Shown: positions 1 to 64,000 of the stretch, piece by piece
How the letters are laid out: the number at the start of each line of letters is the position of its first letter
How positions within the stretch are numbered: the stretch's first letter is position 1
Assembly (NCBI RefSeq): GCF_002954445.1
Contig: NZ_MQWA01000001.1
Location: forward strand, 653,148 to 717,147
DNA length: 64,000 bases
Reading direction: 5' to 3'
Origin: Rubritalea profundi
GTDB taxonomy: Bacteria > Verrucomicrobiota > Verrucomicrobiia > Verrucomicrobiales > Akkermansiaceae
The notes under the pieces: model-generated
Told to the model about the DNA's origin: nothing
The model's input: the letters and a program-made list of their open reading frames with translations, nothing else
Databases searched by the model: none
Translations under genes and position numbers: made by a program

Positions 1-320
1 CCTAGAGTTCGCGCATGGCTGAGAGATTCGTAATGATAGACCCGTGACACCCCGATGCTACTCCCTCCTGATTTACGGGACTAGGTAGCTGACGATGACC
101 TTGTACACTTCACTATTGAAGCGGTTGAGCGCCTACCTCTCTCTAGCTTCAAAACGAACACACGTGGCTGTGGCAAAGGGCCAAATAATAGGGGAAATAC
201 GACCGGCACAAAAATGTGGAGCCCCAAATAATCAAAACGACGCTTTTGATAGTTGCTAGAGCTGAACATGATTTAATCGTCATGCTATCTAGCTATCGCA
301 ATTACTCTATCCAGCGCAGA
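1..320. other. Left-edge stretch without a supported gene
   Basis: No reading frame here looks like a protein. A minus-strand frame of about 62 codons exists at 81-269 but its composition is not protein-like and it has no recognisable motif. I see no tRNA, terminator or repeat. It lies downstream of the minus-strand gene at 321-1133. Confidence 0.4.
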
Positions 321-1133
321 CTACTCATCCGCTTGTAGAGGCGGCAGCATTGGCTTAGGAGTATTCTTTGCAGGAACCATCGTATTATGTGTTGATGTAC
401 TCGGTGGAGAAACTAGGCTCGTTAGCTTTCGCGTAGATGAAACAGGGGTCACTATTGGAGCGGATGGTTTTTGTCTCTGTTGAGCTGGAGCCACGGCTGG
501 TCGCGCAGGCTTTGCAATCCGTAAAACGGGAGGCTCATTTAACCCAGAGGGCTTCGCAACTCTATTAGATATTGGACCAGTGACGGGTGACACCTCCTGA
601 GGTAAGTCACGCGTGAGTTCTGCAAAATTAATAGCATTGCCAAGAAATGCCTCAACAGGTTTAGAAAATGGAGGCTTAATGTCTGAAGATGAATCCCCCC
701 AAGCTTCAAGTAAACTCCCAGAATCATCAAACCATAGAGACTGTTGCTCGAAACCTATATCAAATTGGCTTGTGTCAGCCGCAATAGCAGCACCATAGAA
801 ACGAGACGCTAGCATGGGCAGGCCAATCAGGCTGAACGAGCGAGCCAGTGCCATATTTTGCTCAGCCTTACCCGAATTGCGCCGCAGCACTTCGTAAACG
901 AGGCGAATGGAACGATTCGGTCTAGCACGAGAAACTATTTTCACCGCGAATGCCACATCTATATCAGTGGATGGCATCTCAGGCGCATTCCATACGGTAT
1001 TGGCAGCCTCTAGATAGTAGCCTTCTTCATATAATTTATGAGCGGCTTCTTTCCTTCCCGCCCAGTCAGCAGGATTTGCTTGGACAGCATCGAGCTGAGC
1101 TTGAGCTGATTCTGATATAGTGGTAGGAGTCAT
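321..1133 (-). CDS. Hypothetical protein, helical repeat-like with Pro-rich C-terminus
   Basis: A 270-residue protein that I do not recognise. The first ~150 residues are alpha-helical in character, with alternating small and aromatic residues (motifs such as KLYEEGYYLEAAN and ASRFYGAAIAAD) that resemble tetratricopeptide-like helical hairpins. The last ~80 residues are low-complexity, rich in Pro, Ala, Ser and Thr with basic residues. There is no signal peptide and no membrane segment, so it is probably cytoplasmic. It stands alone, divergent from the efflux operon. The ATG start at 1133 is the first in frame. A scaffold role is possible from the helical repeats, but that is inference only. 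Confidence 0.7.
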   Translation of the reverse strand: MTPTTISESAQAQLDAVQANPADWAGRKEAAHKLYEEGYYLEAANTVWNAPEMPSTDIDVAFAVKIVSRARPNRSIRLVYEVLRRNSGKAEQNMALARSFSLIGLPMLASRFYGAAIAADTSQFDIGFEQQSLWFDDSGSLLEAWGDSSSDIKPPFSKPVEAFLGNAINFAELTRDLPQEVSPVTGPISNRVAKPSGLNEPPVLRIAKPARPAVAPAQQRQKPSAPIVTPVSSTRKLTSLVSPPSTSTHNTMVPAKNTPKPMLPPLQADE

Positions 1134-1510
1134 CTTAAAAGTTGGAGCTGAGGGATGTCATAGCGAAAATAAAGTATGGAGCTATCACCAGTAAAGCTAT
1201 TTTCTCAATATCTCGCAACAAGCATCGTAACACATTCAAGAGTAACAAACAACATATCTCCTCCCCCCCCTTGACTCAGGTAGATTCAGTTAAATATGGG
1301 TCTGCAGCCACAACCCGTAAGAATAATCGCGAGCATCCTGCAGAAGTATGTGCAAAGAAACAGATGCATTCTAGTTGCCTTTCACGCCTCTCTCCTGAAA
1401 ATACTAGTGCCCCATTGGCTTTATCCCATTGCATATCGACCGATCGATCAGCCCACATGGTACTAATTGATACTGGACATCCTCCCCCCTAAGGTAGACA
1501 TTTTCAACAA
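1134..1510. other. Intergenic region upstream of the efflux operon
   Basis: A 377-base gap between divergent genes. It has an open frame (1142-1492) with poor protein character, which I reject. A run of eight C is followed by TTGACT at 1271-1276, which could be a -35 element with an A/T-rich -10 near 1293-1298, but it is over 200 bases from the first efflux gene. No clear operator palindrome was seen. Confidence 0.3.
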
Positions 1511-2971
1511 ATGAATCGTCTATCTTCTTTTCAGTTAGCAGGCATTACCACATCTGTAGCAATCGGGCTCACCTTCCTGAGCAGTTGCAACACGATGATT
1601 GTTGGTCGGAATTACCAGAGCCCTGAGACTATAATGCCAGACACTTGGCACCAGTCATTAGCCAGCGATCTACGTTCTAATTCATCCTCACTGCAAAGTT
1701 GGTGGACAAAATTCAACGACCCTACGCTTAACAAGCTGATAGCGCTCTCATCGCAAGCTAATCCAGATGTTAAAATTGCTCTCGAGCGCGTAATAGAAGC
1801 ACAAGAAGGCAGAACTATTTCCCGCAGTGGGCTAGCTCCAAGCGTAGACGTCGGTGGTGCATACAACAGTGCTAGTCAGAGTGAAAACTCGACGCCGTCA
1901 ACAGGCATCGGCGGCCAGAATTATAAAAATTGGTCTTCTGGCACTTCGGCTAGTTGGGAGTTAGATTTTTTTGGTGGGGTGAGACGAGCCATCGAATCCT
2001 CAGATGCCACAGCCGAAGCCATAGAAGAGGCCTACCGAGATACCTTGGTTACTCTCTATGCAGAAGTAGCCTATAGCTACATCGAGGTTAGAACTTACGA
2101 AAAGCGTATCCGTCAGGCCAACATAAACATCGAGAACCAGGATGAGTCAGTAAAACTCACAGAGGCACGATTCAAAGCTGGCCTTTCTCCAGAACTCGAC
2201 GTCAGCCAAGCTAAGACAAACCTAGCGAACTCAACAGCATTTGTTCCACAACTGCGAGCCGAGCGCGCTAGAGCTCTCAACCGCCTGGCTACGCTGTTAG
2301 GTAAATATGCTGGAGAAGGTGAATCATTAGTAAAAAGCACAAAAGGCATCCCTATGCCATCTAGTAAGACGGGCATTGGCCTCCCTACTAACCTATTGCG
2401 ATCACGCCCAGATATCCGCCGGGCTGAACGCGAACTCGCAGCCCAAACATCACGCATTGGTGTTGCGGAGGCCGACCTCTACCCAAGATTTGCACTTACT
2501 GGTGATTTCTCCTTCACTTCTGCCAACACCTCCAACTTGTTTGATGGCGCTTCTGGCGGCTACAGCTTTGGTCCAGCCTTCAAGTGGAATGTGTTCAGCG
2601 CTGGTCGCATTCGCGCACAAGTCCGGATCGAAGAATCCCGCACCAAGCAGGCTCTCTACGCCTACGAGCAAGCAGTTCTACGCGGCGTGGAAGATGTCGA
2701 AACCAGCCTCTCATCAGCATTCTACGAACGCGACAGGCTCTCATCGCTCAATGATGCGGTAAAGTCGGCCACCAAGACAGTGGAACTGGTAAAAACCAAT
2801 TACACAGAAGGTCTGGTTGACTTCCAGAACGTGCTCGATGCTGAGCGTACCATTTTTAGTAGCCAAGACACGGCAGCGACTAGCAAAGGCGTCCTTTCTG
2901 CTGCTTACGTTTCCTTATTTAAATCTCTAGGTGGCGGCACAGTAATGCCTGAAGTTTCCATCCAAAAATAA
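1511..2971 (+). CDS. RND efflux outer-membrane lipoprotein (NodT/OprM-type, TolC superfamily)
   Basis: 486 residues, the usual size for OprM-type outer-membrane channels. It starts with a lipoprotein signal peptide ending LSSC, so Cys26 would be lipidated. The remainder shows the two repeated OEP coiled-coil halves, with the family signatures ELDFFGG in the first half and LRSRPDIRRAE and YPRF in the second. It would form the outer-membrane exit duct for drugs or other small molecules. It is the first gene of a three-gene operon, 26 bases before the adaptor gene. The ATG start gives an intact signal peptide. No substrate can be read from the sequence. Confidence 0.93.
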   Translation: MNRLSSFQLAGITTSVAIGLTFLSSCNTMIVGRNYQSPETIMPDTWHQSLASDLRSNSSSLQSWWTKFNDPTLNKLIALSSQANPDVKIALERVIEAQEGRTISRSGLAPSVDVGGAYNSASQSENSTPSTGIGGQNYKNWSSGTSASWELDFFGGVRRAIESSDATAEAIEEAYRDTLVTLYAEVAYSYIEVRTYEKRIRQANINIENQDESVKLTEARFKAGLSPELDVSQAKTNLANSTAFVPQLRAERARALNRLATLLGKYAGEGESLVKSTKGIPMPSSKTGIGLPTNLLRSRPDIRRAERELAAQTSRIGVAEADLYPRFALTGDFSFTSANTSNLFDGASGGYSFGPAFKWNVFSAGRIRAQVRIEESRTKQALYAYEQAVLRGVEDVETSLSSAFYERDRLSSLNDAVKSATKTVELVKTNYTEGLVDFQNVLDAERTIFSSQDTAATSKGVLSAAYVSLFKSLGGGTVMPEVSIQK

Positions 2972-2997
2972 TTTCACTCTAATCTCTCCTTTACACC

Positions 2998-4227
2998 ATG
3001 ATCACTAAACGATTCATCCTTCCGCTTGTCGCAGTAGCCTCGTCACTCACATTTGTTAGCTGTGGACCCAAAAACGAGTTTGCCCCACCGCCACCAATGA
3101 AGGTGACTGTTGCTAAGCCTTTGGTCCAAGATCAAACAGTATACAAAGATTTCCCTGCCACACTGGCTGGAATCTCTGAGGTAGAAATCCGCGCCCGAGT
3201 CAAAGGCATACTAGAGGAGGCATTTTTCAAGGAAGGTTCTGTTATAGAAAAAGGTGCCAAACTCTTTCTGATCGAACAAGCTCCCTACGATGCAGCCGTA
3301 GCGGCATCTGAGGCTGATGTCGCCAGAGCTGAAGCCGCGCGCAGAATCGCAAAAGCCACCCTCGGCCGCCTCAATGAAGCTGCCAAAGATGATAAAGGAG
3401 CCCCCACAGGAGCAGTCTCCGAACACGTCATCGAAACTGCCGAAGCTGAAGTAGAGAATGCAGTAGCACTCGTAGACCAAGCTAAAGCTGGATTAGAAAC
3501 GACCAAAATCGACCTTAAATACACAGATATCAAATCCCCTATCAGCGGAAGAATAGCCCGCACGATGGTGGACGTGGGCAACCTCGTTGGAAATGGTGAA
3601 GCCACACTGCTCACCCGTGTGGTGGATGAGCAATCGATTCGCGCCTACTTCGAGGTCCCAGAGCGCATAATGCTAGAATTCTACCGTGAACGTGCGGAAA
3701 ATAAAAACATTAGCGATAACTTTAACAAGGTTCGTTTAGAATTAGCAGATGGCACAATTTATGAGCACCTTGGCGATATAAACTTCATCGACAATAAAGT
3801 AAATGAGAGGACGCGCACAGCACTTGCCCGCGCAGAATTCCCTAACACTGAGGGCACACTTTCCTCAGGCCTTTTTGCGCGAGTTGGTTACCCCAAAAAC
3901 CACGAGGACGCAATCATGGTGCCTGCAGTTAGCGTGCTTCAAGACATTGGTGGCAGCTATGTCTGGGTAGTGGACAGTGACAACAAAGTCCTTCGTAAAG
4001 GAGTCACAACAGGCGCCACTGTGCTTCGTGAACAAACAGATAAGGACGCCGTCCCTGTGCGTGACACCATCATCACAAAGGGACTAACAAAAGATGACTC
4101 GGTAATCATCGGCGGCCTTCAGCGTGTCAGAGAAGGTGCCATCGTTGCTCCAGAAATGAGCACAACATTCTCAGTCAAAGCCGAGCAACCTGCTGAGCTG
4201 AAGGCAAAGCAAGACGAGTCGAAGTAG
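2998..4227 (+). CDS. RND efflux periplasmic adaptor (AcrA/MexA-type membrane fusion protein)
   Basis: 409 residues. A lipoprotein signal peptide ends FVSC (Cys22). After it come the lipoyl-like half-motifs around a coiled-coil hairpin rich in Ala, Glu and Lys (about residues 95-165), then the beta-barrel (SPISGRIART, ILLTRVV-like stretch) and the membrane-proximal domain. This is the AcrA/MexA layout. It would bridge the inner-membrane pump and the outer-membrane channel. It sits between them in the operon, 31 bases before the pump. The ATG overlaps the end of a pyrimidine-rich leader with no Shine-Dalgarno. Confidence 0.95.
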   Translation: MITKRFILPLVAVASSLTFVSCGPKNEFAPPPPMKVTVAKPLVQDQTVYKDFPATLAGISEVEIRARVKGILEEAFFKEGSVIEKGAKLFLIEQAPYDAAVAASEADVARAEAARRIAKATLGRLNEAAKDDKGAPTGAVSEHVIETAEAEVENAVALVDQAKAGLETTKIDLKYTDIKSPISGRIARTMVDVGNLVGNGEATLLTRVVDEQSIRAYFEVPERIMLEFYRERAENKNISDNFNKVRLELADGTIYEHLGDINFIDNKVNERTRTALARAEFPNTEGTLSSGLFARVGYPKNHEDAIMVPAVSVLQDIGGSYVWVVDSDNKVLRKGVTTGATVLREQTDKDAVPVRDTIITKGLTKDDSVIIGGLQRVREGAIVAPEMSTTFSVKAEQPAELKAKQDESK

Positions 4228-4258
4228 ACTTAGACCACCACTAACGCGACCACTCATT

Positions 4259-7200
4259 ATGTTCAGTAAGTTTTTCATCGATCGACCAATTTTCGCATCG
4301 GTTCTCTCGATCATCATCGTTGTGCTAGGAGCTGTGGCACTAGTCGGCCTGCCAATAGCGCGGTACCCAGACCTAGCCCCTCCTACGATCACAGTCTCGG
4401 CCACCTACGCTGGCGCCAATGCAGCCACGGTATCTGAAACCGTTGCGGCCACTATTGAGAAAGAAGTCAATGGAGTCGAAGGCATGATCTACATGTCCAG
4501 CGTCTGCGCCAATGACGGGAGCATGACTCTGACAGTTACTTTCGAACCCGGAACCGACCTAGACATTGCCAACGTTCTAGTACAAAACCGAGTATCCGTC
4601 GCACAGTCTCGCCTGCCAGAGGAAGTAAAACGCACAGGTGTCACGGTAAAAAAGAAATCTACAGACTCGGTGCTGTATGCTGGATTGATTTCACCAAACG
4701 GAACCTATGATGACGCCTACCTCAGCAACTATGCGAACTTACGCGTCCGCGATGAGATAGCCCGAGTCCCAGGTGTGGGTGATGTGACAGTCTATGGCAC
4801 AGGAGAATTTAGCATGCGCATATGGCTCGAACCTGACCAACTGCGAGCGCGAAACCTTGCTGCTACTGACGTTGTGAACGCCATTCGCGAGCAAAATATT
4901 CAGGTCGCGGCAGGTAAAGTCGGCGGAGCTCCCGCTCCAGATGGAACCGCCTCTGAATTCGTCCTCAGTACTCTTGGCCGGCTAGAGGAAGTCTCCGAAT
5001 TCGAAGATATCATCGTCGCAACTGGAGCAGAAGGAAGTCCGATTCGCATCCGTGACGTCGCCCGTGTTGAGCTAGGCGCTAACACCTACAATTTCACCTC
5101 CAAAATCAATGGTCAAGCTTCCGCGACTCTAGCCATTTTCCAGGTTCCAGGCTCGAATGTCATGGACGTTGCTGAAGGTGTAAAAAGCAAACTGGAAGAA
5201 CTGAAAGCTTCATTCCCTAAAGATGTAGATTACCTCATCGTATACGATTCCACAGACGTTATCACAGCGTCTATCAAGGAAGTGGTCACCACTCTCATCG
5301 CCACTCTTATTTTGGTGATCCTCACGGTGTACATTTTCCTGCAGAACTTCCGTGCTACACTAATCCCAGCCATCACCATTCCAGTTTCGCTGATTGGCAC
5401 ATTTTTCGTACTCAACCTCTTAGGTTACTCACTCAACCAGCTCACCCTTTTTGGACTGGTCTTGGTGATCGGCATTGTGGTCGATGATGCCATCATTGTG
5501 GTTGAGAATACCTTTGTTCACCTCTCTAAAGGGCTCAAAGGTCGAGCGGCGGCGACCGCTGCAATGAAAGAAGTTTCCGGTCCAGTGATCGCTACCACAC
5601 TAGTACTCCTCGCCGTGTTTGTCCCTATGACAATGATGGGAGGCATCACAGGAACGATGTTCAAGCAATTTGCTGTGACCATTTCTGTCGCCACTGTATT
5701 TAGCTCGATTTGCGCACTCACACTCAGCCCGGCGCTCTGTGGTATTTTGCTGAAGAAGGCACCTAGTGAACCTAAAGGTTTTTTCAAACTCTTTAACACG
5801 ACACTAGATAAAGCCAACCAAGGGTATGTCGCCATCGTTAAAAAGGCGCTTCGTTTCGTCGTTCTAGGCCTACTCCTATTCGTCGGCTTGACCAGCCTAG
5901 CTATCGTCGGACTCGGCCAACTGCCAACGGGCTTCGTACCTCAGGAAGACGAAGGCTGGGCAATGCTCAACCTGCAACTCCCTGACGGAGCTTCTTCCCA
6001 ACGCACAGAGGTTGTCATGGAAAAAATAGAGAAAATTGTCACTTCCACCCCAGGAGTTGAGAATATCCTCGCGGTCAACGGCTACTCGATCGTCGACGGA
6101 GCTGTCGCCTCTAACACCGCATTCTGCTTAATCACCTTTGACCACTGGGATGACCGCAAAGAAGCGGGCCTCCACCAACGCGATATCCTCAAAAAAATCA
6201 ATACGGAGCTCGCGAAGGTGCTCGATGGGTCAGCCTTTGCCTTCCCTATGCCATCACTTCCTGGTGTGGGAGTTTCTGGCGGCCTCACCTATATGCTTCA
6301 AGACAAAGAAGGGTCTGGATTAGAGCAACTACAGGTGGTCTCCGCTCAACTATCTCAAACGGCAAACTCCCAGCAAGGAATCACCCAAGCTCGCTCTACC
6401 TTCCGAGCATCCGTTCCTCAGATCTACATCGATATTGACCGTGAAGCAGTACAGCGGACGGGCACCTCTATGACTGCTGTTTTTGATACGCTGCAGGTTT
6501 ACCTTGGCTCAGCTTACGTGAATGATTTCACCAAATTTGGACGCGTATTCCGAGTCACCGCCCAAGCTGACGGTCCATTCCGAGCCGACCCACAATCAAT
6601 CATGCGCCTCAATGTGAGAGGCTCAGACGGACAAATGATCCCGCTAGGAGCAGTCTGTACTCTGAAAGAAATCCTAGGCCCTCAGACGATCACTCGCTTC
6701 AACATGTATCCAGCGGTGAAGATCATGGCGAACCCAGCAGATGGCTTCAGCTCGGGTCAAGCGATGGCGATCATGGAGGACATGTCTGACAAAGAGCTTC
6801 CACCAAGCATGGGCTACAGCTGGACTGATCTTTCCTACCAAGAAAAACAAGCCTCTGGAGGCATGATGGCAATTTTCGGATTCTCGATCCTCATGGTCTA
6901 CCTAGTTCTAGCAGCCCAGTACGAGAGTTGGACTCTGCCAATCTCAGTATGCATGGCAGTGCCAGTTGCGCTGCTCGGTCTTGTCGCAGCAGTCACGCTT
7001 CGCGGGATGGACAACAACGTCTACACCCAAGTGGGTATTGTCCTGCTAATCGGACTGTCCGCAAAGACCGCGATTCTTCTTACCGAGTTCGCCAACGAAC
7101 AACGTATAGCGGGTCTGAGTATTTTTGATGCAGCATTGGCAGCGGTCAAGCTTCGCTTCCGTGCTGTTTTGATGACAGCGCTTTCCTTCATTCTTGGGGT

Positions 7201-7405
7201 GATCCCACTGGTCATAGCCTCAGGCGCTGGTGCCGAATCCCGCCAGATTTTGGGAACTGCCGTGCTCGGTGGAATGCTCGCAGCCACAGTCCTCGGCATG
7301 GCTGTTGTTCCAATGCTCTTTTACGCGATTCAAACCCTTGCCGAGAAATTTGGTAAAAAGGATACAGCTGAACCGAATGAGACTCCAACGACAAGCGCAG
7401 AATAG
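4259..7405 (+). CDS. RND multidrug efflux pump, HAE1 family (AcrB/MexB-type)
   Basis: 1048 residues, matching the family length of ~1040. The N-terminus (FFIDRPIFASVLSI) and the motif GIVVDDAIIVVEN in TM4, with the paired Asp needed for proton relay, are hallmarks of HAE1 pumps. Two halves of six membrane helices flank two large periplasmic loops. It is a proton-driven inner-membrane transporter. It is the last gene of the operon (channel, adaptor, pump); this order, with the channel first, differs from acrAB-tolC and mexAB-oprM. No regulator gene adjoins it. The substrate is unknown. Confidence 0.97.
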   Translation: MFSKFFIDRPIFASVLSIIIVVLGAVALVGLPIARYPDLAPPTITVSATYAGANAATVSETVAATIEKEVNGVEGMIYMSSVCANDGSMTLTVTFEPGTDLDIANVLVQNRVSVAQSRLPEEVKRTGVTVKKKSTDSVLYAGLISPNGTYDDAYLSNYANLRVRDEIARVPGVGDVTVYGTGEFSMRIWLEPDQLRARNLAATDVVNAIREQNIQVAAGKVGGAPAPDGTASEFVLSTLGRLEEVSEFEDIIVATGAEGSPIRIRDVARVELGANTYNFTSKINGQASATLAIFQVPGSNVMDVAEGVKSKLEELKASFPKDVDYLIVYDSTDVITASIKEVVTTLIATLILVILTVYIFLQNFRATLIPAITIPVSLIGTFFVLNLLGYSLNQLTLFGLVLVIGIVVDDAIIVVENTFVHLSKGLKGRAAATAAMKEVSGPVIATTLVLLAVFVPMTMMGGITGTMFKQFAVTISVATVFSSICALTLSPALCGILLKKAPSEPKGFFKLFNTTLDKANQGYVAIVKKALRFVVLGLLLFVGLTSLAIVGLGQLPTGFVPQEDEGWAMLNLQLPDGASSQRTEVVMEKIEKIVTSTPGVENILAVNGYSIVDGAVASNTAFCLITFDHWDDRKEAGLHQRDILKKINTELAKVLDGSAFAFPMPSLPGVGVSGGLTYMLQDKEGSGLEQLQVVSAQLSQTANSQQGITQARSTFRASVPQIYIDIDREAVQRTGTSMTAVFDTLQVYLGSAYVNDFTKFGRVFRVTAQADGPFRADPQSIMRLNVRGSDGQMIPLGAVCTLKEILGPQTITRFNMYPAVKIMANPADGFSSGQAMAIMEDMSDKELPPSMGYSWTDLSYQEKQASGGMMAIFGFSILMVYLVLAAQYESWTLPISVCMAVPVALLGLVAAVTLRGMDNNVYTQVGIVLLIGLSAKTAILLTEFANEQRIAGLSIFDAALAAVKLRFRAVLMTALSFILGVIPLVIASGAGAESRQILGTAVLGGMLAATVLGMAVVPMLFYAIQTLAEKFGKKDTAEPNETPTTSAE

Positions 7406-7430
7406 CTCTGGAGACCACTCTACAACAAGT

Positions 7431-7459
7431 CCGCTTAGTCAGTAAAATTGACTAGGCGG
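7431..7459. other. Hairpin after the efflux operon
   Basis: An 11-base inverted repeat (CCGCTTAGTCA / TGACTAGGCGG, one G-U wobble) with a 7-base loop lies between the pump gene and the next gene. No U-tract follows, so it may be an mRNA-stabilising or weak termination structure, not a classic terminator. Confidence 0.4.
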
Positions 7460-7473
7460 CAGAGTCCAACTCT

Positions 7474-8154
7474 ATGCATAATTTTGAAATATTTGGAGTA
7501 ACCCACTTGTTGACATTGCTCGCGATTGCAGCACTGGCCTCGCTCCTCATCGTTCTTTACCGTCGGCACAGTAAACTCCGCAAACCGATTCGCTATGGCT
7601 TAGCCGCCTGCACACTCCTTAGCTATCCTCTACAGATTGCGATTGCTTACATTTATTCCTATCCGACTGATCTAGGAACTACCCTCCCCCTCCACCTTTG
7701 CGATCTTGCGGCCATCATCGGTGGCATCGCCTTATTCACACAATCCCAAAAACTCGCTGAAATTGCTTATTTTTGGGGACTCGCGGGAACCCTCCAAGGG
7801 CTACTCACACCAAACCTCCAGCACGGATTCCCTAGCCCTGAATTTGTTACCTTCTTCTGGAATCATAGCTTCGTTGTCATCACTGCGCTCTTCCTCCCAC
7901 TCGCTATGCTGTGGCGTCCACGTCCGAGAGCGCACTGGTTTGTCTTCGGACTCAGTCAGATCTACCTTGTTATCGGCCTCACTGTGAATTTCCTGTTGGG
8001 TACAAATTTTGGTTACCTTCACCACAAGCCAAACACAGCGAGTTTGCTCGACTATTTTCCATCGTGGCCGTGGTATATTCTAGTCCTAGAGCTTGTCTGT
8101 TTCCTGTTCTTTTTCCTGCTCTCCCTACCTTTTTCAAGAAAATCAGAGAAATAA
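7474..8154 (+). CDS. TIGR02206/YwaF-like integral membrane protein
   Basis: 226 residues with about seven hydrophobic segments. The N-terminal pattern FGVTHLLTLL, a conserved Leu-His-Leu-Cys-Asp stretch in the third helix and a late Asn-Tyr/Asn-Phe helix are typical of the TIGR02206 (YwaF) family of membrane proteins, whose function is not known. The gene lies between the efflux operon and ispH; spacing gives no firm functional link. The ATG at 7474 puts the first helix at the N-terminus. Confidence 0.75.
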   Translation: MHNFEIFGVTHLLTLLAIAALASLLIVLYRRHSKLRKPIRYGLAACTLLSYPLQIAIAYIYSYPTDLGTTLPLHLCDLAAIIGGIALFTQSQKLAEIAYFWGLAGTLQGLLTPNLQHGFPSPEFVTFFWNHSFVVITALFLPLAMLWRPRPRAHWFVFGLSQIYLVIGLTVNFLLGTNFGYLHHKPNTASLLDYFPSWPWYILVLELVCFLFFFLLSLPFSRKSEK

Positions 8155-8200
8155 CACGTGCATCTCAGTGGATTCCGCGCAATTCTCTCCCCATAAATTT

Positions 8201-9418
8201 ATGAGCGACGCCAAACCAAAGAAACGCAAGCGTATCAATGTCCGACGCCCCGATGTCATGGAAAAAGTCCAAGCCGAGGTCCGACGCCACTTCGAGTCGT
8301 CAATCGTAGAGAAGATCCGAGCTAATGATGGCTCACTCACAGTAGGCCACACTACTATCAAACTAGCTCGCCAGTTTGGCTTTTGCTACGGGGTGGAGCG
8401 AGCTATCGATCTAGCTTACGCCGCCAGAAAAGTTTTCGCTGACAATAACATCTATCTCATTGGCGAAATCATTCACAATCAAGAGGTCAATCGACAACTA
8501 GAAGACATGAACATCGTTTCCCTCCCATGGAAGGAAATGGATGAACAATACGATCAACTGACTGAAGATGACGTCGTTATTGTACCCGCATTTGGAGCAC
8601 CTACCAGCTACATCGAGAAGATCGAAGAGCGCGGAGCTGCTATCGTCGATACGACTTGTGGAGATGTCATGAAGGTTTGGCGCCGAGTCCGCACCTACGC
8701 GAAACAAGGCTACACTTCGATTATTCACGGAAAAGCGGGCCACGAAGAAACCAGAGCCACGGCCTCCCGAGCTCTGGGTGACGCGAAAGACGGACACTAC
8801 ATCGTCATTCTTACGCTAGCGGACACCGACTACCTTTGCGATTTCCTCAAGGGAAAAGTCAGCTCTGAAGATCTAATGAAGCGCTTCAGTCATGCTGTTT
8901 CGGAAGGGTTTGACCCGGATCTCCACCTCAACAAAGTTGGAGTCGCAAACCAAACAACCATGCTTAAGAGCGAGACCGAAGAAATTCAGAAACGCGTTTG
9001 CCGAGCTATCACAGAACGTGATGGCAAGACTGAAAACTTCCAATTCTTTGACACCATCTGTGGCGCAACCCAAGAACGCCAAGACGCACTCTTTGAAATG
9101 CTTAAAAGCCACATGGACGTGCTCCTCGTCGTCGGTGGCTATAATAGCTCCAACACTGCACATTTAGTCGAAATCGGCAAAGAAGAACTCCCCACATTCT
9201 TCATCCAAAACTCAGACCGACTTACCTCATTGCAAGAAATTGTGCATTTCGACCTCGAACATAAATCAGAAGTCACAACAGAATACACTAACTTGCTAGA
9301 TACCAGCAAAGATGTCATCGTAGGAGTCACCGCTGGAGCGTCTTGCCCTAACAACCTCATAGAGTCGACCATTCAAAGAATTTTCGAACTCAGAGGTGTC
9401 GACCCACAAGGTCTGTAA
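8201..9418 (+). CDS. ispH: 4-hydroxy-3-methylbut-2-enyl diphosphate reductase
   Basis: 405 residues. It catalyses the last step of the MEP isoprenoid pathway, converting HMBPP to IPP and DMAPP with a 4Fe-4S cluster. The three cluster cysteines are visible in GFCYGVERAI, DTTCGDVMKV and DTICGATQERQD. These motifs and the length of ~400 match the plant/cyanobacterial branch more than the ~310-residue E. coli type. An upstream in-frame ATG at 8093 would overlap the previous gene by 62 bases and add a non-conserved 36-residue piece; the ATG at 8201, before a basic MSDAKPKKRKR start, is preferred. ispE lies about 19 kb away. Confidence 0.95.
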   Translation: MSDAKPKKRKRINVRRPDVMEKVQAEVRRHFESSIVEKIRANDGSLTVGHTTIKLARQFGFCYGVERAIDLAYAARKVFADNNIYLIGEIIHNQEVNRQLEDMNIVSLPWKEMDEQYDQLTEDDVVIVPAFGAPTSYIEKIEERGAAIVDTTCGDVMKVWRRVRTYAKQGYTSIIHGKAGHEETRATASRALGDAKDGHYIVILTLADTDYLCDFLKGKVSSEDLMKRFSHAVSEGFDPDLHLNKVGVANQTTMLKSETEEIQKRVCRAITERDGKTENFQFFDTICGATQERQDALFEMLKSHMDVLLVVGGYNSSNTAHLVEIGKEELPTFFIQNSDRLTSLQEIVHFDLEHKSEVTTEYTNLLDTSKDVIVGVTAGASCPNNLIESTIQRIFELRGVDPQGL

Positions 9419-9429
9419 ATCTTCTGTAA

Positions 9430-9483
9430 GAGATCGTTGCGCGATCTCGTATTTATACGATGGTGTGGATCTTCAAACCATCG
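9430..9483 (+). other. Tandem hairpins between ispH and moxR
   Basis: Two perfect short hairpins follow ispH: GAGATCG/CGATCTC at 9430-9448 with a 5-base loop, and CGATGG/CCATCG at 9458-9483. They lie in the 103-base gap before moxR. They could terminate the ispH transcript or protect mRNA ends; there is no strong U-tract. Confidence 0.4.
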
Positions 9484-9521
9484 CACCTTATTTCAATAAA
9501 GCCCAACTCTAACAATCTAGC

Positions 9522-10574
9522 ATGGAAACCCAAATTTCTGACCCTGTCGCTACGGCCCCTGTCGTTACTGACCCAAACCAACTACCACCAGATGACGTCG
9601 CGGCAGTTGACCAACTCGGTCACACATACCGCACCTTAAAACAAGAATTATCAAAAGTAATCATCGGCCAAGAAACTGTTGTAGAGCAATTAGCTATAGC
9701 ATTGTTTGCACGTGGCCATGCGCTTTTGATGGGAGTTCCTGGATTAGCCAAGACGCTGCTAGTTTCCTCTGTCGCTGAATGCTTAGAGCTTAACTTTAGT
9801 CGAATCCAGTTCACTCCAGATCTCATGCCTTCCGATATTACAGGCACGGACATCATTCAAGAAACTGAGAGCGGAAAACGCGAGTTTCAGTTCATCAAAG
9901 GCCCTATTTTTGCAAACCTTCTCCTCGCCGATGAAATCAACCGAGCTCCAGCCAAAACTCAGGCAGCCATGTTAGAGGCTATGCAGGAGCGCCGAGTCAC
10001 AGCTCTGGGTCATAGTTATCTTCTAGAGCCACCATTTTTCGTCCTTGCCACTCAGAACCCAGTCGAGCAAGAAGGCACCTACCCTCTACCTGAGGCGCAG
10101 TTAGACCGTTTCATGTTCCTCATTGATGTAGATTACCCAAGTGAGGCTGAAGAACGCCGCATCGCACGTGAGACCACTGGAGTCATTAAGAAAAGGTTAG
10201 ACGCCGTACTTACTGGTGAACAGGTAATTGCCTACCAAGAACTAGTGAGGCGCATGCCAGTACCAGATCACATCTACGATTACGCCGTGAACATTGTACG
10301 CAAAACTCGTCCCGGATTAGATTCATCACCAGAGTGGGTGAAAGAATATGTCGGTTGGGGAGCTGGACCACGAGCAGTACAATATCTTATCCTTGGTGCT
10401 AAATCCCGCGCGGCTCTCCATGGATCTTACATGGCAAGGCTTGAAGATATTGAAGCCGTCACAATGCCTGTACTTGGTCACAGAGTTTTGACGAACTTTG
10501 CCGCTGAGTCCCAAGGAATGACAGCAAACAAAGTAGTCGAACGTCTCGTGAATGAAATGCACGACGACCAATAA
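9522..10574 (+). CDS. MoxR-family AAA+ ATPase
   Basis: 350 residues, cytoplasmic. Walker A is GVPGLAKTLL, Walker B is LLADEINRAPAKTQ, followed by the family signature EAMQERRVT and the ATQNPVEQEGTYPLPEAQ sensor region. MoxR ATPases are thought to act as chaperones for VWA-domain or metal-containing complexes. It opens a four-gene operon with a DUF58 protein, a BatA-like protein and a VWA/amidotransferase-like protein, the normal partners of this family. ATG start, with no Shine-Dalgarno. Confidence 0.95.
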   Translation: METQISDPVATAPVVTDPNQLPPDDVAAVDQLGHTYRTLKQELSKVIIGQETVVEQLAIALFARGHALLMGVPGLAKTLLVSSVAECLELNFSRIQFTPDLMPSDITGTDIIQETESGKREFQFIKGPIFANLLLADEINRAPAKTQAAMLEAMQERRVTALGHSYLLEPPFFVLATQNPVEQEGTYPLPEAQLDRFMFLIDVDYPSEAEERRIARETTGVIKKRLDAVLTGEQVIAYQELVRRMPVPDHIYDYAVNIVRKTRPGLDSSPEWVKEYVGWGAGPRAVQYLILGAKSRAALHGSYMARLEDIEAVTMPVLGHRVLTNFAAESQGMTANKVVERLVNEMHDDQ

Positions 10575-10610
10575 GATGCCTACTCACAGACTCAACCCAA
10601 TTCAGTCTCT

Positions 10611-11507
10611 GTGAATTATTCCTTCCTCGACCCAGCCGTTCTAGGACGCCTTGGGGCCATTCCTCTAGAAAGCCGGCAGCCCATGCTCGGCAATGTTGCT
10701 GGGCGCCACCGATCTCCGAACCGTGGATCGTCAGTCGAGTTCGCAGAGTACAGAAAGTACGTGCAAGGCGACGACACTCGCCGCCTCGACTGGAAAGCCT
10801 ACGCTCGCTCAGATCGTTACTACATCAAAGAATTTGAAGCTGACACCAACCTGTTAGCCCACATGATTGTCGATACCAGTGGGTCTATGGAGTTCGCAGA
10901 CAAAGGGATCTCTAAGATCGAATTCGCCAGACAAATAGCATCGACCTTAAGCTACCTAGCAGTCCACCAAGGTGACGCTGCTGGACTTAGTTGTATCTCA
11001 AAAAAGTTAGACTTGGAAATCCCTCCACGCCGACGCGCCTCTCACCTCCAGGGCATTTTTAAGACCCTTTCGGAAGTCACACCGAAAGGAGACACCGGAC
11101 TCATCGAAGGCCTACACTCGATCGCTGAAAAGGTCCAAAGACGCGGCCTCATCATTATCCTGTCAGACTTATTTTGTGACCCAGACGCATTCTCTGACGC
11201 CTTGCAACATCTACGCTACCGCAAACACGATGTTGTCGTATTTCATCTTATGGACCCACAAGAAATCGACTTCGACTTCGAACGCCCACACCGCTTTGTC
11301 GACTTTGAAGATGGATCTCCTATTGTAGCTGAACCGGCGCTGATCGCTGATGAATATAGGCAAATCGTCCAAGACTTTCTCATCGACATCAAACGCCGCT
11401 GCCACGATGCAAACGCCGACTACAGACTAGTCAGAACCACCGAGAGCTACGAAAGTGTGCTTTCCACCTTTTTGCTCGATCGCTTACCTAAAAAGGGCTC
11501 CCGCTAA
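10611..11507 (+). CDS. DUF58 domain-containing protein
   Basis: 298 residues. The DUF58 signature DDTRRLDWKAYARSDRYYIKEFE lies near residues 55-80 (quoted in part: DDTRRLDWKAYAR). A VWA-like fold follows with DTSGSM, giving a DxSxS metal site. No membrane segment is evident. It starts with GTG at 10611, 36 bases after moxR, so the two are co-transcribed. DUF58 proteins nearly always accompany MoxR ATPases and are believed to be their clients or adaptors; the exact role here is unknown. Confidence 0.92.
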   Translation: MNYSFLDPAVLGRLGAIPLESRQPMLGNVAGRHRSPNRGSSVEFAEYRKYVQGDDTRRLDWKAYARSDRYYIKEFEADTNLLAHMIVDTSGSMEFADKGISKIEFARQIASTLSYLAVHQGDAAGLSCISKKLDLEIPPRRRASHLQGIFKTLSEVTPKGDTGLIEGLHSIAEKVQRRGLIIILSDLFCDPDAFSDALQHLRYRKHDVVVFHLMDPQEIDFDFERPHRFVDFEDGSPIVAEPALIADEYRQIVQDFLIDIKRRCHDANADYRLVRTTESYESVLSTFLLDRLPKKGSR

Positions 11508-11528
11508 CATCCACCAACGCATACCAAC

Positions 11529-13496
11529 TTGAGTTTTCCATTTCTATCATCCTACGCCTTTTTTTGGTGGCTGCTAGCTCTAGGGATTCCTGTGCTCATT
11601 CACTTGCTCAACCGGCGTCGCCATCGAGTTGTCAAATGGGCCGCTATGGATTTCCTCCTCAAAGCGACCCGTGAGTCACGCGGAAAAAAGAAACTCAAGC
11701 ACATCATCATCCTCACCTGCAGAGCTCTCGCTATTGCAGCGCTGGTCATGGCCGTTGCTCGACCACTCGCGACTAATGGATTTCTTAGTTGGGGCGAAAG
11801 TAAACTAGACACAGTCATCCTTGTGCTCGACCGCTCCGCATCGATGGAGCAAAGCTCACTAGAAAGTGCTACCAGCAAACGTGAGAGCGCCATTCGATTA
11901 GCCCAAGACTCCATCTCCGAACTAGGTGACACAAAGCTGGTACTCATCGATAGTGCTACCGGCGTCCCCATTTCCATAGCGAGACCGTCGACTCTCAATG
12001 AAATTTCACAAACAAAGGCGACCGACACCGTCGCTAATATTCCTTCACTTCTCGATACGGCAGTCCAGTACATCCTAAAAAACAACACGGGTAGAACTGA
12101 AATCTGGGTCGCTTCAGATATGCAGCACAGTGACTGGCAGCTAAAAAGTGGTAAATGGAGTAGTATTCGATCAGGCCTGAATAACCTTTCGAGCCAAGCT
12201 AGCCTGCGGGTCCTCTCACTCAATTCAGAAACTAACAACAACATCAGTATTAGATTAGTCGGAGCACAACGCATCGATGAGGAACTCCTGCTAGAGCTAG
12301 AAATCACCCAGTCAACAGAAGCCAGTGAACAAGAGATTCCACTCACCCTTTCACTAAATGGAGCCCAGAGCACAGAGAATATAACGATCTCTGGTGACGT
12401 CATGAAGTTCACTAAGCGCTTACAGCTCTCAGGTAAATCTGGCTACGGCTACATCCAACTTGCTGCGGACACGAACTCTAGAGACAACACCGCCTACTTC
12501 TCCTACGGTACGGAACTCCCAGTTCACACCGCCATTGTTGCGGCAAAATCTGAATCTCAGTATTACCTCAGCCTTGCTTCTGCGCCACCTGGCTATGCTA
12601 GTCAGCAAGCCAAAACCTACCTCCCTCACGAAAGCATTCCATGGGACACTCTTTCACTCGTTGTCTGGCAAGCTCCACTGCCTAAAACAGACGATCAAGC
12701 TCCACTGCTAGACTTCATCAACAAGGGTGGTATTATTGCATTTTACCCACCGACAACCACAGAAGATCAGTCCTTCCTCAATACCCAATGGGGGCTCGTT
12801 AACAAATCCTCTAGTGGAAAATATTTTATTGTCCAAGACTGGGATCGCAGCGATGGCCCATTACGTAATGGTGAAGACGGCACCCCCATTCCCGTCAGCA
12901 AGCTCAAGGCAATAAAACGTAGAGAAATCCTCACCGAAGGCACTAGCCTAGCGCGGTGGAGTAATGACAGCCCATTTCTAGCACGTGAGCTGCACGGCCG
13001 TGGAGCTGCCTATTTTATCGCAACGCTGCCAGACTACACTTGGTCCAACCTAGGTGATGCCGATGTTATTTTGCCCCTCACTCAGCGATTACTACTTAAA
13101 GGAAACCAACGTTTTGGTTCCGGCCATTCAGCCACTCTGGGTCAACTTCCTGCTGAAATAGCCATCGATTCGGCCAAACGAAAGCGATTAGACAAAGCGA
13201 CACCATCTAACCCTCTGAATGCTGAATACGAAGCTGGTGTTTACACATTTGGTGAACGGACAATTGCAGTGAACCGTCCAGCCGATGAAGACCTAACAAC
13301 ACGCCTCAGCAAGGAAGAATTAGACCAAGCGTTATCTGACGTCCCCTACTCCTTATTCGAAGAAGATACAGATAACCCCTCCGCTTTTGCCCAACAATTA
13401 TGGCAAGTATTTCTGGTTGCCGTTTTGCTATTTTTGATAGTTGAAGCTCTCCTCTGCCTTGCTCATAAACGTAAGAAAATAGAATCCACCCGCTAG
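11529..13496 (+). CDS. BatA-like membrane protein with VWA-type domain
   Basis: 655 residues. The N-terminus matches the BatA/aerotolerance N-terminal domain: a membrane segment, then LIHLLNRRRHRVVKWAAM, then a second helix near residue 60-80. A VWA-like domain follows with LDRSASM (DxSxS metal site). The middle is beta-rich and extracytoplasmic. One last membrane helix lies near residue 635. The start is TTG at 11529, 21 bases after the DUF58 gene. Its stop shares one base with the next start, so translation is coupled. It probably anchors the MoxR complex at the inner membrane. Confidence 0.85.
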   Translation: MSFPFLSSYAFFWWLLALGIPVLIHLLNRRRHRVVKWAAMDFLLKATRESRGKKKLKHIIILTCRALAIAALVMAVARPLATNGFLSWGESKLDTVILVLDRSASMEQSSLESATSKRESAIRLAQDSISELGDTKLVLIDSATGVPISIARPSTLNEISQTKATDTVANIPSLLDTAVQYILKNNTGRTEIWVASDMQHSDWQLKSGKWSSIRSGLNNLSSQASLRVLSLNSETNNNISIRLVGAQRIDEELLLELEITQSTEASEQEIPLTLSLNGAQSTENITISGDVMKFTKRLQLSGKSGYGYIQLAADTNSRDNTAYFSYGTELPVHTAIVAAKSESQYYLSLASAPPGYASQQAKTYLPHESIPWDTLSLVVWQAPLPKTDDQAPLLDFINKGGIIAFYPPTTTEDQSFLNTQWGLVNKSSSGKYFIVQDWDRSDGPLRNGEDGTPIPVSKLKAIKRREILTEGTSLARWSNDSPFLARELHGRGAAYFIATLPDYTWSNLGDADVILPLTQRLLLKGNQRFGSGHSATLGQLPAEIAIDSAKRKRLDKATPSNPLNAEYEAGVYTFGERTIAVNRPADEDLTTRLSKEELDQALSDVPYSLFEEDTDNPSAFAQQLWQVFLVAVLLFLIVEALLCLAHKRKKIESTR

Positions 13497-15724
13497 TGCA
13501 TTTCCAGATCCAGAACCTCCACTTTACTCCCTCACTCACTTTCTTCACCGTGGGTTGTGTCGCACTCATTGTGGTCGGAACTCTCTGCGTACTGGCGACC
13601 ACACGATCTGCACGACCAAAGCGCACGGGTGCCATTGAGGCTCTCCGATTTCTCATCACCTTATTGGTCGTCCTCATGCTATGGGGTCCGGAATGGAAAA
13701 CAATTATCACACCTGAGAATGAGCCAGAAATCGCCATTTTATGGGATGCTTCAAGATCAGGAGAAACTCTCGACGCCCAATTACCAGACGGAAAAAATTC
13801 AGTCGTCAGCAGACGCGCCTTCATTGATTCGGCACTCAAGTTAGATGTTTGGAAGACGTTAGAAAACAACGGGAAGACCGCAGTGTTCTCACAACCCTTT
13901 TCCGAACCGAGCCCAAACACCGAAACTACTGCCACCACATTACAAGGAACAGACATCAACGATCCCATCGAAAAGCTGCTAGAACAACATGACAATCTAA
14001 GAGCTATAGTACTGCTCAGTGACGGAGACTGGAATACAGGCTCTCCTCCGATTGGAGCTGCTCAGAAAATGTTGCTCAAGAACGTTCCTCTTTTCACCAT
14101 TCCCGTCGGCAGTAAGGAGCGCCTTCCTGACATCGAGATCCTCGACATCACTGCGCCGACCTATGGCATTATCGGTGAGCCCATCCAAATTCCGTTCTCG
14201 CTTCGCTCATCACTCAAGCGCGACATAAATACCACCATAAAGCTTCGAGATACATCCAATGGTAAAGAGTTCACCAAGAAGGTGCACATCCCGGCTGGAA
14301 AGGAGTACTTTGATAATGTTCTCTGGCGCATCGACCGCGAAGGTACGAGCAAATTAGAACTTAGCTTCCCAGTTGCGGAGGGTGAACTCGTCGTTGAAAA
14401 CAACCGCCAGGAATTCATCATCCAAGGAAAAAAGGAAAACCTCAAAGTTCTCGTCATTGAATCCATTCCACGATGGGAATACCGCTTTATCCGCAATGCG
14501 CTTTCTCGCGATCCGGGAGTGGATCTGGACTGCCTTTTATTCCACCCGAAGTTAGGTAAAGGAGATGGGCCGGACTACATACAGGACTTCCCAGACAAGT
14601 TAGAAGACTTGCAAAAGTATGATGTTGTTTTCATTGGCGATGTTGGTATTGCCAATGGTCAACTCACCCTCAAGCAAACAGAGTTGCTCAAAGGTTTAGT
14701 AGAGAATCAGGCCAGTGGAATCGTTTTCATTCCAGGATCCAAAGGGAACCAAAAGACTTTACTCAACACCCCGCTAGGTGAGCTCATTCCTGTCATTTTA
14801 GACGAATCAAAACCTGAGGGAATCAGTGAGTCAACAGCGTCACCTCTAGCTCTCACCTCGCAAGGCCGCGGCTCGTTGCTCACTATGTTAGGTGACAACG
14901 AACTCGAGAACGAACGTGTCTGGAAAAACCTTCCGGGCTTCTATTGGTCCGCCGCCATTGAAAAAGCAAAGGGTGGTGCCGATGTTCTAGCAACCCATGC
15001 GAATAGGCGCAACCGCTACGGACGCATCCCACTTCTTGTCACAAAATCAGCAGGCAATGGTAAAGTTCTCTACCTTGGCCATGACTCAGCCTGGCGCTGG
15101 CGCCGCGGTGTCGAGGACCTCTATCACTATCGCTTCTGGGGACAAGTTGCACGCTGGATGTCCTACCAACGTAACATGGCTGCTGGAGAACAAATCAGAC
15201 TATACTACAGCCCGGATAGACCCAGACCCGCTGATGTTGTGACACTCAAAGCAAATGCTTTCGACAGCAATGGTGCCCCACTCACCGACGGATCAATCTA
15301 TGTCGATGTCACTTCACCCAATGGTGAAAAATCCCGTATCGAACTCACCCGGTCTGCTGAAGCATGGGGCAGTTATAGCGGCCGCACACGTATTTCACTC
15401 CCCGGTGAATGGAAGCTTTCCGCGGGCATCGTCAACGACGCTGACGCCACAGTCGAAACAACCATCATAGCCCAAGGTGACGTGCTCGAAAAAACTGGAC
15501 AACCAGCGCGCCCAGAAGTTCTAGAGGAAATGGCCCGGGTCACTGGCGGCGAAGTCATCATGGCTAAAGACATCAAAGACATAGCCAATCGAATCAACGC
15601 CCTTCCTATAAAGAAGCCACAAGAAGAAAGCATTCCTCTCTGGGCACAAATAGCCAGTATGATTACGCTGATCGTTCTTCTTGCGCTCTTCTGGACACTC
15701 AGAAAGCTGAATGGTACTTTCTAA
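13496..15724 (+). CDS. Membrane protein with VWA-like and glutamine amidotransferase-like domains
   Basis: 742 residues. Two N-terminal membrane helices, then a VWA-like domain with WDASRSG (DxSxS), a beta-rich middle, a class I glutamine amidotransferase-like region (around VFIPGSKGNQ) without an obvious catalytic Cys, and a C-terminal helix at ~715-735. The GTG start at 13496 overlaps the TAG stop of the upstream gene by one base. Large proteins of this layout close MoxR/BatA clusters in Verrucomicrobia and Planctomycetes. The function is unknown; a periplasmic or envelope quality-control role is inferred from the cluster. Confidence 0.8.
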   Translation: MHFQIQNLHFTPSLTFFTVGCVALIVVGTLCVLATTRSARPKRTGAIEALRFLITLLVVLMLWGPEWKTIITPENEPEIAILWDASRSGETLDAQLPDGKNSVVSRRAFIDSALKLDVWKTLENNGKTAVFSQPFSEPSPNTETTATTLQGTDINDPIEKLLEQHDNLRAIVLLSDGDWNTGSPPIGAAQKMLLKNVPLFTIPVGSKERLPDIEILDITAPTYGIIGEPIQIPFSLRSSLKRDINTTIKLRDTSNGKEFTKKVHIPAGKEYFDNVLWRIDREGTSKLELSFPVAEGELVVENNRQEFIIQGKKENLKVLVIESIPRWEYRFIRNALSRDPGVDLDCLLFHPKLGKGDGPDYIQDFPDKLEDLQKYDVVFIGDVGIANGQLTLKQTELLKGLVENQASGIVFIPGSKGNQKTLLNTPLGELIPVILDESKPEGISESTASPLALTSQGRGSLLTMLGDNELENERVWKNLPGFYWSAAIEKAKGGADVLATHANRRNRYGRIPLLVTKSAGNGKVLYLGHDSAWRWRRGVEDLYHYRFWGQVARWMSYQRNMAAGEQIRLYYSPDRPRPADVVTLKANAFDSNGAPLTDGSIYVDVTSPNGEKSRIELTRSAEAWGSYSGRTRISLPGEWKLSAGIVNDADATVETTIIAQGDVLEKTGQPARPEVLEEMARVTGGEVIMAKDIKDIANRINALPIKKPQEESIPLWAQIASMITLIVLLALFWTLRKLNGTF

Positions 15725-15744
15725 AATGACTGCGTAGTATGCGC

Positions 15745-17478
15745 CTAGACCTCCCAATCAGGTTCAAGATCCGCAGCGTAGCACTGCATCACAGCGCTGA
15801 TCATCGCCCGGCCACTTTGCTCTTCATCATGCAGCACAAAGTGGACACCCGCCTTTTTCAAACGCTCAGCTTGGGCTGTAAATTTGGCTCGCGCATAAAT
15901 ACGAATCTCTGGATTTATTGCTTTAGCACTATGCATAGACTTCAACACCGCTGACTCATCTGGAAAGGTGAAAGCAATACTTCTAGCGTGCTTAGTGCGG
16001 GCCAGTTGAAGCGACTCTGTATCGCTTGCATCGGCAAAAAGGCAAATAACTCCCTCGCCGTGCAGACGTTTTACAGTTTCAGGGTTTGTCTCTAACACCA
16101 CAACTCCGACGTTCGCACGAGTAAGATTCCTGTGAAGATTCTCCCCCACTGGGCCATAGCCACAAATGACAACATGGTCATTGAGTTCGCTGACCTGTCC
16201 ACCAATGCCAAGCGTTTCATGCTCGGAGCCACAAAATTGCTTACTTGAGCGCTTTATCCGATCTGCCAACCCAATGCTCTTTTTAAGTAAAGTGGGAACA
16301 AGTCCCATAGAAAATGCGGTACTGGCCAAAAGAACCTGCTCAAGTTGTGCTGATAAAGCATTGAACTCACTCGCACGATTCAGCAACACAATGGAGAACT
16401 CACCCGTGCTACAAAGAGCTGCCGAGGTGACCAGCCAGCTTCCTCGCCTTAGCCCAGACCAGTGTGCCGCCAGTGACACGATTACTCCTTTGATGACTAA
16501 AATCGACACTGTCGCCAATAATATAGTAGGCCAGTAGGCTAGGATCACGTCCACATCTATCAACAAGCCTACGGAGACAAAGAACACCGTAAGAAAGAGA
16601 TCTTTGAATGGCAATATGTCTGAGAGCACGCGATGGGAATAGATTGACTCACTCACAACAACCCCTGCTGCAAATGCTCCAAGGGCTGGACTCAACCCTA
16701 ACAAACCACTCACTAGAGCCACTCCAGCACAAAGCCCAATCACAGTGATTGTAAATAACTCTCGACTCCTCGTTCTAGCTACGGCGTCGAGCATTTGCGG
16801 GAAGCCTCGACGACTCAGAATAACTATACCAGCAGTAAAAAGAGCTCCCTTAAGTAGGGCTAGACCGACATCAACAGCTCCACCTTCATCGCTCAACAAC
16901 GGCGGAATAAGAACCATAAATAATATGGCTGCTAGATCCTGAAAAATCGCCATTCCTAATGCGGTCCGAGCAGGCGGGCTCTCAGGTAAAGACATTTCCT
17001 GAAAACTCTTCATACTCACTGCTGTAGAAGAGAGACTGAATGCAAAGCCTAACAATAGAGCTTGAGAACCACTCAAACCTAGCAGCATCCCTCCGCCAAC
17101 AGCAACGAGAATGCATAAACCTACTTGAGACCCGCCACCGATAAACACAGGTCGTCGTAGAGCCTTTATTTCTTTGAGGGAAAACTCGATCCCCAATGTA
17201 AATAGAAGAAGCACAACCCCGATTTCTGCTAAAGCATCGATCACTCCAGCCTGTTCAACTCCAACCCAATCTAACAATCCAGAGTTTCGTATCACCACAC
17301 CACAGATGAAATAACCCACTAGCAAGGATTGTTTAAATCGCGTTAGTACCAACGACACGACCACCACAGCTAACAGAACCACTGTCAGTAGAATGAAAAA
17401 TGGAGGAATAGCTCCAGTTGCGGCTAGTAACCAATGCATAGCTGAATTTAGCGCACTTTTACCACATTCATCCATCAT
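15745..17478 (-). CDS. Monovalent cation:proton antiporter, KefB/KefC type (CPA2) with TrkA-N domain
   Basis: 577 residues. About 12 membrane helices form the Na+/H+ exchanger domain (residues ~20-400), including LLLFTLGIEFS, AFSLSSTAVSMK and LGAFAAGVVVSES. A cytoplasmic RCK/TrkA-N domain follows with the nucleotide-binding motif GYGPVGENLHRNL near residue 430. It exports K+ or Na+ for protons and is gated by NAD(H)-type ligands. It converges with the VWA gene, only 20 bases apart. The second Met of the ATG-ATG pair is an equally good start. Confidence 0.92.
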   Translation of the reverse strand: MMDECGKSALNSAMHWLLAATGAIPPFFILLTVVLLAVVVVSLVLTRFKQSLLVGYFICGVVIRNSGLLDWVGVEQAGVIDALAEIGVVLLLFTLGIEFSLKEIKALRRPVFIGGGSQVGLCILVAVGGGMLLGLSGSQALLLGFAFSLSSTAVSMKSFQEMSLPESPPARTALGMAIFQDLAAILFMVLIPPLLSDEGGAVDVGLALLKGALFTAGIVILSRRGFPQMLDAVARTRSRELFTITVIGLCAGVALVSGLLGLSPALGAFAAGVVVSESIYSHRVLSDILPFKDLFLTVFFVSVGLLIDVDVILAYWPTILLATVSILVIKGVIVSLAAHWSGLRRGSWLVTSAALCSTGEFSIVLLNRASEFNALSAQLEQVLLASTAFSMGLVPTLLKKSIGLADRIKRSSKQFCGSEHETLGIGGQVSELNDHVVICGYGPVGENLHRNLTRANVGVVVLETNPETVKRLHGEGVICLFADASDTESLQLARTKHARSIAFTFPDESAVLKSMHSAKAINPEIRIYARAKFTAQAERLKKAGVHFVLHDEEQSGRAMISAVMQCYAADLEPDWEV

Positions 17479-17559
17479 AATTCACACTTTCTCATTTTTA
17501 ATCTGCTAGACCACTAATTTTGAGCTATACTGCAGCTCATCAACTAAAGAACCTATTCT

Positions 17560-18009
17560 ATGAAAACTACTATTCTATCAGCCACCGTTGCACTACTAGC
17601 CATAGCCTCCGCACCTATTCTCTCGGCTCATTGTCAGGTTCCATGTGGGATTTACGCCGACGACAATGTCTTCGCCACCATGCACAAAGACCAAGAAACC
17701 ATTGCAAAGGCGATGCAGCAAATCAATGAGCTTTCTAAAGACCCGTCTAAGAACACCAACCAACTCACACGCTGGATCAGCAATAAGGAGAAACACGCGC
17801 AGTCAATCCAGGACACGGTCGCTCAATACTTTTTAGCTCAGCGCGTAAAGATCACTGAAACAGACAAAGCAGCCTATACTAAGAAGCTCACACTTCTCCA
17901 TCAAATCACAGTCTATGCCATGAAGTGTAAGCAGACCACTGACCTAGAGAACGCCAAGAAGCTCCACGCGACTCTCGACCAGTTCCAGGCAACCTACACA
18001 AAGAAGTAA
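17560..18009 (+). CDS. sodN: Nickel superoxide dismutase with Sec-type signal peptide
   Basis: 149 residues. Residues 1-23 are a typical Sec signal peptide ending LSA. The mature protein would begin HCQVPCGIY, which is the Ni-hook (HCxxPCGxY): the N-terminal amine, His1, Cys2 and Cys6 bind nickel. The remaining ~115 residues fit the four-helix Ni-SOD fold, and the mature length of 126 is close to the 117 of Streptomyces SodN. It dismutates superoxide, here probably in the periplasm. Signal peptidase would expose His1, replacing the SodX maturation protease, which is not visible nearby. A peroxiredoxin gene follows 228 bases downstream and could remove the H2O2 formed. Confidence 0.9.
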   Translation: MKTTILSATVALLAIASAPILSAHCQVPCGIYADDNVFATMHKDQETIAKAMQQINELSKDPSKNTNQLTRWISNKEKHAQSIQDTVAQYFLAQRVKITETDKAAYTKKLTLLHQITVYAMKCKQTTDLENAKKLHATLDQFQATYTKK

Positions 18010-18033
18010 AGCCACTTTTCAGCGAATTCTATG

Positions 18034-18066
18034 AAGGCCTATGCGACTCTCGCATAGGCCTTTATT
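18034..18066 (+). terminator. Rho-independent terminator after sodN
   Basis: A perfect 13-base stem (AAGGCCTATGCGA / TCGCATAGGCCTT) with a 3-base loop, ending in a T-rich tail, lies 24 bases after the sodN stop. Confidence 0.85.
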
Positions 18067-18190
18067 TATGTAGTTTAGCTTCTTTATTAGAAATACTTAT
18101 AGCCAATATTCTGCACACTCGTTCAGAAACCAGTTGCACGTCACTGAAATCTCCACTACATCAAATCGCATATCGCTCAAGAATAGCAAG

Positions 18191-18219
18191 TTGCGACCTC
18201 TTGAGGTTTATTTTAAAAC
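18191..18219 (+). promoter_or_regulatory. Candidate promoter of the peroxiredoxin gene
   Basis: TTGCGA at 18191-18196, a 17-base spacer and TAAAAC at 18214-18219 resemble sigma-70 elements. The spacer holds a small palindrome (CCTCTTGAGG). The ATG is at 18238, so the 5' leader would be very short. No OxyR site was identified. Confidence 0.35.
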
Positions 18220-18237
18220 TAACTAAAACTTAAAGAC

Positions 18238-18864
18238 ATGTCAGTACTCGTAGGAAAAAAAGCACCATCCTTCACTGCTAAAGCAGTCCAAGGCCAGAAC
18301 ATCATCGAAGAATTTTCACTCGACCAATTCATTGGCGAAAAATACGTCGTACTTTTCTTCTACCCAAAAGATTTCACTTTCGTATGCCCGACTGAGCTCC
18401 ACCGCTTCCAAGACGAGATCGCACAATTCGAATCCCGCGGAGTTCAAGTGGTAGGTTGCTCTACTGACTCTGAGTTCTCCCACTGGGCTTGGCTCAATAC
18501 ACCAAAGAACAAAGGTGGTATCGAAGGCGTCACCTACCCACTCGTTGCTGACATCAACAAAACAATCTCTGAAGACTATGATGTCCTCGCTGGTGAAGTT
18601 GTACTCGACGAAGACGACAACATAGAGGTCGAAGGTGAGCTCGTAGCTTACCGTGGTCTCTTCCTCATCGACAAAGCTGGTACTGTACGCCACCAAGTTG
18701 TCAATGACATGCCGCTTGGCCGCTCCATCAACGAATGTATCCGTGTGATCGACGCTCTCCAGCACTTCGAACTGCACGGTGAAGTTTGCCCAATGGACTG
18801 GCAGAAAGGTGACGACGCTATGACCGCAGACCACGCAGGCGTGTCATCCTACTTCTCTAAGTAA
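18238..18864 (+). CDS. 2-Cys peroxiredoxin (AhpC/Prx1 type)
   Basis: 208 residues. The peroxidatic Cys50 is in FTFVCPTELHRF and the resolving Cys is near residue 184 in GEVCPMDWQKG, so this is a typical 2-Cys enzyme. It reduces hydrogen peroxide and organic peroxides using thioredoxin or a similar donor in the cytoplasm. Flanking hairpin terminators make it a single-gene unit. Codon use is strongly biased (CTC, GAC, GGT), which suggests high expression. No AhpF-like reductase adjoins it. Confidence 0.95.
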   Translation: MSVLVGKKAPSFTAKAVQGQNIIEEFSLDQFIGEKYVVLFFYPKDFTFVCPTELHRFQDEIAQFESRGVQVVGCSTDSEFSHWAWLNTPKNKGGIEGVTYPLVADINKTISEDYDVLAGEVVLDEDDNIEVEGELVAYRGLFLIDKAGTVRHQVVNDMPLGRSINECIRVIDALQHFELHGEVCPMDWQKGDDAMTADHAGVSSYFSK

Positions 18865-18886
18865 TTTTTCTCTTTAGATATGTCTC

Positions 18887-18916
18887 AAAAGCCCATGCCT
18901 AAGCGCATGGGCTTTT
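18887..18916 (+). terminator. Rho-independent terminator after the peroxiredoxin gene
   Basis: A perfect 12-base stem (AAAAGCCCATGC / GCATGGGCTTTT) with a 6-base loop, followed by more T residues, begins 23 bases after the stop codon. Confidence 0.9.
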
Positions 18917-19031
18917 TTGTTGCTATGCCTCCCCTCATCACTCGCCATATAATGATGATCTAGTTTTTTATAGATTCCGCCATTGCGCAGTGGCTATTTC
19001 TTAGTATTTTGTACAGCACATGAGCGGCTTT

Positions 19032-19562
19032 ATGAAAATCATCGCTAGTCTTCTCCTTACTGTTCTCAGTCTCAGCGCTGGCGTCTATGAAGACCTTGAA
19101 TATAGAGATACTAGACAACAGGTAACCGACAAACTCATGGCGTGTGAGCGCGTGGACAACACTATCCCAAAAACCATGTTTGCCAGAGTTGGCCTGAATG
19201 GAACTTTCAAAATTAAAAAAGACCTCAAAGGCCTCAACTTCTCATTATTCTTCAATTGGAACGAAAATCAGCAACTCAATGAGATAGCTTTGCGCTCAAA
19301 CGCCATTGCCCCCGGAAATGCCAATTCCAAATTGAGCGGCCCATTTAAGAGTGCTACACGACTTATTACAGAAGTCTATGGCCCAGCAGTAATGAGCAAT
19401 TCAATACCAAAAAGTAGCCAGATAAAAGACGGTTCAATTCTTAATTCCCATCTCTGGAATGTCGATGGTGGAACCTTACTTATGGGTATAGCTAAAGACC
19501 AAGGAAAGTTCCACCTCTCTATTAGCTTCCTAGAGAAACACATCAATCCTGTACCCAAGTAA
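19032..19562 (+). CDS. Hypothetical secreted protein
   Basis: 176 residues from the ATG at 19032; an in-frame ATG at 19020 adds four residues (MSGF). The N-terminus (MKIIASLLLTVLSLSAG) is a signal peptide with a likely cut after SAG or nearby. The mature part has no Cys pairs, no membrane segment and no motif I recognise; it starts with DTRQQVTDKL, a pattern seen in small periplasmic proteins that relate peptide length to local sequence changes, but I cannot name a family. It lies 4 bases before the recQ start codon, so the two may be co-transcribed. Confidence 0.7.
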   Translation: MKIIASLLLTVLSLSAGVYEDLEYRDTRQQVTDKLMACERVDNTIPKTMFARVGLNGTFKIKKDLKGLNFSLFFNWNENQQLNEIALRSNAIAPGNANSKLSGPFKSATRLITEVYGPAVMSNSIPKSSQIKDGSILNSHLWNVDGGTLLMGIAKDQGKFHLSISFLEKHINPVPK

Positions 19563-19566
19563 TTGG

Positions 19567-21492
19567 TTGTCCCCTGTGGCCGATACTCTCACACAAACTC
19601 TTAGCCGCCATTTTGGCCACCAAACATTCCGGCCGCTCCAGCGGGAAATCATCGAGAGTGTACTTAATGGTGATCCCACTTTGGCGATTCTCCCCACCGG
19701 CGGAGGAAAATCCCTCACTTACCAGCTTCCAGCACTGCTGCTAGACGGAGTCACGCTAGTCATCTCTCCGCTGATCTCACTCATCCAAGATCAAACCCAA
19801 GAGCTCAAACGCAAAGGTTTGGCTGTCGGACATTTCGATTCGACACTCAATTCTGAGCTGCGCAGCCAACAACTCAGCTTACTACGCAAAGGCGAGTTCA
19901 AACTTTTCTATACCTCCCCTGAGTCTTTAGCTAACCCAGCACTATCCACAGTTTTACGCCAAATTGACATTGCCCTTGTTGCCATCGATGAGGCGCACTG
20001 TATTTCTGACTGGGGCCATAGTTACCGACCATCATACCTCTATTTACCTAAAATAGTAAGGTCATTTAAACCACATTCCGTGCTAGCCCTCACAGCGACT
20101 GCTACACATAAAACAGCCTCTGAGATTCGTAAACTTTTCAAAATAAAAACAGCTCAGCAGTTCAGCTCATCCCATCTCCGTCCAAATTTAAGGTTTAAAA
20201 TCACTCCATGCTCAGCAAATAAGAAAGACCAGCCGCTGCTCGCGACGCTAAGCAACAAAGAGAACCTTCCAGCGATAGTTTACGCCATGCGCCAAGAGCA
20301 ATGTGAAGCAATCGCCCACTTGCTTAATACCCATGGCTACAAAGCTCGTTCATACCACGCGGGCCTTAACACCACAGCACGCTCACAAATCCAGAATGCA
20401 TTTCTTCGTGACGAAATCGAAGTAGTCGTTGCCACCATCGCTTTTGGCATGGGGGTGGATAAGCCTAACATTCGCAGTGTCATTCACTACCACCTACCTA
20501 AGTCCCCCGAGGGGTGGATGCAGGAAAGTGGCCGAGCTGGACGGGACGGACTCCCCAGCCTCTGCCAACTTCTCGCCTGCGGTGATGATCTGATCCCGTT
20601 AGAAAACTTTATCCAAGCTAAGGTAATCAGAGAGCGTCCGCTAACAAAACTCATTGGCTCATTATTCGAGCACGGAATGACCTCAAAAATCTCTCCCTAC
20701 CACACACGTGTCCAACTCGACCTCCACGTGAGCAGTCTTGATATCATTCTAGCACGCTTGGAAGTCAGTGGGTATTTAAAATTTATTGGTACCAGTTGGC
20801 GCTACATTTGGGCATGGCCAGTGGCTGGAAGCAGGCTCGACCTTAGTTCATTCTCAAAAATAATTCGTAACGCTCTTGAGCACATCTTCAATCTTGGTGA
20901 GCGCTACGATACCGAATCAACTGAATCCGACTTCTCAGTTACGCCCAACAAACTATGGAAAACTCTGGATGAACTCAAAGAAGATGGCACTATAGTATAC
21001 AAGCCTAGCGGCTGGTTCTGGCACTATAAGATCAATAAAAAATCGCGCGATGTCGCCGCCATCAAACACGAATTGTTAGACCATTTACAAAAGCAAATAG
21101 CTACCGAAATGGCTAAGCTCGGCGAAGTCCAAAGAATAGCCACGACACGCGCCTGTATACCTAACAAACTAGCTCAGTGGTTTGGCGAAAACGTGAGCAC
21201 TCCCTGCGGGACATGCTCTTCATGCCGCAAAGAAGCGCGCCCCAGAAAACTTCCACGTTCAACTGTGCCACCAGTCTCAGATGCTCAGTTAGAGGCTATT
21301 CATAAGCTACTTGATTCGCCCAAGAATAGGATTCGTACGAACCAGCAACTCACACGTTTTTTGTGCGGCATCCCCAGCCCGTACTTACGTCATTATTGGT
21401 TAACTAAAAATTCAAATTTCGGGCTACTTTCCAAACACCATTACACAGACATTCACAACTACGCCAAAGCCATATTGAATGCTGCGGATTGA
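19567..21492 (+). CDS. recQ: RecQ-family ATP-dependent DNA helicase
   Basis: 641 residues. Helicase motif I is LPTGGGKSLTYQLP, motif II is DEAHCISDWGHSYRP, and motif VI is QESGRAGRDGLP. A Zn-binding region has the CGTCSSC cluster and an upstream RACIPNK-type stretch. There is no obvious HRDC domain at the C-terminus, so this is a RecQ-like helicase of the shorter type. It unwinds DNA 3' to 5' in recombination repair. The start is TTG at 19567 or GTG at 19576; both keep the conserved FGHQTFRPLQREII region. It converges with the AsmA-like gene, 6 bases apart. Confidence 0.92.
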   Translation: MSPVADTLTQTLSRHFGHQTFRPLQREIIESVLNGDPTLAILPTGGGKSLTYQLPALLLDGVTLVISPLISLIQDQTQELKRKGLAVGHFDSTLNSELRSQQLSLLRKGEFKLFYTSPESLANPALSTVLRQIDIALVAIDEAHCISDWGHSYRPSYLYLPKIVRSFKPHSVLALTATATHKTASEIRKLFKIKTAQQFSSSHLRPNLRFKITPCSANKKDQPLLATLSNKENLPAIVYAMRQEQCEAIAHLLNTHGYKARSYHAGLNTTARSQIQNAFLRDEIEVVVATIAFGMGVDKPNIRSVIHYHLPKSPEGWMQESGRAGRDGLPSLCQLLACGDDLIPLENFIQAKVIRERPLTKLIGSLFEHGMTSKISPYHTRVQLDLHVSSLDIILARLEVSGYLKFIGTSWRYIWAWPVAGSRLDLSSFSKIIRNALEHIFNLGERYDTESTESDFSVTPNKLWKTLDELKEDGTIVYKPSGWFWHYKINKKSRDVAAIKHELLDHLQKQIATEMAKLGEVQRIATTRACIPNKLAQWFGENVSTPCGTCSSCRKEARPRKLPRSTVPPVSDAQLEAIHKLLDSPKNRIRTNQQLTRFLCGIPSPYLRHYWLTKNSNFGLLSKHHYTDIHNYAKAILNAAD

Positions 21493-21498
21493 CTATTT

Positions 21499-22827
21499 CT
21501 AACGACCGAACTGCTTGAACAAGAAATCGACGGCGCCTTTTTTAGCGTAGTCCTTTATCAGGTCATCCACATTAGGAAGCTTAGTGATCATCTTAATTTT
21601 AGGTTTGGATAACACACCTTTAGTCTGCAGGCTCAACGTCAACTTACCATTGACTAGCCATTCTTGCTTGATGCTATTTGCTAGACCTCCACGGAGCTCC
21701 TTTGGCACATTCTTGAGTAGACTATCGATATGACCAACTAGTGATTGGCTAGATTTTTGACTCGCACTAAGGTCGATAAAAAACTCGTGTTGTTCACTCC
21801 CTGAACTCAACCATGACTTCTCATTCACCGCTACTTCCCAATCGTGAATAACGATGGACAAATCTCTCGTGACATCCACGCGTCCACGTTTGTAACTGCC
21901 CGCAATCTTTCGGCTCCGACCAAAGCTCGCTTTCTTTGGAAGCGAATCAAAGCTCACTCCGTACTTCTCTAGTTTAGAACCAAAATCCCATATTTTTTCA
22001 ACATAGGGGATTTTAGTGGTGAGATACGAACTATCTGAGATGTCCAAATCAAGCGTGACATCTGGGTCAATATAGCCAGTCATTGGGTCAAATAGCTGGA
22101 CATCTGCATTCCCACTGAGGCCAATCTCACCATATTTGAGTGTCTTCGATGCAGAATCATAGATCTGCAGATTCCCTGCTAATTTGAGCTTAGCCTGATT
22201 CACTAGCTCCAGAGCATTTGGATTGACCTTAATATCTTCGAGTTCAACTGAGTAGTCCTCCCCTTGGAGAAAAACTCCAGTTTTCTCTATGGTAAGGTCA
22301 AAGCTAACATTACTGATCGAAATAGATTTTAGTTGGGTGACAAATTCATCCTTCTCACGCGCATTGAAGCTCTTTGATTTCTCTTTGGGTTGATCCTCTT
22401 TGGCTACATCTTCGAAGAGACTATCCAGAGAGTTCGTCCCATCTTCGTGCAGTTTCACCCTCGCATGCAGACCGTCTAATACAAAATGCTCCACATAAAT
22501 CTCTCTAGATAATAACTCCCACAAAGACACATCAAAGCTCACCTCTTTACACTCCAAGGCTCCTTGAGTCAGAGGGGCGCGTTCATTATAGGGGACCTTT
22601 CGGTTCACATTGTTGTCACGCTCCGCAAGAATAACGTCCTGCAGTGTAATCTTGGCCGGAATGGAAAAGAGCGAAACATCAAAAGACCCGATCTGCACAC
22701 GGCTATTGATTGAGTCTTCTATTTCCTCGACGAGGAATTCTTTTGTTAGCAAAAGTTTTGCCGAAAATGCGAGGACACACGCTATGAGAACAAGCCCTAT
22801 AATAAGGCGTTTTAACCATTTCTTCAT
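21499..22827 (-). CDS. AsmA-like / DUF748-type envelope protein
   Basis: 442 residues. A single N-terminal membrane anchor (residues ~6-26) is followed by a long beta-rich region with repeats of hydrophobic strands, including VQIGSFDVSLFSIPAKITLQ in part, which is the usual start of AsmA-like proteins (a membrane helix, then a strand over a lipid-binding groove). Members help move phospholipid across the envelope or control outer-membrane assembly. I see AsmA-like character but cannot assign a subfamily. It is co-oriented with the small secreted protein gene upstream, 21 bases away. Confidence 0.6.
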   Translation of the reverse strand: MKKWLKRLIIGLVLIACVLAFSAKLLLTKEFLVEEIEDSINSRVQIGSFDVSLFSIPAKITLQDVILAERDNNVNRKVPYNERAPLTQGALECKEVSFDVSLWELLSREIYVEHFVLDGLHARVKLHEDGTNSLDSLFEDVAKEDQPKEKSKSFNAREKDEFVTQLKSISISNVSFDLTIEKTGVFLQGEDYSVELEDIKVNPNALELVNQAKLKLAGNLQIYDSASKTLKYGEIGLSGNADVQLFDPMTGYIDPDVTLDLDISDSSYLTTKIPYVEKIWDFGSKLEKYGVSFDSLPKKASFGRSRKIAGSYKRGRVDVTRDLSIVIHDWEVAVNEKSWLSSGSEQHEFFIDLSASQKSSQSLVGHIDSLLKNVPKELRGGLANSIKQEWLVNGKLTLSLQTKGVLSKPKIKMITKLPNVDDLIKDYAKKGAVDFLFKQFGR

Positions 22828-22848
22828 AGCGCGGAGCCTAGCAGAAAT

Positions 22849-23280
22849 TTAGTCGTCGGTATACTTTTTATGGCCTTCCTTCTTAGTTCCCTTCACCTTA
22901 GTCATAGCCGCTTCAATCTTTGCTGGATCCTTCTCTAGGTAGGCTATCTCTAACTCACACAGTGCCGCATAGGAAAGCCCTAGTAAACGACGAGAATCAG
23001 CCAGCGCTTTTGCTTTCTCATCGCCAGCTGGCATTTCCTCCACCATTGACGCCGTGTACTGCATTGCTGAAAGTAAAGCCACATGCGCCTTATGCACAGC
23101 CTCAGCAGCCGCGGCAAAGTCATCCTTAGCAATTTTTCTAAGAGATTTGAGCTGCTTACTCACAGTCTGCATCTCTATTGACATTTTTGTATCTTCTTCC
23201 TCAGCTTGAAGACTGGAAACTAGGGCAAAGCTCCCAAGAGCGAGCACTTTAAATGTACGTGAAAATTTACTTTTTGTCAT
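22849..23280 (-). CDS. Hypothetical secreted four-helix-like protein
   Basis: 143 residues from the ATG at 23280 (an ATG at 23292 adds four). Residues 1-25 are a signal peptide ending SSLQA. The mature part is almost wholly helical with many Lys, Glu and Ala, resembling small periplasmic helical-bundle proteins (for example cytochrome b562-like folds), but with no haem or metal ligands in the right places. The function is unknown. It lies directly upstream of the AsmA-like gene on the same strand and divergent from mutS. Confidence 0.65.
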   Translation of the reverse strand: MTKSKFSRTFKVLALGSFALVSSLQAEEEDTKMSIEMQTVSKQLKSLRKIAKDDFAAAAEAVHKAHVALLSAMQYTASMVEEMPAGDEKAKALADSRRLLGLSYAALCELEIAYLEKDPAKIEAAMTKVKGTKKEGHKKYTDD

Positions 23281-23348
23281 GATCCGAGCCATAATCTAAT
23301 ATCACAGAGAACTGTCAAGCCTGAGACGACGAAAAACTCTCTCTATTC

Positions 23349-25886
23349 GTGACTTCACAGTTGAAACTCCCCCCCATGCTGGATCAGACTCCCATCCACA
23401 TGGCAGCTAAGAAAGACAAGAAACTTACCCCAATGATGGCTCAATATATGGCCATGCGTCGTTCTCTACCAGACGACGTTGTTCTTTTTTTCCGCTTAGG
23501 TGACTTTTATGAAATGTTCTTCGAAGATGCACAACGTGCAGCCTCGACTCTCAATATAGCTCTCACCAAGCGCCACGATGTACCAATGTGTGGATTCCCA
23601 TACCACGCTGCTCAAGGCTATATAGCCAAACTCGTCAGAGCCGGAATTCGAGTGGCCATCGGAGAGCAAACCTCGACACCAGTCCAAGGACAATTAGTTG
23701 AGCGTGAGATTTCCCAAATCATTTCTGCAGGAACTGTCGATGACATCAACTTGCTAGACGGTGCTCGTCACAATTATTTAGCCAGTATTTGCTGTATAGG
23801 GAAACGCTACGGACTAGCCTGTGCCGACCACAGTACTGGTGAATTCACGGTCTCAGAATTTTCAGATAAAATGCAGCTTGAAGACGAGCTCAAGCGCCTT
23901 TCACCATCAGAGATCATCATTCCAGATGACCAAATCAGTCAATTAGGAGATGTCGCCCACTGTATGCCCTACGACGGTTACGCCTACATCCCCGAGCAAG
24001 CTCAGCACCAGCTAAAAGAACAATTCAAAGTCCAGTCATTCGACGGCTTCGGTTGCTCAGAAATGACCGCAGCCACATCTGCCGCTGGAGCTATCCTACA
24101 TTACCTAATCTACCAGCTCAGACGCTCCTGCGACCACCTACTGAAACTCTCGGTACGCGATAACAATGAGTTCGTCATGATCGACTCAGCGTCCCAGAAC
24201 AACCTAGATCTGGTAGAATCTCGCTCAGGCAAAAAGCACACATTGCTGCACGCCCTCGATCGGACGGCCACTCCGATGGGAGCACGCAAACTGCGCGACT
24301 GGATCCTCCACCCACTACGTGACCTAGAATCTATCGTCGCTAGACAAGATCTCATTGCAGCCTTCCTCGAACAACCCTACCTGCTCAACCAATGCCGTGA
24401 TTCGCTCAAGCAAATTCGCGACATCGAGCGCACCACAGGGAGGCTTTCACAAGGAAGTGGCTCGCCAAGAGACCTGCAATCTCTGGGGCTGTCGTTGGCT
24501 CAGATACCAACACTCAAAGAAGATCTACAAGCAGTCGCCTCCAGTACTCCTCTGGCGAACCAATTGCTTGCTAATATTCACAACTTTGATGACCTAGTTG
24601 AGCTGTTGGAACGTGCTCTCGTTGACGAGCCTCCAGCGAAGCTGACCGATGGCGGAATTATCCGCGACGGCTATTGCCCACCACTAGATGAGTTCCGCTC
24701 AGCCTCGCGCGATGGCAAACAATGGATAGCTAGGCTTCAAGAATCCGAAAGGAAACGCAGCGGGATCGACAGCCTGAAGATAAAATTCAATAACGTCTTC
24801 GGCTATTTCATCGAGGTGACTAAAGCCAAAGCTGAGTTCGTCCCAGATGACTACCTACGGAAACAAACCATGGCCAACGCGGAGCGCTTCATCACTCCAG
24901 GGCTAAAGGAAGTAGAAAGCAAAGTACTCGGTGCTGAAGAACGTTCTAAACAACTCGAAGCCGAAGAATTTTCTAAGCTTAGAGCCCAAATTGCAAAACA
25001 TCTAGATGAACTGCAACAAACCGCCGATGCGCTAGCCTCCCTCGACGTTCTCCTCGGCCTAGCGGAAACGGCTCAGCTATTCCAGCACTCGCGGCCCATC
25101 CTCGATGAATCGCGTAAACTCAGTATTCTAGAAGGTCGTCATCCAGTTCTCGAACAAACTTTAGTCGATGAAAAATTTGTACCTAACGACACACTGCTCA
25201 ATCATGAAGATTCCCGCCTAGTCATCCTAACAGGCCCTAACATGGCAGGTAAATCTACCTACATCCGCCAAGTAGCCCTCATCACTCTGATCGCACAGAT
25301 CGGTGCCTATGTACCAGCGGAGTCCGCACACATTGGTCTAGTCGACCGAATCTTCTGCCGCGTCGGAGCCTCTGATGACATATCCCGAGGCCAGTCCACA
25401 TTTATGGTAGAGATGAACGAAACCTCGCTCATCATCAATAACGCCACAAATAAATCCCTAGTCATCCTCGATGAAATTGGCAGAGGAACTGCCACATTTG
25501 ATGGCCTTTCTATCGCGTGGTCAGTCGCCGAGCACCTACACGACACGCTAGAATCCCGCACTCTCTTCGCCACCCATTACCACGAACTTACCGACCTAGC
25601 GAACACACGCAAAGCAGTGGAAAACTACAATGTTGCGGTGCGCGAGTGGAATGACGAAATCATCTTCTTGCGCAAGATCCTCCCAGGATCTGCGGATAAA
25701 TCCTACGGTATTCAAGTCGCTAAGCTAGCAGGACTGCCAGATTCCATCGTCAACCGCGCTAAAGATATTCTTTCTCATCTAGAAATGAATTCCTCCAAGC
25801 CTGAAGCTAAGGGTAAGCCAAAAGCCAAAAATACCAAAGCTACTATGCCCGAGTCTAACTCCCCTCAAATGGATCTATTCGGTTAG
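23349..25886 (+). CDS. mutS: DNA mismatch repair protein MutS
   Basis: 845 residues from GTG at 23349; in-frame ATGs at 23376 and 23400 would give 836 or 828, near the E. coli length of 853. The mismatch-reading Phe-x-Glu motif is present in GDFYEMF. The ATPase has Walker A GPNMAGKSTYIRQ, Walker B VILDEIGRGTATFDG and the FATHYHEL switch. It recognises mismatches and recruits MutL. The last 30 residues are Lys/Pro-rich, then QMDLFG, the beta-clamp-binding-like end. Its 3' end overlaps the next minus-strand gene by 4 bases. Confidence 0.97.
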   Translation: MTSQLKLPPMLDQTPIHMAAKKDKKLTPMMAQYMAMRRSLPDDVVLFFRLGDFYEMFFEDAQRAASTLNIALTKRHDVPMCGFPYHAAQGYIAKLVRAGIRVAIGEQTSTPVQGQLVEREISQIISAGTVDDINLLDGARHNYLASICCIGKRYGLACADHSTGEFTVSEFSDKMQLEDELKRLSPSEIIIPDDQISQLGDVAHCMPYDGYAYIPEQAQHQLKEQFKVQSFDGFGCSEMTAATSAAGAILHYLIYQLRRSCDHLLKLSVRDNNEFVMIDSASQNNLDLVESRSGKKHTLLHALDRTATPMGARKLRDWILHPLRDLESIVARQDLIAAFLEQPYLLNQCRDSLKQIRDIERTTGRLSQGSGSPRDLQSLGLSLAQIPTLKEDLQAVASSTPLANQLLANIHNFDDLVELLERALVDEPPAKLTDGGIIRDGYCPPLDEFRSASRDGKQWIARLQESERKRSGIDSLKIKFNNVFGYFIEVTKAKAEFVPDDYLRKQTMANAERFITPGLKEVESKVLGAEERSKQLEAEEFSKLRAQIAKHLDELQQTADALASLDVLLGLAETAQLFQHSRPILDESRKLSILEGRHPVLEQTLVDEKFVPNDTLLNHEDSRLVILTGPNMAGKSTYIRQVALITLIAQIGAYVPAESAHIGLVDRIFCRVGASDDISRGQSTFMVEMNETSLIINNATNKSLVILDEIGRGTATFDGLSIAWSVAEHLHDTLESRTLFATHYHELTDLANTRKAVENYNVAVREWNDEIIFLRKILPGSADKSYGIQVAKLAGLPDSIVNRAKDILSHLEMNSSKPEAKGKPKAKNTKATMPESNSPQMDLFG

Positions 25887-26887
25887 ATCCCAAAGCTCGC
25901 TTTCACAGCATTTCTCTTTAGCCCTAATTCCCGCCACTCATTGGTCAGGCGGGATGCCTCGATGACTCCACAACCGGAAGGCACAGCAACGGTCTCTCCT
26001 TTCCAATAGGCTCCCCGGATAGTCACGACCGCATGAAATTCACCATGGTCGTAAACACCAAAAGGCGCACCAAAATGTACCGGTGCGTGCAGCCTATTTC
26101 GCCAATCATGCAGTAATTTCAGAGTTTCTGCAGTTCTAGGCAGTGGACCCAGAGCTGGAGTTGGGTGCATCTTTCTCAGTAAGAAATCGATGCTGTGATC
26201 GCCGTACATGAAGATTTCAATTGGAGTATGGAAATGGACTAAATTTCCAAGATCCATAATTTGCCGATCGCTACGTTTTACCATCCCAATGTCTGAGAGG
26301 TTGGCTACTAATGTTTGGGCCACATACTCATGCTCTCGAATTTCTTTCTCGTCGAAAGCAAAGATGCTGCGTTCATCAGATCGAGCAGTCCCTGCCAATG
26401 CCATGGTCTTGAATCTCCCTTTACGTAAATGGAATAACAACTCCGGTGTGTAACCGCAAAATCCATCATCGCCGTCAACCCATGCGTATGAATAAAAATT
26501 TTCTCCAGCGTGGTGAAGGTCTCGTAATAAACCTAACATATCGCCCTTAGCCAACTTTCCAAACTCAGTCGCCACCGGCACAGACTTCTCAACGACTCCA
26601 CGGTGAATGGCTTCATTGATCTCACTGAAAACTCCAGTGAAACCATCAGGTAGAAGCTCTTGCCACTCAATGCTGGGTTTCTTGAATTGAGCGAAATCTG
26701 ACGCACTTAGCTCAAAGACCTCTTGTGGAACCTTCCATGGGCGGGCTTCATCTAGAGCAAAATTATTCTTATAAAAAGCGACTCCGGTATGTGGACATTC
26801 TTCGAGCTCCTTGAAAGGTCCAACACCCACTAAGGTTTTCCCCTTAGGTGTTTTTAGAATCGCATAGCTGTGCTTGTTGCCGCTCAT
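25883..26887 (-). CDS. Chorismate-binding enzyme (isochorismate synthase/anthranilate synthase I-like)
   Basis: 334 residues from ATG at 26887; a TTG at 26908 would add seven and overlap holB. It has the C-terminal chorismate-using fold: GYTPELLFHL, ALAGTARSDE, the Glu-rich helix near EIREHEYVA, a HPTPALGPLPR motif and the last helix with VPSGCGVIEAS and a Lys near the end. It is short, lacking the ~150-residue N-terminal half of TrpE. MenF-, PabB- or TrpE-like activity cannot be told apart by eye; the HPTPA and ALAGT motifs lean to isochorismate synthase. It follows holB on the minus strand. Confidence 0.75.
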   Translation of the reverse strand: MSGNKHSYAILKTPKGKTLVGVGPFKELEECPHTGVAFYKNNFALDEARPWKVPQEVFELSASDFAQFKKPSIEWQELLPDGFTGVFSEINEAIHRGVVEKSVPVATEFGKLAKGDMLGLLRDLHHAGENFYSYAWVDGDDGFCGYTPELLFHLRKGRFKTMALAGTARSDERSIFAFDEKEIREHEYVAQTLVANLSDIGMVKRSDRQIMDLGNLVHFHTPIEIFMYGDHSIDFLLRKMHPTPALGPLPRTAETLKLLHDWRNRLHAPVHFGAPFGVYDHGEFHAVVTIRGAYWKGETVAVPSGCGVIEASRLTNEWRELGLKRNAVKASFGI

Positions 26888-26900
26888 AGTAAGAATCTCA

Positions 26901-27917
26901 CTAACCAAATGCCTGCATGAAGCCGACTTCCAGAGCTAGTGGCTCGCTGACATTAGTATCTAACATGTCGCCTAATTTCTCAAGCGCCTCCATCCGCCGC
27001 AACAAGGACTCTAGTGAATCGCTCTCAGCTACGGATTTTGTTACCGCTGAATGCGCAGGATAGTCGAGACTCTCCACTCCACATTTTTGCCGGACAACAT
27101 CTCCCAACCATGTGATCATAACATCTAAAAACTGCCCTCGCTCCAGAAGGTACTCGCTCTCGGTAAGGGCCTTGTAGTAGTTCTCGCGCTGCTTTAACCA
27201 ATCTCCCTCAGTGGTTTGTTTGTAATGTAGCACTTCCTCTTTTTGTGCCGCATCATTGGCTTTACTTATGGTCAATTTCCGGCGGTCTAGAACTTTAGAA
27301 AAGGCAGCCTTGAGGGTGAGAGCGCGTCCGACAGAACCAAATCCAGCTTTGCCGATCTTACCCAAAACTTCGAGTAATTCCGCCTCCCCTTCGTATGGCT
27401 CACGTTTAGCGCTCGTCATTAGTTTAAGCTGTACACAGCGTGAGAGTATCGTTGGTAAAAGCCGGTCTGGGTTGCTGGTAATCAATAACAATAGACAATT
27501 TGTCGGAGGTTCTTCCAAAGTCTTTAGAAAGGCATTCTCAGCTTCGACACCCATGCGGTCGGCCTCTAACACTACTCCAACTTTCCACTTATCCTTTTCG
27601 GAGGCTTGGTACATGGATTTTTCAAGCGCACGCATCTGCTTCACAGAAATTCTACGCGACTTCATCTCGGGTCTCACGACTCGCACCAGATCGCCTTCTA
27701 GTTCATCGATCGTCTGGGGCTCTGGATCTGGTGCGCCGCCAAATAAATCAAGACCAGCTGTGGCATCATGGGCACCATTGACCATCTCAATCATTCGAGA
27801 AGTCAGTCTTTCACCTCCAGCCTGGGCTTCACCTGTGATCAAAAAAGCATGCCCCAATCGCTCGCGCTCATGGGCTGACTTCACTAACTCAAATGCCTTA
27901 TCTTCGGTGTACGCCAT
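26901..27917 (-). CDS. holB: DNA polymerase III delta' subunit-like protein
   Basis: 338 residues. It matches clamp-loader delta': a start GHAFLITGEAQAGGERL in which Walker A is degenerate (delta' is normally catalytically dead), the Lys-rich IKQMRALEK-type helix, the ENAFLKTLEEPP motif and the SRC arginine-finger motif in ILSRCVQL. It lacks the usual zinc-binding Cys cluster. It helps load the sliding clamp. It sits between ispE and the chorismate-binding gene, all on the minus strand. Confidence 0.85.
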   Translation of the reverse strand: MAYTEDKAFELVKSAHERERLGHAFLITGEAQAGGERLTSRMIEMVNGAHDATAGLDLFGGAPDPEPQTIDELEGDLVRVVRPEMKSRRISVKQMRALEKSMYQASEKDKWKVGVVLEADRMGVEAENAFLKTLEEPPTNCLLLLITSNPDRLLPTILSRCVQLKLMTSAKREPYEGEAELLEVLGKIGKAGFGSVGRALTLKAAFSKVLDRRKLTISKANDAAQKEEVLHYKQTTEGDWLKQRENYYKALTESEYLLERGQFLDVMITWLGDVVRQKCGVESLDYPAHSAVTKSVAESDSLESLLRRMEALEKLGDMLDTNVSEPLALEVGFMQAFG

Positions 27918-27980
27918 AGTCTGCGGCTATGCTCAATGGAACCTCAAAAATAACAATAGAAAAACAGACTTATCCAATTT

Positions 27981-28802
27981 TTACGGCAGCAGCCAGAGAG
28001 TTGGATCGAGTTGATCCTTAGCCCGCTGCTTTAAATCCTCAGCCTTCAGCGGGTCATGAAGAACCGCTATCATGGTGGATCCTGAGCCACTCATCATTGC
28101 CGCGGCCACCTCCTGTTGCTGTAACAACCACATCTTCATCTCCGCTAGAAAGCGATGCTTCTGAAAAACGGGACGTTCTAAGTCGTTGCAAAACTCAGCC
28201 CACGACATCGACTGCGCGGCATAATGGACTCCTGAAATTTCTTCTGAGGTGAGCCAATTTTTATAGGCTGCTGGCGTACTCACACCAAAACTAGGCTTAA
28301 GCAATAAGGCATCTAAGAGATACGGCCACTCGATGGGTTGCACAATTTCCCCACGGCCGGAGCAATCACAGACGCTATCGTAGACAAAGAATGGCACATC
28401 ACTACCGATTTCTCCTGCCCACTCAGCTAGAACATCCACACTCAGATTAGTGCCCTCTAGTTGATTGAGAGCTCGTAGTGTGGCAGCAGCATCGCTACTG
28501 CCCCCACCAAGGCCGGCTCCATGTGGCACGAGCTTCTCTAACTGCACACGGAAAGCGCACGCCTTGCCAGTTTCTCTTTGAAAAATGCGGACAGCCATGG
28601 TGACGAGATTCGACTCATCTAGAGGAACTCCTGCTTGATCGCATTCTAAACTGTATTCCTCGGACGGAGTAAATGTCAGTTGATCAGCCAAACTGATAGG
28701 AGCCATACGGGTCTCCAAAGCGTGGAATCCATCTTCCCTTTTCCCCAATATCTTTAGATTCAGATTTATCTTTGCTCGGGCTATTTCTCTATGCTCACTC
28801 AT
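27981..28802 (-). CDS. ispE: 4-diphosphocytidyl-2-C-methyl-D-erythritol kinase
   Basis: 273 residues. A GHMP kinase: the start ARAKINLNLKILGKREDGFH, quoted in part, carries the catalytic Lys, and the P-loop-like motif is PHGAGLGGGSSDAAA. A third motif near the C-terminus (MMSGSGSTMIAVL) is also present. It phosphorylates CDP-ME in the MEP pathway, three steps before IspH, which is also in this window. The next gene upstream is pgeF with a 15-base gap, so they may form one transcript. Confidence 0.95.
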   Translation of the reverse strand: MSEHREIARAKINLNLKILGKREDGFHALETRMAPISLADQLTFTPSEEYSLECDQAGVPLDESNLVTMAVRIFQRETGKACAFRVQLEKLVPHGAGLGGGSSDAAATLRALNQLEGTNLSVDVLAEWAGEIGSDVPFFVYDSVCDCSGRGEIVQPIEWPYLLDALLLKPSFGVSTPAAYKNWLTSEEISGVHYAAQSMSWAEFCNDLERPVFQKHRFLAEMKMWLLQQQEVAAAMMSGSGSTMIAVLHDPLKAEDLKQRAKDQLDPTLWLLP

Positions 28803-28817
28803 CGCTTGGTGTATTAC

Positions 28818-29468
28818 TTATGCTTCGATTCCCAACAGCGCAAGCATTCTACCTGTCGCTCCTTGTTCAATGCGATAGGAATAATACTTTTTAAGGTTCG
28901 AGCTAGTGCAAATTCCACAGTCGAAATACTTCTTCACTCCCGCGTCCACTAGTGTCTTCCTGATTTTAGCAGCGAAATCACAATCGTAGGCGGGCGGGCG
29001 AATACATGGAGCTAGGACGGCAATCACATCAGATGGTATTGTGCCGTATTCCTCAGCCATTTTATCCAAAGCGACCCGCGTAATTTTAGCATCAGTTCCC
29101 TTCTTCCCTGAATGCACCAGTCCGATGGCCTTGTTCTTTTCGTCAATTAAGTAAACTGCCCCGCAGTCAGCTACATAAATCGCCAGCAGAACTCTTGGGA
29201 TATTCGTTATCAAGCCGTCTACTGCCGGAACCATACTCCCTTGGCAGTCTCGGACCACAGCGACTCCCCCTCCATGGACCTGCTCGGCTCTGCAAGTGTT
29301 TTCCCAAGTAAACCCAAGCTTCTCAATCTCACTTTCATGAAATGGCAGCAAGCGAGCTATGGTAGCATCACGATCAGTATCGACTGCAACCTCTGCTATT
29401 CGCCCAATGAAGGCCGCTTGGAATCCATCAATCGCTAATGGCTCTAGAAAATTTTCAGTCACATCCAT
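28818..29468 (-). CDS. pgeF: Peptidoglycan editing factor/laccase-domain protein PgeF (YfiH)
   Basis: 216 residues. The zinc/catalytic triad of the YfiH family is visible: His in EQVHGGG, Cys in YVADCGAVY and His in LVHSGKKGT. The usual HAGWRG motif is changed to HSGKKG, so this is a divergent member. Family members remove wrong residues from peptidoglycan precursors and have purine-nucleoside-like activity. It is shorter than E. coli YfiH (243). It lies just before ispE on the same strand. Confidence 0.82.
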   Translation of the reverse strand: MDVTENFLEPLAIDGFQAAFIGRIAEVAVDTDRDATIARLLPFHESEIEKLGFTWENTCRAEQVHGGGVAVVRDCQGSMVPAVDGLITNIPRVLLAIYVADCGAVYLIDEKNKAIGLVHSGKKGTDAKITRVALDKMAEEYGTIPSDVIAVLAPCIRPPAYDCDFAAKIRKTLVDAGVKKYFDCGICTSSNLKKYYSYRIEQGATGRMLALLGIEA

Positions 29469-29634
29469 AGACTAACTACACCACCACCAAAATCACTTTC
29501 AAAATCACTTTTTTAGGCAATTCTTGTGCAGCCGTCTCCTCGCTCCAATCTTAACATAATGCCCCATGTTGAATGAATGCTAACAAAGGTAAACCTAGTC
29601 GCATGGTGTATGAATCACAAATCTCCATAAAAAC

Positions 29635-29668
29635 AAAAGCCCGCTACCTATTACAGTAGCGGGCTTTT
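29635..29668 (-). terminator. Terminator of tRNA-Ser
   Basis: A perfect 13-base stem (AAAAGCCCGCTAC / GTAGCGGGCTTTT) with an 8-base loop. Read on the minus strand it is followed by GTTTTTATGG, a good U-tract, and it starts 17 bases after the tRNA 3' end. Confidence 0.85.
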
Positions 29669-29684
29669 CGTATCGATAAACGAA

Positions 29685-29774
29685 TGGCAGACCGGGAGGG
29701 ATTCGAACCCTCGATACCATCACTGGTATACTCCCTTAGCAGGGGAGCGCTTTCGACCACTCAGCCACCGGTCC
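29685..29774 (-). tRNA. tRNA-Ser (anticodon GCT)
   Basis: 90 nt with encoded CCA. The acceptor stem GGACCGG pairs with CCGGTCT (top pair G-U). The D-arm has GGTGGCTGAGTGGTCGAAAG, the anticodon stem-loop is CTCCCCTGCTAAGGGAG, a long variable arm TATACCAGTGATGGTAT is typical of class II tRNAs, and the T-arm is GAGGGTTCGAATCCCTC. It reads AGC/AGU serine codons. Confidence 0.96.
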
Positions 29775-29908
29775 AGTGATTCGTTTGTCGAAGTGCAGGA
29801 AAGAACCATATAGAAGAGGTCTCGTCAATACTTCAGCGTAAAAAAAATAATCGCATTTTTATAAGCGATTCTTGAGTCCTTGCCTCAATGACGTAAGCTC
29901 CAAAGCAT

Positions 29909-30322
29909 ATGAGATCTCGCATCATTCTTCTGCTCATTTCACTATCAATGATTTGCAACAATTCCTGTACTAGTGGGGCGCTTGAAACAGCTGAACCTGA
30001 ACCGAAAAATGACGTCCTGGTTGCTAGAATCTCATCAGTTTATCCTAAGCAAAATTATATGCTGGTTCAGAAATACCGTAGAATCAACACCGAAATAGAC
30101 GCCATTTTCTACTCGCGCGGAACTGACGGTAGTGTCAACGCTCTCAAAATGACCGGCCAAAAGCTAGGACAGTTCTATGTAGCAGATCTCAGCAATGGCA
30201 ACTACACGGTAAACGATCCTGTATTCATGCGTGATCTTCGTAACTCTTCCGAAGTCGATGCAAATGAAACAACTACAACTCTACTAAAGAGCGGAATAGA
30301 ATTTGAAATAAATGAAAATTAG
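29909..30322 (+). CDS. Hypothetical small lipoprotein or secreted protein
   Basis: 137 residues. The N-terminal 20 residues form a hydrophobic signal with a Cys at 20 (CNNSC), which is a weak lipobox, so lipidation is uncertain. The mature domain has a short beta-rich pattern (VLVARISSVYP, FYVADLSNGNY) and no known motif. It lies between the tRNA and the MarR gene. ATG start. Confidence 0.65.
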   Translation: MRSRIILLLISLSMICNNSCTSGALETAEPEPKNDVLVARISSVYPKQNYMLVQKYRRINTEIDAIFYSRGTDGSVNALKMTGQKLGQFYVADLSNGNYTVNDPVFMRDLRNSSEVDANETTTTLLKSGIEFEINEN

Positions 30323-30464
30323 CTCCCAATTTCACTCATTTTACTAAATATTTTAAAAAAGCTTACAATTTCTGTTTTGTTTTTTAAAAAATAATGTTAG
30401 TATTTATTCTACGTTCGAGAGTCACTCTCGTAGACCAAATCCAAACTACACAATATCGTCTCCT

Positions 30465-30911
30465 ATGAACACATCCTCCAACATGAACACAGGTTCCAGC
30501 CGAGCTGAAGCAGAGCGCCTAGCTGATTTTGTTCTGTTCACCCAACGTTCCTGCATACTGAACCTATCTTCAGAACTCAACCGTGGTAAGATTTCATTCC
30601 CGCAGTTTTTCCTGATGGCTTATCTTTCAAGTGAGGACTACCTCACGATGTCAGACATTGCTAAAAAGATGGGCCACTCCACTGCTGCTGCAACTGGATT
30701 AGTGGATCGCCTAGAGAAGCTTGATTATGTTGAGCGTGTCCACGCTGCAGAAGATCGTCGCAAGATCATGGTACGTATTACGAGCAAAGGGACTGAGCTC
30801 GTAGCGCTGATGCGTGGTGAAATAGCAACTAGCCTCGCTGATACAATGGCTGAAATGGATGAAGAGGAAGCTGATACCATTCGCCACGCTCAAATGATTA
30901 TCAATCGGTAA
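30465..30911 (+). CDS. MarR-family transcriptional regulator
   Basis: 148 residues (an ATG at 30483 gives 142). It has the MarR winged helix-turn-helix: an N-terminal dimerisation helix, then SDIAKKMGHSTAAATGLVDRLEK as the recognition region (quoted in part) and the wing AAEDRRKIMVRITSKG. It would repress or activate target genes in response to small ligands. Its target cannot be read. The 140-base leader is A/T-rich, and no clear palindrome was found. A terminator follows. Confidence 0.92.
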   Translation: MNTSSNMNTGSSRAEAERLADFVLFTQRSCILNLSSELNRGKISFPQFFLMAYLSSEDYLTMSDIAKKMGHSTAAATGLVDRLEKLDYVERVHAAEDRRKIMVRITSKGTELVALMRGEIATSLADTMAEMDEEEADTIRHAQMIINR

Positions 30912-30943
30912 ATTGATCAGGCCTAGAGCCTAAATGCTTTTTT

Positions 30944-30972
30944 AACGCGCAGTCGCAAGCTGTGCGTTTTTT
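30944..30972 (+). terminator. Terminator after the MarR gene
   Basis: A 9-base stem AACGCGCAG / CTGTGCGTT with a 7-base loop and a T-tract, 33 bases after the stop. It works on the plus strand only, since the minus strand lacks a U-tract. Confidence 0.75.
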
Positions 30973-31009
30973 AGTTTACTGAGTCTTAGATTTTAGCTGA
31001 CACTACAGG

Positions 31010-32155
31010 CTAACAACAGGAATCGCCATCACAGCAATCACTTGATGCCGTCGTTAGTTTATAATCTTGGCCTTTGGTCTCACGAGGATGACGCTCAGCA
31101 GTACGTGAGCAATCAAAAGGTTCGGCATCAGCCAAAGGCACCTCTTCGATGGGGTCTACAAGAGTAAAACTGTCACAATAAGGAGGCCTTTTGTAGAGAT
31201 TGTAGGTCTTTTCACATACGGCATAACGTTTTCCTCGCTCCATTGCATGGCCATCGTCATCGAGTACTTTCTTGAATGGTCCATTATAGACCACCGCTTG
31301 GTTGCGCTCCAGACAGGGACCTTCTTTCCCCTTCCATGCCTGCACGGTAACTGAGCGAAACTCAATCCCCTCGACAGTTTGCCATGGATTACTCTCAAAT
31401 TTTACGAATTCGACACCATAAAAACCAGCGTCTTCAAACGCTTTAAGAAATCCCTCTTCGGTCATCGCCCCTGATATGCAACCACTCCAAAGCTGAGCAT
31501 CCTTTTGGAGGTGGAGAGGAACTTCTTCGTCAGCCACAATGTCGGAGATAACTGCACGTCCACCCTTCTTGAGCACCCGGTATATTTCTTGAAACATTTG
31601 CTCTTTCAGCTCTGGCTCAACAAGGTTTAGAACACAGTTCGAAACTACCACATTGACACTGTTGTCCTCCACTAGCGGCTTCTTTTCGCGAATGCCTTGT
31701 TCTACCGCTGCTAGTGCCATCCAGGCGTTTGCATCAGTTACTGGATTTTCTGAGAGGTGCTCTTCAAGCAATTTTAAATCTAAAGCGAGGTCTTGAATGC
31801 GGCCCTTGCGGAATTCAACATTAGAATAACCAATGGCATCAGCAATGATTGGGGCATTACGCTCGGCGACCTCTAACATATCATCAGTCATATCAACACC
31901 AATGACCTTACCCTGTTCACCCACGACTTGAGCGGCTATGAAACAAATTTTTCCAGTACCACTCCCAAGATCCAATACTGTTTCTCCAGGCTTGAGCCAT
32001 TTCGAGGGATCTCCGCAGCCATAATCTTTTTCGATCACTTCTTGCGGAATTACTTTTAAATATTTCGGGTCATAGTCAACTGGGCAACACAATGCAGCCT
32101 CAGCTTGATTCGCGGCAGCAGCATAGCGGGCCTTGACGGCTGATTCGGTCTTCAT
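31010..32155 (-). CDS. SAM-dependent methyltransferase, arsenite-methyltransferase (ArsM)-like
   Basis: 381 residues. The class I methyltransferase core has LDLGSGTGKICF and VIGVDMTDDML, with a post-core LKKGGRAVISDI. Cysteine pairs at the N-terminus (ALCCPVDY) and YGCGD, plus one near NCVLNL and a Cys-rich end (DCCDGDSCC), resemble the thiols by which ArsM-type enzymes bind As(III). It probably methylates arsenic, but the Cys pattern differs from well-studied ArsM, so another thiophilic substrate is possible. It is downstream of, and in the same direction as, a sigma factor/anti-sigma pair. Confidence 0.75.
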   Translation of the reverse strand: MKTESAVKARYAAAANQAEAALCCPVDYDPKYLKVIPQEVIEKDYGCGDPSKWLKPGETVLDLGSGTGKICFIAAQVVGEQGKVIGVDMTDDMLEVAERNAPIIADAIGYSNVEFRKGRIQDLALDLKLLEEHLSENPVTDANAWMALAAVEQGIREKKPLVEDNSVNVVVSNCVLNLVEPELKEQMFQEIYRVLKKGGRAVISDIVADEEVPLHLQKDAQLWSGCISGAMTEEGFLKAFEDAGFYGVEFVKFESNPWQTVEGIEFRSVTVQAWKGKEGPCLERNQAVVYNGPFKKVLDDDGHAMERGKRYAVCEKTYNLYKRPPYCDSFTLVDPIEEVPLADAEPFDCSRTAERHPRETKGQDYKLTTASSDCCDGDSCC

Positions 32156-32253
32156 AATGGGTTCTTAATTAAACAATTATTAGTCACAGTAAAGTGAATA
32201 AAAATTACGCAACTTAGAAGCTACGCATGATTGGAATCCATTAATTCGGATGG

Positions 32254-33240
32254 TTAGAATAACTTCATCATGTCTTTTTTCTTTGCCTTGGTAAGGATCA
32301 TGTAGGTCTTTTCCCCTTCACGCCAATGCGCTACGTTAAACTGAGTCACATCACACCCATAGCAACTTTTGAGTGAAATACTCTTCATCGATGAGAGTCC
32401 ATCAGCGTCAGATAGACTGGCTGAATCAACGACGATTAAGTGCACCATACCCATACCTTCTTTCTCAAAACAGAGTAATGAAATGGGTTGCCCGCTATCA
32501 AGGTACATATCACAGGCACCTACTAGCTTAGCTTCTGCTAGTCCAACGGGGAGCTGGGAAGGAACTGGATGGTCCTTTGTATCTAAGAACTGCATTGCTG
32601 CGTTAGCGCAATCTAGGTCAGTGTTAAGCTTGATCTGACTTGGTGATTTCAGTTTCACAGCCATTTGATGTACAGCTGAATGTACTGCTACGCGCTGGAC
32701 CGATGAATGGCCTATCATTGGGCTAGGTATTGCCGTGTGATCGCTTGCCAAAACACCTTGATTTGATTGAATAAGACCCGGCTGGTTCATTGTGACCAAA
32801 GCCCCAACAGCCACAGCGGCTGCAACTGCAGTAACAGAGAGCCATCGCCAAACCTTGATTTCAGTCACCTTGCTATTTTCAAGATTCGCGGCACCTTGTT
32901 CCATTTGCATGGCGGCAAGAATTTGGTCGCGTAGCCCCTCTGGCGGAGCAATCGAAGTCATTCCGCCTGTGAATAAACCGTCTAAATCAGCATCCACAGC
33001 TTCACTATTTCCATCATAGGCAAGGACTGCTAATATCTCGTCACGCAAGCCATCTGGAATAGGTAAATAATTTAAAGCCTGAGCAAAGGCAGCGTCAGTA
33101 GCCCTCTCGTGAGCTAACCATTCGCCTAGCTCACGGTTTTCAGCTGCTAGTTTCAGAGCGTCCGCAAACTCAGGTAAGTGCGCATCTGCTCCATCTGGTC
33201 TAAAACTACTCAGTAAGAATTTTGCCTGTGTTTTATCCAT
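32254..33240 (-). CDS. Anti-sigma factor-like membrane protein
   Basis: 328 residues. The first ~130 are cytoplasmic and helical, then one membrane segment (residues ~133-152, VTAVAAAVAVGALVTM), then a periplasmic part with several Cys residues (CDMYLDSG, LLCFEKEG, SCYGCDVT). It starts 8 bases inside the end of the sigma factor gene, the normal arrangement for a cognate anti-sigma factor. It lacks the HxxxCxxC zinc motif of ZAS-type anti-sigmas. The Cys-rich outside part could sense thiol-reactive signals. Confidence 0.72.
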   Translation of the reverse strand: MDKTQAKFLLSSFRPDGADAHLPEFADALKLAAENRELGEWLAHERATDAAFAQALNYLPIPDGLRDEILAVLAYDGNSEAVDADLDGLFTGGMTSIAPPEGLRDQILAAMQMEQGAANLENSKVTEIKVWRWLSVTAVAAAVAVGALVTMNQPGLIQSNQGVLASDHTAIPSPMIGHSSVQRVAVHSAVHQMAVKLKSPSQIKLNTDLDCANAAMQFLDTKDHPVPSQLPVGLAEAKLVGACDMYLDSGQPISLLCFEKEGMGMVHLIVVDSASLSDADGLSSMKSISLKSCYGCDVTQFNVAHWREGEKTYMILTKAKKKDMMKLF

Positions 33241-33763
33241 TTTGTCTCACCTTTCCTTCAATGTTTATAATTTTACCTTCTGCGTCGTCTCGCATTTTAG
33301 TACGTAATTGCTCTTTGCCGCGAGAGATCCGCGACATCACAGTACCAATAGGCACATCGAGAATTGCTGCAATTTCTTTATAGCTATGCTGTTGGAGGAA
33401 AAAGAGTGCGAGCGGGGCTCGGAATGTCTCATCCAATTGCTGTAGCAGCTCCACAGCTCGCTTGCCGTCCAAGCCCCTGCTTGTATCAGGCTCATGTGAA
33501 TGCAAATGATAATCGACTTCTTCAAGCTCAATTTCAGGGAAACGATTCGACCTTCTAGCGTGCCCTAGGTGTTCACGGTAGAGAGTTGTAAATAACCAGG
33601 TCTTCGCTTTGCTTCTATCTTTCAGCTGATGGCCTTTTTGCGCCCAGATACAAAAGGTTTGCTGCACTAAGTCAGCAGCACGATCAGGACTCTTTGCCAA
33701 CGAATAGGCAAAGCGATAGAGCGGCTGGTAGTGTTGGTCTACTAAATCTTGAAATTCACTCAT
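33233..33763 (-). CDS. ECF-type RNA polymerase sigma factor
   Basis: 176 residues from ATG at 33763; an ATG at 33793 would add ten. Region 2 (residues ~10-75) has the DLVQQTFCIWAQKGHQ stretch and region 4 has FFLQQHSYKEIAAILDVPIGT (quoted in part), both typical of ECF sigmas with no region 3. It would direct RNA polymerase to a stress regulon, held by the overlapping anti-sigma protein. The signal is not known; the ArsM-like gene downstream suggests metal or thiol stress. Confidence 0.9.
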   Translation of the reverse strand: MSEFQDLVDQHYQPLYRFAYSLAKSPDRAADLVQQTFCIWAQKGHQLKDRSKAKTWLFTTLYREHLGHARRSNRFPEIELEEVDYHLHSHEPDTSRGLDGKRAVELLQQLDETFRAPLALFFLQQHSYKEIAAILDVPIGTVMSRISRGKEQLRTKMRDDAEGKIINIEGKVRQNG

Positions 33764-33866
33764 ACTTTCTAAGGTTAAGAGTATTCCAAGCACACATCTA
33801 TTCCATCAGAATCAACTATTTCCCATGAATCGTTGATAAGCCCATAAGATTACCTTTGAAGTCGGC

Positions 33867-34193
33867 TTAAGGCACATAGAATGTATGAGTCTTATCTGGA
33901 TCTTCCGGATCTCTCACCAGCAAGCCTGAGGCCAGCCCACGAACATCCACTATGGTCCCAGTATACGGATTAAGCACAAATCCTGGTCGACTCTCTAAAG
34001 GCTTCGCTATGGGAGGCGTCAGAGCCTTCGGCTTCGGATCCAGAGTAACATCAGTTGGCTCTATTATTGGTGGATGAACCGTCACAGGATCTGGACTCGA
34101 TCCTAGAACACCCCAATCACATGAAGTCAAGCAGAGTGACACGCCGGCGAGTGCAGTAACCAGCACTGAGTCCTTTATCTTATGTTTCAACAT
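33867..34193 (-). CDS. Small Pro-rich lipoprotein with NPYT-motif end
   Basis: 108 residues. A lipoprotein signal peptide ends LTSC (Cys25). A Pro-rich linker (PDPVTVHPPIIEPTD) leads to a C-terminal motif beginning NPYTGTIVDV and ending HTFYVP. The same motif style occurs twice in the lipoprotein at 54667-55119. The function is unknown. The gene stands alone between the sigma factor and aroB. Confidence 0.75.
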   Translation of the reverse strand: MLKHKIKDSVLVTALAGVSLCLTSCDWGVLGSSPDPVTVHPPIIEPTDVTLDPKPKALTPPIAKPLESRPGFVLNPYTGTIVDVRGLASGLLVRDPEDPDKTHTFYVP

Positions 34194-34272
34194 GCTTCTT
34201 TTGTAGCATATAAGAGTCGGAGGTCAATTTAAATTGCTAGATAACCAGCACTTAGGGCGCTAAGAAAAATGA

Positions 34273-35396
<1,124 letters not shown>

Positions 35397-35413
35397 AAGT
35401 CCGCCTCTACAAA

Positions 35414-37204
35414 CTATTTTTTAATCATCACCAACCAATTCATTACATTAATTGGTGGTAAATCTGCTATCTCCTCAATTGGTTTAAGGTCCGCAAATGT
35501 CTGAGCCGCAGATGCACCACCGTTCGTGTCTTTGAGCTCAAGAATATTTACCTCACCTGTTCCCGTATTCAAACTGCCCATGCTGCCTGTGAGTGAGACT
35601 GAACGAAACTGATCACCTAATCCGTATCCAATTGTTGGCGCAAAAACTGAAAGTGGCGGGTAATCTTCTCCCCCACCCGTTATGGGCTCCTGGTTTAGAT
35701 CCTCTAAAATTTGAAGTGTGTAATTAGTCACGATTGAAAAACCGTCGGAAAAATCAGTCAAATCATCACAATCCCTAAGTATCACTACGAGGGGACTTAA
35801 ATCAACAGTCGGGGCTAGAGGTCGATCAATTACTGATGTGTCTTTGTAATTAGCATTGATCGCAATTGAATGGTAATTTTTGACATCAAAGACATTGCCC
35901 CCATCTGAGGTCGTAATCCAATCAGCAAGCTTTCCTAAATGGATCGCTACACCTTGAATCCCAGAAGAATCCTCAAGAATAAAAGGGAAATCATCGTAGC
36001 CATCATCGGCTACACCGGGCCAAGCGACTCCAGAGGTGAAATCGCTATCAGCAGCATTGAAAATAACGACCTCGTATGTATCTGTACTAAAGCGTAAGGC
36101 CGTTGGAATGCCTGCTTTAACCTCAATAACATCCAGCTTCATCTTACATTGATGGCTTCCGCAAGAATAGGTGTACCATTCCTCCGTAGCGTCACCATTC
36201 ATATCAGAGGTCGCAAACCTATCAAAGAAGTTGAAGCCTGAATTTATTGGTAAAAACAGTGTTCTGGCATAATCTGATGCCTTCGAAATTGGGTAGAATG
36301 TAGCATTCGCATTTTCGTGTGTGGTCCGAGCTCCAGAAGCATCAACAGTATATTCACCAACTGTAGCCCCTGTTAAGTCAGCGCCTTGTGTCGTGGAAAC
36401 TCCATCAATATTTCCATGACTCATCGTCGCTTTCTTAGCATAAACAATTCCTTTTATCGTTATATTGTTAGCGTTGCCTGCATCGTAATTCCCAGTACCT
36501 ATTTGACCGATATTGGTAAATGCTGAAGAACTGATAGCCAACTGAGCCGGGATTTCGTAAATATCCAAGTCATAGTGATCAGTCAAAAGGCCTGAACTTA
36601 GACCCGCGGCAGCTATCTCTGAGGCACGTTCATGCACATTGATCGTCCATGAGTTTTTTTTAGCTATGAATGTCTTTGCTCCTGTTATCGAATTTACAGA
36701 GTAGTAGCCAAAATGAATATCTGGATAACTTATTTTTGTGAAAGCAACCGCATTTCCCGATAATACTGGTGTCGGAGCAGCAGTCACACTAGCCACGTAA
36801 TTGGCTACGTTAAAGGTTCCTGTCTTGTTTCCTGTATTGCCGTTCTTATAAGTGCTCGGAAATTCCATGCCTGTTTCATCGGCTGAACTCCTTGCTGTCC
36901 CAAGCTTAGATACACTGCTCGCTAAATCGAATAAGCCTGACGCTCCACCGAAATTGGCGTTGGCATTATTAATCATGGTATTAGCGACGGTGACAGGTGC
37001 TATCGTGACAACAGATCTCAAAAACGCTTGTTTTCTAGCATCATAGTCGACTTGAAGTTGTACTTTTTTTTGCGCCTCTAGAGACCGGATTGAGCCTCGA
37101 TACATGATTCCCATGATCGCGAGTAAGAAGCTGCCGATGACAACCACACTAAGTATAGTAATCAGTCCCGACCTCTGGCGGTTTTTAAATAAGTTAGTTT
37201 TCAT
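35414..37204 (-). CDS. Pilus-related (PilX-like) membrane-anchored protein
   Basis: 596 residues. The N-terminus is a short basic stretch and a hydrophobic helix (SGLITILSVVVIGSFLLAIM), as in PilX-type minor pilin or pseudopilin proteins, but the Glu at position +5 of true prepilins is not seen. The rest is a large exported domain with Thr/Ser/Asn-rich beta structure and few motifs. It overlaps the upstream pilin-like gene by 4 bases. It is probably exported through a type IV pilus/type II secretion-like machine. The function is unknown. Confidence 0.6.
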   Translation of the reverse strand: MKTNLFKNRQRSGLITILSVVVIGSFLLAIMGIMYRGSIRSLEAQKKVQLQVDYDARKQAFLRSVVTIAPVTVANTMINNANANFGGASGLFDLASSVSKLGTARSSADETGMEFPSTYKNGNTGNKTGTFNVANYVASVTAAPTPVLSGNAVAFTKISYPDIHFGYYSVNSITGAKTFIAKKNSWTINVHERASEIAAAGLSSGLLTDHYDLDIYEIPAQLAISSSAFTNIGQIGTGNYDAGNANNITIKGIVYAKKATMSHGNIDGVSTTQGADLTGATVGEYTVDASGARTTHENANATFYPISKASDYARTLFLPINSGFNFFDRFATSDMNGDATEEWYTYSCGSHQCKMKLDVIEVKAGIPTALRFSTDTYEVVIFNAADSDFTSGVAWPGVADDGYDDFPFILEDSSGIQGVAIHLGKLADWITTSDGGNVFDVKNYHSIAINANYKDTSVIDRPLAPTVDLSPLVVILRDCDDLTDFSDGFSIVTNYTLQILEDLNQEPITGGGEDYPPLSVFAPTIGYGLGDQFRSVSLTGSMGSLNTGTGEVNILELKDTNGGASAAQTFADLKPIEEIADLPPINVMNWLVMIKK

Positions 37205-37674
37205 AATGCTGGTGTTGCTGCATAAGTTACTTGTCCTCCGTAAGGACCGGTCAAAGTGAACTGGAGAGTGTTCCCCACTGTGTTGAAGTTAGCCGCTGAG
37301 AGTCCACTAGCTATGTTCCAAGCAGCGCCTCCATCGTACGAGTATTGTAGACTGCTAGTACCAGCGTTGTAGCTGATCACACCGTACAAAGTTGTTCCAT
37401 TATTTTGCACGAAACCAAGCTGCATCGAAGTTGCTCCCGCATTAGTGACTGTTCTAAACGTATCGGCCTTTGCGAAAAGGCGGACTACTATATTATTAGC
37501 GAGCGGAGCCTCTTCAGCGATAAACCTTTGAGTATTCCACCAGGTATAGAATTGGACTTGCTGTGAGAGCATACTCACTAGAGTGCTCGCGATCAGCACG
37601 ACTAGCACTAATACTACAGACAACTCAATCAAAGTGTACCCTTTGCGCCTTTTAGGTATTATAAATAGTTTCAT
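37201..37674 (-). CDS. Prepilin-like protein (type IV pilin/type II secretion N-terminal motif)
   Basis: 157 residues. A basic leader precedes KGYTLIELSVVLVLVV, the class III prepilin motif: PilD-type peptidase would cut after Gly, methylate the next residue and leave Glu at +5. The rest is a small beta-rich domain with few Cys. It overlaps the gene downstream (4 bases) and lies 4 bases after the gene at 37679, so all three form one operon. Confidence 0.8.
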   Translation of the reverse strand: MKLFIIPKRRKGYTLIELSVVLVLVVLIASTLVSMLSQQVQFYTWWNTQRFIAEEAPLANNIVVRLFAKADTFRTVTNAGATSMQLGFVQNNGTTLYGVISYNAGTSSLQYSYDGGAAWNIASGLSAANFNTVGNTLQFTLTGPYGGQVTYAATPAL

Positions 37675-37678
37675 TTTC

Positions 37679-38302
37679 TTACTGGGAGCGGATTACAGAA
37701 CGAGTTTTCACATAGGTGTCATTCCCCACAGTATATACTACATGAGTTTGCAGTTCATAGCAATTGACCCCCGTGTCTGCTAACGAAAGCGCTTGGCCTG
37801 CAGCATCTTGTTCAAAGTCAGCAGCAGTCGCGGAGTTAACGATTGTAGTACCGCTGACTTGAGGAATAATTCTCACGCGGTAGACTGTAGCCGTGTAGTC
37901 TCGGCCATTATTCGGTCCTGCGGTAAATCCCGGCATCTTACCCATCGGTGTGCCATTAAGTACAACGGCATTAGCTAAGACCGCTGTAGATGTGGTCCCT
38001 GCCCCCCATCCTGTGGTGACACCACTCGTGTCAGAGCCTGCAGCGATATCATCAAAATCAAGACTATTCATCAAGGCTACTTCTTGGGATAAATAAGCAT
38101 CCACCAAGTTCGTCTTCATCGTCCAAGTCCGAGGCCTTAGGATATTGAAAGAAGCGTCCATGAGGACAATTGCAATCGCCACGAGAACAAATAAAGAAAT
38201 TGTCGTCTCAACCAAAAAACTCCCTCGTCGTTGATTTGCTATGGGGGATGCTTTTGCTGCTCTTTTCATCGGCAGCGGTGATTCTAACAGTGTTTTATAC
38301 AT
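37679..38302 (-). CDS. Prepilin-like protein (PilV/PulJ-type)
   Basis: 207 residues (an ATG at 38269 gives 196). A basic leader leads to RRGSFLVETTISLFVLVAIAI, a prepilin motif (quoted in part) in which SFLVE takes the place of FTLIE. Then come a beta-rich domain and a Cys (VNCYELQTH). It opens the three-gene pilin-like operon. Assembly proteins (PilB, PilC, PilD) are not in this window. The function is inferred from the motif only. Confidence 0.72.
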   Translation of the reverse strand: MYKTLLESPLPMKRAAKASPIANQRRGSFLVETTISLFVLVAIAIVLMDASFNILRPRTWTMKTNLVDAYLSQEVALMNSLDFDDIAAGSDTSGVTTGWGAGTTSTAVLANAVVLNGTPMGKMPGFTAGPNNGRDYTATVYRVRIIPQVSGTTIVNSATAADFEQDAAGQALSLADTGVNCYELQTHVVYTVGNDTYVKTRSVIRSQ

Positions 38303-38383
38303 GACTCTATTTCATTGATTATGTCTTTCATCTAAACACAAAAAAGCGTGGAGACAATCCTAAACTTGGTTTCAGGCGGGCGA

Positions 38384-38757
38384 TTACGCTTGGATTTCTT
38401 CTCCCCCCACATGGAATCCAATCATTCGTCGGGGAGCCTCCACCTCTTCTTCCTCTAGTTTCCGAGTGTAGCAAAGGAGACCTGCAGACTGGCTTGGTGA
38501 GAAATAAACATACATGGTGCGCCATCTATAGCGCCCTCGATAACGACACTGGAGTGACCATCTTCACCAATGGTCAAAACCTCAACCACATCTCCAGTGG
38601 GAAGAAAAGTCAGCACCACTGGAACTTCATCCTCAGCGACTCCCTCACGCCATTTTGCAACTCTATGAGCGAGTCGCCTAATGAACTCGCCAGCAGACTC
38701 AAAGCGATGCTCACGTTCTTTTGGCATGGAAGCCAAAATGTCATGCATTTCGGGCAA
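38384..38757 (-). pseudogene. Hypothetical protein, likely frameshifted near its end
   Basis: A 100-residue frame (38757-38455) ends at a TAG right after ATLGN. The -1 frame continues at once with protein-like sequence (KLEEEEVEAPRRMIGFHVGG, then EEIQA and a stop at 38384). One extra A in the AAA at 38459-38461 would give ATLGK-LEEEE and a 124-residue protein. The body is a beta-rich domain (VVLTFLPTGDVVEV, VVIEGAIDGAPC). No family recognised. The frameshift reading is inference. Confidence 0.5.
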
Positions 38758-38845
38758 CCCATTGGATGCTCCCGGCAGGCTTAAGTATGGTTTACGGATG
38801 GTCGCATCCCCAGGTTATTTCAACATGAGGATAACCTAGCACGAC

Positions 38846-39640
38846 TTAGACGTGCTTTTCAATCATAGCATAAGCATTATGATTGTGGATCGACTCAAAA
38901 TTTTCAGCCTCCACTTTGTACCATACGATATTTTCTTGTGCATTTGCTTTGCCCGCGATGTTGCGCACAAGATCTTCCACAAAAACTGGATTCTCGTAGG
39001 CTTTCTCGGTGACAAATTTTTCATCAGGACGTTTAAGCAAGCTGTAGAGTTCACAACTTGCACATGACTCAACTAGGTCGATCAAGTCTTCCACCCAAAC
39101 CGGTTGTTTAGCTCTCACAGCAAAGGTAACGAGACCTCGCTGATTGTGCGCGCCGTATTCACTGATTGCTTTAGAACACGGGCAGAGAGTTGCCACTGGT
39201 ACCATTACTGTGCAGATGAAATCAGAGTCACCATTGGAGCAGGCCTCTACTTCAAAGCGAATATTGTAATCTAACACTCCGCCTTTGCCCGTGACAGGGG
39301 CTGCCTTAGTACGGAAGAATGGGAATTCGAATTCCACGTGTGCTCTAGAAGCATCGAGACGACCAAGCAACTCTTCAGGCACCTTTTTCATTTCGCGGAC
39401 ATCGAGACAATTGCCGTGGCTGTTTAACACCTCCACGAATCGGCTCATATGCGTTCCCTTAAAGTGCTCAGGAAGATCTACGGCAAGAGCTGTAATTGCG
39501 ACCGTGCGCTGGCTTCCTCCTTCTTTTTCGCGAACTTCGACAGGAAAGCGCAGAGCTTTGACCCCTACACGATCAATCGCTATATTGCGATCATCACGTT
39601 CGTTTTGTGTATCCGTCAGTGGTTGGATCCGAGCTGGCAT
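38846..39640 (-). CDS. folE2: GTP cyclohydrolase FolE2 (type IB)
   Basis: 264 residues, the usual length. Family motifs: DTQNERDDRNIAIDRVGVK (quoted in part) at the start, KGTHMSRFVEV near residue 80, and CPCSKAISEYGAHNQRG with the catalytic Cys. It opens GTP to dihydroneopterin triphosphate for folate (and queuosine) synthesis. FolE2 works with metals other than zinc and is used when zinc is scarce. A hairpin separates it from rpsR upstream. Confidence 0.96.
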   Translation of the reverse strand: MPARIQPLTDTQNERDDRNIAIDRVGVKALRFPVEVREKEGGSQRTVAITALAVDLPEHFKGTHMSRFVEVLNSHGNCLDVREMKKVPEELLGRLDASRAHVEFEFPFFRTKAAPVTGKGGVLDYNIRFEVEACSNGDSDFICTVMVPVATLCPCSKAISEYGAHNQRGLVTFAVRAKQPVWVEDLIDLVESCASCELYSLLKRPDEKFVTEKAYENPVFVEDLVRNIAGKANAQENIVWYKVEAENFESIHNHNAYAMIEKHV

Positions 39641-39678
39641 AGAAAATGACGTACTTAGTGAATTTTGAGATACTAAGC

Positions 39679-39710
39679 GAGCTAGTCCAGATAAGGCCGG
39701 ACTAGCTCGT
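39679..39710. terminator. Strong hairpin between rpsR and folE2
   Basis: A perfect 11-base stem CGAGCTAGTCC / GGACTAGCTCG with a 10-base loop. It lies downstream of rpsR on the minus strand. It has no U-tract on either strand, so it may be a processing or weak termination site. Confidence 0.45.
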
Positions 39711-39746
39711 GAAAATCATTAATTTGGTATCAATACCCTTGCCTCC

Positions 39747-39992
39747 TTACGGAAGAAGGTTGCAGGAACGTGCGCGCTTAATTTCGCGGGTGATCTTGCG
39801 GTGGAGCTTAGCAGAAACGCCAGTCACACGACGCGGAAGGATCTTGCCTGTCTCAGATGTAAACTTGGAAAGGATCGCAGTGTTCTTGTAATCAATCTGC
39901 TCAGCAGGAAGATCAATACGACGACGAGTCATGCAACGGTTTGCTTTACGGAAAGCAATACGGCGCTCGATTGTTTTTGGTTCAGTAGACAT
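39747..39992 (-). CDS. rpsR: 30S ribosomal protein S18
   Basis: 81 residues. It has the S18 core: [20 protein letters not shown] (quoted in part), then [23 protein letters not shown], and an end at NLLP. It binds the platform of the small subunit with S6. The gene is 33 bases after rpmG, co-directional, so L33 and S18 are one transcript here, as in many bacteria. ATG start with an A/T-rich leader and no Shine-Dalgarno. Confidence 0.97.
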
Positions 39993-40025
39993 GTTATATA
40001 AAATTAATTATTTAAATAATGTAGA

Positions 40026-40205
40026 TTAGCTGTTAGCGGAGCCACGGTGAATAGTACGGCGGCGGAGCGCTGGATTGTACTTCTTCTTCTCAAGCCGACC
40101 TGGTGTATTCAGGCTCTTCTTGTTTCGTGTGGATGTGTAGCGTGAAGGTGATTTTCCTTCTGCGCGTGCTTCTGTGCACTCTAGGGTGATGATATCGCGT
40201 GACAT
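40026..40205 (-). CDS. rpmG: 50S ribosomal protein L33
   Basis: 59 residues from ATG at 40205. The open frame goes on upstream, but [18 protein letters not shown] is the normal L33 start. It follows [19 protein letters not shown] and [13 protein letters not shown]. Only one Cys is present in the usual zinc-ribbon positions, so this is a C- (zinc-free) L33 form. This may matter under low zinc, which fits the nearby FolE2. Confidence 0.95.
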
Positions 40206-40289
40206 GGTCTTAAATATTTGAAATCGGGAGGCGGAAACTACCGAATTACAGGCTACCGTCAAGTCAAACCGCTCCTTTTTTACAGATTC

Positions 40290-40500
40290 TCATCATTAGG
40301 GAGCCTCCGGCAACTAGTGTTGGTGGCGCTGGAAAGGATCTCAAGCTAGGCAAGCCACGACGATAGATCGGATAGATATCCGTAATTGAGGGGCAACGAC
40401 GCCTTGCGGAGATAACCTTTTCAGCCCGAAGGGAGCCTTCTCAGCGAAACCGAGTTCTACTCGCAAATCACAAGAAATAAATACAACAACGGCACCGGCC
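40290..40500. repeat. Structured intergenic block, possible dispersed element
   Basis: About 210 bases with several hairpins (CGGATAGATATCCG at 40369-40382, CGAG-TTCTA-CTCG near 40450) and no gene. On the minus strand it reads as a short open frame with phrases such as GLKRLSPQGVVAPQLR and ISIRSIVVACLA, which look like the chance translation of a conserved DNA element. I suspect a dispersed repeat, but only one copy is in this window. Confidence 0.35.
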
Positions 40501-40528
40501 CGGTAGTTGCTTGAGATTCTCGTTGAAA

Positions 40529-40568
40529 ACAAAAAATGCCCGCAAGACAGAGTCGTCTCACAGGCATT
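40529..40568 (-). terminator. Terminator of the Lys-rich DksA-like gene
   Basis: On the minus strand AATGCC..GGCATT closes a stem with an inner AGAC/GTCT helix and is followed by TTTTTTGTTTTC. It lies 17 bases after the stop of the gene at 40586. Confidence 0.8.
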
Positions 40569-40585
40569 CAATTTATTTAAAACAC

Positions 40586-41742
40586 TTATAAAGTGTGAGT
40601 CAGACCAGCGAAACCTACTTCATCTGAACGTCGAAAGCGATTTTTACCGTGGCTATCTTCCCACTTTTCTTGGCATTTCACAGTCAAACGACAAAAAGGA
40701 ATCGCCTCGAGACGCTCTTTCGGAATTTTCTCACTAGACATCTCACAGATGCCATAGCCACCACTCTTAACGCGGCACAGAGCCTGTTCAATCTCGTAAA
40801 GAGCATCCTGTTCCTTCGAGAGGATGTTTAGCGCTAAATCACGATCATAAGCATCACTACCGGCATCTCCTTGATGCATCCCCGAGCCAGTAGCCTCACT
40901 CCCCTCAGGATGATTCCTGAGAGTGTCTTGGGCTTTATCCGTGGTGGTATCTACTAGTTCGTCTCGAAGATCGAGAAGGCGCTGGTATTGCTTCTTAATA
41001 AATACGGTGAGTTTGACTGGCTTAACTGGGGCTTTCTTTATTGGTTTTTTCACTGAGCCTTTATTAATAGATGATTTGGGAGGACTTTTTTTAGCTGGGG
41101 GTTTCTCTGATGCTGCCTTTTTTGTGACTTTCTTGGAGGCCTTTTTACTCGTTTGCTTCACGAGAGTCTTTGCTCCCTTTATCGCGATTTTTTTTGTGGA
41201 CGCTTTTTTCTTCACCACTTTCGCAGGCTGCTTCTTTGCTACATTCTTAGGAGCCTTTTTCTTCGCTTTCTTAACGGGTGCTTTAGCTACCTTTTTTACC
41301 ACTTTATTTGCCTTCTTCTTAGCTGGAGATTTCTTAATCACCTTTTGGGTGGTCTTCTTGCGGGCAGCTTTTTTGGTGCCTTTTTTCGTCACACTTTTCT
41401 TCCCAGCCTTTTTGATCGTTTTCTTGACTGGCGCCTTAGCTACCTTCTTCGTCACTTTTTTAGCCTGCTTCTTGGCTGGCTTCTTTGTGGCCTTTTTAAC
41501 CACTTTATTTGCCTTCTTCTTAGCTGGAGATTTCTTGATCACCTTTTTGGTGGCCTTCTTGCTAGCAGCTTTTTTGGTGACTTTTTTCGTCACACTTTTT
41601 TTCCCAGCCTTTTTGACCGCTTTCTTTAACACCTTTTTAGGAGGCGATTTTTTTGCGACTTTTTAGTCGGTGATTTTTTTACTGAGGATTTATTAGTCAC
41701 CTTTTTTGCGACTTTCTTCGACTGTTTCTTTTTGGCTGCCAT
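40586..41742 (-). pseudogene. Histone H1-like Lys/Ala-rich protein fused to DksA/TraR-type domain, frameshifted
   Basis: With one base restored, ~385 residues. The first ~240 are repeats of Lys, Ala, Thr and Val (AKKAPVKKA-type), like histone H1 or chlamydial Hc2. The last ~145 match the DksA/TraR coiled-coil and zinc-finger domain: YQRLLDLRDELVD, GGYGICEMSSEKIPKERLEAIPF and TVKCQEKWE. Two of the four zinc cysteines (CEMS, TVKC) are replaced. The frame starts at ATG 41742 (MAAKKKQSKKVAKK) and breaks near 41655, where AAAAA should be AAAAAA. Such a fusion could link DNA compaction and RNA polymerase control. The tandem repeats may vary in length. Confidence 0.78.
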
Positions 41743-41925
41743 AGAGTTAGGTAGTTTTATTTAGTTAGATTACTAAGACGTAAATCTAAAATACTGAGAG
41801 ATTTAACACTACTGGCTTAAAGCAAATGGACGCCATGGCAAGAAAAAACGACTCTATGACACTCTAGAGAAACCCTTATGCGCTCAAGATTTGACAGCTG
41901 CCACCTAACACGCCAGTGTCCTTCC

Positions 41926-42440
41926 ATGACTTGGAATGATCACTTTCTAAAACTCTTTCGCCGCTGCAACGAAGCCTATCGAGGAGGTAACACTGACTAC
42001 GAATCTTACTACACGGAGGACGATATCAGCTTCCTCCAATCTATCGGATACAAGCCACGTGAACTCTTCGACTTCGTCGAGGATCTAGCAGACGCAGGAG
42101 AGCCCACCGAATCAACAGCACTCCTCATCGCTGCCGTACGCCGTGACTACCTCAATGTCATGCAGCAAGGTATCCTCAGCGAGCACGAGATCACAGCTGG
42201 CGCTCTACCTGCGAAGAATCAGGAGTTTGACGGCATCGCCTACCTACCCGCATCATAAGTAAAGCTGAGCACAAGCTCCGCGGTGAGCTCGACCCTAACA
42301 TCATGTTTAGCTGTGGTGGCGACCGCAACTTTCTCCGCAGCCATGGCGAGATCCACCCAGCCGATTTCCTGCGTCACGTGTGGGCTGCTGATGGAGACAT
42401 CCAGATGGTAGCTGACTTTGTTAAATCTCAAACGGCATAA
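41926..42440 (+). pseudogene. DUF5069-family protein, frameshifted
   Basis: The first frame (from ATG 41926, MTWNDHF) stops at 42258 after GIAYLPAS. The next frame carries straight on: IISKAEHKLRGELDPNIMFS and CGGDRNFLRSHGEIHPADFL, ending at TAA 42440. Together they form one protein of about 170 residues of a type common in Verrucomicrobia (DUF5069). One extra C in the CCC at 42247-42249 restores the frame. The function is unknown. It is 7 bases before the Nudix-like gene, so the two are one operon. Confidence 0.75.
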
Positions 42441-42447
42441 TTGACTC

Positions 42448-43065
42448 ATGGCAAAAGACTACACAGGCGAGCAAATTCTCGTCATCACCCGCGAACTACT
42501 TGACTCACTAGGTTCCTTTCAAGGGCTCAACACGGACGTCGACAAGTACCTCCCAACCATTCTAGACCCTAAGAATAACTTCTTCATGGATCGTGGTGCT
42601 GCGGAAGAGGACCCAACGCACAAGCAACTCATCCCTTACGTGTTGATCCGTCTCAATGGACAGTTCGTCCATTATTCCCGCGGTAAGGCTGGCGGCGAAG
42701 CTCGCCTGCACGCTAAGCGCTCCATGGGTATCGGTGGCCACATCAACCCGGAAGATAAGCGCGAAGATCACCTTGGCTATGAAACCTACATGGCGGGTGT
42801 TGAGCGCGAAATCGCTGAAGAAGTAGTCATCGATGGCAGCTACACTCAGAAAATCGTCGGCTTACTTAACGATGACACGAACGAAGTGGGTAAAGTCCAC
42901 CTCGGAGTGGTTCACCTTTTCGACATCGACGGCACTGAGGTAAAGTCAAACGAAGACGCCATTGCCGATCTCCAACTCAGCAGCGTAGCTGAGCTAAAAG
43001 GTGAGTTCCACGAACGACTCGAAACTTGGTCACAGTTTTGCGCAGATCACCTCAGCGAACTCTAG
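42448..43065 (+). CDS. Nudix-like hydrolase
   Basis: 205 residues. The Nudix box is recognisable: GGHINPEDK followed by ETYMAGVEREIAEEV, keeping the key E-x7-R-E-I-x-E-E. The opening Gly is not in its usual spacing and the last Gly is Val, so the box is divergent. It may cleave a nucleoside diphosphate bond; the substrate is unknown. It is in operon with the DUF5069 gene and ends before a bidirectional hairpin. Confidence 0.7.
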   Translation: MAKDYTGEQILVITRELLDSLGSFQGLNTDVDKYLPTILDPKNNFFMDRGAAEEDPTHKQLIPYVLIRLNGQFVHYSRGKAGGEARLHAKRSMGIGGHINPEDKREDHLGYETYMAGVEREIAEEVVIDGSYTQKIVGLLNDDTNEVGKVHLGVVHLFDIDGTEVKSNEDAIADLQLSSVAELKGEFHERLETWSQFCADHLSEL

Positions 43066-43141
43066 AAGTGTGACGGCGGTTTCAAACCGCCTAGTCAGCG
43101 GATCATAAGGTTTGGCGGTTAGAAGCCACCACTATATTCAC

Positions 43142-43178
43142 AAAAAGGGCGGACACCATCATGGTGCCCGCCCTTTTT
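43142..43178. terminator. Bidirectional terminator between the Nudix-like gene and purD
   Basis: A long stem AAAAAGGGCGG...CCGCCCTTTTT with a CACCAT/ATGGTG inner helix (one mismatch), ending in T on the plus strand and A-run (T on minus) on the other. It serves both convergent genes. Confidence 0.85.
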
Positions 43179-43227
43179 ATTTTTCGCGAAGTTAGAAACT
43201 AAGCATCCATCACTTCACGTTTTTGAT

Positions 43228-44478
43228 TTAAAAATTGAATACCCCGACGTCTGTACGGCTTTGCATCCCATCGAATGTAACCTTCTCAAGCTGTTTGTAT
43301 GCGGCATCCACAGCTGACTTGCGGTCGTCTCCACCAGCCACTACAGCCAGCACCCGCCCGCCATTAGTCTCCCACTGGCCGTCGGCATTTTTGCGAGTTC
43401 CCGCATGGTACACACGAGCACCTTCTACATCGCCGAAGCCAGTGATCACGTCACCACTACGGGATGTCTCAGGATAACCTGCTGAGGCACGCACCAGACA
43501 AACTGACCAACCTTCGCTGAAATTAAGCAGCTCGGGATTGAGCTCACCTTTGGCACCGTCGAAACAAAACTGGGTGAGATCACCACCGACGATTGGCATC
43601 ACTGCCTGGCACTCTGGATCACCGAATCGGCAATTGTACTCGATAATTTTTGGACCGTCTTTTGTGATCATCAAGCCAAAGTAAATGAAACCGCGGTATG
43701 GAAGGCCATCTTTCACGAGACCATCCACAGTCGGTTTGACGATCTCTCTGTCGATTTGAGCAAGCAGCTCTTTGCTCACAAGTTGGCGCGAAGCCACAGC
43801 TCCCATGCCACCAGTGTTAGGACCTAGGTCGCCATCGAGTGCCCGCTTGTAGTCACGTGCAGGCGTGAAGATGAGATACTTATCGTCCACAACGGCCGCA
43901 AAGACTGAAACCTCAGGGCCGATGAGACATTCTTCCACCAGAAGGCGGCCTGCACCGAAACGGCGCTCCACCATCACGTCATTTAAAAATTCCTCAGCGG
44001 TCGCTTCATCTGGACAAACGGCCACACCTTTACCAGCGGCAAGACCATCGAACTTCAGCACCGTTGGATACACGCCATTGATAGCGACACGCGCTTCGTC
44101 AATGTCAGCACAACCAGCAGCAGCACCCGTTGGGATGTCGTGGCGCAACATGAATTCCTTAGCAAACTCTTTAGACGCCTCGAGCTGGGCCGATTGGAAA
44201 TGTGGCCCCCAACATGGGATTTCTTCTATTTCGCAAAGGTTAGCAAGTCCTTCGCCAGTCACCAGGTAACTTTCCTCACCGGCAACACAGAGTTCGATGT
44301 CATTCCCCTTCATCCATGCGATGAGGCTCTCGAGCCCATCCACATCAACAAGTGTCGCAATCTCAGCTATCGCATCACTTCCTGGGAAGCTATAAAGCTC
44401 AGTCGCTGTTGGTGATTCGCTGAATGCTGTCAGAAGCGCATGTTCGCGTCCGCCTTTTCCTACAACCAAAATTTTCAT
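43228..44478 (-). CDS. purD: Phosphoribosylamine--glycine ligase
   Basis: 416 residues, near the E. coli length of 429. ATP-grasp motifs: N-terminal KGGREHALLTAFS, FDGLAAGKGVAVC, LVEECLIGPEVSVFA, NTGGMGAVAS and YNCRFGDPECQAVM. It makes GAR in purine synthesis. It stands alone, converging with the Nudix gene. A 373-base gap on its other side holds little. Confidence 0.97.
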   Translation of the reverse strand: MKILVVGKGGREHALLTAFSESPTATELYSFPGSDAIAEIATLVDVDGLESLIAWMKGNDIELCVAGEESYLVTGEGLANLCEIEEIPCWGPHFQSAQLEASKEFAKEFMLRHDIPTGAAAGCADIDEARVAINGVYPTVLKFDGLAAGKGVAVCPDEATAEEFLNDVMVERRFGAGRLLVEECLIGPEVSVFAAVVDDKYLIFTPARDYKRALDGDLGPNTGGMGAVASRQLVSKELLAQIDREIVKPTVDGLVKDGLPYRGFIYFGLMITKDGPKIIEYNCRFGDPECQAVMPIVGGDLTQFCFDGAKGELNPELLNFSEGWSVCLVRASAGYPETSRSGDVITGFGDVEGARVYHAGTRKNADGQWETNGGRVLAVVAGGDDRKSAVDAAYKQLEKVTFDGMQSRTDVGVFNF

Positions 44479-44577
44479 ATCTGAAGGGAGATAAAACTAG
44501 ACCACCGCAATCTCCAAGAGCGAAGTTTGACTTTCACTCTCTAACATCCTAAATCATCGCATGTCTTTTGTAAAAAA

Positions 44578-44730
44578 ATGCCCTTTTCTCGCTCCCTCAA
44601 TCCTAGAAGAGACCATAACGTCACTCTTCTCAACAATGAAGTCATCAATGATGCCGTCCTCAACGCCGAGTTTTTTTCTAAAATTTCACTCAATCGGGGC
44701 TGGACAACCTTCAAGAAGGTGAAGAGATAG
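44578..44730 (+). CDS. Possible small protein in the purD-rlmN gap
   Basis: A 50-residue frame with protein-like text (DHNVTLLNNEVINDAVLNAE, then FFSKISLNRGWTTFKKVKR). An ATG at 44561 (MSFVKK) sits in another frame; adding one A to the A7 run at 44572-44578 would join it. No family known. The rest of 44479-44852 shows nothing else. Weak. Confidence 0.3.
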   Translation: MPFSRSLNPRRDHNVTLLNNEVINDAVLNAEFFSKISLNRGWTTFKKVKR

Positions 44731-44873
44731 CGCATGGAATCAATCCTCGCTTCCCATACAAAATAAAGATGGTTTCCATCAAGCCTGTCGAGCCTGTAGT
44801 AAAACCTGCAGAGTGAGTTAGCTACCCTCCTCCCTCACATTTCTAGCGGGATTTGCTGGACAATTGGTGTAAA

Positions 44874-45989
44874 GTGGCAAAAACACCCATCGTGAGCCTT
44901 AAACCACAAGCACTTCCCAGCCTCCTAGGATACACCTTGGATGACCTTTCCGCCCTTCTCAAAGACGAGTACGGCCAGCCAGCCTATCGCGTAAAGCAAG
45001 CGCTGGAGTGGATCTATAAGCACCGTGCTGGAAGTATTGATGAAATGCTCAACCTCCCGGCGGAACTGCGCGACACGCTGAAGGAAAACTTCCGCTACAA
45101 GCCACTCGAGTGCGTTCGTGTACAAGGTTCCGAGGACACCACTCGCAAATTTCTGTTTAAGCTGCACGATGGCCGCTACGTCGAGACAGTTCTCATCCCC
45201 GCCTCACCGGCACTTTACGGCGACAAATCAGATCGCCACACAGCCTGTGTTTCATCTCAAGTTGGCTGCGCCTATGGCTGTAAGTTCTGCGCCTCTGGGC
45301 TCGATGGCTTTGCCCGCAACCTCACTGCTGACGAGATCGTTGGTCAGTTGATGGCGGTAGAAGAAATTGCGGGCCGCAAGATCAACAACATCGTTTTCAT
45401 GGGAATGGGCGAACCTCTCGCCAACCTCAAAAACCTCAACCAAGCTCTTGACATCATCACTGCTGATTGGGGCATGCATATTGGCGCACGCCATATCACG
45501 ATTTCCACCTCGGGTCTCGCGCCGATGATCAAGAAGCTTGCCGACCGGCCACAGCAGATCCGACTCGCCATCTCGCTCCACGGAGCGACCAACGACACGC
45601 GCGACAAGATCATGCCTGTCAACTCAAAGTGGCCGATCGAAGAACTCTTCGAGGCCCTTCACTACTACAAGAGCAAGAGTAAGAAGCGCATCACCTTTGA
45701 GTACATTCTCATCAAGGACATCAACGATGACCTCGCGCAGGCTAAGATTCTAGCCAAGCGCGCCAAATCACTTGGAGCCCTCGTCAACCTGATTCCCTAC
45801 AACACAGTTGAAGGGCTCGAGTGGGAACGCCCATCGGAAGAGCATTGCTACAAATTCCGCGATATTGTCCGTAACAACGATGTTACTACCACTCTCCGAA
45901 TCGAGAAGGGTGGCGACATCGATGCAGCCTGTGGTCAACTCCGCCTCCAGCAAGAGACGGCAGATGGAATCATTGAGGCGAAGAACTAG
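44874..45989 (+). CDS. rlmN: 23S rRNA (adenine(2503)-C2)-methyltransferase RlmN (dual-specificity)
   Basis: 371 residues from GTG at 44874 (a TTG at 44853 gives 378). The radical SAM motif is CAYGCKFCASG (CxxxCxxC), and the second catalytic Cys is in AACGQL near the end. It methylates A2503 of 23S rRNA and A37 of some tRNAs. The early part (KDEYGQPAYRVKQALEWIY) is the normal N-terminal domain. It lies between purD and the feo genes as a single gene. Codon use is biased to C-ending codons. Confidence 0.96.
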   Translation: MAKTPIVSLKPQALPSLLGYTLDDLSALLKDEYGQPAYRVKQALEWIYKHRAGSIDEMLNLPAELRDTLKENFRYKPLECVRVQGSEDTTRKFLFKLHDGRYVETVLIPASPALYGDKSDRHTACVSSQVGCAYGCKFCASGLDGFARNLTADEIVGQLMAVEEIAGRKINNIVFMGMGEPLANLKNLNQALDIITADWGMHIGARHITISTSGLAPMIKKLADRPQQIRLAISLHGATNDTRDKIMPVNSKWPIEELFEALHYYKSKSKKRITFEYILIKDINDDLAQAKILAKRAKSLGALVNLIPYNTVEGLEWERPSEEHCYKFRDIVRNNDVTTTLRIEKGGDIDAACGQLRLQQETADGIIEAKN

Positions 45990-46496
45990 GGAGGTGGAGC
46001 CTCTTAGTGTTTTACGTTGTTAGGTGGTTACGTTTTTACCTTAAGCATGATGGGATCATCTCCCAGTGAGGTTTCATTACACAGACTAAGCTCTAATTGT
46101 AGAATATGTTCTGGATTTACTGACGAAGACAAACGGCACGATCTTTTTTTACTCATCTCATAAAAAATGGGCGCCTATAAAAAGCCGTCAATGTTTCGAC
46201 AGAGTCCAACGCCGCAGCCTTTCAACAAAGCTCATGCACAATTCTTGCCAGCTCCTTCTTTTTTTCCAGAACCTCTGTCCAAACCCTTGTTTTCGATCAG
46301 ATTTTTCTCAAGTAGACTCTCGCACAATTTTCGGGTTGCCTTCAGCTCCAGCCTTTTAAGTTCGGACTCTTTCGGCTTTGTCCGGGCTTGTTCGCCTTTT
46401 CTAAACTAGGATGTAGTTATTCAACGGCTTCAGGATGCGCTCATAGGTGAAATTTCTTATTGCAAACGAATCTCAACTGCATTAGTGATCTAAGTG
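45990..46496. other. Long gap before feoA with coding-like scraps on the minus strand
   Basis: About 500 bases with no clear gene. On the minus strand a 42-residue frame runs 46156-46028 (MSKKRSCRLSSS..DDPIMLKVKT). Further right, two frames read KPKESELKRLELKATRK and TEVLEKKKELARIVHEL, divided by stops, as in a decaying Lys/Glu-rich gene. The last 100 bases hold an A/T-rich run and the sequence TTGCAAACGAATCTCAA (46460-46476), a possible but weak Fur-like site before feoA. Confidence 0.35.
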
Positions 46497-46751
46497 ATGA
46501 AGCTCTTCCGACGTGCCACCGATATCCAAACTGACAGTGCAATGACACTGGCTCAGGCGAGTGTTGGGTGCTCTCTACGCATCAACTCCATCAAAGGTGC
46601 CGCGTGTGACCGCCTACGCAGTATGGGTTTTTGTGAATCCATGGAAGTCAAAAAGCTCAGTAACGGCCACAATATGCTCTGCACGGTATGTGGCACTAAA
46701 TTGGCGCTCAACAAGAAGCTCGCAGCGCAGATTCTTGTCTGCCCAGTCTAA
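46497..46751 (+). CDS. feoA: Ferrous iron transport protein FeoA
   Basis: 84 residues from ATG at 46497 (a GTG at 46494 adds one Met). It has the SH3-like fold of FeoA: LAQASVGCSLRI, then DRLRSMGF and MLCTVCGTKLALNK. It binds FeoB and aids Fe(II) uptake. It has four Cys, more than most FeoA. The feoB start is 20 bases after its stop. Confidence 0.9.
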   Translation: MKLFRRATDIQTDSAMTLAQASVGCSLRINSIKGAACDRLRSMGFCESMEVKKLSNGHNMLCTVCGTKLALNKKLAAQILVCPV

Positions 46752-46771
46752 ACAGACTTCCCTTATTTTTT

Positions 46772-48679
46772 ATGTCTTCTCCATCTGAGCAACACCTAGT
46801 TGCACTCGTCGGGAACCCAAACTCTGGTAAAACCACCCTTTTCAACGCTCTCACGGGTGAAAACCAAAAGGTCGGCAACTACTCAGGTGTGACGGTCTCG
46901 CGTAAGTCTGGCAGTTTCCGTACACCCCATGGCCGCAAGATCGAATTAGTCGACCTCCCTGGCTGTTACTCGCTCAATGCGCAGTCACCTGACGAAAAGG
47001 TCACGCGCGATTTCCTTATCGGCGAACAAGATGACGAAACATTTCCCGACATCAGCGTCTGTGTGCTCGATGCCTCAGCTCTTGAGCGTCATCTATTGCT
47101 GGCGATGGAAGTGATCGAACTGGGCCGCCCAGTGGTGATCGCTCTGAACATGGTAGACCTCGCGGAGTCACGTGGAATCCACCTAGACCCGACTATCCTT
47201 TCGGAGGAGCTAGGCGTCCCCGTTGTGCCCGTTCAGGCAAATAAAAACAAAGGCACGCTGGAGCTCAAGCAGGCACTCCGCCTCCCCCTCCCAGCAATCG
47301 ATTACCCCAAGTGGGAAGTCTCTGGATCTGAGGCAGAACGCCTCGCCGCACGGACGCATTTCATCCAAACAATTTGTGGTGAAGCTGCCCGCCGTGAAAA
47401 CGACGGCACACTGACGCTCACCGACAAGTTAGACAGCTTTTTACTGCACTCGTTCACCGGGTGGGCTGCGTTGATAGCTATCATGTTAGGCGTTTTCTGG
47501 ACGATCTTCTCGCTCTCCTCCTATCCGATGGATTTTATCGACGAGAGCTTTGGCTCCATAGGTCAATGGGCTGCAAATACGCTACCTGAGGGAGATTTCA
47601 ATAACCTGATAGTCAATGGAGTAATCGCTGGCATTGGAGGCACTTTGATCTTCCTGCCACAGATTGTTCTCTTGTTTTTGTTCATCGCTCTGATGGAGGC
47701 CAGTGGCTACATGGCACGCGCCGCCTTTTTGATGGATAGGGTGATGAACCTGGTGGGTCTTTCTGGTAAAGCTTTCCTCCCGCTACTTTCTTCACACGCC
47801 TGCGCCATCCCCGGCATCATGGCAACCCGCACCATAGATAGCGCGAAGGAACGACTCATTACTATATTGATTGCTCCCTGGATGTCCTGTTCGGCACGTC
47901 TTCCAGTGTACTTTCTTCTCATCGCTATGTTGCTGCCTCAAGCGAGTTCGCTGCAGCAGGCTGGGTTTATGTTAGGTGTCTATAGCCTAGGCATCGTCAC
48001 AGCTCTCATTGCGGCACGAATCCTCAAAGGACGGCTAGCCGAAGATGCCACTCCGAGCCATTTCATGCTAGAGCTTCCACCATATAGACTCCCGCAGTTA
48101 GGCTATCTCCTGCGCCATATATGGGATCGCGCATGGGCATTTTTGAAGAGAGCTGGCACGATTATCTTAGCACTTTCTATCATCCTTTGGGCCCTACAAA
48201 CTTACCCAAAACCAGCTAAAGGAAGTCTTGCTTCCGAGGATAAATCACTCGCGCTCGAGCAATCCTTGATGGGTCAAATTGGCCACACTATTGAGCCGAT
48301 TTTCAAGCCACTCGGCTTCGACTGGCGCACCTCCACCTCGGTCCTCACTTCCTTCGCCGCTCGTGAAGTATTTGTGAGTTCGCTTAAAATCACCTACAGC
48401 ATCAGCGAGGACATCGAGGAAGAGGAACAAGACAAACTGCTGCGTGAAGCATTGGCGGAATCTACCTGGCCAGACGGCAGCAAGATCTACACCCCTCTCA
48501 CGCTGCTAAGCCTCCTCATCTTCTTCGTCTACGCCCTGCAATGCCTTCCCACCACAGCTGTGGTGGCACGTGAGACAAATTCCTACAATTGGGCGGTCGG
48601 TCAACTTGTCGGTATGTCGCTCTTTGCCTATCTAGCAGCCCTTGCAGTTTTCCAAATCGGGACTTTGTTAGGGTTCTAG
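46772..48679 (+). CDS. feoB: Ferrous iron transporter FeoB
   Basis: 635 residues. The N-terminal GTPase has G1 GNPNSGKTTLF, G3 DLPGCYS and G4 NMVD; the switch NYSGVTVSRK is normal. A membrane domain with about eight to ten helices follows (GYMARAAFLMDRVM, ARLPVYFLL, REVFVSS). It moves Fe(II) across the inner membrane. It is shorter than E. coli FeoB (773). It forms an operon with feoA and the small Cys-rich gene. Confidence 0.97.
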   Translation: MSSPSEQHLVALVGNPNSGKTTLFNALTGENQKVGNYSGVTVSRKSGSFRTPHGRKIELVDLPGCYSLNAQSPDEKVTRDFLIGEQDDETFPDISVCVLDASALERHLLLAMEVIELGRPVVIALNMVDLAESRGIHLDPTILSEELGVPVVPVQANKNKGTLELKQALRLPLPAIDYPKWEVSGSEAERLAARTHFIQTICGEAARRENDGTLTLTDKLDSFLLHSFTGWAALIAIMLGVFWTIFSLSSYPMDFIDESFGSIGQWAANTLPEGDFNNLIVNGVIAGIGGTLIFLPQIVLLFLFIALMEASGYMARAAFLMDRVMNLVGLSGKAFLPLLSSHACAIPGIMATRTIDSAKERLITILIAPWMSCSARLPVYFLLIAMLLPQASSLQQAGFMLGVYSLGIVTALIAARILKGRLAEDATPSHFMLELPPYRLPQLGYLLRHIWDRAWAFLKRAGTIILALSIILWALQTYPKPAKGSLASEDKSLALEQSLMGQIGHTIEPIFKPLGFDWRTSTSVLTSFAAREVFVSSLKITYSISEDIEEEEQDKLLREALAESTWPDGSKIYTPLTLLSLLIFFVYALQCLPTTAVVARETNSYNWAVGQLVGMSLFAYLAALAVFQIGTLLGF

Positions 48680-48695
48680 AGAACTCCTTTATCTT

Positions 48696-48893
48696 ATGCC
48701 ATCCACCCAGACCATCCTCGCCCTCTGCTCTGTCGCGCTCGCCGTGGCGGCGCTAGCGTACAAGGTCTACAAATCGCTGAAGAGTTCATCGTCCTGTGGT
48801 AGCTGCGGCTGTAACATGATGTCTGATAAAGCGAAAAAGAAGCTCCTCCAAAAACGAGAGGTTATATCTCCCAAAAGAACAAGCTCCAGCTGA
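48696..48893 (+). CDS. FeoB-associated Cys-rich membrane protein
   Basis: 65 residues. One membrane helix (residues ~5-25) is followed by SSSCGSCGCNMM, a CxxCxC cluster, and a Lys-rich end. This is the small FeoB-associated Cys-rich type, thought to bind Fe or form a cluster near FeoB. It starts 16 bases after feoB. Confidence 0.8.
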   Translation: MPSTQTILALCSVALAVAALAYKVYKSLKSSSSCGSCGCNMMSDKAKKKLLQKREVISPKRTSSS

Positions 48894-48920
48894 TCGTATT
48901 CACCTGAATACAAATAGCAA

Positions 48921-50762
48921 CTACTCTACCGTCACACTTTTGGCTAGATTTCGAGGTTGATCAATCGAGCAGCCTCTTAAACGAGCCACGTGGTAAGAGA
49001 ACAGCTGGAGCGCGACAGTGCACACAATCGTTGCTATGTAGTGTGGGCAATCTGGCACTTCAATGGTCCAGTCACAAGCGACTTTAGCTTCCTCGTCACC
49101 TTCTGTAATTACTCCGAGAACTGGAGCTTTACGCGCGCGACATTCCTCCACATTTCCCACGGTTTTTTCTTGGCCTGGTCCACGATTCATCAATGCCACC
49201 ACCGGCATATTTCCATCTAACAACGCTATCGGCCCGTGCTTGAGCTCAGCAGCATTGTACGCCTCAGCATGGATGTAGGAAATCTCCTTCATCTTTAGGG
49301 CTCCTTCAAGTGCCACTGGATACATATAGCCACGACCGATGTAGAACATGTGCTCGCATTTAATAAAGTTGTTGGCGATTTTTGCTATCGCATCATTCTT
49401 CTCTAGTACCTGCTGCACAAGCGCTGGAATTCCGAGAATTTCGCGTGTTATTTTCACTCCTTCATCACGCGACATCCTGCGTCCACGAGCAAGCTTCAAG
49501 GCGACTAACAAGAGTACTGAAACCTGGCAGGTAAATGCCTTGGTCGATGCCACACTAATCTCTGGGCCAGCGTGTAGATAGATCCCTCGTCCAGCTTCAC
49601 GAGCAATGGTCGAGCCCACCACATTGACCAATCCTGCCACAAGAGCACCTTTATCGATTGCCTCCCTAACAGCTGCTAGAGTATCGGCAGTTTCACCTGA
49701 CTGACTAATGGCAATCACCAGATCTTTACTCCCTACGATAGGGTTTCTATAGCGAAATTCAGCAGCTTGCTCGACCTCAGCGAGCATTGCAGCAAAACTT
49801 TCGACAGCATATTCGCCAACAAGTCCAGCATTGAGAGATGTCCCGCAGCCAACAATCAACAGCCTCTGGAAGTCGACTAATTCACGCGGGCTCAGACCTA
49901 AGCCTGAAAGGATTGCAGTCCCCCGATCTTTATCTATTCGCCCGCGAATAGCATTGCGAATAGCCTCGGGTTGTTCAAAAATTTCTTTCAGCATGTAGTG
50001 GTCATAGCCGCCTTTTCCTGCCGCGGCTTCAGACCAATCAATCGATGCTAGATCGCGCTGGACTGGGACAGCATCGAGGGTGCGCACATCTACTTTACCT
50101 TCCTCTACTATAGCGATGTCATTATCGTCTAGATAGATTACTTGGCGAGTGTGGCTTATAATAGCTGAGGCATCTGATGCCACGATGGTTTCACCATCAC
50201 CTAGCCCGATAACGATTGGTGAGCCCCTACGAGCAACCAATAATTTACCAGCTTCATCCGCGCAAATACAAGCAACACCGTAGGTTCCGTCGACCTGCTT
50301 TAGTGCTGCTGATAGCGCTGTAAAAAGATCTCCCTCGTAATGAGAATCTACCAAATGCGCTAGAACTTCACTGTCTGTATCTGAGAGAAAGACGTGCCCC
50401 TGAGCTTCTAGTTTGGACTTCAGTGAACGATAATTTTCAATGATCCCATTATGCACTAATGCGATACGCCCATCACCAGCGGAGTGAGGATGCGCGTTCG
50501 CCTGAGTGGGCGGCCCATGAGTCGCCCAGCGGGTGTGAGCAATCCCGACGTGCGCTTGTTGGTGAACTAGATCATTTTGATAGTCGCCTAGTGAGTCTAC
50601 TAGGTTTGCTACTTTCCCTTCTTGTTTATAAATCTCAATGGCTGAGCCACGGTGAATTGCTATCCCCGCGGAATCATACCCACGGTATTCGAGTTTTCTT
50701 AATCCTTGCAAAAGGATCGGTGATGCGGCGCGCACGCCTGCATATGCTACTATTCCACACAT
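48921..50762 (-). CDS. glmS: Glutamine--fructose-6-phosphate aminotransferase
   Basis: 613 residues, the usual length (E. coli 609). The N-terminus MCGIVAYAG has the Cys nucleophile of class II amidotransferases; TRWATHGPP and the SIS domains (CGTSLNAGL, SQSGETADT) follow. The end QPRNLAKSVTVE is conserved. It makes glucosamine-6-phosphate. It is third in the glmM - GlmU-like - glmS operon. I see no glmS ribozyme in the short upstream gap. Confidence 0.97.
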   Translation of the reverse strand: MCGIVAYAGVRAASPILLQGLRKLEYRGYDSAGIAIHRGSAIEIYKQEGKVANLVDSLGDYQNDLVHQQAHVGIAHTRWATHGPPTQANAHPHSAGDGRIALVHNGIIENYRSLKSKLEAQGHVFLSDTDSEVLAHLVDSHYEGDLFTALSAALKQVDGTYGVACICADEAGKLLVARRGSPIVIGLGDGETIVASDASAIISHTRQVIYLDDNDIAIVEEGKVDVRTLDAVPVQRDLASIDWSEAAAGKGGYDHYMLKEIFEQPEAIRNAIRGRIDKDRGTAILSGLGLSPRELVDFQRLLIVGCGTSLNAGLVGEYAVESFAAMLAEVEQAAEFRYRNPIVGSKDLVIAISQSGETADTLAAVREAIDKGALVAGLVNVVGSTIAREAGRGIYLHAGPEISVASTKAFTCQVSVLLLVALKLARGRRMSRDEGVKITREILGIPALVQQVLEKNDAIAKIANNFIKCEHMFYIGRGYMYPVALEGALKMKEISYIHAEAYNAAELKHGPIALLDGNMPVVALMNRGPGQEKTVGNVEECRARKAPVLGVITEGDEEAKVACDWTIEVPDCPHYIATIVCTVALQLFSYHVARLRGCSIDQPRNLAKSVTVE

Positions 50763-50789
50763 ATATCTTTAATTTTTTTGAGTTATTTA

Positions 50790-51638
50790 TTATTCAAAAA
50801 TGTCTTTCTCGACGCTTTCGTTTGGACGGGTTGTGGCATAGGGCCCCAACTTCCGACCTGGGTAAATGGCAGTATGAATGCCGGTATGGACATGATCTCC
50901 AACGATCGTGCCTAACTTACGTCGACCGGTATCCACCAAGGCTCCATCGACACTTGTCCGATGATTTTTGCCATCGTGACGCAGATTTGAAGTCACTGTG
51001 GCGGCACCAAAGTTCACTTTGGAACCTATCACACTGTCACCGACATAGCTGAGGTGGCCAACTGAACTACCATGCCCAACGATAGAATTTTTCACCTCGA
51101 CGGCTTGCCCAATATGGACACCATCACCGATAGCTGTATTACCACGGATGTAGCAATTCGGCCCAATCTTACAGTTTTCACCGATCACAGCATTGCCTTC
51201 GATAAAGACGCCGGGTAAGATCCGCGACCCTACTCCCACGTGAATAATTCCCTCTATGTGGGCCGCTGGACTCACTTCACCTATGTGCACGCTCTCAGTC
51301 AAAGCGCCCACTATTTGCTCATTCACCTGCAGTAGATCCCAAGGGTACAATAACAAGAGTGAATCGTCGCTCGCGGTCAGAGATGTGCCACTACCATCGT
51401 CCAGCCAAGCAAGCTTCTCGCCCTGCCTGCTCAGAAGGTTGGCTCCGAATCCGGCGGCTAACAACAGCTTCCAATCCTCTTGAGAGACCCAAGAATTTTG
51501 ATACACGCTAGCATTAGCCGGAGCGAATACTTCTTGGCATTTTTGTAATGTCTGACCTGCCACAAACTGATCCGATGGCACACTTCCTTCTGCCAATGGC
51601 CACCAATTGCCGACGTTTTTTGCTTTTAAAAGTTGCAT
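50790..51638 (-). CDS. GlmU-like left-handed beta-helix acyltransferase
   Basis: 282 residues. The C-terminal ~150 residues are hexapeptide repeats (GENCKIGPNCYIRGN..), with GHLSYVGDSVIGSKVNFGAAT, matching GlmU's acetyltransferase site (His in GHLTYLGD). The first ~120 residues do not have the full GlmU pyrophosphorylase (no G-x-G-T-R-M), so only the shortened or different N-domain is present. It lies between glmS and glmM, so it likely makes or uses GlcNAc-1-P. Whether it is a full UDP-GlcNAc synthase is not clear. Confidence 0.75.
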   Translation of the reverse strand: MQLLKAKNVGNWWPLAEGSVPSDQFVAGQTLQKCQEVFAPANASVYQNSWVSQEDWKLLLAAGFGANLLSRQGEKLAWLDDGSGTSLTASDDSLLLLYPWDLLQVNEQIVGALTESVHIGEVSPAAHIEGIIHVGVGSRILPGVFIEGNAVIGENCKIGPNCYIRGNTAIGDGVHIGQAVEVKNSIVGHGSSVGHLSYVGDSVIGSKVNFGAATVTSNLRHDGKNHRTSVDGALVDTGRRKLGTIVGDHVHTGIHTAIYPGRKLGPYATTRPNESVEKDIFE

Positions 51639-51641
51639 CAG

Positions 51642-53000
51642 CTAGACTGGTGATTTGTTTCCGATAGTAGCTTCTACAACTGCACAAATCTTCTCCGTTG
51701 AGGACTTTACTGCCTGAGCACATTTTGCCTCCACCAACACACGAATTTTATTCTCCGTACCAGAATAGCGTACTAATACACGGCCGTCGGCTCCAAATTC
51801 TTCTTCCACCTCACTGATCACCTGAACCAACTCTGGAATTGATTCGATCGGAGGTTTTTCGGTAACATCTAGCCCGTGGAGTTCCTGAGGGAATTCCTCC
51901 ATTCCACTCGCCAACTCAGAGAGCGGCTTGCCTGATTCTTGCATCATTTCAAGCACCTTGAGCGCAGACATCAAGCCATCACCAGTGGTTGCGCTTTCGG
52001 CAAAAATGATGTGGCCAGAATTTTCTCCACCGAGCGAATAGCCATTCTCACGCATACACTCTATCACCAGACGGTCTCCGACCCCTGTGGCTTCGACCTT
52101 GATTCCTTCTTTAGCTAAAGCTGAATGTAGACCTAGATTACTCATTACCGTAGCAACGAGCGTGTCCTTCGCGAGTTTGCCCTGGGCCTTAAGAGCCTTG
52201 GCACACATATAGAGAACCTTGTCGCCTGAGACCTCTTCCCCATTTTCATCAACAAAAATCACACGGTCAGCATCGCCATCGAGACAGATTCCTAGATTGG
52301 CTCCATGTGCTTTGACCTGCTCACCGGCCAACTCAGGGTACAGTGCACCAACTCCAGCATTGATATTTCGTCCGTCTGGCGCAACCGCCATGGAGATCAC
52401 TTCGGCGCCTAGTTCTTCTAAGATCAGTGGGCCAACAAAATAACCCGCACCATTGGCACAATCTATCACTATTTTAAGCCCCTTGAGAGATTTCGCTCCA
52501 ATCGACGCCTTGGCAAATTCGATGTAACGCCCGGTCGCGTCATCAATCCGGAGGGCTTTGCCCATTTCTCCTTCTGGGTCACTGAGTTTATCCTCTAGAA
52601 TGATTGCTTCGACTGCCTCCTCCAAGGCATCGTTGAGCTTGTAGCCGTCCGGTCCAAAAATCTTTATACCATTGTCAGTGTAGGGATTATGAGACGCTGT
52701 CAACATCACCCCTGCGTCACACGCCATCGATTTAGTAAGGTAGGCAATAGCTGGTGTCGGAACTGGCCCAGTCAATAATACACGAGCTCCTTCCGAAACT
52801 AATCCAGCCGTGATCGCACTTTCCAACATGTAACCAGAAAGTCGAGTATCCTTGCCGATGACGACTTTATGATGCCCAGCCATTTGAGCTTTCAATACCC
52901 GCGCTACAGCACGACCAATACGCATTCCCACTTCTGGGGTGATTGGCCAATGATTCGCTTTCCCACGAATTCCATCTGTTCCAAAAAGTTGCTTATTCAT
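51642..53000 (-). CDS. glmM: Phosphoglucosamine mutase
   Basis: 452 residues from ATG at 53000; the open frame runs on upstream to 53051 but MNKQLFGTDGIRG is the standard start. The phosphoserine loop is TASHNPYTDNGIK, the metal loop DGDADRV, the sugar loop GENSGH and the phosphate loop RYSGTENK. It turns GlcN-6-P into GlcN-1-P. It is first in its operon, 3 bases before the GlmU-like gene. The 289-base gap to lysC has no clear gene. Confidence 0.95.
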   Translation of the reverse strand: MNKQLFGTDGIRGKANHWPITPEVGMRIGRAVARVLKAQMAGHHKVVIGKDTRLSGYMLESAITAGLVSEGARVLLTGPVPTPAIAYLTKSMACDAGVMLTASHNPYTDNGIKIFGPDGYKLNDALEEAVEAIILEDKLSDPEGEMGKALRIDDATGRYIEFAKASIGAKSLKGLKIVIDCANGAGYFVGPLILEELGAEVISMAVAPDGRNINAGVGALYPELAGEQVKAHGANLGICLDGDADRVIFVDENGEEVSGDKVLYMCAKALKAQGKLAKDTLVATVMSNLGLHSALAKEGIKVEATGVGDRLVIECMRENGYSLGGENSGHIIFAESATTGDGLMSALKVLEMMQESGKPLSELASGMEEFPQELHGLDVTEKPPIESIPELVQVISEVEEEFGADGRVLVRYSGTENKIRVLVEAKCAQAVKSSTEKICAVVEATIGNKSPV

Positions 53001-53289
53001 ATATATATAATAGCTTTGTTGTTCGATCCGAAACCACACTAATCCGATCAACTTTTAACATTACCGACCAAAATTTAACAGTTTGACCAGAACATGCCAT
53101 ATCTATTTCTAGTCTTTATTGTCATCGGGTTTCAATCCGCACGGCCAGCAACCACATCGCCTGTAAATCTCACCAAGATTACACAGCTCAGGCATTTCTA
53201 GACTAGACATCATTGATAGTCTCAATTACTCAGTCCTTGCTGTCGCTCCTCAACGCGACTGACCTATTTTCAACAACAAGCAATACAAC

Positions 53290-54519
53290 ATGGCTCTCAT
53301 CGTTCAAAAATATGGCGGAACTTCCGTAGGCTCACTCGATCGCATTCGTAATGTTGCCAGCCGTATTAAGCGACTCCGCGACGAAGGTAACCAAGTAGTT
53401 GCAGTGGTTTCAGCAATGGGTGGCGTCACTAATAAACTCATAGCCATGGCCAATGAGCTAAATGATGAGCCAGCCGAACGCGAAATGGACGTACTACTCT
53501 CTACTGGCGAGCAGCAATCTATCGCATTGGTAACCATGGCTCTTCACGAGCTTGGAGTCGAAGCAGCCTCCGTCACAGGTCGCCAAGCCGGCATCAGAAC
53601 CACGGGGTCACACACCCGAGGAAAGATCGACGCGATCGACCCTACGATGATGCAAGGATTTTTAGACGAAGGAAAAGTCATTATTTGCGCCGGATTCCAA
53701 GGCCTACGCGAAGACGGCATGATCCACACACTGGGACGTGGAGGCTCAGACCTCACAGCCATCGCAGTGGCATCAGCTCTGAAGGCCGACGTCTGCCAGG
53801 TCCTTACAGATGTAGATGGAGTCTACACCTGTGATCCACGCATCGTCAAAGATGCGCGTAAAATGCCAGAAGTGTCCTACGACGAAATGCTGGAAATGGC
53901 ATCCTCTGGCACTAAAGTGATGCAGTCCCGCTCAGTAGAATTTGCAAAAAAATATGGCGTGATCTTTGAGGTCCGCTCATCCTTGAACGATAATCCAGGA
54001 ACCATAGTAACCGAAGAACACGACAACATGGAATCAGTAGTCATCCGAGGAGTCTCAATAGAGCGCTCCCAAGCACGCCTCACGATCACTGGCATCCCAG
54101 ACGAGCCAGGCAAGTCCGCAGCGATGCTCTCCTGTCTTGCGAAAGCGGAGATCAACATCGACATGATCATTTCTAACATCGCGCACGATGGCCTCGCTCG
54201 CCACTCAGTGACGATGCACAGCAACGATCTTGGCAAGGCCCAAGCCGCTCTCAAGCCCATCATCTCTAAGCTAGGAAACACCGCAGGAATCGAGACTGAA
54301 GCAGGCATAGCTAAACTTTCCTGTGTCGGTATCGGCATGCGCTCACACTCCGGTGTGGCAGCAAAAATGTTCGAAGCACTCGGAGCAGCTGGCATCAACA
54401 TCGGCATGATCACAACCTCCGAGATCAAGATCGCAGTCACCGTCGATGAGACAGACATCGAAGACGCAGCACGCATAGTCCACGCCGCCTTCGATCTAGA
54501 CAAAGAGCCTACTAAATAA
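53290..54519 (+). CDS. lysC: Aspartate kinase
   Basis: 409 residues. The kinase part starts VQKYGGTSVGS and has TLGRGGSDLTAIAVA; two ACT domains at the C-terminus (LTITGIPDEPG and LSCVGIGMRSHSGV) allow feedback by lysine or threonine. It makes aspartyl phosphate for lysine, DAP, threonine and methionine; DAP is needed by MurE. It is a single gene with its own terminator. Confidence 0.96.
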   Translation: MALIVQKYGGTSVGSLDRIRNVASRIKRLRDEGNQVVAVVSAMGGVTNKLIAMANELNDEPAEREMDVLLSTGEQQSIALVTMALHELGVEAASVTGRQAGIRTTGSHTRGKIDAIDPTMMQGFLDEGKVIICAGFQGLREDGMIHTLGRGGSDLTAIAVASALKADVCQVLTDVDGVYTCDPRIVKDARKMPEVSYDEMLEMASSGTKVMQSRSVEFAKKYGVIFEVRSSLNDNPGTIVTEEHDNMESVVIRGVSIERSQARLTITGIPDEPGKSAAMLSCLAKAEINIDMIISNIAHDGLARHSVTMHSNDLGKAQAALKPIISKLGNTAGIETEAGIAKLSCVGIGMRSHSGVAAKMFEALGAAGINIGMITTSEIKIAVTVDETDIEDAARIVHAAFDLDKEPTK

Positions 54520-54543
54520 CCTAGCTTCTCTATTCAATTTTTC

Positions 54544-54577
54544 AAAGCTTCACCACCATCTGGTCGTGAAGCTTTTT
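54544..54577 (+). terminator. Terminator after lysC
   Basis: Stem AAGCTTCAC.. / ..GTGAAGCTT with one inner mismatch and a run of T, 25 bases after the stop. Confidence 0.85.
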
Positions 54578-54666
54578 ACTTTCCTACCACCCGTCAAAAC
54601 GAAGGAAATAAAAGTCTATCGCCTAAAGGCATTCCAGTACACTCTCCGCGCAGCAATTTAATCTTC

Positions 54667-55119
54667 ATGAAAATCAAGCTTCTCGTTCTCGCTCTCACCT
54701 CACTTTTACCTCTCAGCTTACTCACCTCTTGCGTGGAAGCTGTCGCGCTTGCAGCCATCGCTGTTGAGCTAACTGAAGGTGACGACGAAGTGATCCCAGA
54801 GCTAGTGATGCACGAAGGCGCTAAGGGAAATTACCCAATCGCTCAACGCGTGCACAGCTCATCGACATACGTTCACCACCCTTACACGAACAAGCCCGTC
54901 AATGTTTTCGGCAAGCCATCAGGCATCCTATTAGGATCTGGCAGAAAAAAATACTACATCCCCCACTTCTCACAATACCCAACCGCGACGAAAGTCGCAG
55001 GAAAGACAGACTACTACCTCAATCCATACGATAAACGAGAAATCCGTATAGCTAGATGCAAGCCTGGCACACTCGTCTCCTCTCCCTCCGCCGGCACCTT
55101 TTTTTACCTCCCAAAGTAG
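54667..55119 (+). CDS. Small lipoprotein with two NPY-type repeats
   Basis: 150 residues. The lipoprotein signal ends LTSC (Cys22). It then has two copies of a ~30-residue motif: HPYTNKPVNV to YYIP, and NPYDKREIRI to FFYLPK. The same motif ends the lipoprotein at 33867-34193. The function is unknown; it probably faces the periplasm. It stands alone between lysC and ftsW, with a terminator. Confidence 0.78.
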   Translation: MKIKLLVLALTSLLPLSLLTSCVEAVALAAIAVELTEGDDEVIPELVMHEGAKGNYPIAQRVHSSSTYVHHPYTNKPVNVFGKPSGILLGSGRKKYYIPHFSQYPTATKVAGKTDYYLNPYDKREIRIARCKPGTLVSSPSAGTFFYLPK

Positions 55120-55138
55120 ACCACGGTAAATCAATACG

Positions 55139-55167
55139 ATCCGCTCACGATGGGCGGATTTTTTTTG
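55139..55167 (+). terminator. Terminator after the NPY-repeat lipoprotein
   Basis: Stem ATCCGC / GCGGAT (plus G-U and C-G inner pairs) with a strong T8 run, 20 bases after the stop. Confidence 0.85.
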
Positions 55168-55205
55168 TGTTCATCTAAAGAGCTCATCCGGCAGCCTAAA
55201 AACCT

Positions 55206-56372
55206 CTAGAGTTTCACACTCTTCTTCTTCGCTAACAACACTCTTTCACCGCGTGGAGTGAGGGTGATGGTAGAGCGATGGATGCTTATGAGCAAACCAA
55301 CGGTCGCCATTGTAAAGATTAAGTTTGTACCGCCGTAGCTCACAAAGGGAAGAGGCAGTCCAGTGTTAGGTAGAACAGCTGTTGTCACTCCTATATTCAT
55401 CATCGCGGGGACTACGATAGAGCATGTCAGACCAGCAGCGAGCAAGCGACCAAAGAGATCCGTACAGCGTGCTGCAATCGCAATGCCATAGGCGGCGATT
55501 AGAGCGAAGCAAAAGACTGTGCCTAGAGCAAACCATAAGCCGAGTTCCTCCCCAACCATAGGGAAAATGAAATCTGTGTGCGCGAAGGGGAGGTAGCCAT
55601 GCTTCTCCGCACCATTCCCTAGGCCGAGTCCATCGACACCACCATTGCCCCATGCCAACAAAGCTCTATATTGTTGGTAGAAAAAGCCACGCTGTGCGTC
55701 AGGGTCATCTGGGTTCATAAATGCCATGATCCGGTTCATCCGGTTAGCGTTAGTGTATACAAACGCTGAGAGGACGCCTAGCCCTCCAAGGCAGGATCCT
55801 AACAATAGATACCCACGGGTACCGGCAATGTACATAAGAGCAATCCCTGCAGCAGCGAGTCCGGCGGATGTCCCCATGTCTTTCTCAAAAAAGATCAAAC
55901 CTATGAGCGAACCGAGTATCGCCATAGGATAGAGATAACCCTTGCGGAAAGTTTTCACCTCAGCCTGATGGTGGGCAAACCAAGCTGCGAGCCCAATCAT
56001 GAGGGCTATTTTAGCTGGCTCAGACGGTTGGAAGGTAAAGCCGGCGAGCTGAATCCAGCGGGTCTCACCATTTACCTCTTTGCCAACCCCTGGGATGTAG
56101 CAAAGAGCTAACAAGAAAATAGCGAAACTATAAATCGGCCACGCCCATTTTCGTAATTTTTTATAATCACTGTAAGCTAAGACTCCTGAGACAATAAGAC
56201 CAAAGCCTAGGCAGCCAGCTTGTTTGATCAACAAAGAATATTCCCTTCCCTCTGTGATCCATACACTCGTCGATGCCAGCATCACCAAACCTAACACCAT
56301 GAGTAGGCTAGTGGCTATACATACCATGATGGCATTGCGACTATCTGCTGATCGTTCGAGGGCTGTGATCAT
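55206..56372 (-). CDS. ftsW: SEDS peptidoglycan glycosyltransferase FtsW
   Basis: 388 residues with about ten membrane helices. SEDS motifs: RWIQLAGFTFQPSEPAKI, DLGT-like KDMGTSAG, AHTDFIFPMVGEELG and LPFVSYGGTN. It polymerises lipid II at the septum with FtsI. It is last in the dcw operon, 4 bases after the LysM gene. RodA is a close paralogue, but the dcw site favours FtsW. Confidence 0.94.
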   Translation of the reverse strand: MITALERSADSRNAIMVCIATSLLMVLGLVMLASTSVWITEGREYSLLIKQAGCLGFGLIVSGVLAYSDYKKLRKWAWPIYSFAIFLLALCYIPGVGKEVNGETRWIQLAGFTFQPSEPAKIALMIGLAAWFAHHQAEVKTFRKGYLYPMAILGSLIGLIFFEKDMGTSAGLAAAGIALMYIAGTRGYLLLGSCLGGLGVLSAFVYTNANRMNRIMAFMNPDDPDAQRGFFYQQYRALLAWGNGGVDGLGLGNGAEKHGYLPFAHTDFIFPMVGEELGLWFALGTVFCFALIAAYGIAIAARCTDLFGRLLAAGLTCSIVVPAMMNIGVTTAVLPNTGLPLPFVSYGGTNLIFTMATVGLLISIHRSTITLTPRGERVLLAKKKSVKL

Positions 56373-56376
56373 TGGA

Positions 56377-57135
56377 TTATTTAGCTGGAATTTTAAGTGT
56401 CACACCAGAGCGTAACTGACGCGCATCGCTCATCCCATTGAGCTGCATCAGAGCATCTTGGCTCACTTTAAATTTATTCGAAATACGCCAGACTGAATCA
56501 CCAGGTTGCACCTTGTATGTCTGAGCTCCTGCCACTGGCTGAGCCAGAGGAATGTTAGCCGTAACAATCACCGCTCTATGTGCCACAGGCTGCACATTGA
56601 CAACAGTGTTCGTTACTGGGAGTGGTGGCCGATCTGAAACTGGAAGCGCCGCAACCACTGCTGGCGATGTCACCTTGATAGTCTCCGCGGGTAGGCTCAA
56701 TGGCTTCCCTGCGAGAGGAATTGTATTATTATTCACTTTGCGAAGCTCCTGTACATCCACTTGGTGGCGTGCGGCAAAAGCTTCGTAAGTATCTCCTGCG
56801 AGCATAAATTCAGTTCTGAGGCCGGCATTGACATTACTAAGGTCGACATTTGTCGCAGCCGCTTGCGTCCGCGCTGAAGCTGGTAGGATGTCATCAAATT
56901 GTCCCTTGTTCCACTTGATGCCAGTATAAATCACTCCAATTGCTACGAGGTGAAGCATAAGAATGATTGTGAGTGCTCGGCCGATGCTGGCATTCGGCAC
57001 ATCGGAATCGAGCATGTTAGGGTTAGCCGAAGTACTGGCTCGCTGTTTTCTACGAGAACTAGCAGTCACTTTAGCGTGCAGTTTGCGGAAACCAGTTTTA
57101 GTCTGCCGCTTGGTCTGGAGTTTTTTGTCTTTCAT
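56377..57135 (-). CDS. LysM-domain membrane-anchored protein in the dcw cluster
   Basis: 252 residues. A basic N-terminal tail of ~45 residues, a membrane helix (LTIILMLHLVAIGVIYTGI), then a degenerate LysM (YEAFAARHQVDVQELRKVNN) and a clear C-terminal LysM (TYKVQPGDSVWRISNKFKVS, ending LKIPAK) that binds GlcNAc in peptidoglycan. It lies between murD and ftsW, a place where ftsL or murG-type genes are usual. A scaffold for septal synthesis is inferred. Confidence 0.85.
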   Translation of the reverse strand: MKDKKLQTKRQTKTGFRKLHAKVTASSRRKQRASTSANPNMLDSDVPNASIGRALTIILMLHLVAIGVIYTGIKWNKGQFDDILPASARTQAAATNVDLSNVNAGLRTEFMLAGDTYEAFAARHQVDVQELRKVNNNTIPLAGKPLSLPAETIKVTSPAVVAALPVSDRPPLPVTNTVVNVQPVAHRAVIVTANIPLAQPVAGAQTYKVQPGDSVWRISNKFKVSQDALMQLNGMSDARQLRSGVTLKIPAK

Positions 57136-57171
57136 GGTCTTTTTTAGGGCTGGGAATGGTTGGGATGGAAA

Positions 57172-58479
57172 TTATTTGAGATTATTGACGAGCATGCGGA
57201 AATGATCACCGCGTGCTTCGTATCCTGAGAATTGATCGAAGGATGATGTTCCTGGCGAGAGCAACACCGCATCTCCTAGATGCGCGTGTTTCTGAGCTAG
57301 AACCACAGCCTCGTCTAAGGTGGAAACCACTTCTGTAGGTACTACTTTTGAAAAAATGGATGCCAACGGCTGAGCAATCTCACCGAACACAATTGCGGAA
57401 TGCACCTTCTCTTCTAGACGCGCTAACAGCTCTTCGTATTCAAGGCCTTTTTCTTTTCCTCCTGCTAGCAGGACAACAGGCCTAGATTGTGAGCGCAATG
57501 CACTGTCGAGCGCGTGGAGGTTTGTCGCCTTAGAGTCGTTGAGGTATTCCACCCCATCTAAGGTGCGGATAAGCTCGCAGCGATGCATCGGTGGAGCAAA
57601 GCCCCTAAGAGCGTCAGTTGCGATTTCGTAGGACACTCCTAGAGCATGGCAAGCCGCCACAGCACTCATCACATTCTCAGCATTATGCAGACCGCGCATG
57701 TGTGTCACGGAAAGATCTAACACAGGCTGACCGGAGAAATATATCTGATTCTCTACAAGATAGTAATCAGAATTCTGAGCTTCAGTGCTGAAGGTAAAAC
57801 TAGTAGCAGAAAGTCCCCCAAGATCTTCACCTAGTCTAACGACTGCAGTGTCGCTAGAGTCTTGATTGATAAAGATATTCTTTTTTGCATCAAAGTAATC
57901 TTCGATAGCTGTGTAGCGATCCATGTGGTCGGCTGAGAAGTTTAACCAGATTGCCACATCAGCATGGAAATCCTTCACCGTCTCTAACTGGAAGGAACTA
58001 AGCTCAAGAGCTACAGAGCCTGGAACCATGTCCATCATCAAAACTTCAGAGAATGGTACTCCATAATTACCACAAGCCACACAACTCAGTCCGCTGTGTT
58101 CCAGTATGCGCTGGACCAACTCAGTAGTCGTCGTTTTACCATTGGTTCCTGTGATCCCTACCACTTTACCTTGGTAAAATCGGGCGGCTAACTCGGCCTC
58201 GCCAATCAGCTCACCAGCATTTTTGGCAAAGGATTTCACAAACGAACCAAAGGTATCGATCCCCGGCGAAATCACTAGCAAGTCACAGCTAGTTTCCAGC
58301 CCTAGAGCATCGGTAGCTCCCGCGACCCCGACAGCAGCCTCAGGCCAGCCATCGAAATGCGCATTCGGGTTCGAATCAAATACGCGGACCTCAGCACCCT
58401 TTGCCAGAGCAAGCGTCGTCGCAGCTCGGCCACTACGGCCAGCTCCAAGAACTACAACTTGTTTGCCTGTAAGGATCAT
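57172..58479 (-). CDS. murD: UDP-N-acetylmuramoyl-L-alanine--D-glutamate ligase
   Basis: 435 residues from ATG at 58479. The open frame extends to 58533 but the ATGA overlap with mraY supports this start. The N-domain is VVVLGAGRSGRAATTLA; the ATP loop is GITGTNGKTTTTEL; LNDSKATN is conserved. It adds D-Glu to UDP-MurNAc-L-Ala. It is co-translated with mraY. Confidence 0.96.
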   Translation of the reverse strand: MILTGKQVVVLGAGRSGRAATTLALAKGAEVRVFDSNPNAHFDGWPEAAVGVAGATDALGLETSCDLLVISPGIDTFGSFVKSFAKNAGELIGEAELAARFYQGKVVGITGTNGKTTTTELVQRILEHSGLSCVACGNYGVPFSEVLMMDMVPGSVALELSSFQLETVKDFHADVAIWLNFSADHMDRYTAIEDYFDAKKNIFINQDSSDTAVVRLGEDLGGLSATSFTFSTEAQNSDYYLVENQIYFSGQPVLDLSVTHMRGLHNAENVMSAVAACHALGVSYEIATDALRGFAPPMHRCELIRTLDGVEYLNDSKATNLHALDSALRSQSRPVVLLAGGKEKGLEYEELLARLEEKVHSAIVFGEIAQPLASIFSKVVPTEVVSTLDEAVVLAQKHAHLGDAVLLSPGTSSFDQFSGYEARGDHFRMLVNNLK

Positions 58480-59756
58480 ATGATTTTGAGAGAGGCTAGG
58501 CCAACCATGGCGCAGAGGATGGAGATAATCCAAAAGCGGATAATGACTTGGCTTTCATGCCAGCCACGAAGCTCGAAGTGGTGGTGGATAGGAGCCATCG
58601 CGAAAACACGCTTTTTACGCATTTTGAAGCTTCCGACCTGAATGATCACAGAGAGAGCCTCCATCACGAAAACCCAGCCGATGATTACTAACAAGAGTTC
58701 CTGCTTGGTACAGATAGCCGCAGTACCAATGGCGCCACCGATAGCCAGCGAACCCGTATCTCCCATGAAGACTTTTGCCGGGTGACAGTTAAACCAAAGG
58801 AAACCGAACGATGCTCCCACTATAGCCATCATAACCACTGCTAGCTCACCTAACATCGGGTTGTACGCCATGTGCAGATAGTCAAATCCAAGGACCAGAT
58901 GCCCACCAAGGTAAGCAACCACAGCATATGCTAGACCTGTAGTGATGGTACAACCAGCCGCTAGGCCATCGAGCCCATCAGTAAGATTCACTGCATTAGA
59001 GGCTCCAATGATGATGATTGCGAAGAAAGGAATAGCGAGGTACCAAAGGTCAAACAATGGAGTTTTCGCTAGCGGGATAGTCAGCTCGCTTGAGCGCATA
59101 GCTTGAGCTTTTCCGTCCACTTGAACCCAATATCCAGTAGCATCTTTCGGTGGGAAGCGATCTTCGTTAGCCTTGGTTGTTGCCACATCTTGATTCTCTA
59201 CATTTTCAATAGTAGCACGTTTCGGCTCCTTTGCTGCTAGAGTTCCAGCCACCTCTGGTTTAAAAAACAGGAAACAACCAGCCACCAACGCGATTCCAAA
59301 CTGCCAGCCCAGCTTGGTGCGGGCGCTCACTCCATCAGAGTTTTTCAATTTCACCTTGGTGTAATCGTCGATAAACCCAAGTAGTCCGAGACCTATCATC
59401 ACGAACATGGTAACCGCAACAAATGGATTGAGAGCGCGTCCGCAGAGTAAAACTGCAACGAGGACTGAGCCAATAATCATCACCCCTCCCATTGTTGGTG
59501 TCCCAGCCTTCGCTCCGTGAAGTTCGTGTAACTTGTGCACCTCTGCAGCCGAGCGGATCGGCTGGCCAACTTTAAGCGAAATGAGCTTCCGTATCACCCG
59601 AGGTCCCAAAAATAGCGACAAGGCAAAGGTCAACATGCAGGCTAGCGCGGCACGTACTGTTAGATACTTCAACAGATTCAGAAAACTGAATCTCTCTGCC
59701 CACTCAGCACCATCTTGGAGTGCTGCATACCACCATTCGTAAATTGCGTATAACAT
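58476..59756 (-). CDS. mraY: Phospho-N-acetylmuramoyl-pentapeptide transferase
   Basis: 426 residues, longer than E. coli MraY (360). Ten helices; the motifs GFIDDYTKV, NAVNLTDGLDGLAAG and FMGDTGSLAIGG carry the catalytic Asp residues, and APIHHHFELRGWHE is near the end. An extra loop of about 60 residues (~180-240, polar, Lys/Glu/Asp-rich) sits before the DGLDGLA helix. It makes lipid I. It overlaps murD by 4 bases and starts 2 bases after murF. Confidence 0.96.
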   Translation of the reverse strand: MLYAIYEWWYAALQDGAEWAERFSFLNLLKYLTVRAALACMLTFALSLFLGPRVIRKLISLKVGQPIRSAAEVHKLHELHGAKAGTPTMGGVMIIGSVLVAVLLCGRALNPFVAVTMFVMIGLGLLGFIDDYTKVKLKNSDGVSARTKLGWQFGIALVAGCFLFFKPEVAGTLAAKEPKRATIENVENQDVATTKANEDRFPPKDATGYWVQVDGKAQAMRSSELTIPLAKTPLFDLWYLAIPFFAIIIIGASNAVNLTDGLDGLAAGCTITTGLAYAVVAYLGGHLVLGFDYLHMAYNPMLGELAVVMMAIVGASFGFLWFNCHPAKVFMGDTGSLAIGGAIGTAAICTKQELLLVIIGWVFVMEALSVIIQVGSFKMRKKRVFAMAPIHHHFELRGWHESQVIIRFWIISILCAMVGLASLKII

Positions 59757-59758
59757 GA

Positions 59759-61134
59759 TTAGTCCGTCGGAAAAGCTTTGTGCATTACCCGCTCCATAGC
59801 GGCTGCGCGGCTACCTTTGAATAAGACCGCATCGCCGGTGACACAGGTCGACTGCAACCATTCGGCCGCAGCTTCTACAGTTTCAAAATGAACAGCGGAT
59901 GCTCCAGATTGGGTTGCAGCCACTGAGATGGCTTTGGCTTCCTCGCTAGGGTCATCACCCCTAAACCGCGTTCTGCGGCGAGCGAGCCGATCTCATGGCT
60001 CGCTTGATCTGCGTGTTTGCCCAGCTCAGCCATTCTCCCTAACACCACGTAGCGTTGGGCTGAAGCATCCACTTTTAGCTCTGCTAGCGTCTCGATCGCA
60101 GCCATCATGGATTCCGGGTTGGCATTATAAGTGTCATCAAAGACCGTCACTCCAGCACTCTGGAAAGCACGTAAACGCCCGCTGGTTAGTGTGGCTCTAT
60201 TCAGCCCTGCTGCAATTTCAGTAATCGTCATACCCAAAGTATGACCAGCTGCGGCGGCCAACAGAGCATTGCCAATCATGTGACGCCCTACCACTTGTAG
60301 ATGTACTTTCTCGGACTCTTGGCCATCAATCACGAGAAGGAACTCAGAGCCATTCTTATCCATTCGCAATTCTTCTGCGCGAACCTCACCTCTGCCATTT
60401 CCCACAATCATTCTGCGAGCTCTGCTATGACCCTGGAAGTAATCGACATAATCACATGCAGCGGAAACAATCAGCACGCCATCGGCTGGTAGAGCGCGAG
60501 CCAGTGCACCTTTCTCCTCTGCGATCGCCTGCCTGCTCCCTAAAAATTCAATATGAGCAGTGCCCACATTTGTGATGATCCCTATCCGTGGTTTTGCAAT
60601 CTGGCACAGCGGAGATATTTCGCCAGAGTGGTTCATTCCCATCTCTAGCACACACACCTCATCGTCCTCCTCGGTTGAAAGCACCGTGAGAGGCAAGCCA
60701 ATGTGGTTATTCAGATTTCCTAGTGTTGCGTGCACTTTGAAGCGCTCACCAAGCACAGCCTTTGTGAAATCCTTAGTCGATGTCTTGCCGTTAGATCCAG
60801 TGATAGCTATCACTTCGACATCGAGCTCGCGGATATACCACGCGGCAAATGCTTGCAGGGCGTTCAGAGTGTCTTTCACCACGATAACTGCAGTGTTTCC
60901 AAAGTGGACGCCTGCAGGAACGCGCTCGACCACAATTGCGGAGGCTCCGGCTGCTACTGCTTTTTCTAAAAAATTGTGTGCGTCAAAGTTCTCACCGCTG
61001 AGAGCAAAAAATGCAGATCCGTCCCCGATCGTGCGTGTATCTGTCGACACTGAGGTCACGACACCAGCAGACTCTCCTGAATGGAGTCTACCGTGCACAG
61101 AATTTACGAGTTTTTGGATCGGGGTCGTTTTCAT
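59759..61134 (-). pseudogene. murF: UDP-N-acetylmuramoyl-tripeptide--D-Ala-D-Ala ligase, frameshifted
   Basis: The first frame (61134-59875) has ITGSNGKTSTKDFTKAVL, GTAHIEFLGS, EMGMNHSGEI and DDTYNANPESM, then runs off after GVMTLARKP. The next frame continues as EEAKAISVAATQSGASAVHF and VLFKGSRAAAMERVM, ending TAA at 59759. One extra C (or G on plus) at 59949-59951 joins them as VMTPSEEAKAIS. The total is ~458 residues, the normal length. It adds D-Ala-D-Ala. As this is an essential step, error is likely. Confidence 0.9.
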
Positions 61135-61137
61135 TAC

Positions 61138-63009
61138 TTATTTCTCCTCGTTGTTAGTATCTTTTCTTTTGTCATCAAAACTGCGGCGGTCTCCACCTCT
61201 TGAGTCGCGCCTATCACCACCGCGGAAATCACGACGCTCACCACCACGATCATCTCGTCTGTCTCCGTCTCTGAAATCACGACGCTCACCACCACGATCT
61301 CCACCTCTGGAGTCACGACGATCTCCACCGCGTTTGTCACCTTGCTCGCCTACACGGCGTTCGCCATATTTTTCTGGGCGCTGGTACTCAGGTCTTTCTC
61401 CGTCGCGTCGCTCTGACTTATCACCTGAAAACTTATCGCGCTTGAAGTCACTGGAGTCCTTACGGTCAAAATTGTCGTAGCTACGCTCGCGAGGTTTTTC
61501 TTCCTCATCGAGCTCAGCAACTGGCTTATCTTTGAGCGCCCAACGAGCTACTCTGCGATCGTCGAAGAGAACCTTCTCGTCTGCCAATTCTTGGTAAAGT
61601 TCGTGTCCCTTTCCAGCGATCAGAACAATATCTCCTTTTGATGCCACGTTGACAGCGGTACGGATAGCTTCGTCTCGATCAGGTATCGGCCGATAGGCTT
61701 TGCTCTTCATTCCTGCTTCGATCTGTTTAATGATCGCATCGGGATCTTCAGAACGTGGGTTATCAGATGTAATCAAACAAAGATCACTTATCTCACTCGC
61801 TACTGCAGCCATCAATGGCCGCTTGATTTTATCTCTATCGCCACCACAACCAAATACTGTGATGAGCTTATTAGGCCCCAAGTCTTTCAGAGTTGCACAA
61901 ACATTCTGTAAGGCATCTGGAGTGTGAGCATAGTCAACAAATACGGTAACACCCTCACGGGTTCCTATCAGCTCCATGCGGCCTGGCACCTGTGGAGCCT
62001 CGGCGAGAGCCTTGACTGCATCACGCGGCTTGATCCCCGCAGCAGCAGCTCCAGCGATTGCAGCCAGTGTGTTGTAAACATTGAAGCGCCCGATAAATGG
62101 AGTACGTACCAAGTAGGACTTACCACGGTTATCTAACTGAAATTCTGTACCACGAACTTGTTGCTTAATCTTAGTAACTTTAAAATCACAATGCGCCCCC
62201 ATTCCGTAGGTAACGATGTGGATGGCATCACCGAATTCCTCGCCGAGTTCTTTAACGAGCTTTGCCCCGTAAAGATCATCGCTGTTGATTACTGCGACAG
62301 GTTTCTTCTTACCATCTTGCTGAGGGAGACTCGCAAAAAATGCTTTTTTCACCTCGAAATAAGCAGCCATGGAACCATGGTAGTCGAGGTGGTCTTGTGA
62401 AAAATTAGTAAAGATGGCTGCATCAAACTGCACTGCTGCGATACGCTTTTGCTCAATGCCGTGAGAGCTCACTTCCATAGCTACTCCGCGGCAACCGTTG
62501 CCGACCATTGCTCCGAGTTGACTCTGCAGAATGTCTGCTGATGGAGTGGTGTGCGTCGCCTCTGTACGCTCAACGCCGTCATCCACCGTGATTGTCCCGA
62601 GCAAGCCTGCGCGAGTCCAGCTTTGCTTCATGATGTGCTGAAGCAAGAAAGTCGTCGTTGTCTTACCATTGGTGCCAGTGACACCGACAGTTCGGAGCTG
62701 CGCGGATGGATTGCCAGCAAGAGCGCTAGCAATGGTTGCTAGCGCTACACGCGTGTCATTGCTGTGGATCCAAACGACTTTTTCGCTAGTATCAGCATCA
62801 GGCGCAGCCTCTGCGACAATCGCAACTGCACCCTTCTTGAGGGCTGAGTCGATATATTTATGGCCATCGGATTCTTCACCGCGGATGGCGACAAATACCA
62901 TACCTGGCTTCACCTTGCGGCTATCAGCTGTCACGCCTTTGGCGACATGATCGAGGTTCCCTGAGGCCACGGCCTTCGGAAGGTGGGAAAGTAATTCACG
63001 TAAAATCAT
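61138..63009 (-). CDS. murE: UDP-N-acetylmuramoyl-tripeptide synthetase MurE with Arg/Asp/Gly-rich tail
   Basis: 623 residues, against ~495 for E. coli. Residues 1-495 are MurE: GVTGTNGKTTTTFLLQ, HTTPSADILQSQLG, YAHTPDALQNVC and SDNPRSEDP, the motif DNPR being the marker for meso-DAP specificity. Residues ~496-623 are a tail of charged repeats (KRGGDRRDSRGGDRGG, ERRDFRDGDRRDD) that looks like an RGG-type disordered region. It adds DAP to UDP-MurNAc-L-Ala-D-Glu. It is 3 bases before murF, and overlaps ftsI by 4. Confidence 0.95.
   Translation of the reverse strand: MILRELLSHLPKAVASGNLDHVAKGVTADSRKVKPGMVFVAIRGEESDGHKYIDSALKKGAVAIVAEAAPDADTSEKVVWIHSNDTRVALATIASALAGNPSAQLRTVGVTGTNGKTTTTFLLQHIMKQSWTRAGLLGTITVDDGVERTEATHTTPSADILQSQLGAMVGNGCRGVAMEVSSHGIEQKRIAAVQFDAAIFTNFSQDHLDYHGSMAAYFEVKKAFFASLPQQDGKKKPVAVINSDDLYGAKLVKELGEEFGDAIHIVTYGMGAHCDFKVTKIKQQVRGTEFQLDNRGKSYLVRTPFIGRFNVYNTLAAIAGAAAAGIKPRDAVKALAEAPQVPGRMELIGTREGVTVFVDYAHTPDALQNVCATLKDLGPNKLITVFGCGGDRDKIKRPLMAAVASEISDLCLITSDNPRSEDPDAIIKQIEAGMKSKAYRPIPDRDEAIRTAVNVASKGDIVLIAGKGHELYQELADEKVLFDDRRVARWALKDKPVAELDEEEKPRERSYDNFDRKDSSDFKRDKFSGDKSERRDGERPEYQRPEKYGERRVGEQGDKRGGDRRDSRGGDRGGERRDFRDGDRRDDRGGERRDFRGGDRRDSRGGDRRSFDDKRKDTNNEEK
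61225..61299 (-). repeat. 27-bp direct repeats within the murE tail
   Basis: The 27-base unit starting GAAATCACGACGCTCACC occurs at 61225-61251 and again at 61273-61299, coding the repeat GERRDFR. Further degenerate copies flank it. The tail probably grew by slippage. Confidence 0.7.
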
Positions 63010-64000
63010 TTGTTTTTGGTAAGTTGTTCAGAGATTTCTTCCGTAGGAGTCAGGTGCATGTGCGCTGCAGTGCGCTCAGCAATCCGCTTCCAAATCGGTG
63101 CAGCTATGGAGCCGCCCCCGTGCTTTACGTTGGTTGTCTGTGGATCGTCAATAACAACCACACAAACAAACGCAGGATTTTCTGCTGGCAGCATCCCGGC
63201 GAAGGAAACTGTAGAGCGATCTTTGTCGTACATCTTAGTTTTTACGTTCCACTTCCACGCGGTCCCCGTCTTGCCACCCTCTGTAAAACCTTCAACGTCT
63301 GCTCGCCTCGCTGTCCCCTCTGGCTGAACCACTGTCTTCAAAGCTTCTCGCATTTGTCGGGATGTCTCCTCAGACAACACCCTGCGAATCATTTCTGGCG
63401 AAAATTCTTCGATGAGTAAGCCTGAGTTCGTATCGATTTTTTTAACGATGCGCGGCTGCATCAACTTTCCACCATTGCCGATCACACAGTACGCGTTCGC
63501 AATCTGTAGAGGAGTCACACTGACTCCGTAACCATAGGCCACTCGTGAGAAGTCGGTTGCATTCTGGGTGTTTTTCAACATGCCCTTACTTTCACCTGCA
63601 AGCTGGATATTCGTTTTTGATCCGAAACCAAACGCGGCAGCGTACTTGTAATACCTGTCAGCTCCGACCATTTTCGCCATCATATAGGATCCGATGTTAT
63701 TCGATTTCTGCAGCACCTTCCACACAGGGATAATCCCTTTAGGGTAAGAATCCCTTACAGCCATCGCTCTCCCATCCCTGTAGTAGCCGTTGTGGCAATC
63801 AATTAGCGTATCAATGCTCACTAGGCCTTCATTCATGGCTGCAGAGGCTGCTAGCACCTTGAAAGTCGAGCCAGGTTCGTACATTGCCTGCAGTGCAAAG
63901 TTAAATCCGTTAGTAACAACCATCTCGCGGATATTTAGATTGTAGTGCGGACGGCTCGCCATCCCTAGGATCTCACCCGTATGAGGATTCATCATAACCA
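63006..64000 (-). CDS. ftsI: Penicillin-binding protein 2/FtsI transpeptidase, C-terminal part
   Basis: About 330 residues are visible; the frame runs off the window's right edge, so the start is missing. The transpeptidase has SxxK in EPGSTFKVLA, SxN in KSNNIGSYM and KTG in GGKTGTAWKW. It cross-links septal peptidoglycan with FtsW. It overlaps murE by 4 bases, as in classic dcw clusters. Confidence 0.95.
   Translation of the reverse strand, partial: VMMNPHTGEILGMASRPHYNLNIREMVVTNGFNFALQAMYEPGSTFKVLAASAAMNEGLVSIDTLIDCHNGYYRDGRAMAVRDSYPKGIIPVWKVLQKSNNIGSYMMAKMVGADRYYKYAAAFGFGSKTNIQLAGESKGMLKNTQNATDFSRVAYGYGVSVTPLQIANAYCVIGNGGKLMQPRIVKKIDTNSGLLIEEFSPEMIRRVLSEETSRQMREALKTVVQPEGTARRADVEGFTEGGKTGTAWKWNVKTKMYDKDRSTVSFAGMLPAENPAFVCVVVIDDPQTTNVKHGGGSIAAPIWKRIAERTAAHMHLTPTEEISEQLTKNK

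Follow-up and report, generated by a model that had tools for sequence, protein, structure and literature searches.

The window, a 64,000-nucleotide stretch of the Rubritalea profundi genome, carries on its minus strand a murE gene (61138..63009) that encodes a 623-residue UDP-MurNAc-L-Ala-D-Glu:meso-DAP ligase with a C-terminal extension. Rubritalea is a generally marine genus. Residues 1-495 (61525..63009, minus strand) make up the folded core. The NCBIfam model NF001126 spans residues 2-494 (E 5e-172, 572.7 bits, cut-off 373) and TIGR01085 spans residues 21-492 (527.5 bits, cut-off 257.3); the three Pfam Mur_ligase domains are present, and the final one stops at residue 468. Across 19 aligned MurE proteins the GTNGKT P-loop and the DNPR and KGHE motifs are all invariant, with G112, T113, G115, K116, T117, D416, N417, R419, K467, G468 and E470 as the invariant positions. 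The AlphaFold2 model is highly confident over residues 1-493 (pLDDT mostly 86-98 to residue 490), and its last core helix is formed by residues 484-493. The MurE fold stops near residue 493-500, and judged by its domains and motifs the ORF is a complete meso-DAP-type MurE with predicted ligase activity. The surrounding cluster is of the dcw type: upstream of murE is an ftsI-like gene, and downstream follow murF, mraY, murD, a gene for a LysM protein and ftsW; the names other than murE and murF were assigned by sequence recognition. The enzyme is ordinary, and the novelty lies in its tail.

The tail occupies residues 496-623 (61141..61524, minus strand) and continues in frame from MurE for 128 residues, of which 30 are arginine, 24 aspartate, 18 glycine, 15 glutamate and 10 lysine. 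Together these five residues account for 97 of the 128 positions, whereas their share of the core is 33% (binomial P ~2e-23). The earlier note had described a 128-residue tail rich in Arg, Asp, Gly and Glu, and its coordinates proved exact. In a sample of 339 ORFs covering 464 kb of the genome, the murE C-terminus has by far the highest content of these residues (0.84, with the runner-up at 0.51); its entropy is also the lowest, once ORFs that enter masked N stretches are set aside. The rarity of such tails in the genome is judged from this sample and from pattern searches. A protein search for the tail family elsewhere in the genome matched only murE itself, and a whole-genome search confined the GGDRRD-type DNA pattern to murE. 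Matches to a looser RGG DNA pattern were mostly noise, and a backwards control scored more.

Within the last 64 residues of the tail lies an octapeptide array of the form RGG[D/E]RRD[S/F] (residues 560-611; 61177..61332, minus strand), with six recognisable units starting at residues 560, 568, 580, 588, 596 and 604. The DNA repeats had been given a 27-bp length, but the period is 24 bp, both from the octapeptide units and from TRF, which reports a repeat at 61214-61296. The array is diverged, with 57% matches. A plus-strand ORF that runs across the tail (60560-61480) is a mirror of the repeats and was rejected as a gene.

Disorder is predicted over the full length of the tail. In the AlphaFold2 model pLDDT is below 50 across residues 503-623, with tail values of 32-42, and almost no secondary structure is predicted in the tail, none of it past residue 504. 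The aligned depth over this region is small, so the low pLDDT fits disorder but alone is no proof of it. Charged residues make up a fraction of 0.62, arginine supplies most of the positive charge (R/(R+K) 0.75), the whole 128-residue tail has a net charge of just +1 (+0.008 per residue), and hydrophobic content is low. D and E are interspersed among the arginines, and the charges are mixed better than in 99.9% of shuffles. These properties are those of arginine-enriched mixed-charge domains, and by composition class the tail is such a polyampholyte domain, an assignment that implies no homology.

The junction with murF bears on whether the tail is real. The murE stop codon, TAA, lies at 61138-61140 and is followed after 3 nt by the murF ATG, with its start at 61134; the last tail codons contain GAGGAG (61144..61149, minus strand, in the sequence AACAACGAGGAGAAATAAGTAATG), a putative Shine-Dalgarno of murF. 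A MurE-MurF fusion was also considered and was rejected, as no single ORF spans the two genes. The murF gene, next in the operon (59875..61134, minus strand), has its frame broken near the 3' end by a frameshift of one base in a homopolymer of four, the G run at 59958-59961, downstream of murE and 1.2 kb from the tail. The MurF C-terminal sequence (GDDPSEEAKAISVAATQ...AFPTD) resumes in another frame and extends to about 59760. Since murF frames in relatives are longer, the break probably reflects either an error in the sequence or a defective gene; the homopolymer site and the fact that this is the genome's apparent murF make an error likely, and the frameshift indicates that the assembly is not flawless. 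This nearby frameshift is what speaks for an artefact, in which an indel would have joined non-coding or out-of-frame DNA to murE, a read-level fusion of the kind that the earlier note had in mind. Against it stand several observations. The motif KYGERRVG, residues 548-555 of the window's protein (61345..61368, minus strand), recurs in the same frame within the 75-residue tail of G010, a sister species in the MurE tree (support 100/99). Between the six repeat units, codon positions 1, 2 and 3 differ 35, 25 and 79 times, so third positions account for 79 of the 139 differences. The murE stop lies 3 nt ahead of the murF start with the GAGGAG directly before it, and independent tails occur in many relatives. 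An artefact is thus most improbable, and the fusion error was rejected. In a clade of five other Rubritalea genomes (G001, G004, G005, G008 and G009; loci L040, L046, L042, L043 and L041), MurF apparently starts at or before the murE stop, so murF may there share DNA with the murE tail, each read in its own frame.

Tails past residue 495 are common in Rubritalea and vary widely in length: 128 residues in the window, and 207, 125, 106, 75, 56, 33, 33, 33, 33, 29 and 8 in the other members. The earlier note had raised the prospect of relatives that lack the tail; this is borne out by G006, the closest relative examined by identity (68%), whose 8 residues are essentially no tail, and not by most other members of the genus, which are tailed. 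The case of G006 shows that MurE in this genus can do without the tail. The repeat arrays are unrelated between species, with RGGDRRD[S/F] in the window's genome (G000), RGSHDSRGPRDS in G003 and an SRRGDSRGND-type unit in G007. Tails of at least 50 residues are found in 6 of the 12 genus members as against 5 of the 73 other family members read, a fraction that is if anything too high because the loci outside the genus were partly picked for long frames. These rare and scattered long tails elsewhere in the family have 203 residues in G015, 287 in G027, 120 in G028, 62 in G024 and at least 141 in G249, and the long tails of other genera arose independently. In family f4, to which Verrucomicrobium spinosum probably belongs, the MurE C-termini are charged and mostly ~20-40 residues long. 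Most MurE matches across the phylum end near residue 490-500, and at the more distant loci with ends read (L180, L185-L198) the protein terminates no more than ~6 residues from 495. Over 27 loci, a C-terminus of this kind occurs in 5 of the 23 recognised MurE ORFs and in none of the 54 neighbouring ORFs.

Several of the tails outside the genus have features of their own. Those of G015 and G027 (L082, L083) contain SSGGYKGKSDSSS repeats; the two MurE cores are nearly identical but carry different numbers of units, direct evidence that the array has grown or shrunk. The G028 tail (L056) is largely GRGGRGGRGG, a true RGG type with net positive charge. In G249 (L153, G249:C21; genus g3, probably Akkermansia) the MurE has perfect GGGDRDNNRGGFAGGGERRSF repeats, in an array much younger than that of the window, and the tail is open at the contig end. 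Another g3 genome, G091 (100% complete, a single contig of 2.7 Mb), has no MurE-level match (best E 2.6e-11), in contrast to nearly all its relatives.

Charge balance is steadier than sequence. The 15 other tails of at least 29 residues that were tested for charge patterning have net charges of +0.03 to +0.16 per residue, and their sequences are unrelated; the G125 and G056 tails, from outside the family, are slightly net-negative. Measured against shuffled versions, charge segregation ranks at the very bottom for the window (0.001), G007 (0.000), G003 (0.000) and G009 (0.006); charges in the G028, G015 and G027 tails are not especially well mixed compared with shuffles. Short repeats holding both charges would come out well mixed by construction, so the mixing describes the tail and is no independent proof of selection.

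The closest pair with alignable long tails, G015 and G027, gives a tail dN/dS of 0.11 over 202 codons at a dS of 0.61, and 0.036 for the core. The long tail of this pair is under protein-level purifying selection. Short Rubritalea tails have dN/dS of 0.14-0.31, with a high dS in several. Tails of this type are, by these values, translated and under constraint, albeit less tightly than the core is. The window's own repeat array has no close relative to align with, so the case for selection there comes solely from the codon differences within the array.

The explanation that we tentatively favour, at a little short of an even chance, is that the tail serves as a flexible tether or as a weak tag for clustering, kept for its bulk charge properties. 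The main and a serious rival, quite possible though somewhat less likely, is that the tail is tolerated and has no specific function: replication slippage at the 3' end of murE would add nearly neutral in-frame repeats, and a soluble, highly charged disordered extension would do no harm. The extreme turnover in length (8 to 207 residues within the genus), the unrelated repeat units, the near-absence in G006 and the visible change of repeat number between the 203-residue tail of G015 and the 287-residue tail of G027 all favour this rival, and a near-neutral composition could arise simply because hydrophobic or unbalanced tails are purged. A dN/dS of 0.11 over a tail of some 200 codons at a dS of 0.6 argues against it, as do the recurrence of tails on MurE and on 0 of 54 neighbouring ORFs, their rarity among the 339 ORFs of the genome, and repeat units that keep their amino acids while their codons diverge.

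Two further explanations give the tail a more general or a different role. As a hydrophilic polyampholyte it might keep MurE soluble and active under fluctuating ionic strength, with no specific partners; we consider this unlikely. The high charge fraction, the few hydrophobic residues and the marine habit of Rubritalea are consistent with it, whereas other housekeeping enzymes of the genome are without such tails and the same genus holds a tail-less relative. A housekeeping enzyme of Deinococcus that bears low-complexity tails (PMC2904767) provides a bacterial precedent. That the tail is an RNA-binding RGG tail, through which MurE may moonlight on RNA or join RNA condensates, is more doubtful still. 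This RGG reading, put forward in the earlier note, draws on six RGG motifs and the general RGG/RG precedent, and the tail of G028 is truly RGG-rich and net-positive. In the window, nearly all of the six motifs are directly followed by D or E, and the tail, at net +1, alternates finely between acidic and basic residues. Nearly every Arg or Lys is balanced by an Asp or Glu. In the same genome, the tails of three DEAD-box helicases are strongly net-positive (+0.22 to +0.31 per residue, compared with +0.008) and have few acidic residues, and most relatives' tails are without any RGG. In published tests on D/R domains, fine alternation neutralises the charges and weakens binding to neighbours (PMC9324279). 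The RGG reading is therefore weak, and RNA binding by the tail is the less likely role.

The tether or clustering tag that we favour would have been built by in-frame expansion of short repeats onto an otherwise normal MurE. What is kept would be disorder, high charge content, near-zero net charge and fine mixing, and not the sequence. Because MurE is soluble and substrates are handed between the cytoplasmic Mur enzymes, we infer that the tail is most likely a tether or weak multivalent sticker. It may raise the local concentration of MurE near itself or near charged partners, for example membrane-side machinery or further Mur enzymes; in Bordetella a fused MurE-MurF interacts with MurG (PMC6420597). 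The earlier note had also suggested that the tail could hold Mur enzymes together or respond to charge, and clustering or charge-driven roles of that sort may well apply. The sticker would adjust the position or clustering of MurE in the manner of the C-terminal tail of FtsZ, which is variable but important (PMC9939409). The chemistry of the active site would be expected to remain unchanged, and strong RNA binding would not be expected. The steady charge balance, the purifying selection in relatives and the specificity for MurE favour a tether or tag, and near-neutral D/R domains can join existing condensates, although positive ones join more strongly (PMC9324279). Counting against it are the 8 residues of G006, the slightly net-negative tails of G125 and G056 and the poorer mixing in G028, G015 and G027. 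The behaviour of D/R peptides counts against it as well, since alternating ones showed no autonomous phase separation (PMC9324279).

A broader proposal, which we regard as speculative and rather improbable, is that MurE in Rubritalea and certain relatives uses its fast-evolving polyampholyte tail to arrange the DAP-adding step of the cell-wall pathway in space. The tail would then be similar to arginine-enriched mixed-charge domains, with the bulk charge function conserved while the repeats are repeatedly replaced. If the tail does cluster or tether MurE, it would offer genetics a natural way into the long-standing question of whether the cytoplasmic Mur enzymes form a spatially organised complex. 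The tailed and tail-less species within one genus form a natural experiment. The tail also appears to be a case of a disordered region of a core metabolic enzyme in which the sequence turns over and the charge balance stays steady.

Compared with known MurE proteins (TIGR01085, NF001126), including the characterised DAP ligase of V. spinosum (PMC3681970), the window's protein has the same catalytic core and DNPR motif and occupies the same dcw-cluster slot between an ftsI-like gene and murF. It differs in adding a 128-residue disordered repeat tail that is absent from most of the phylum, and the earlier note was right in calling such a tail non-standard. No description of a MurE C-terminal disordered extension was found in the open-licence literature searched.

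The tail resembles arginine-enriched mixed-charge domains in its R/D dominance, near-zero net charge, high charge fraction and short-period alternation. It differs in being also glycine-rich and in its place on a bacterial metabolic enzyme. The C-terminal linker and tail of FtsZ (PMC9939409) are likewise disordered, variable in length and sequence, and carried on an essential protein of envelope biogenesis, but FtsZ has a conserved C-terminal peptide, whereas the MurE tails have only KYGERRVG in two species and are near-absent in G006. The RGG/RG tails of DEAD-box helicases are also Arg/Gly-rich disordered C-termini, an example in this genome being the basic RGG-rich tail of the L169 helicase (G000:C1, about 616643). 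The helicase Arg-Gly/Lys tails (n=3) are basic, and the MurE tail is neutral because D and E alternate with R. The Bordetella MurE-MurF fusion (PMC6420597) represents a way to hold Mur enzymes together, and MurE and MurF are adjacent in both cases; unlike the fusion, the window's MurE ends in a stop codon before murF begins.
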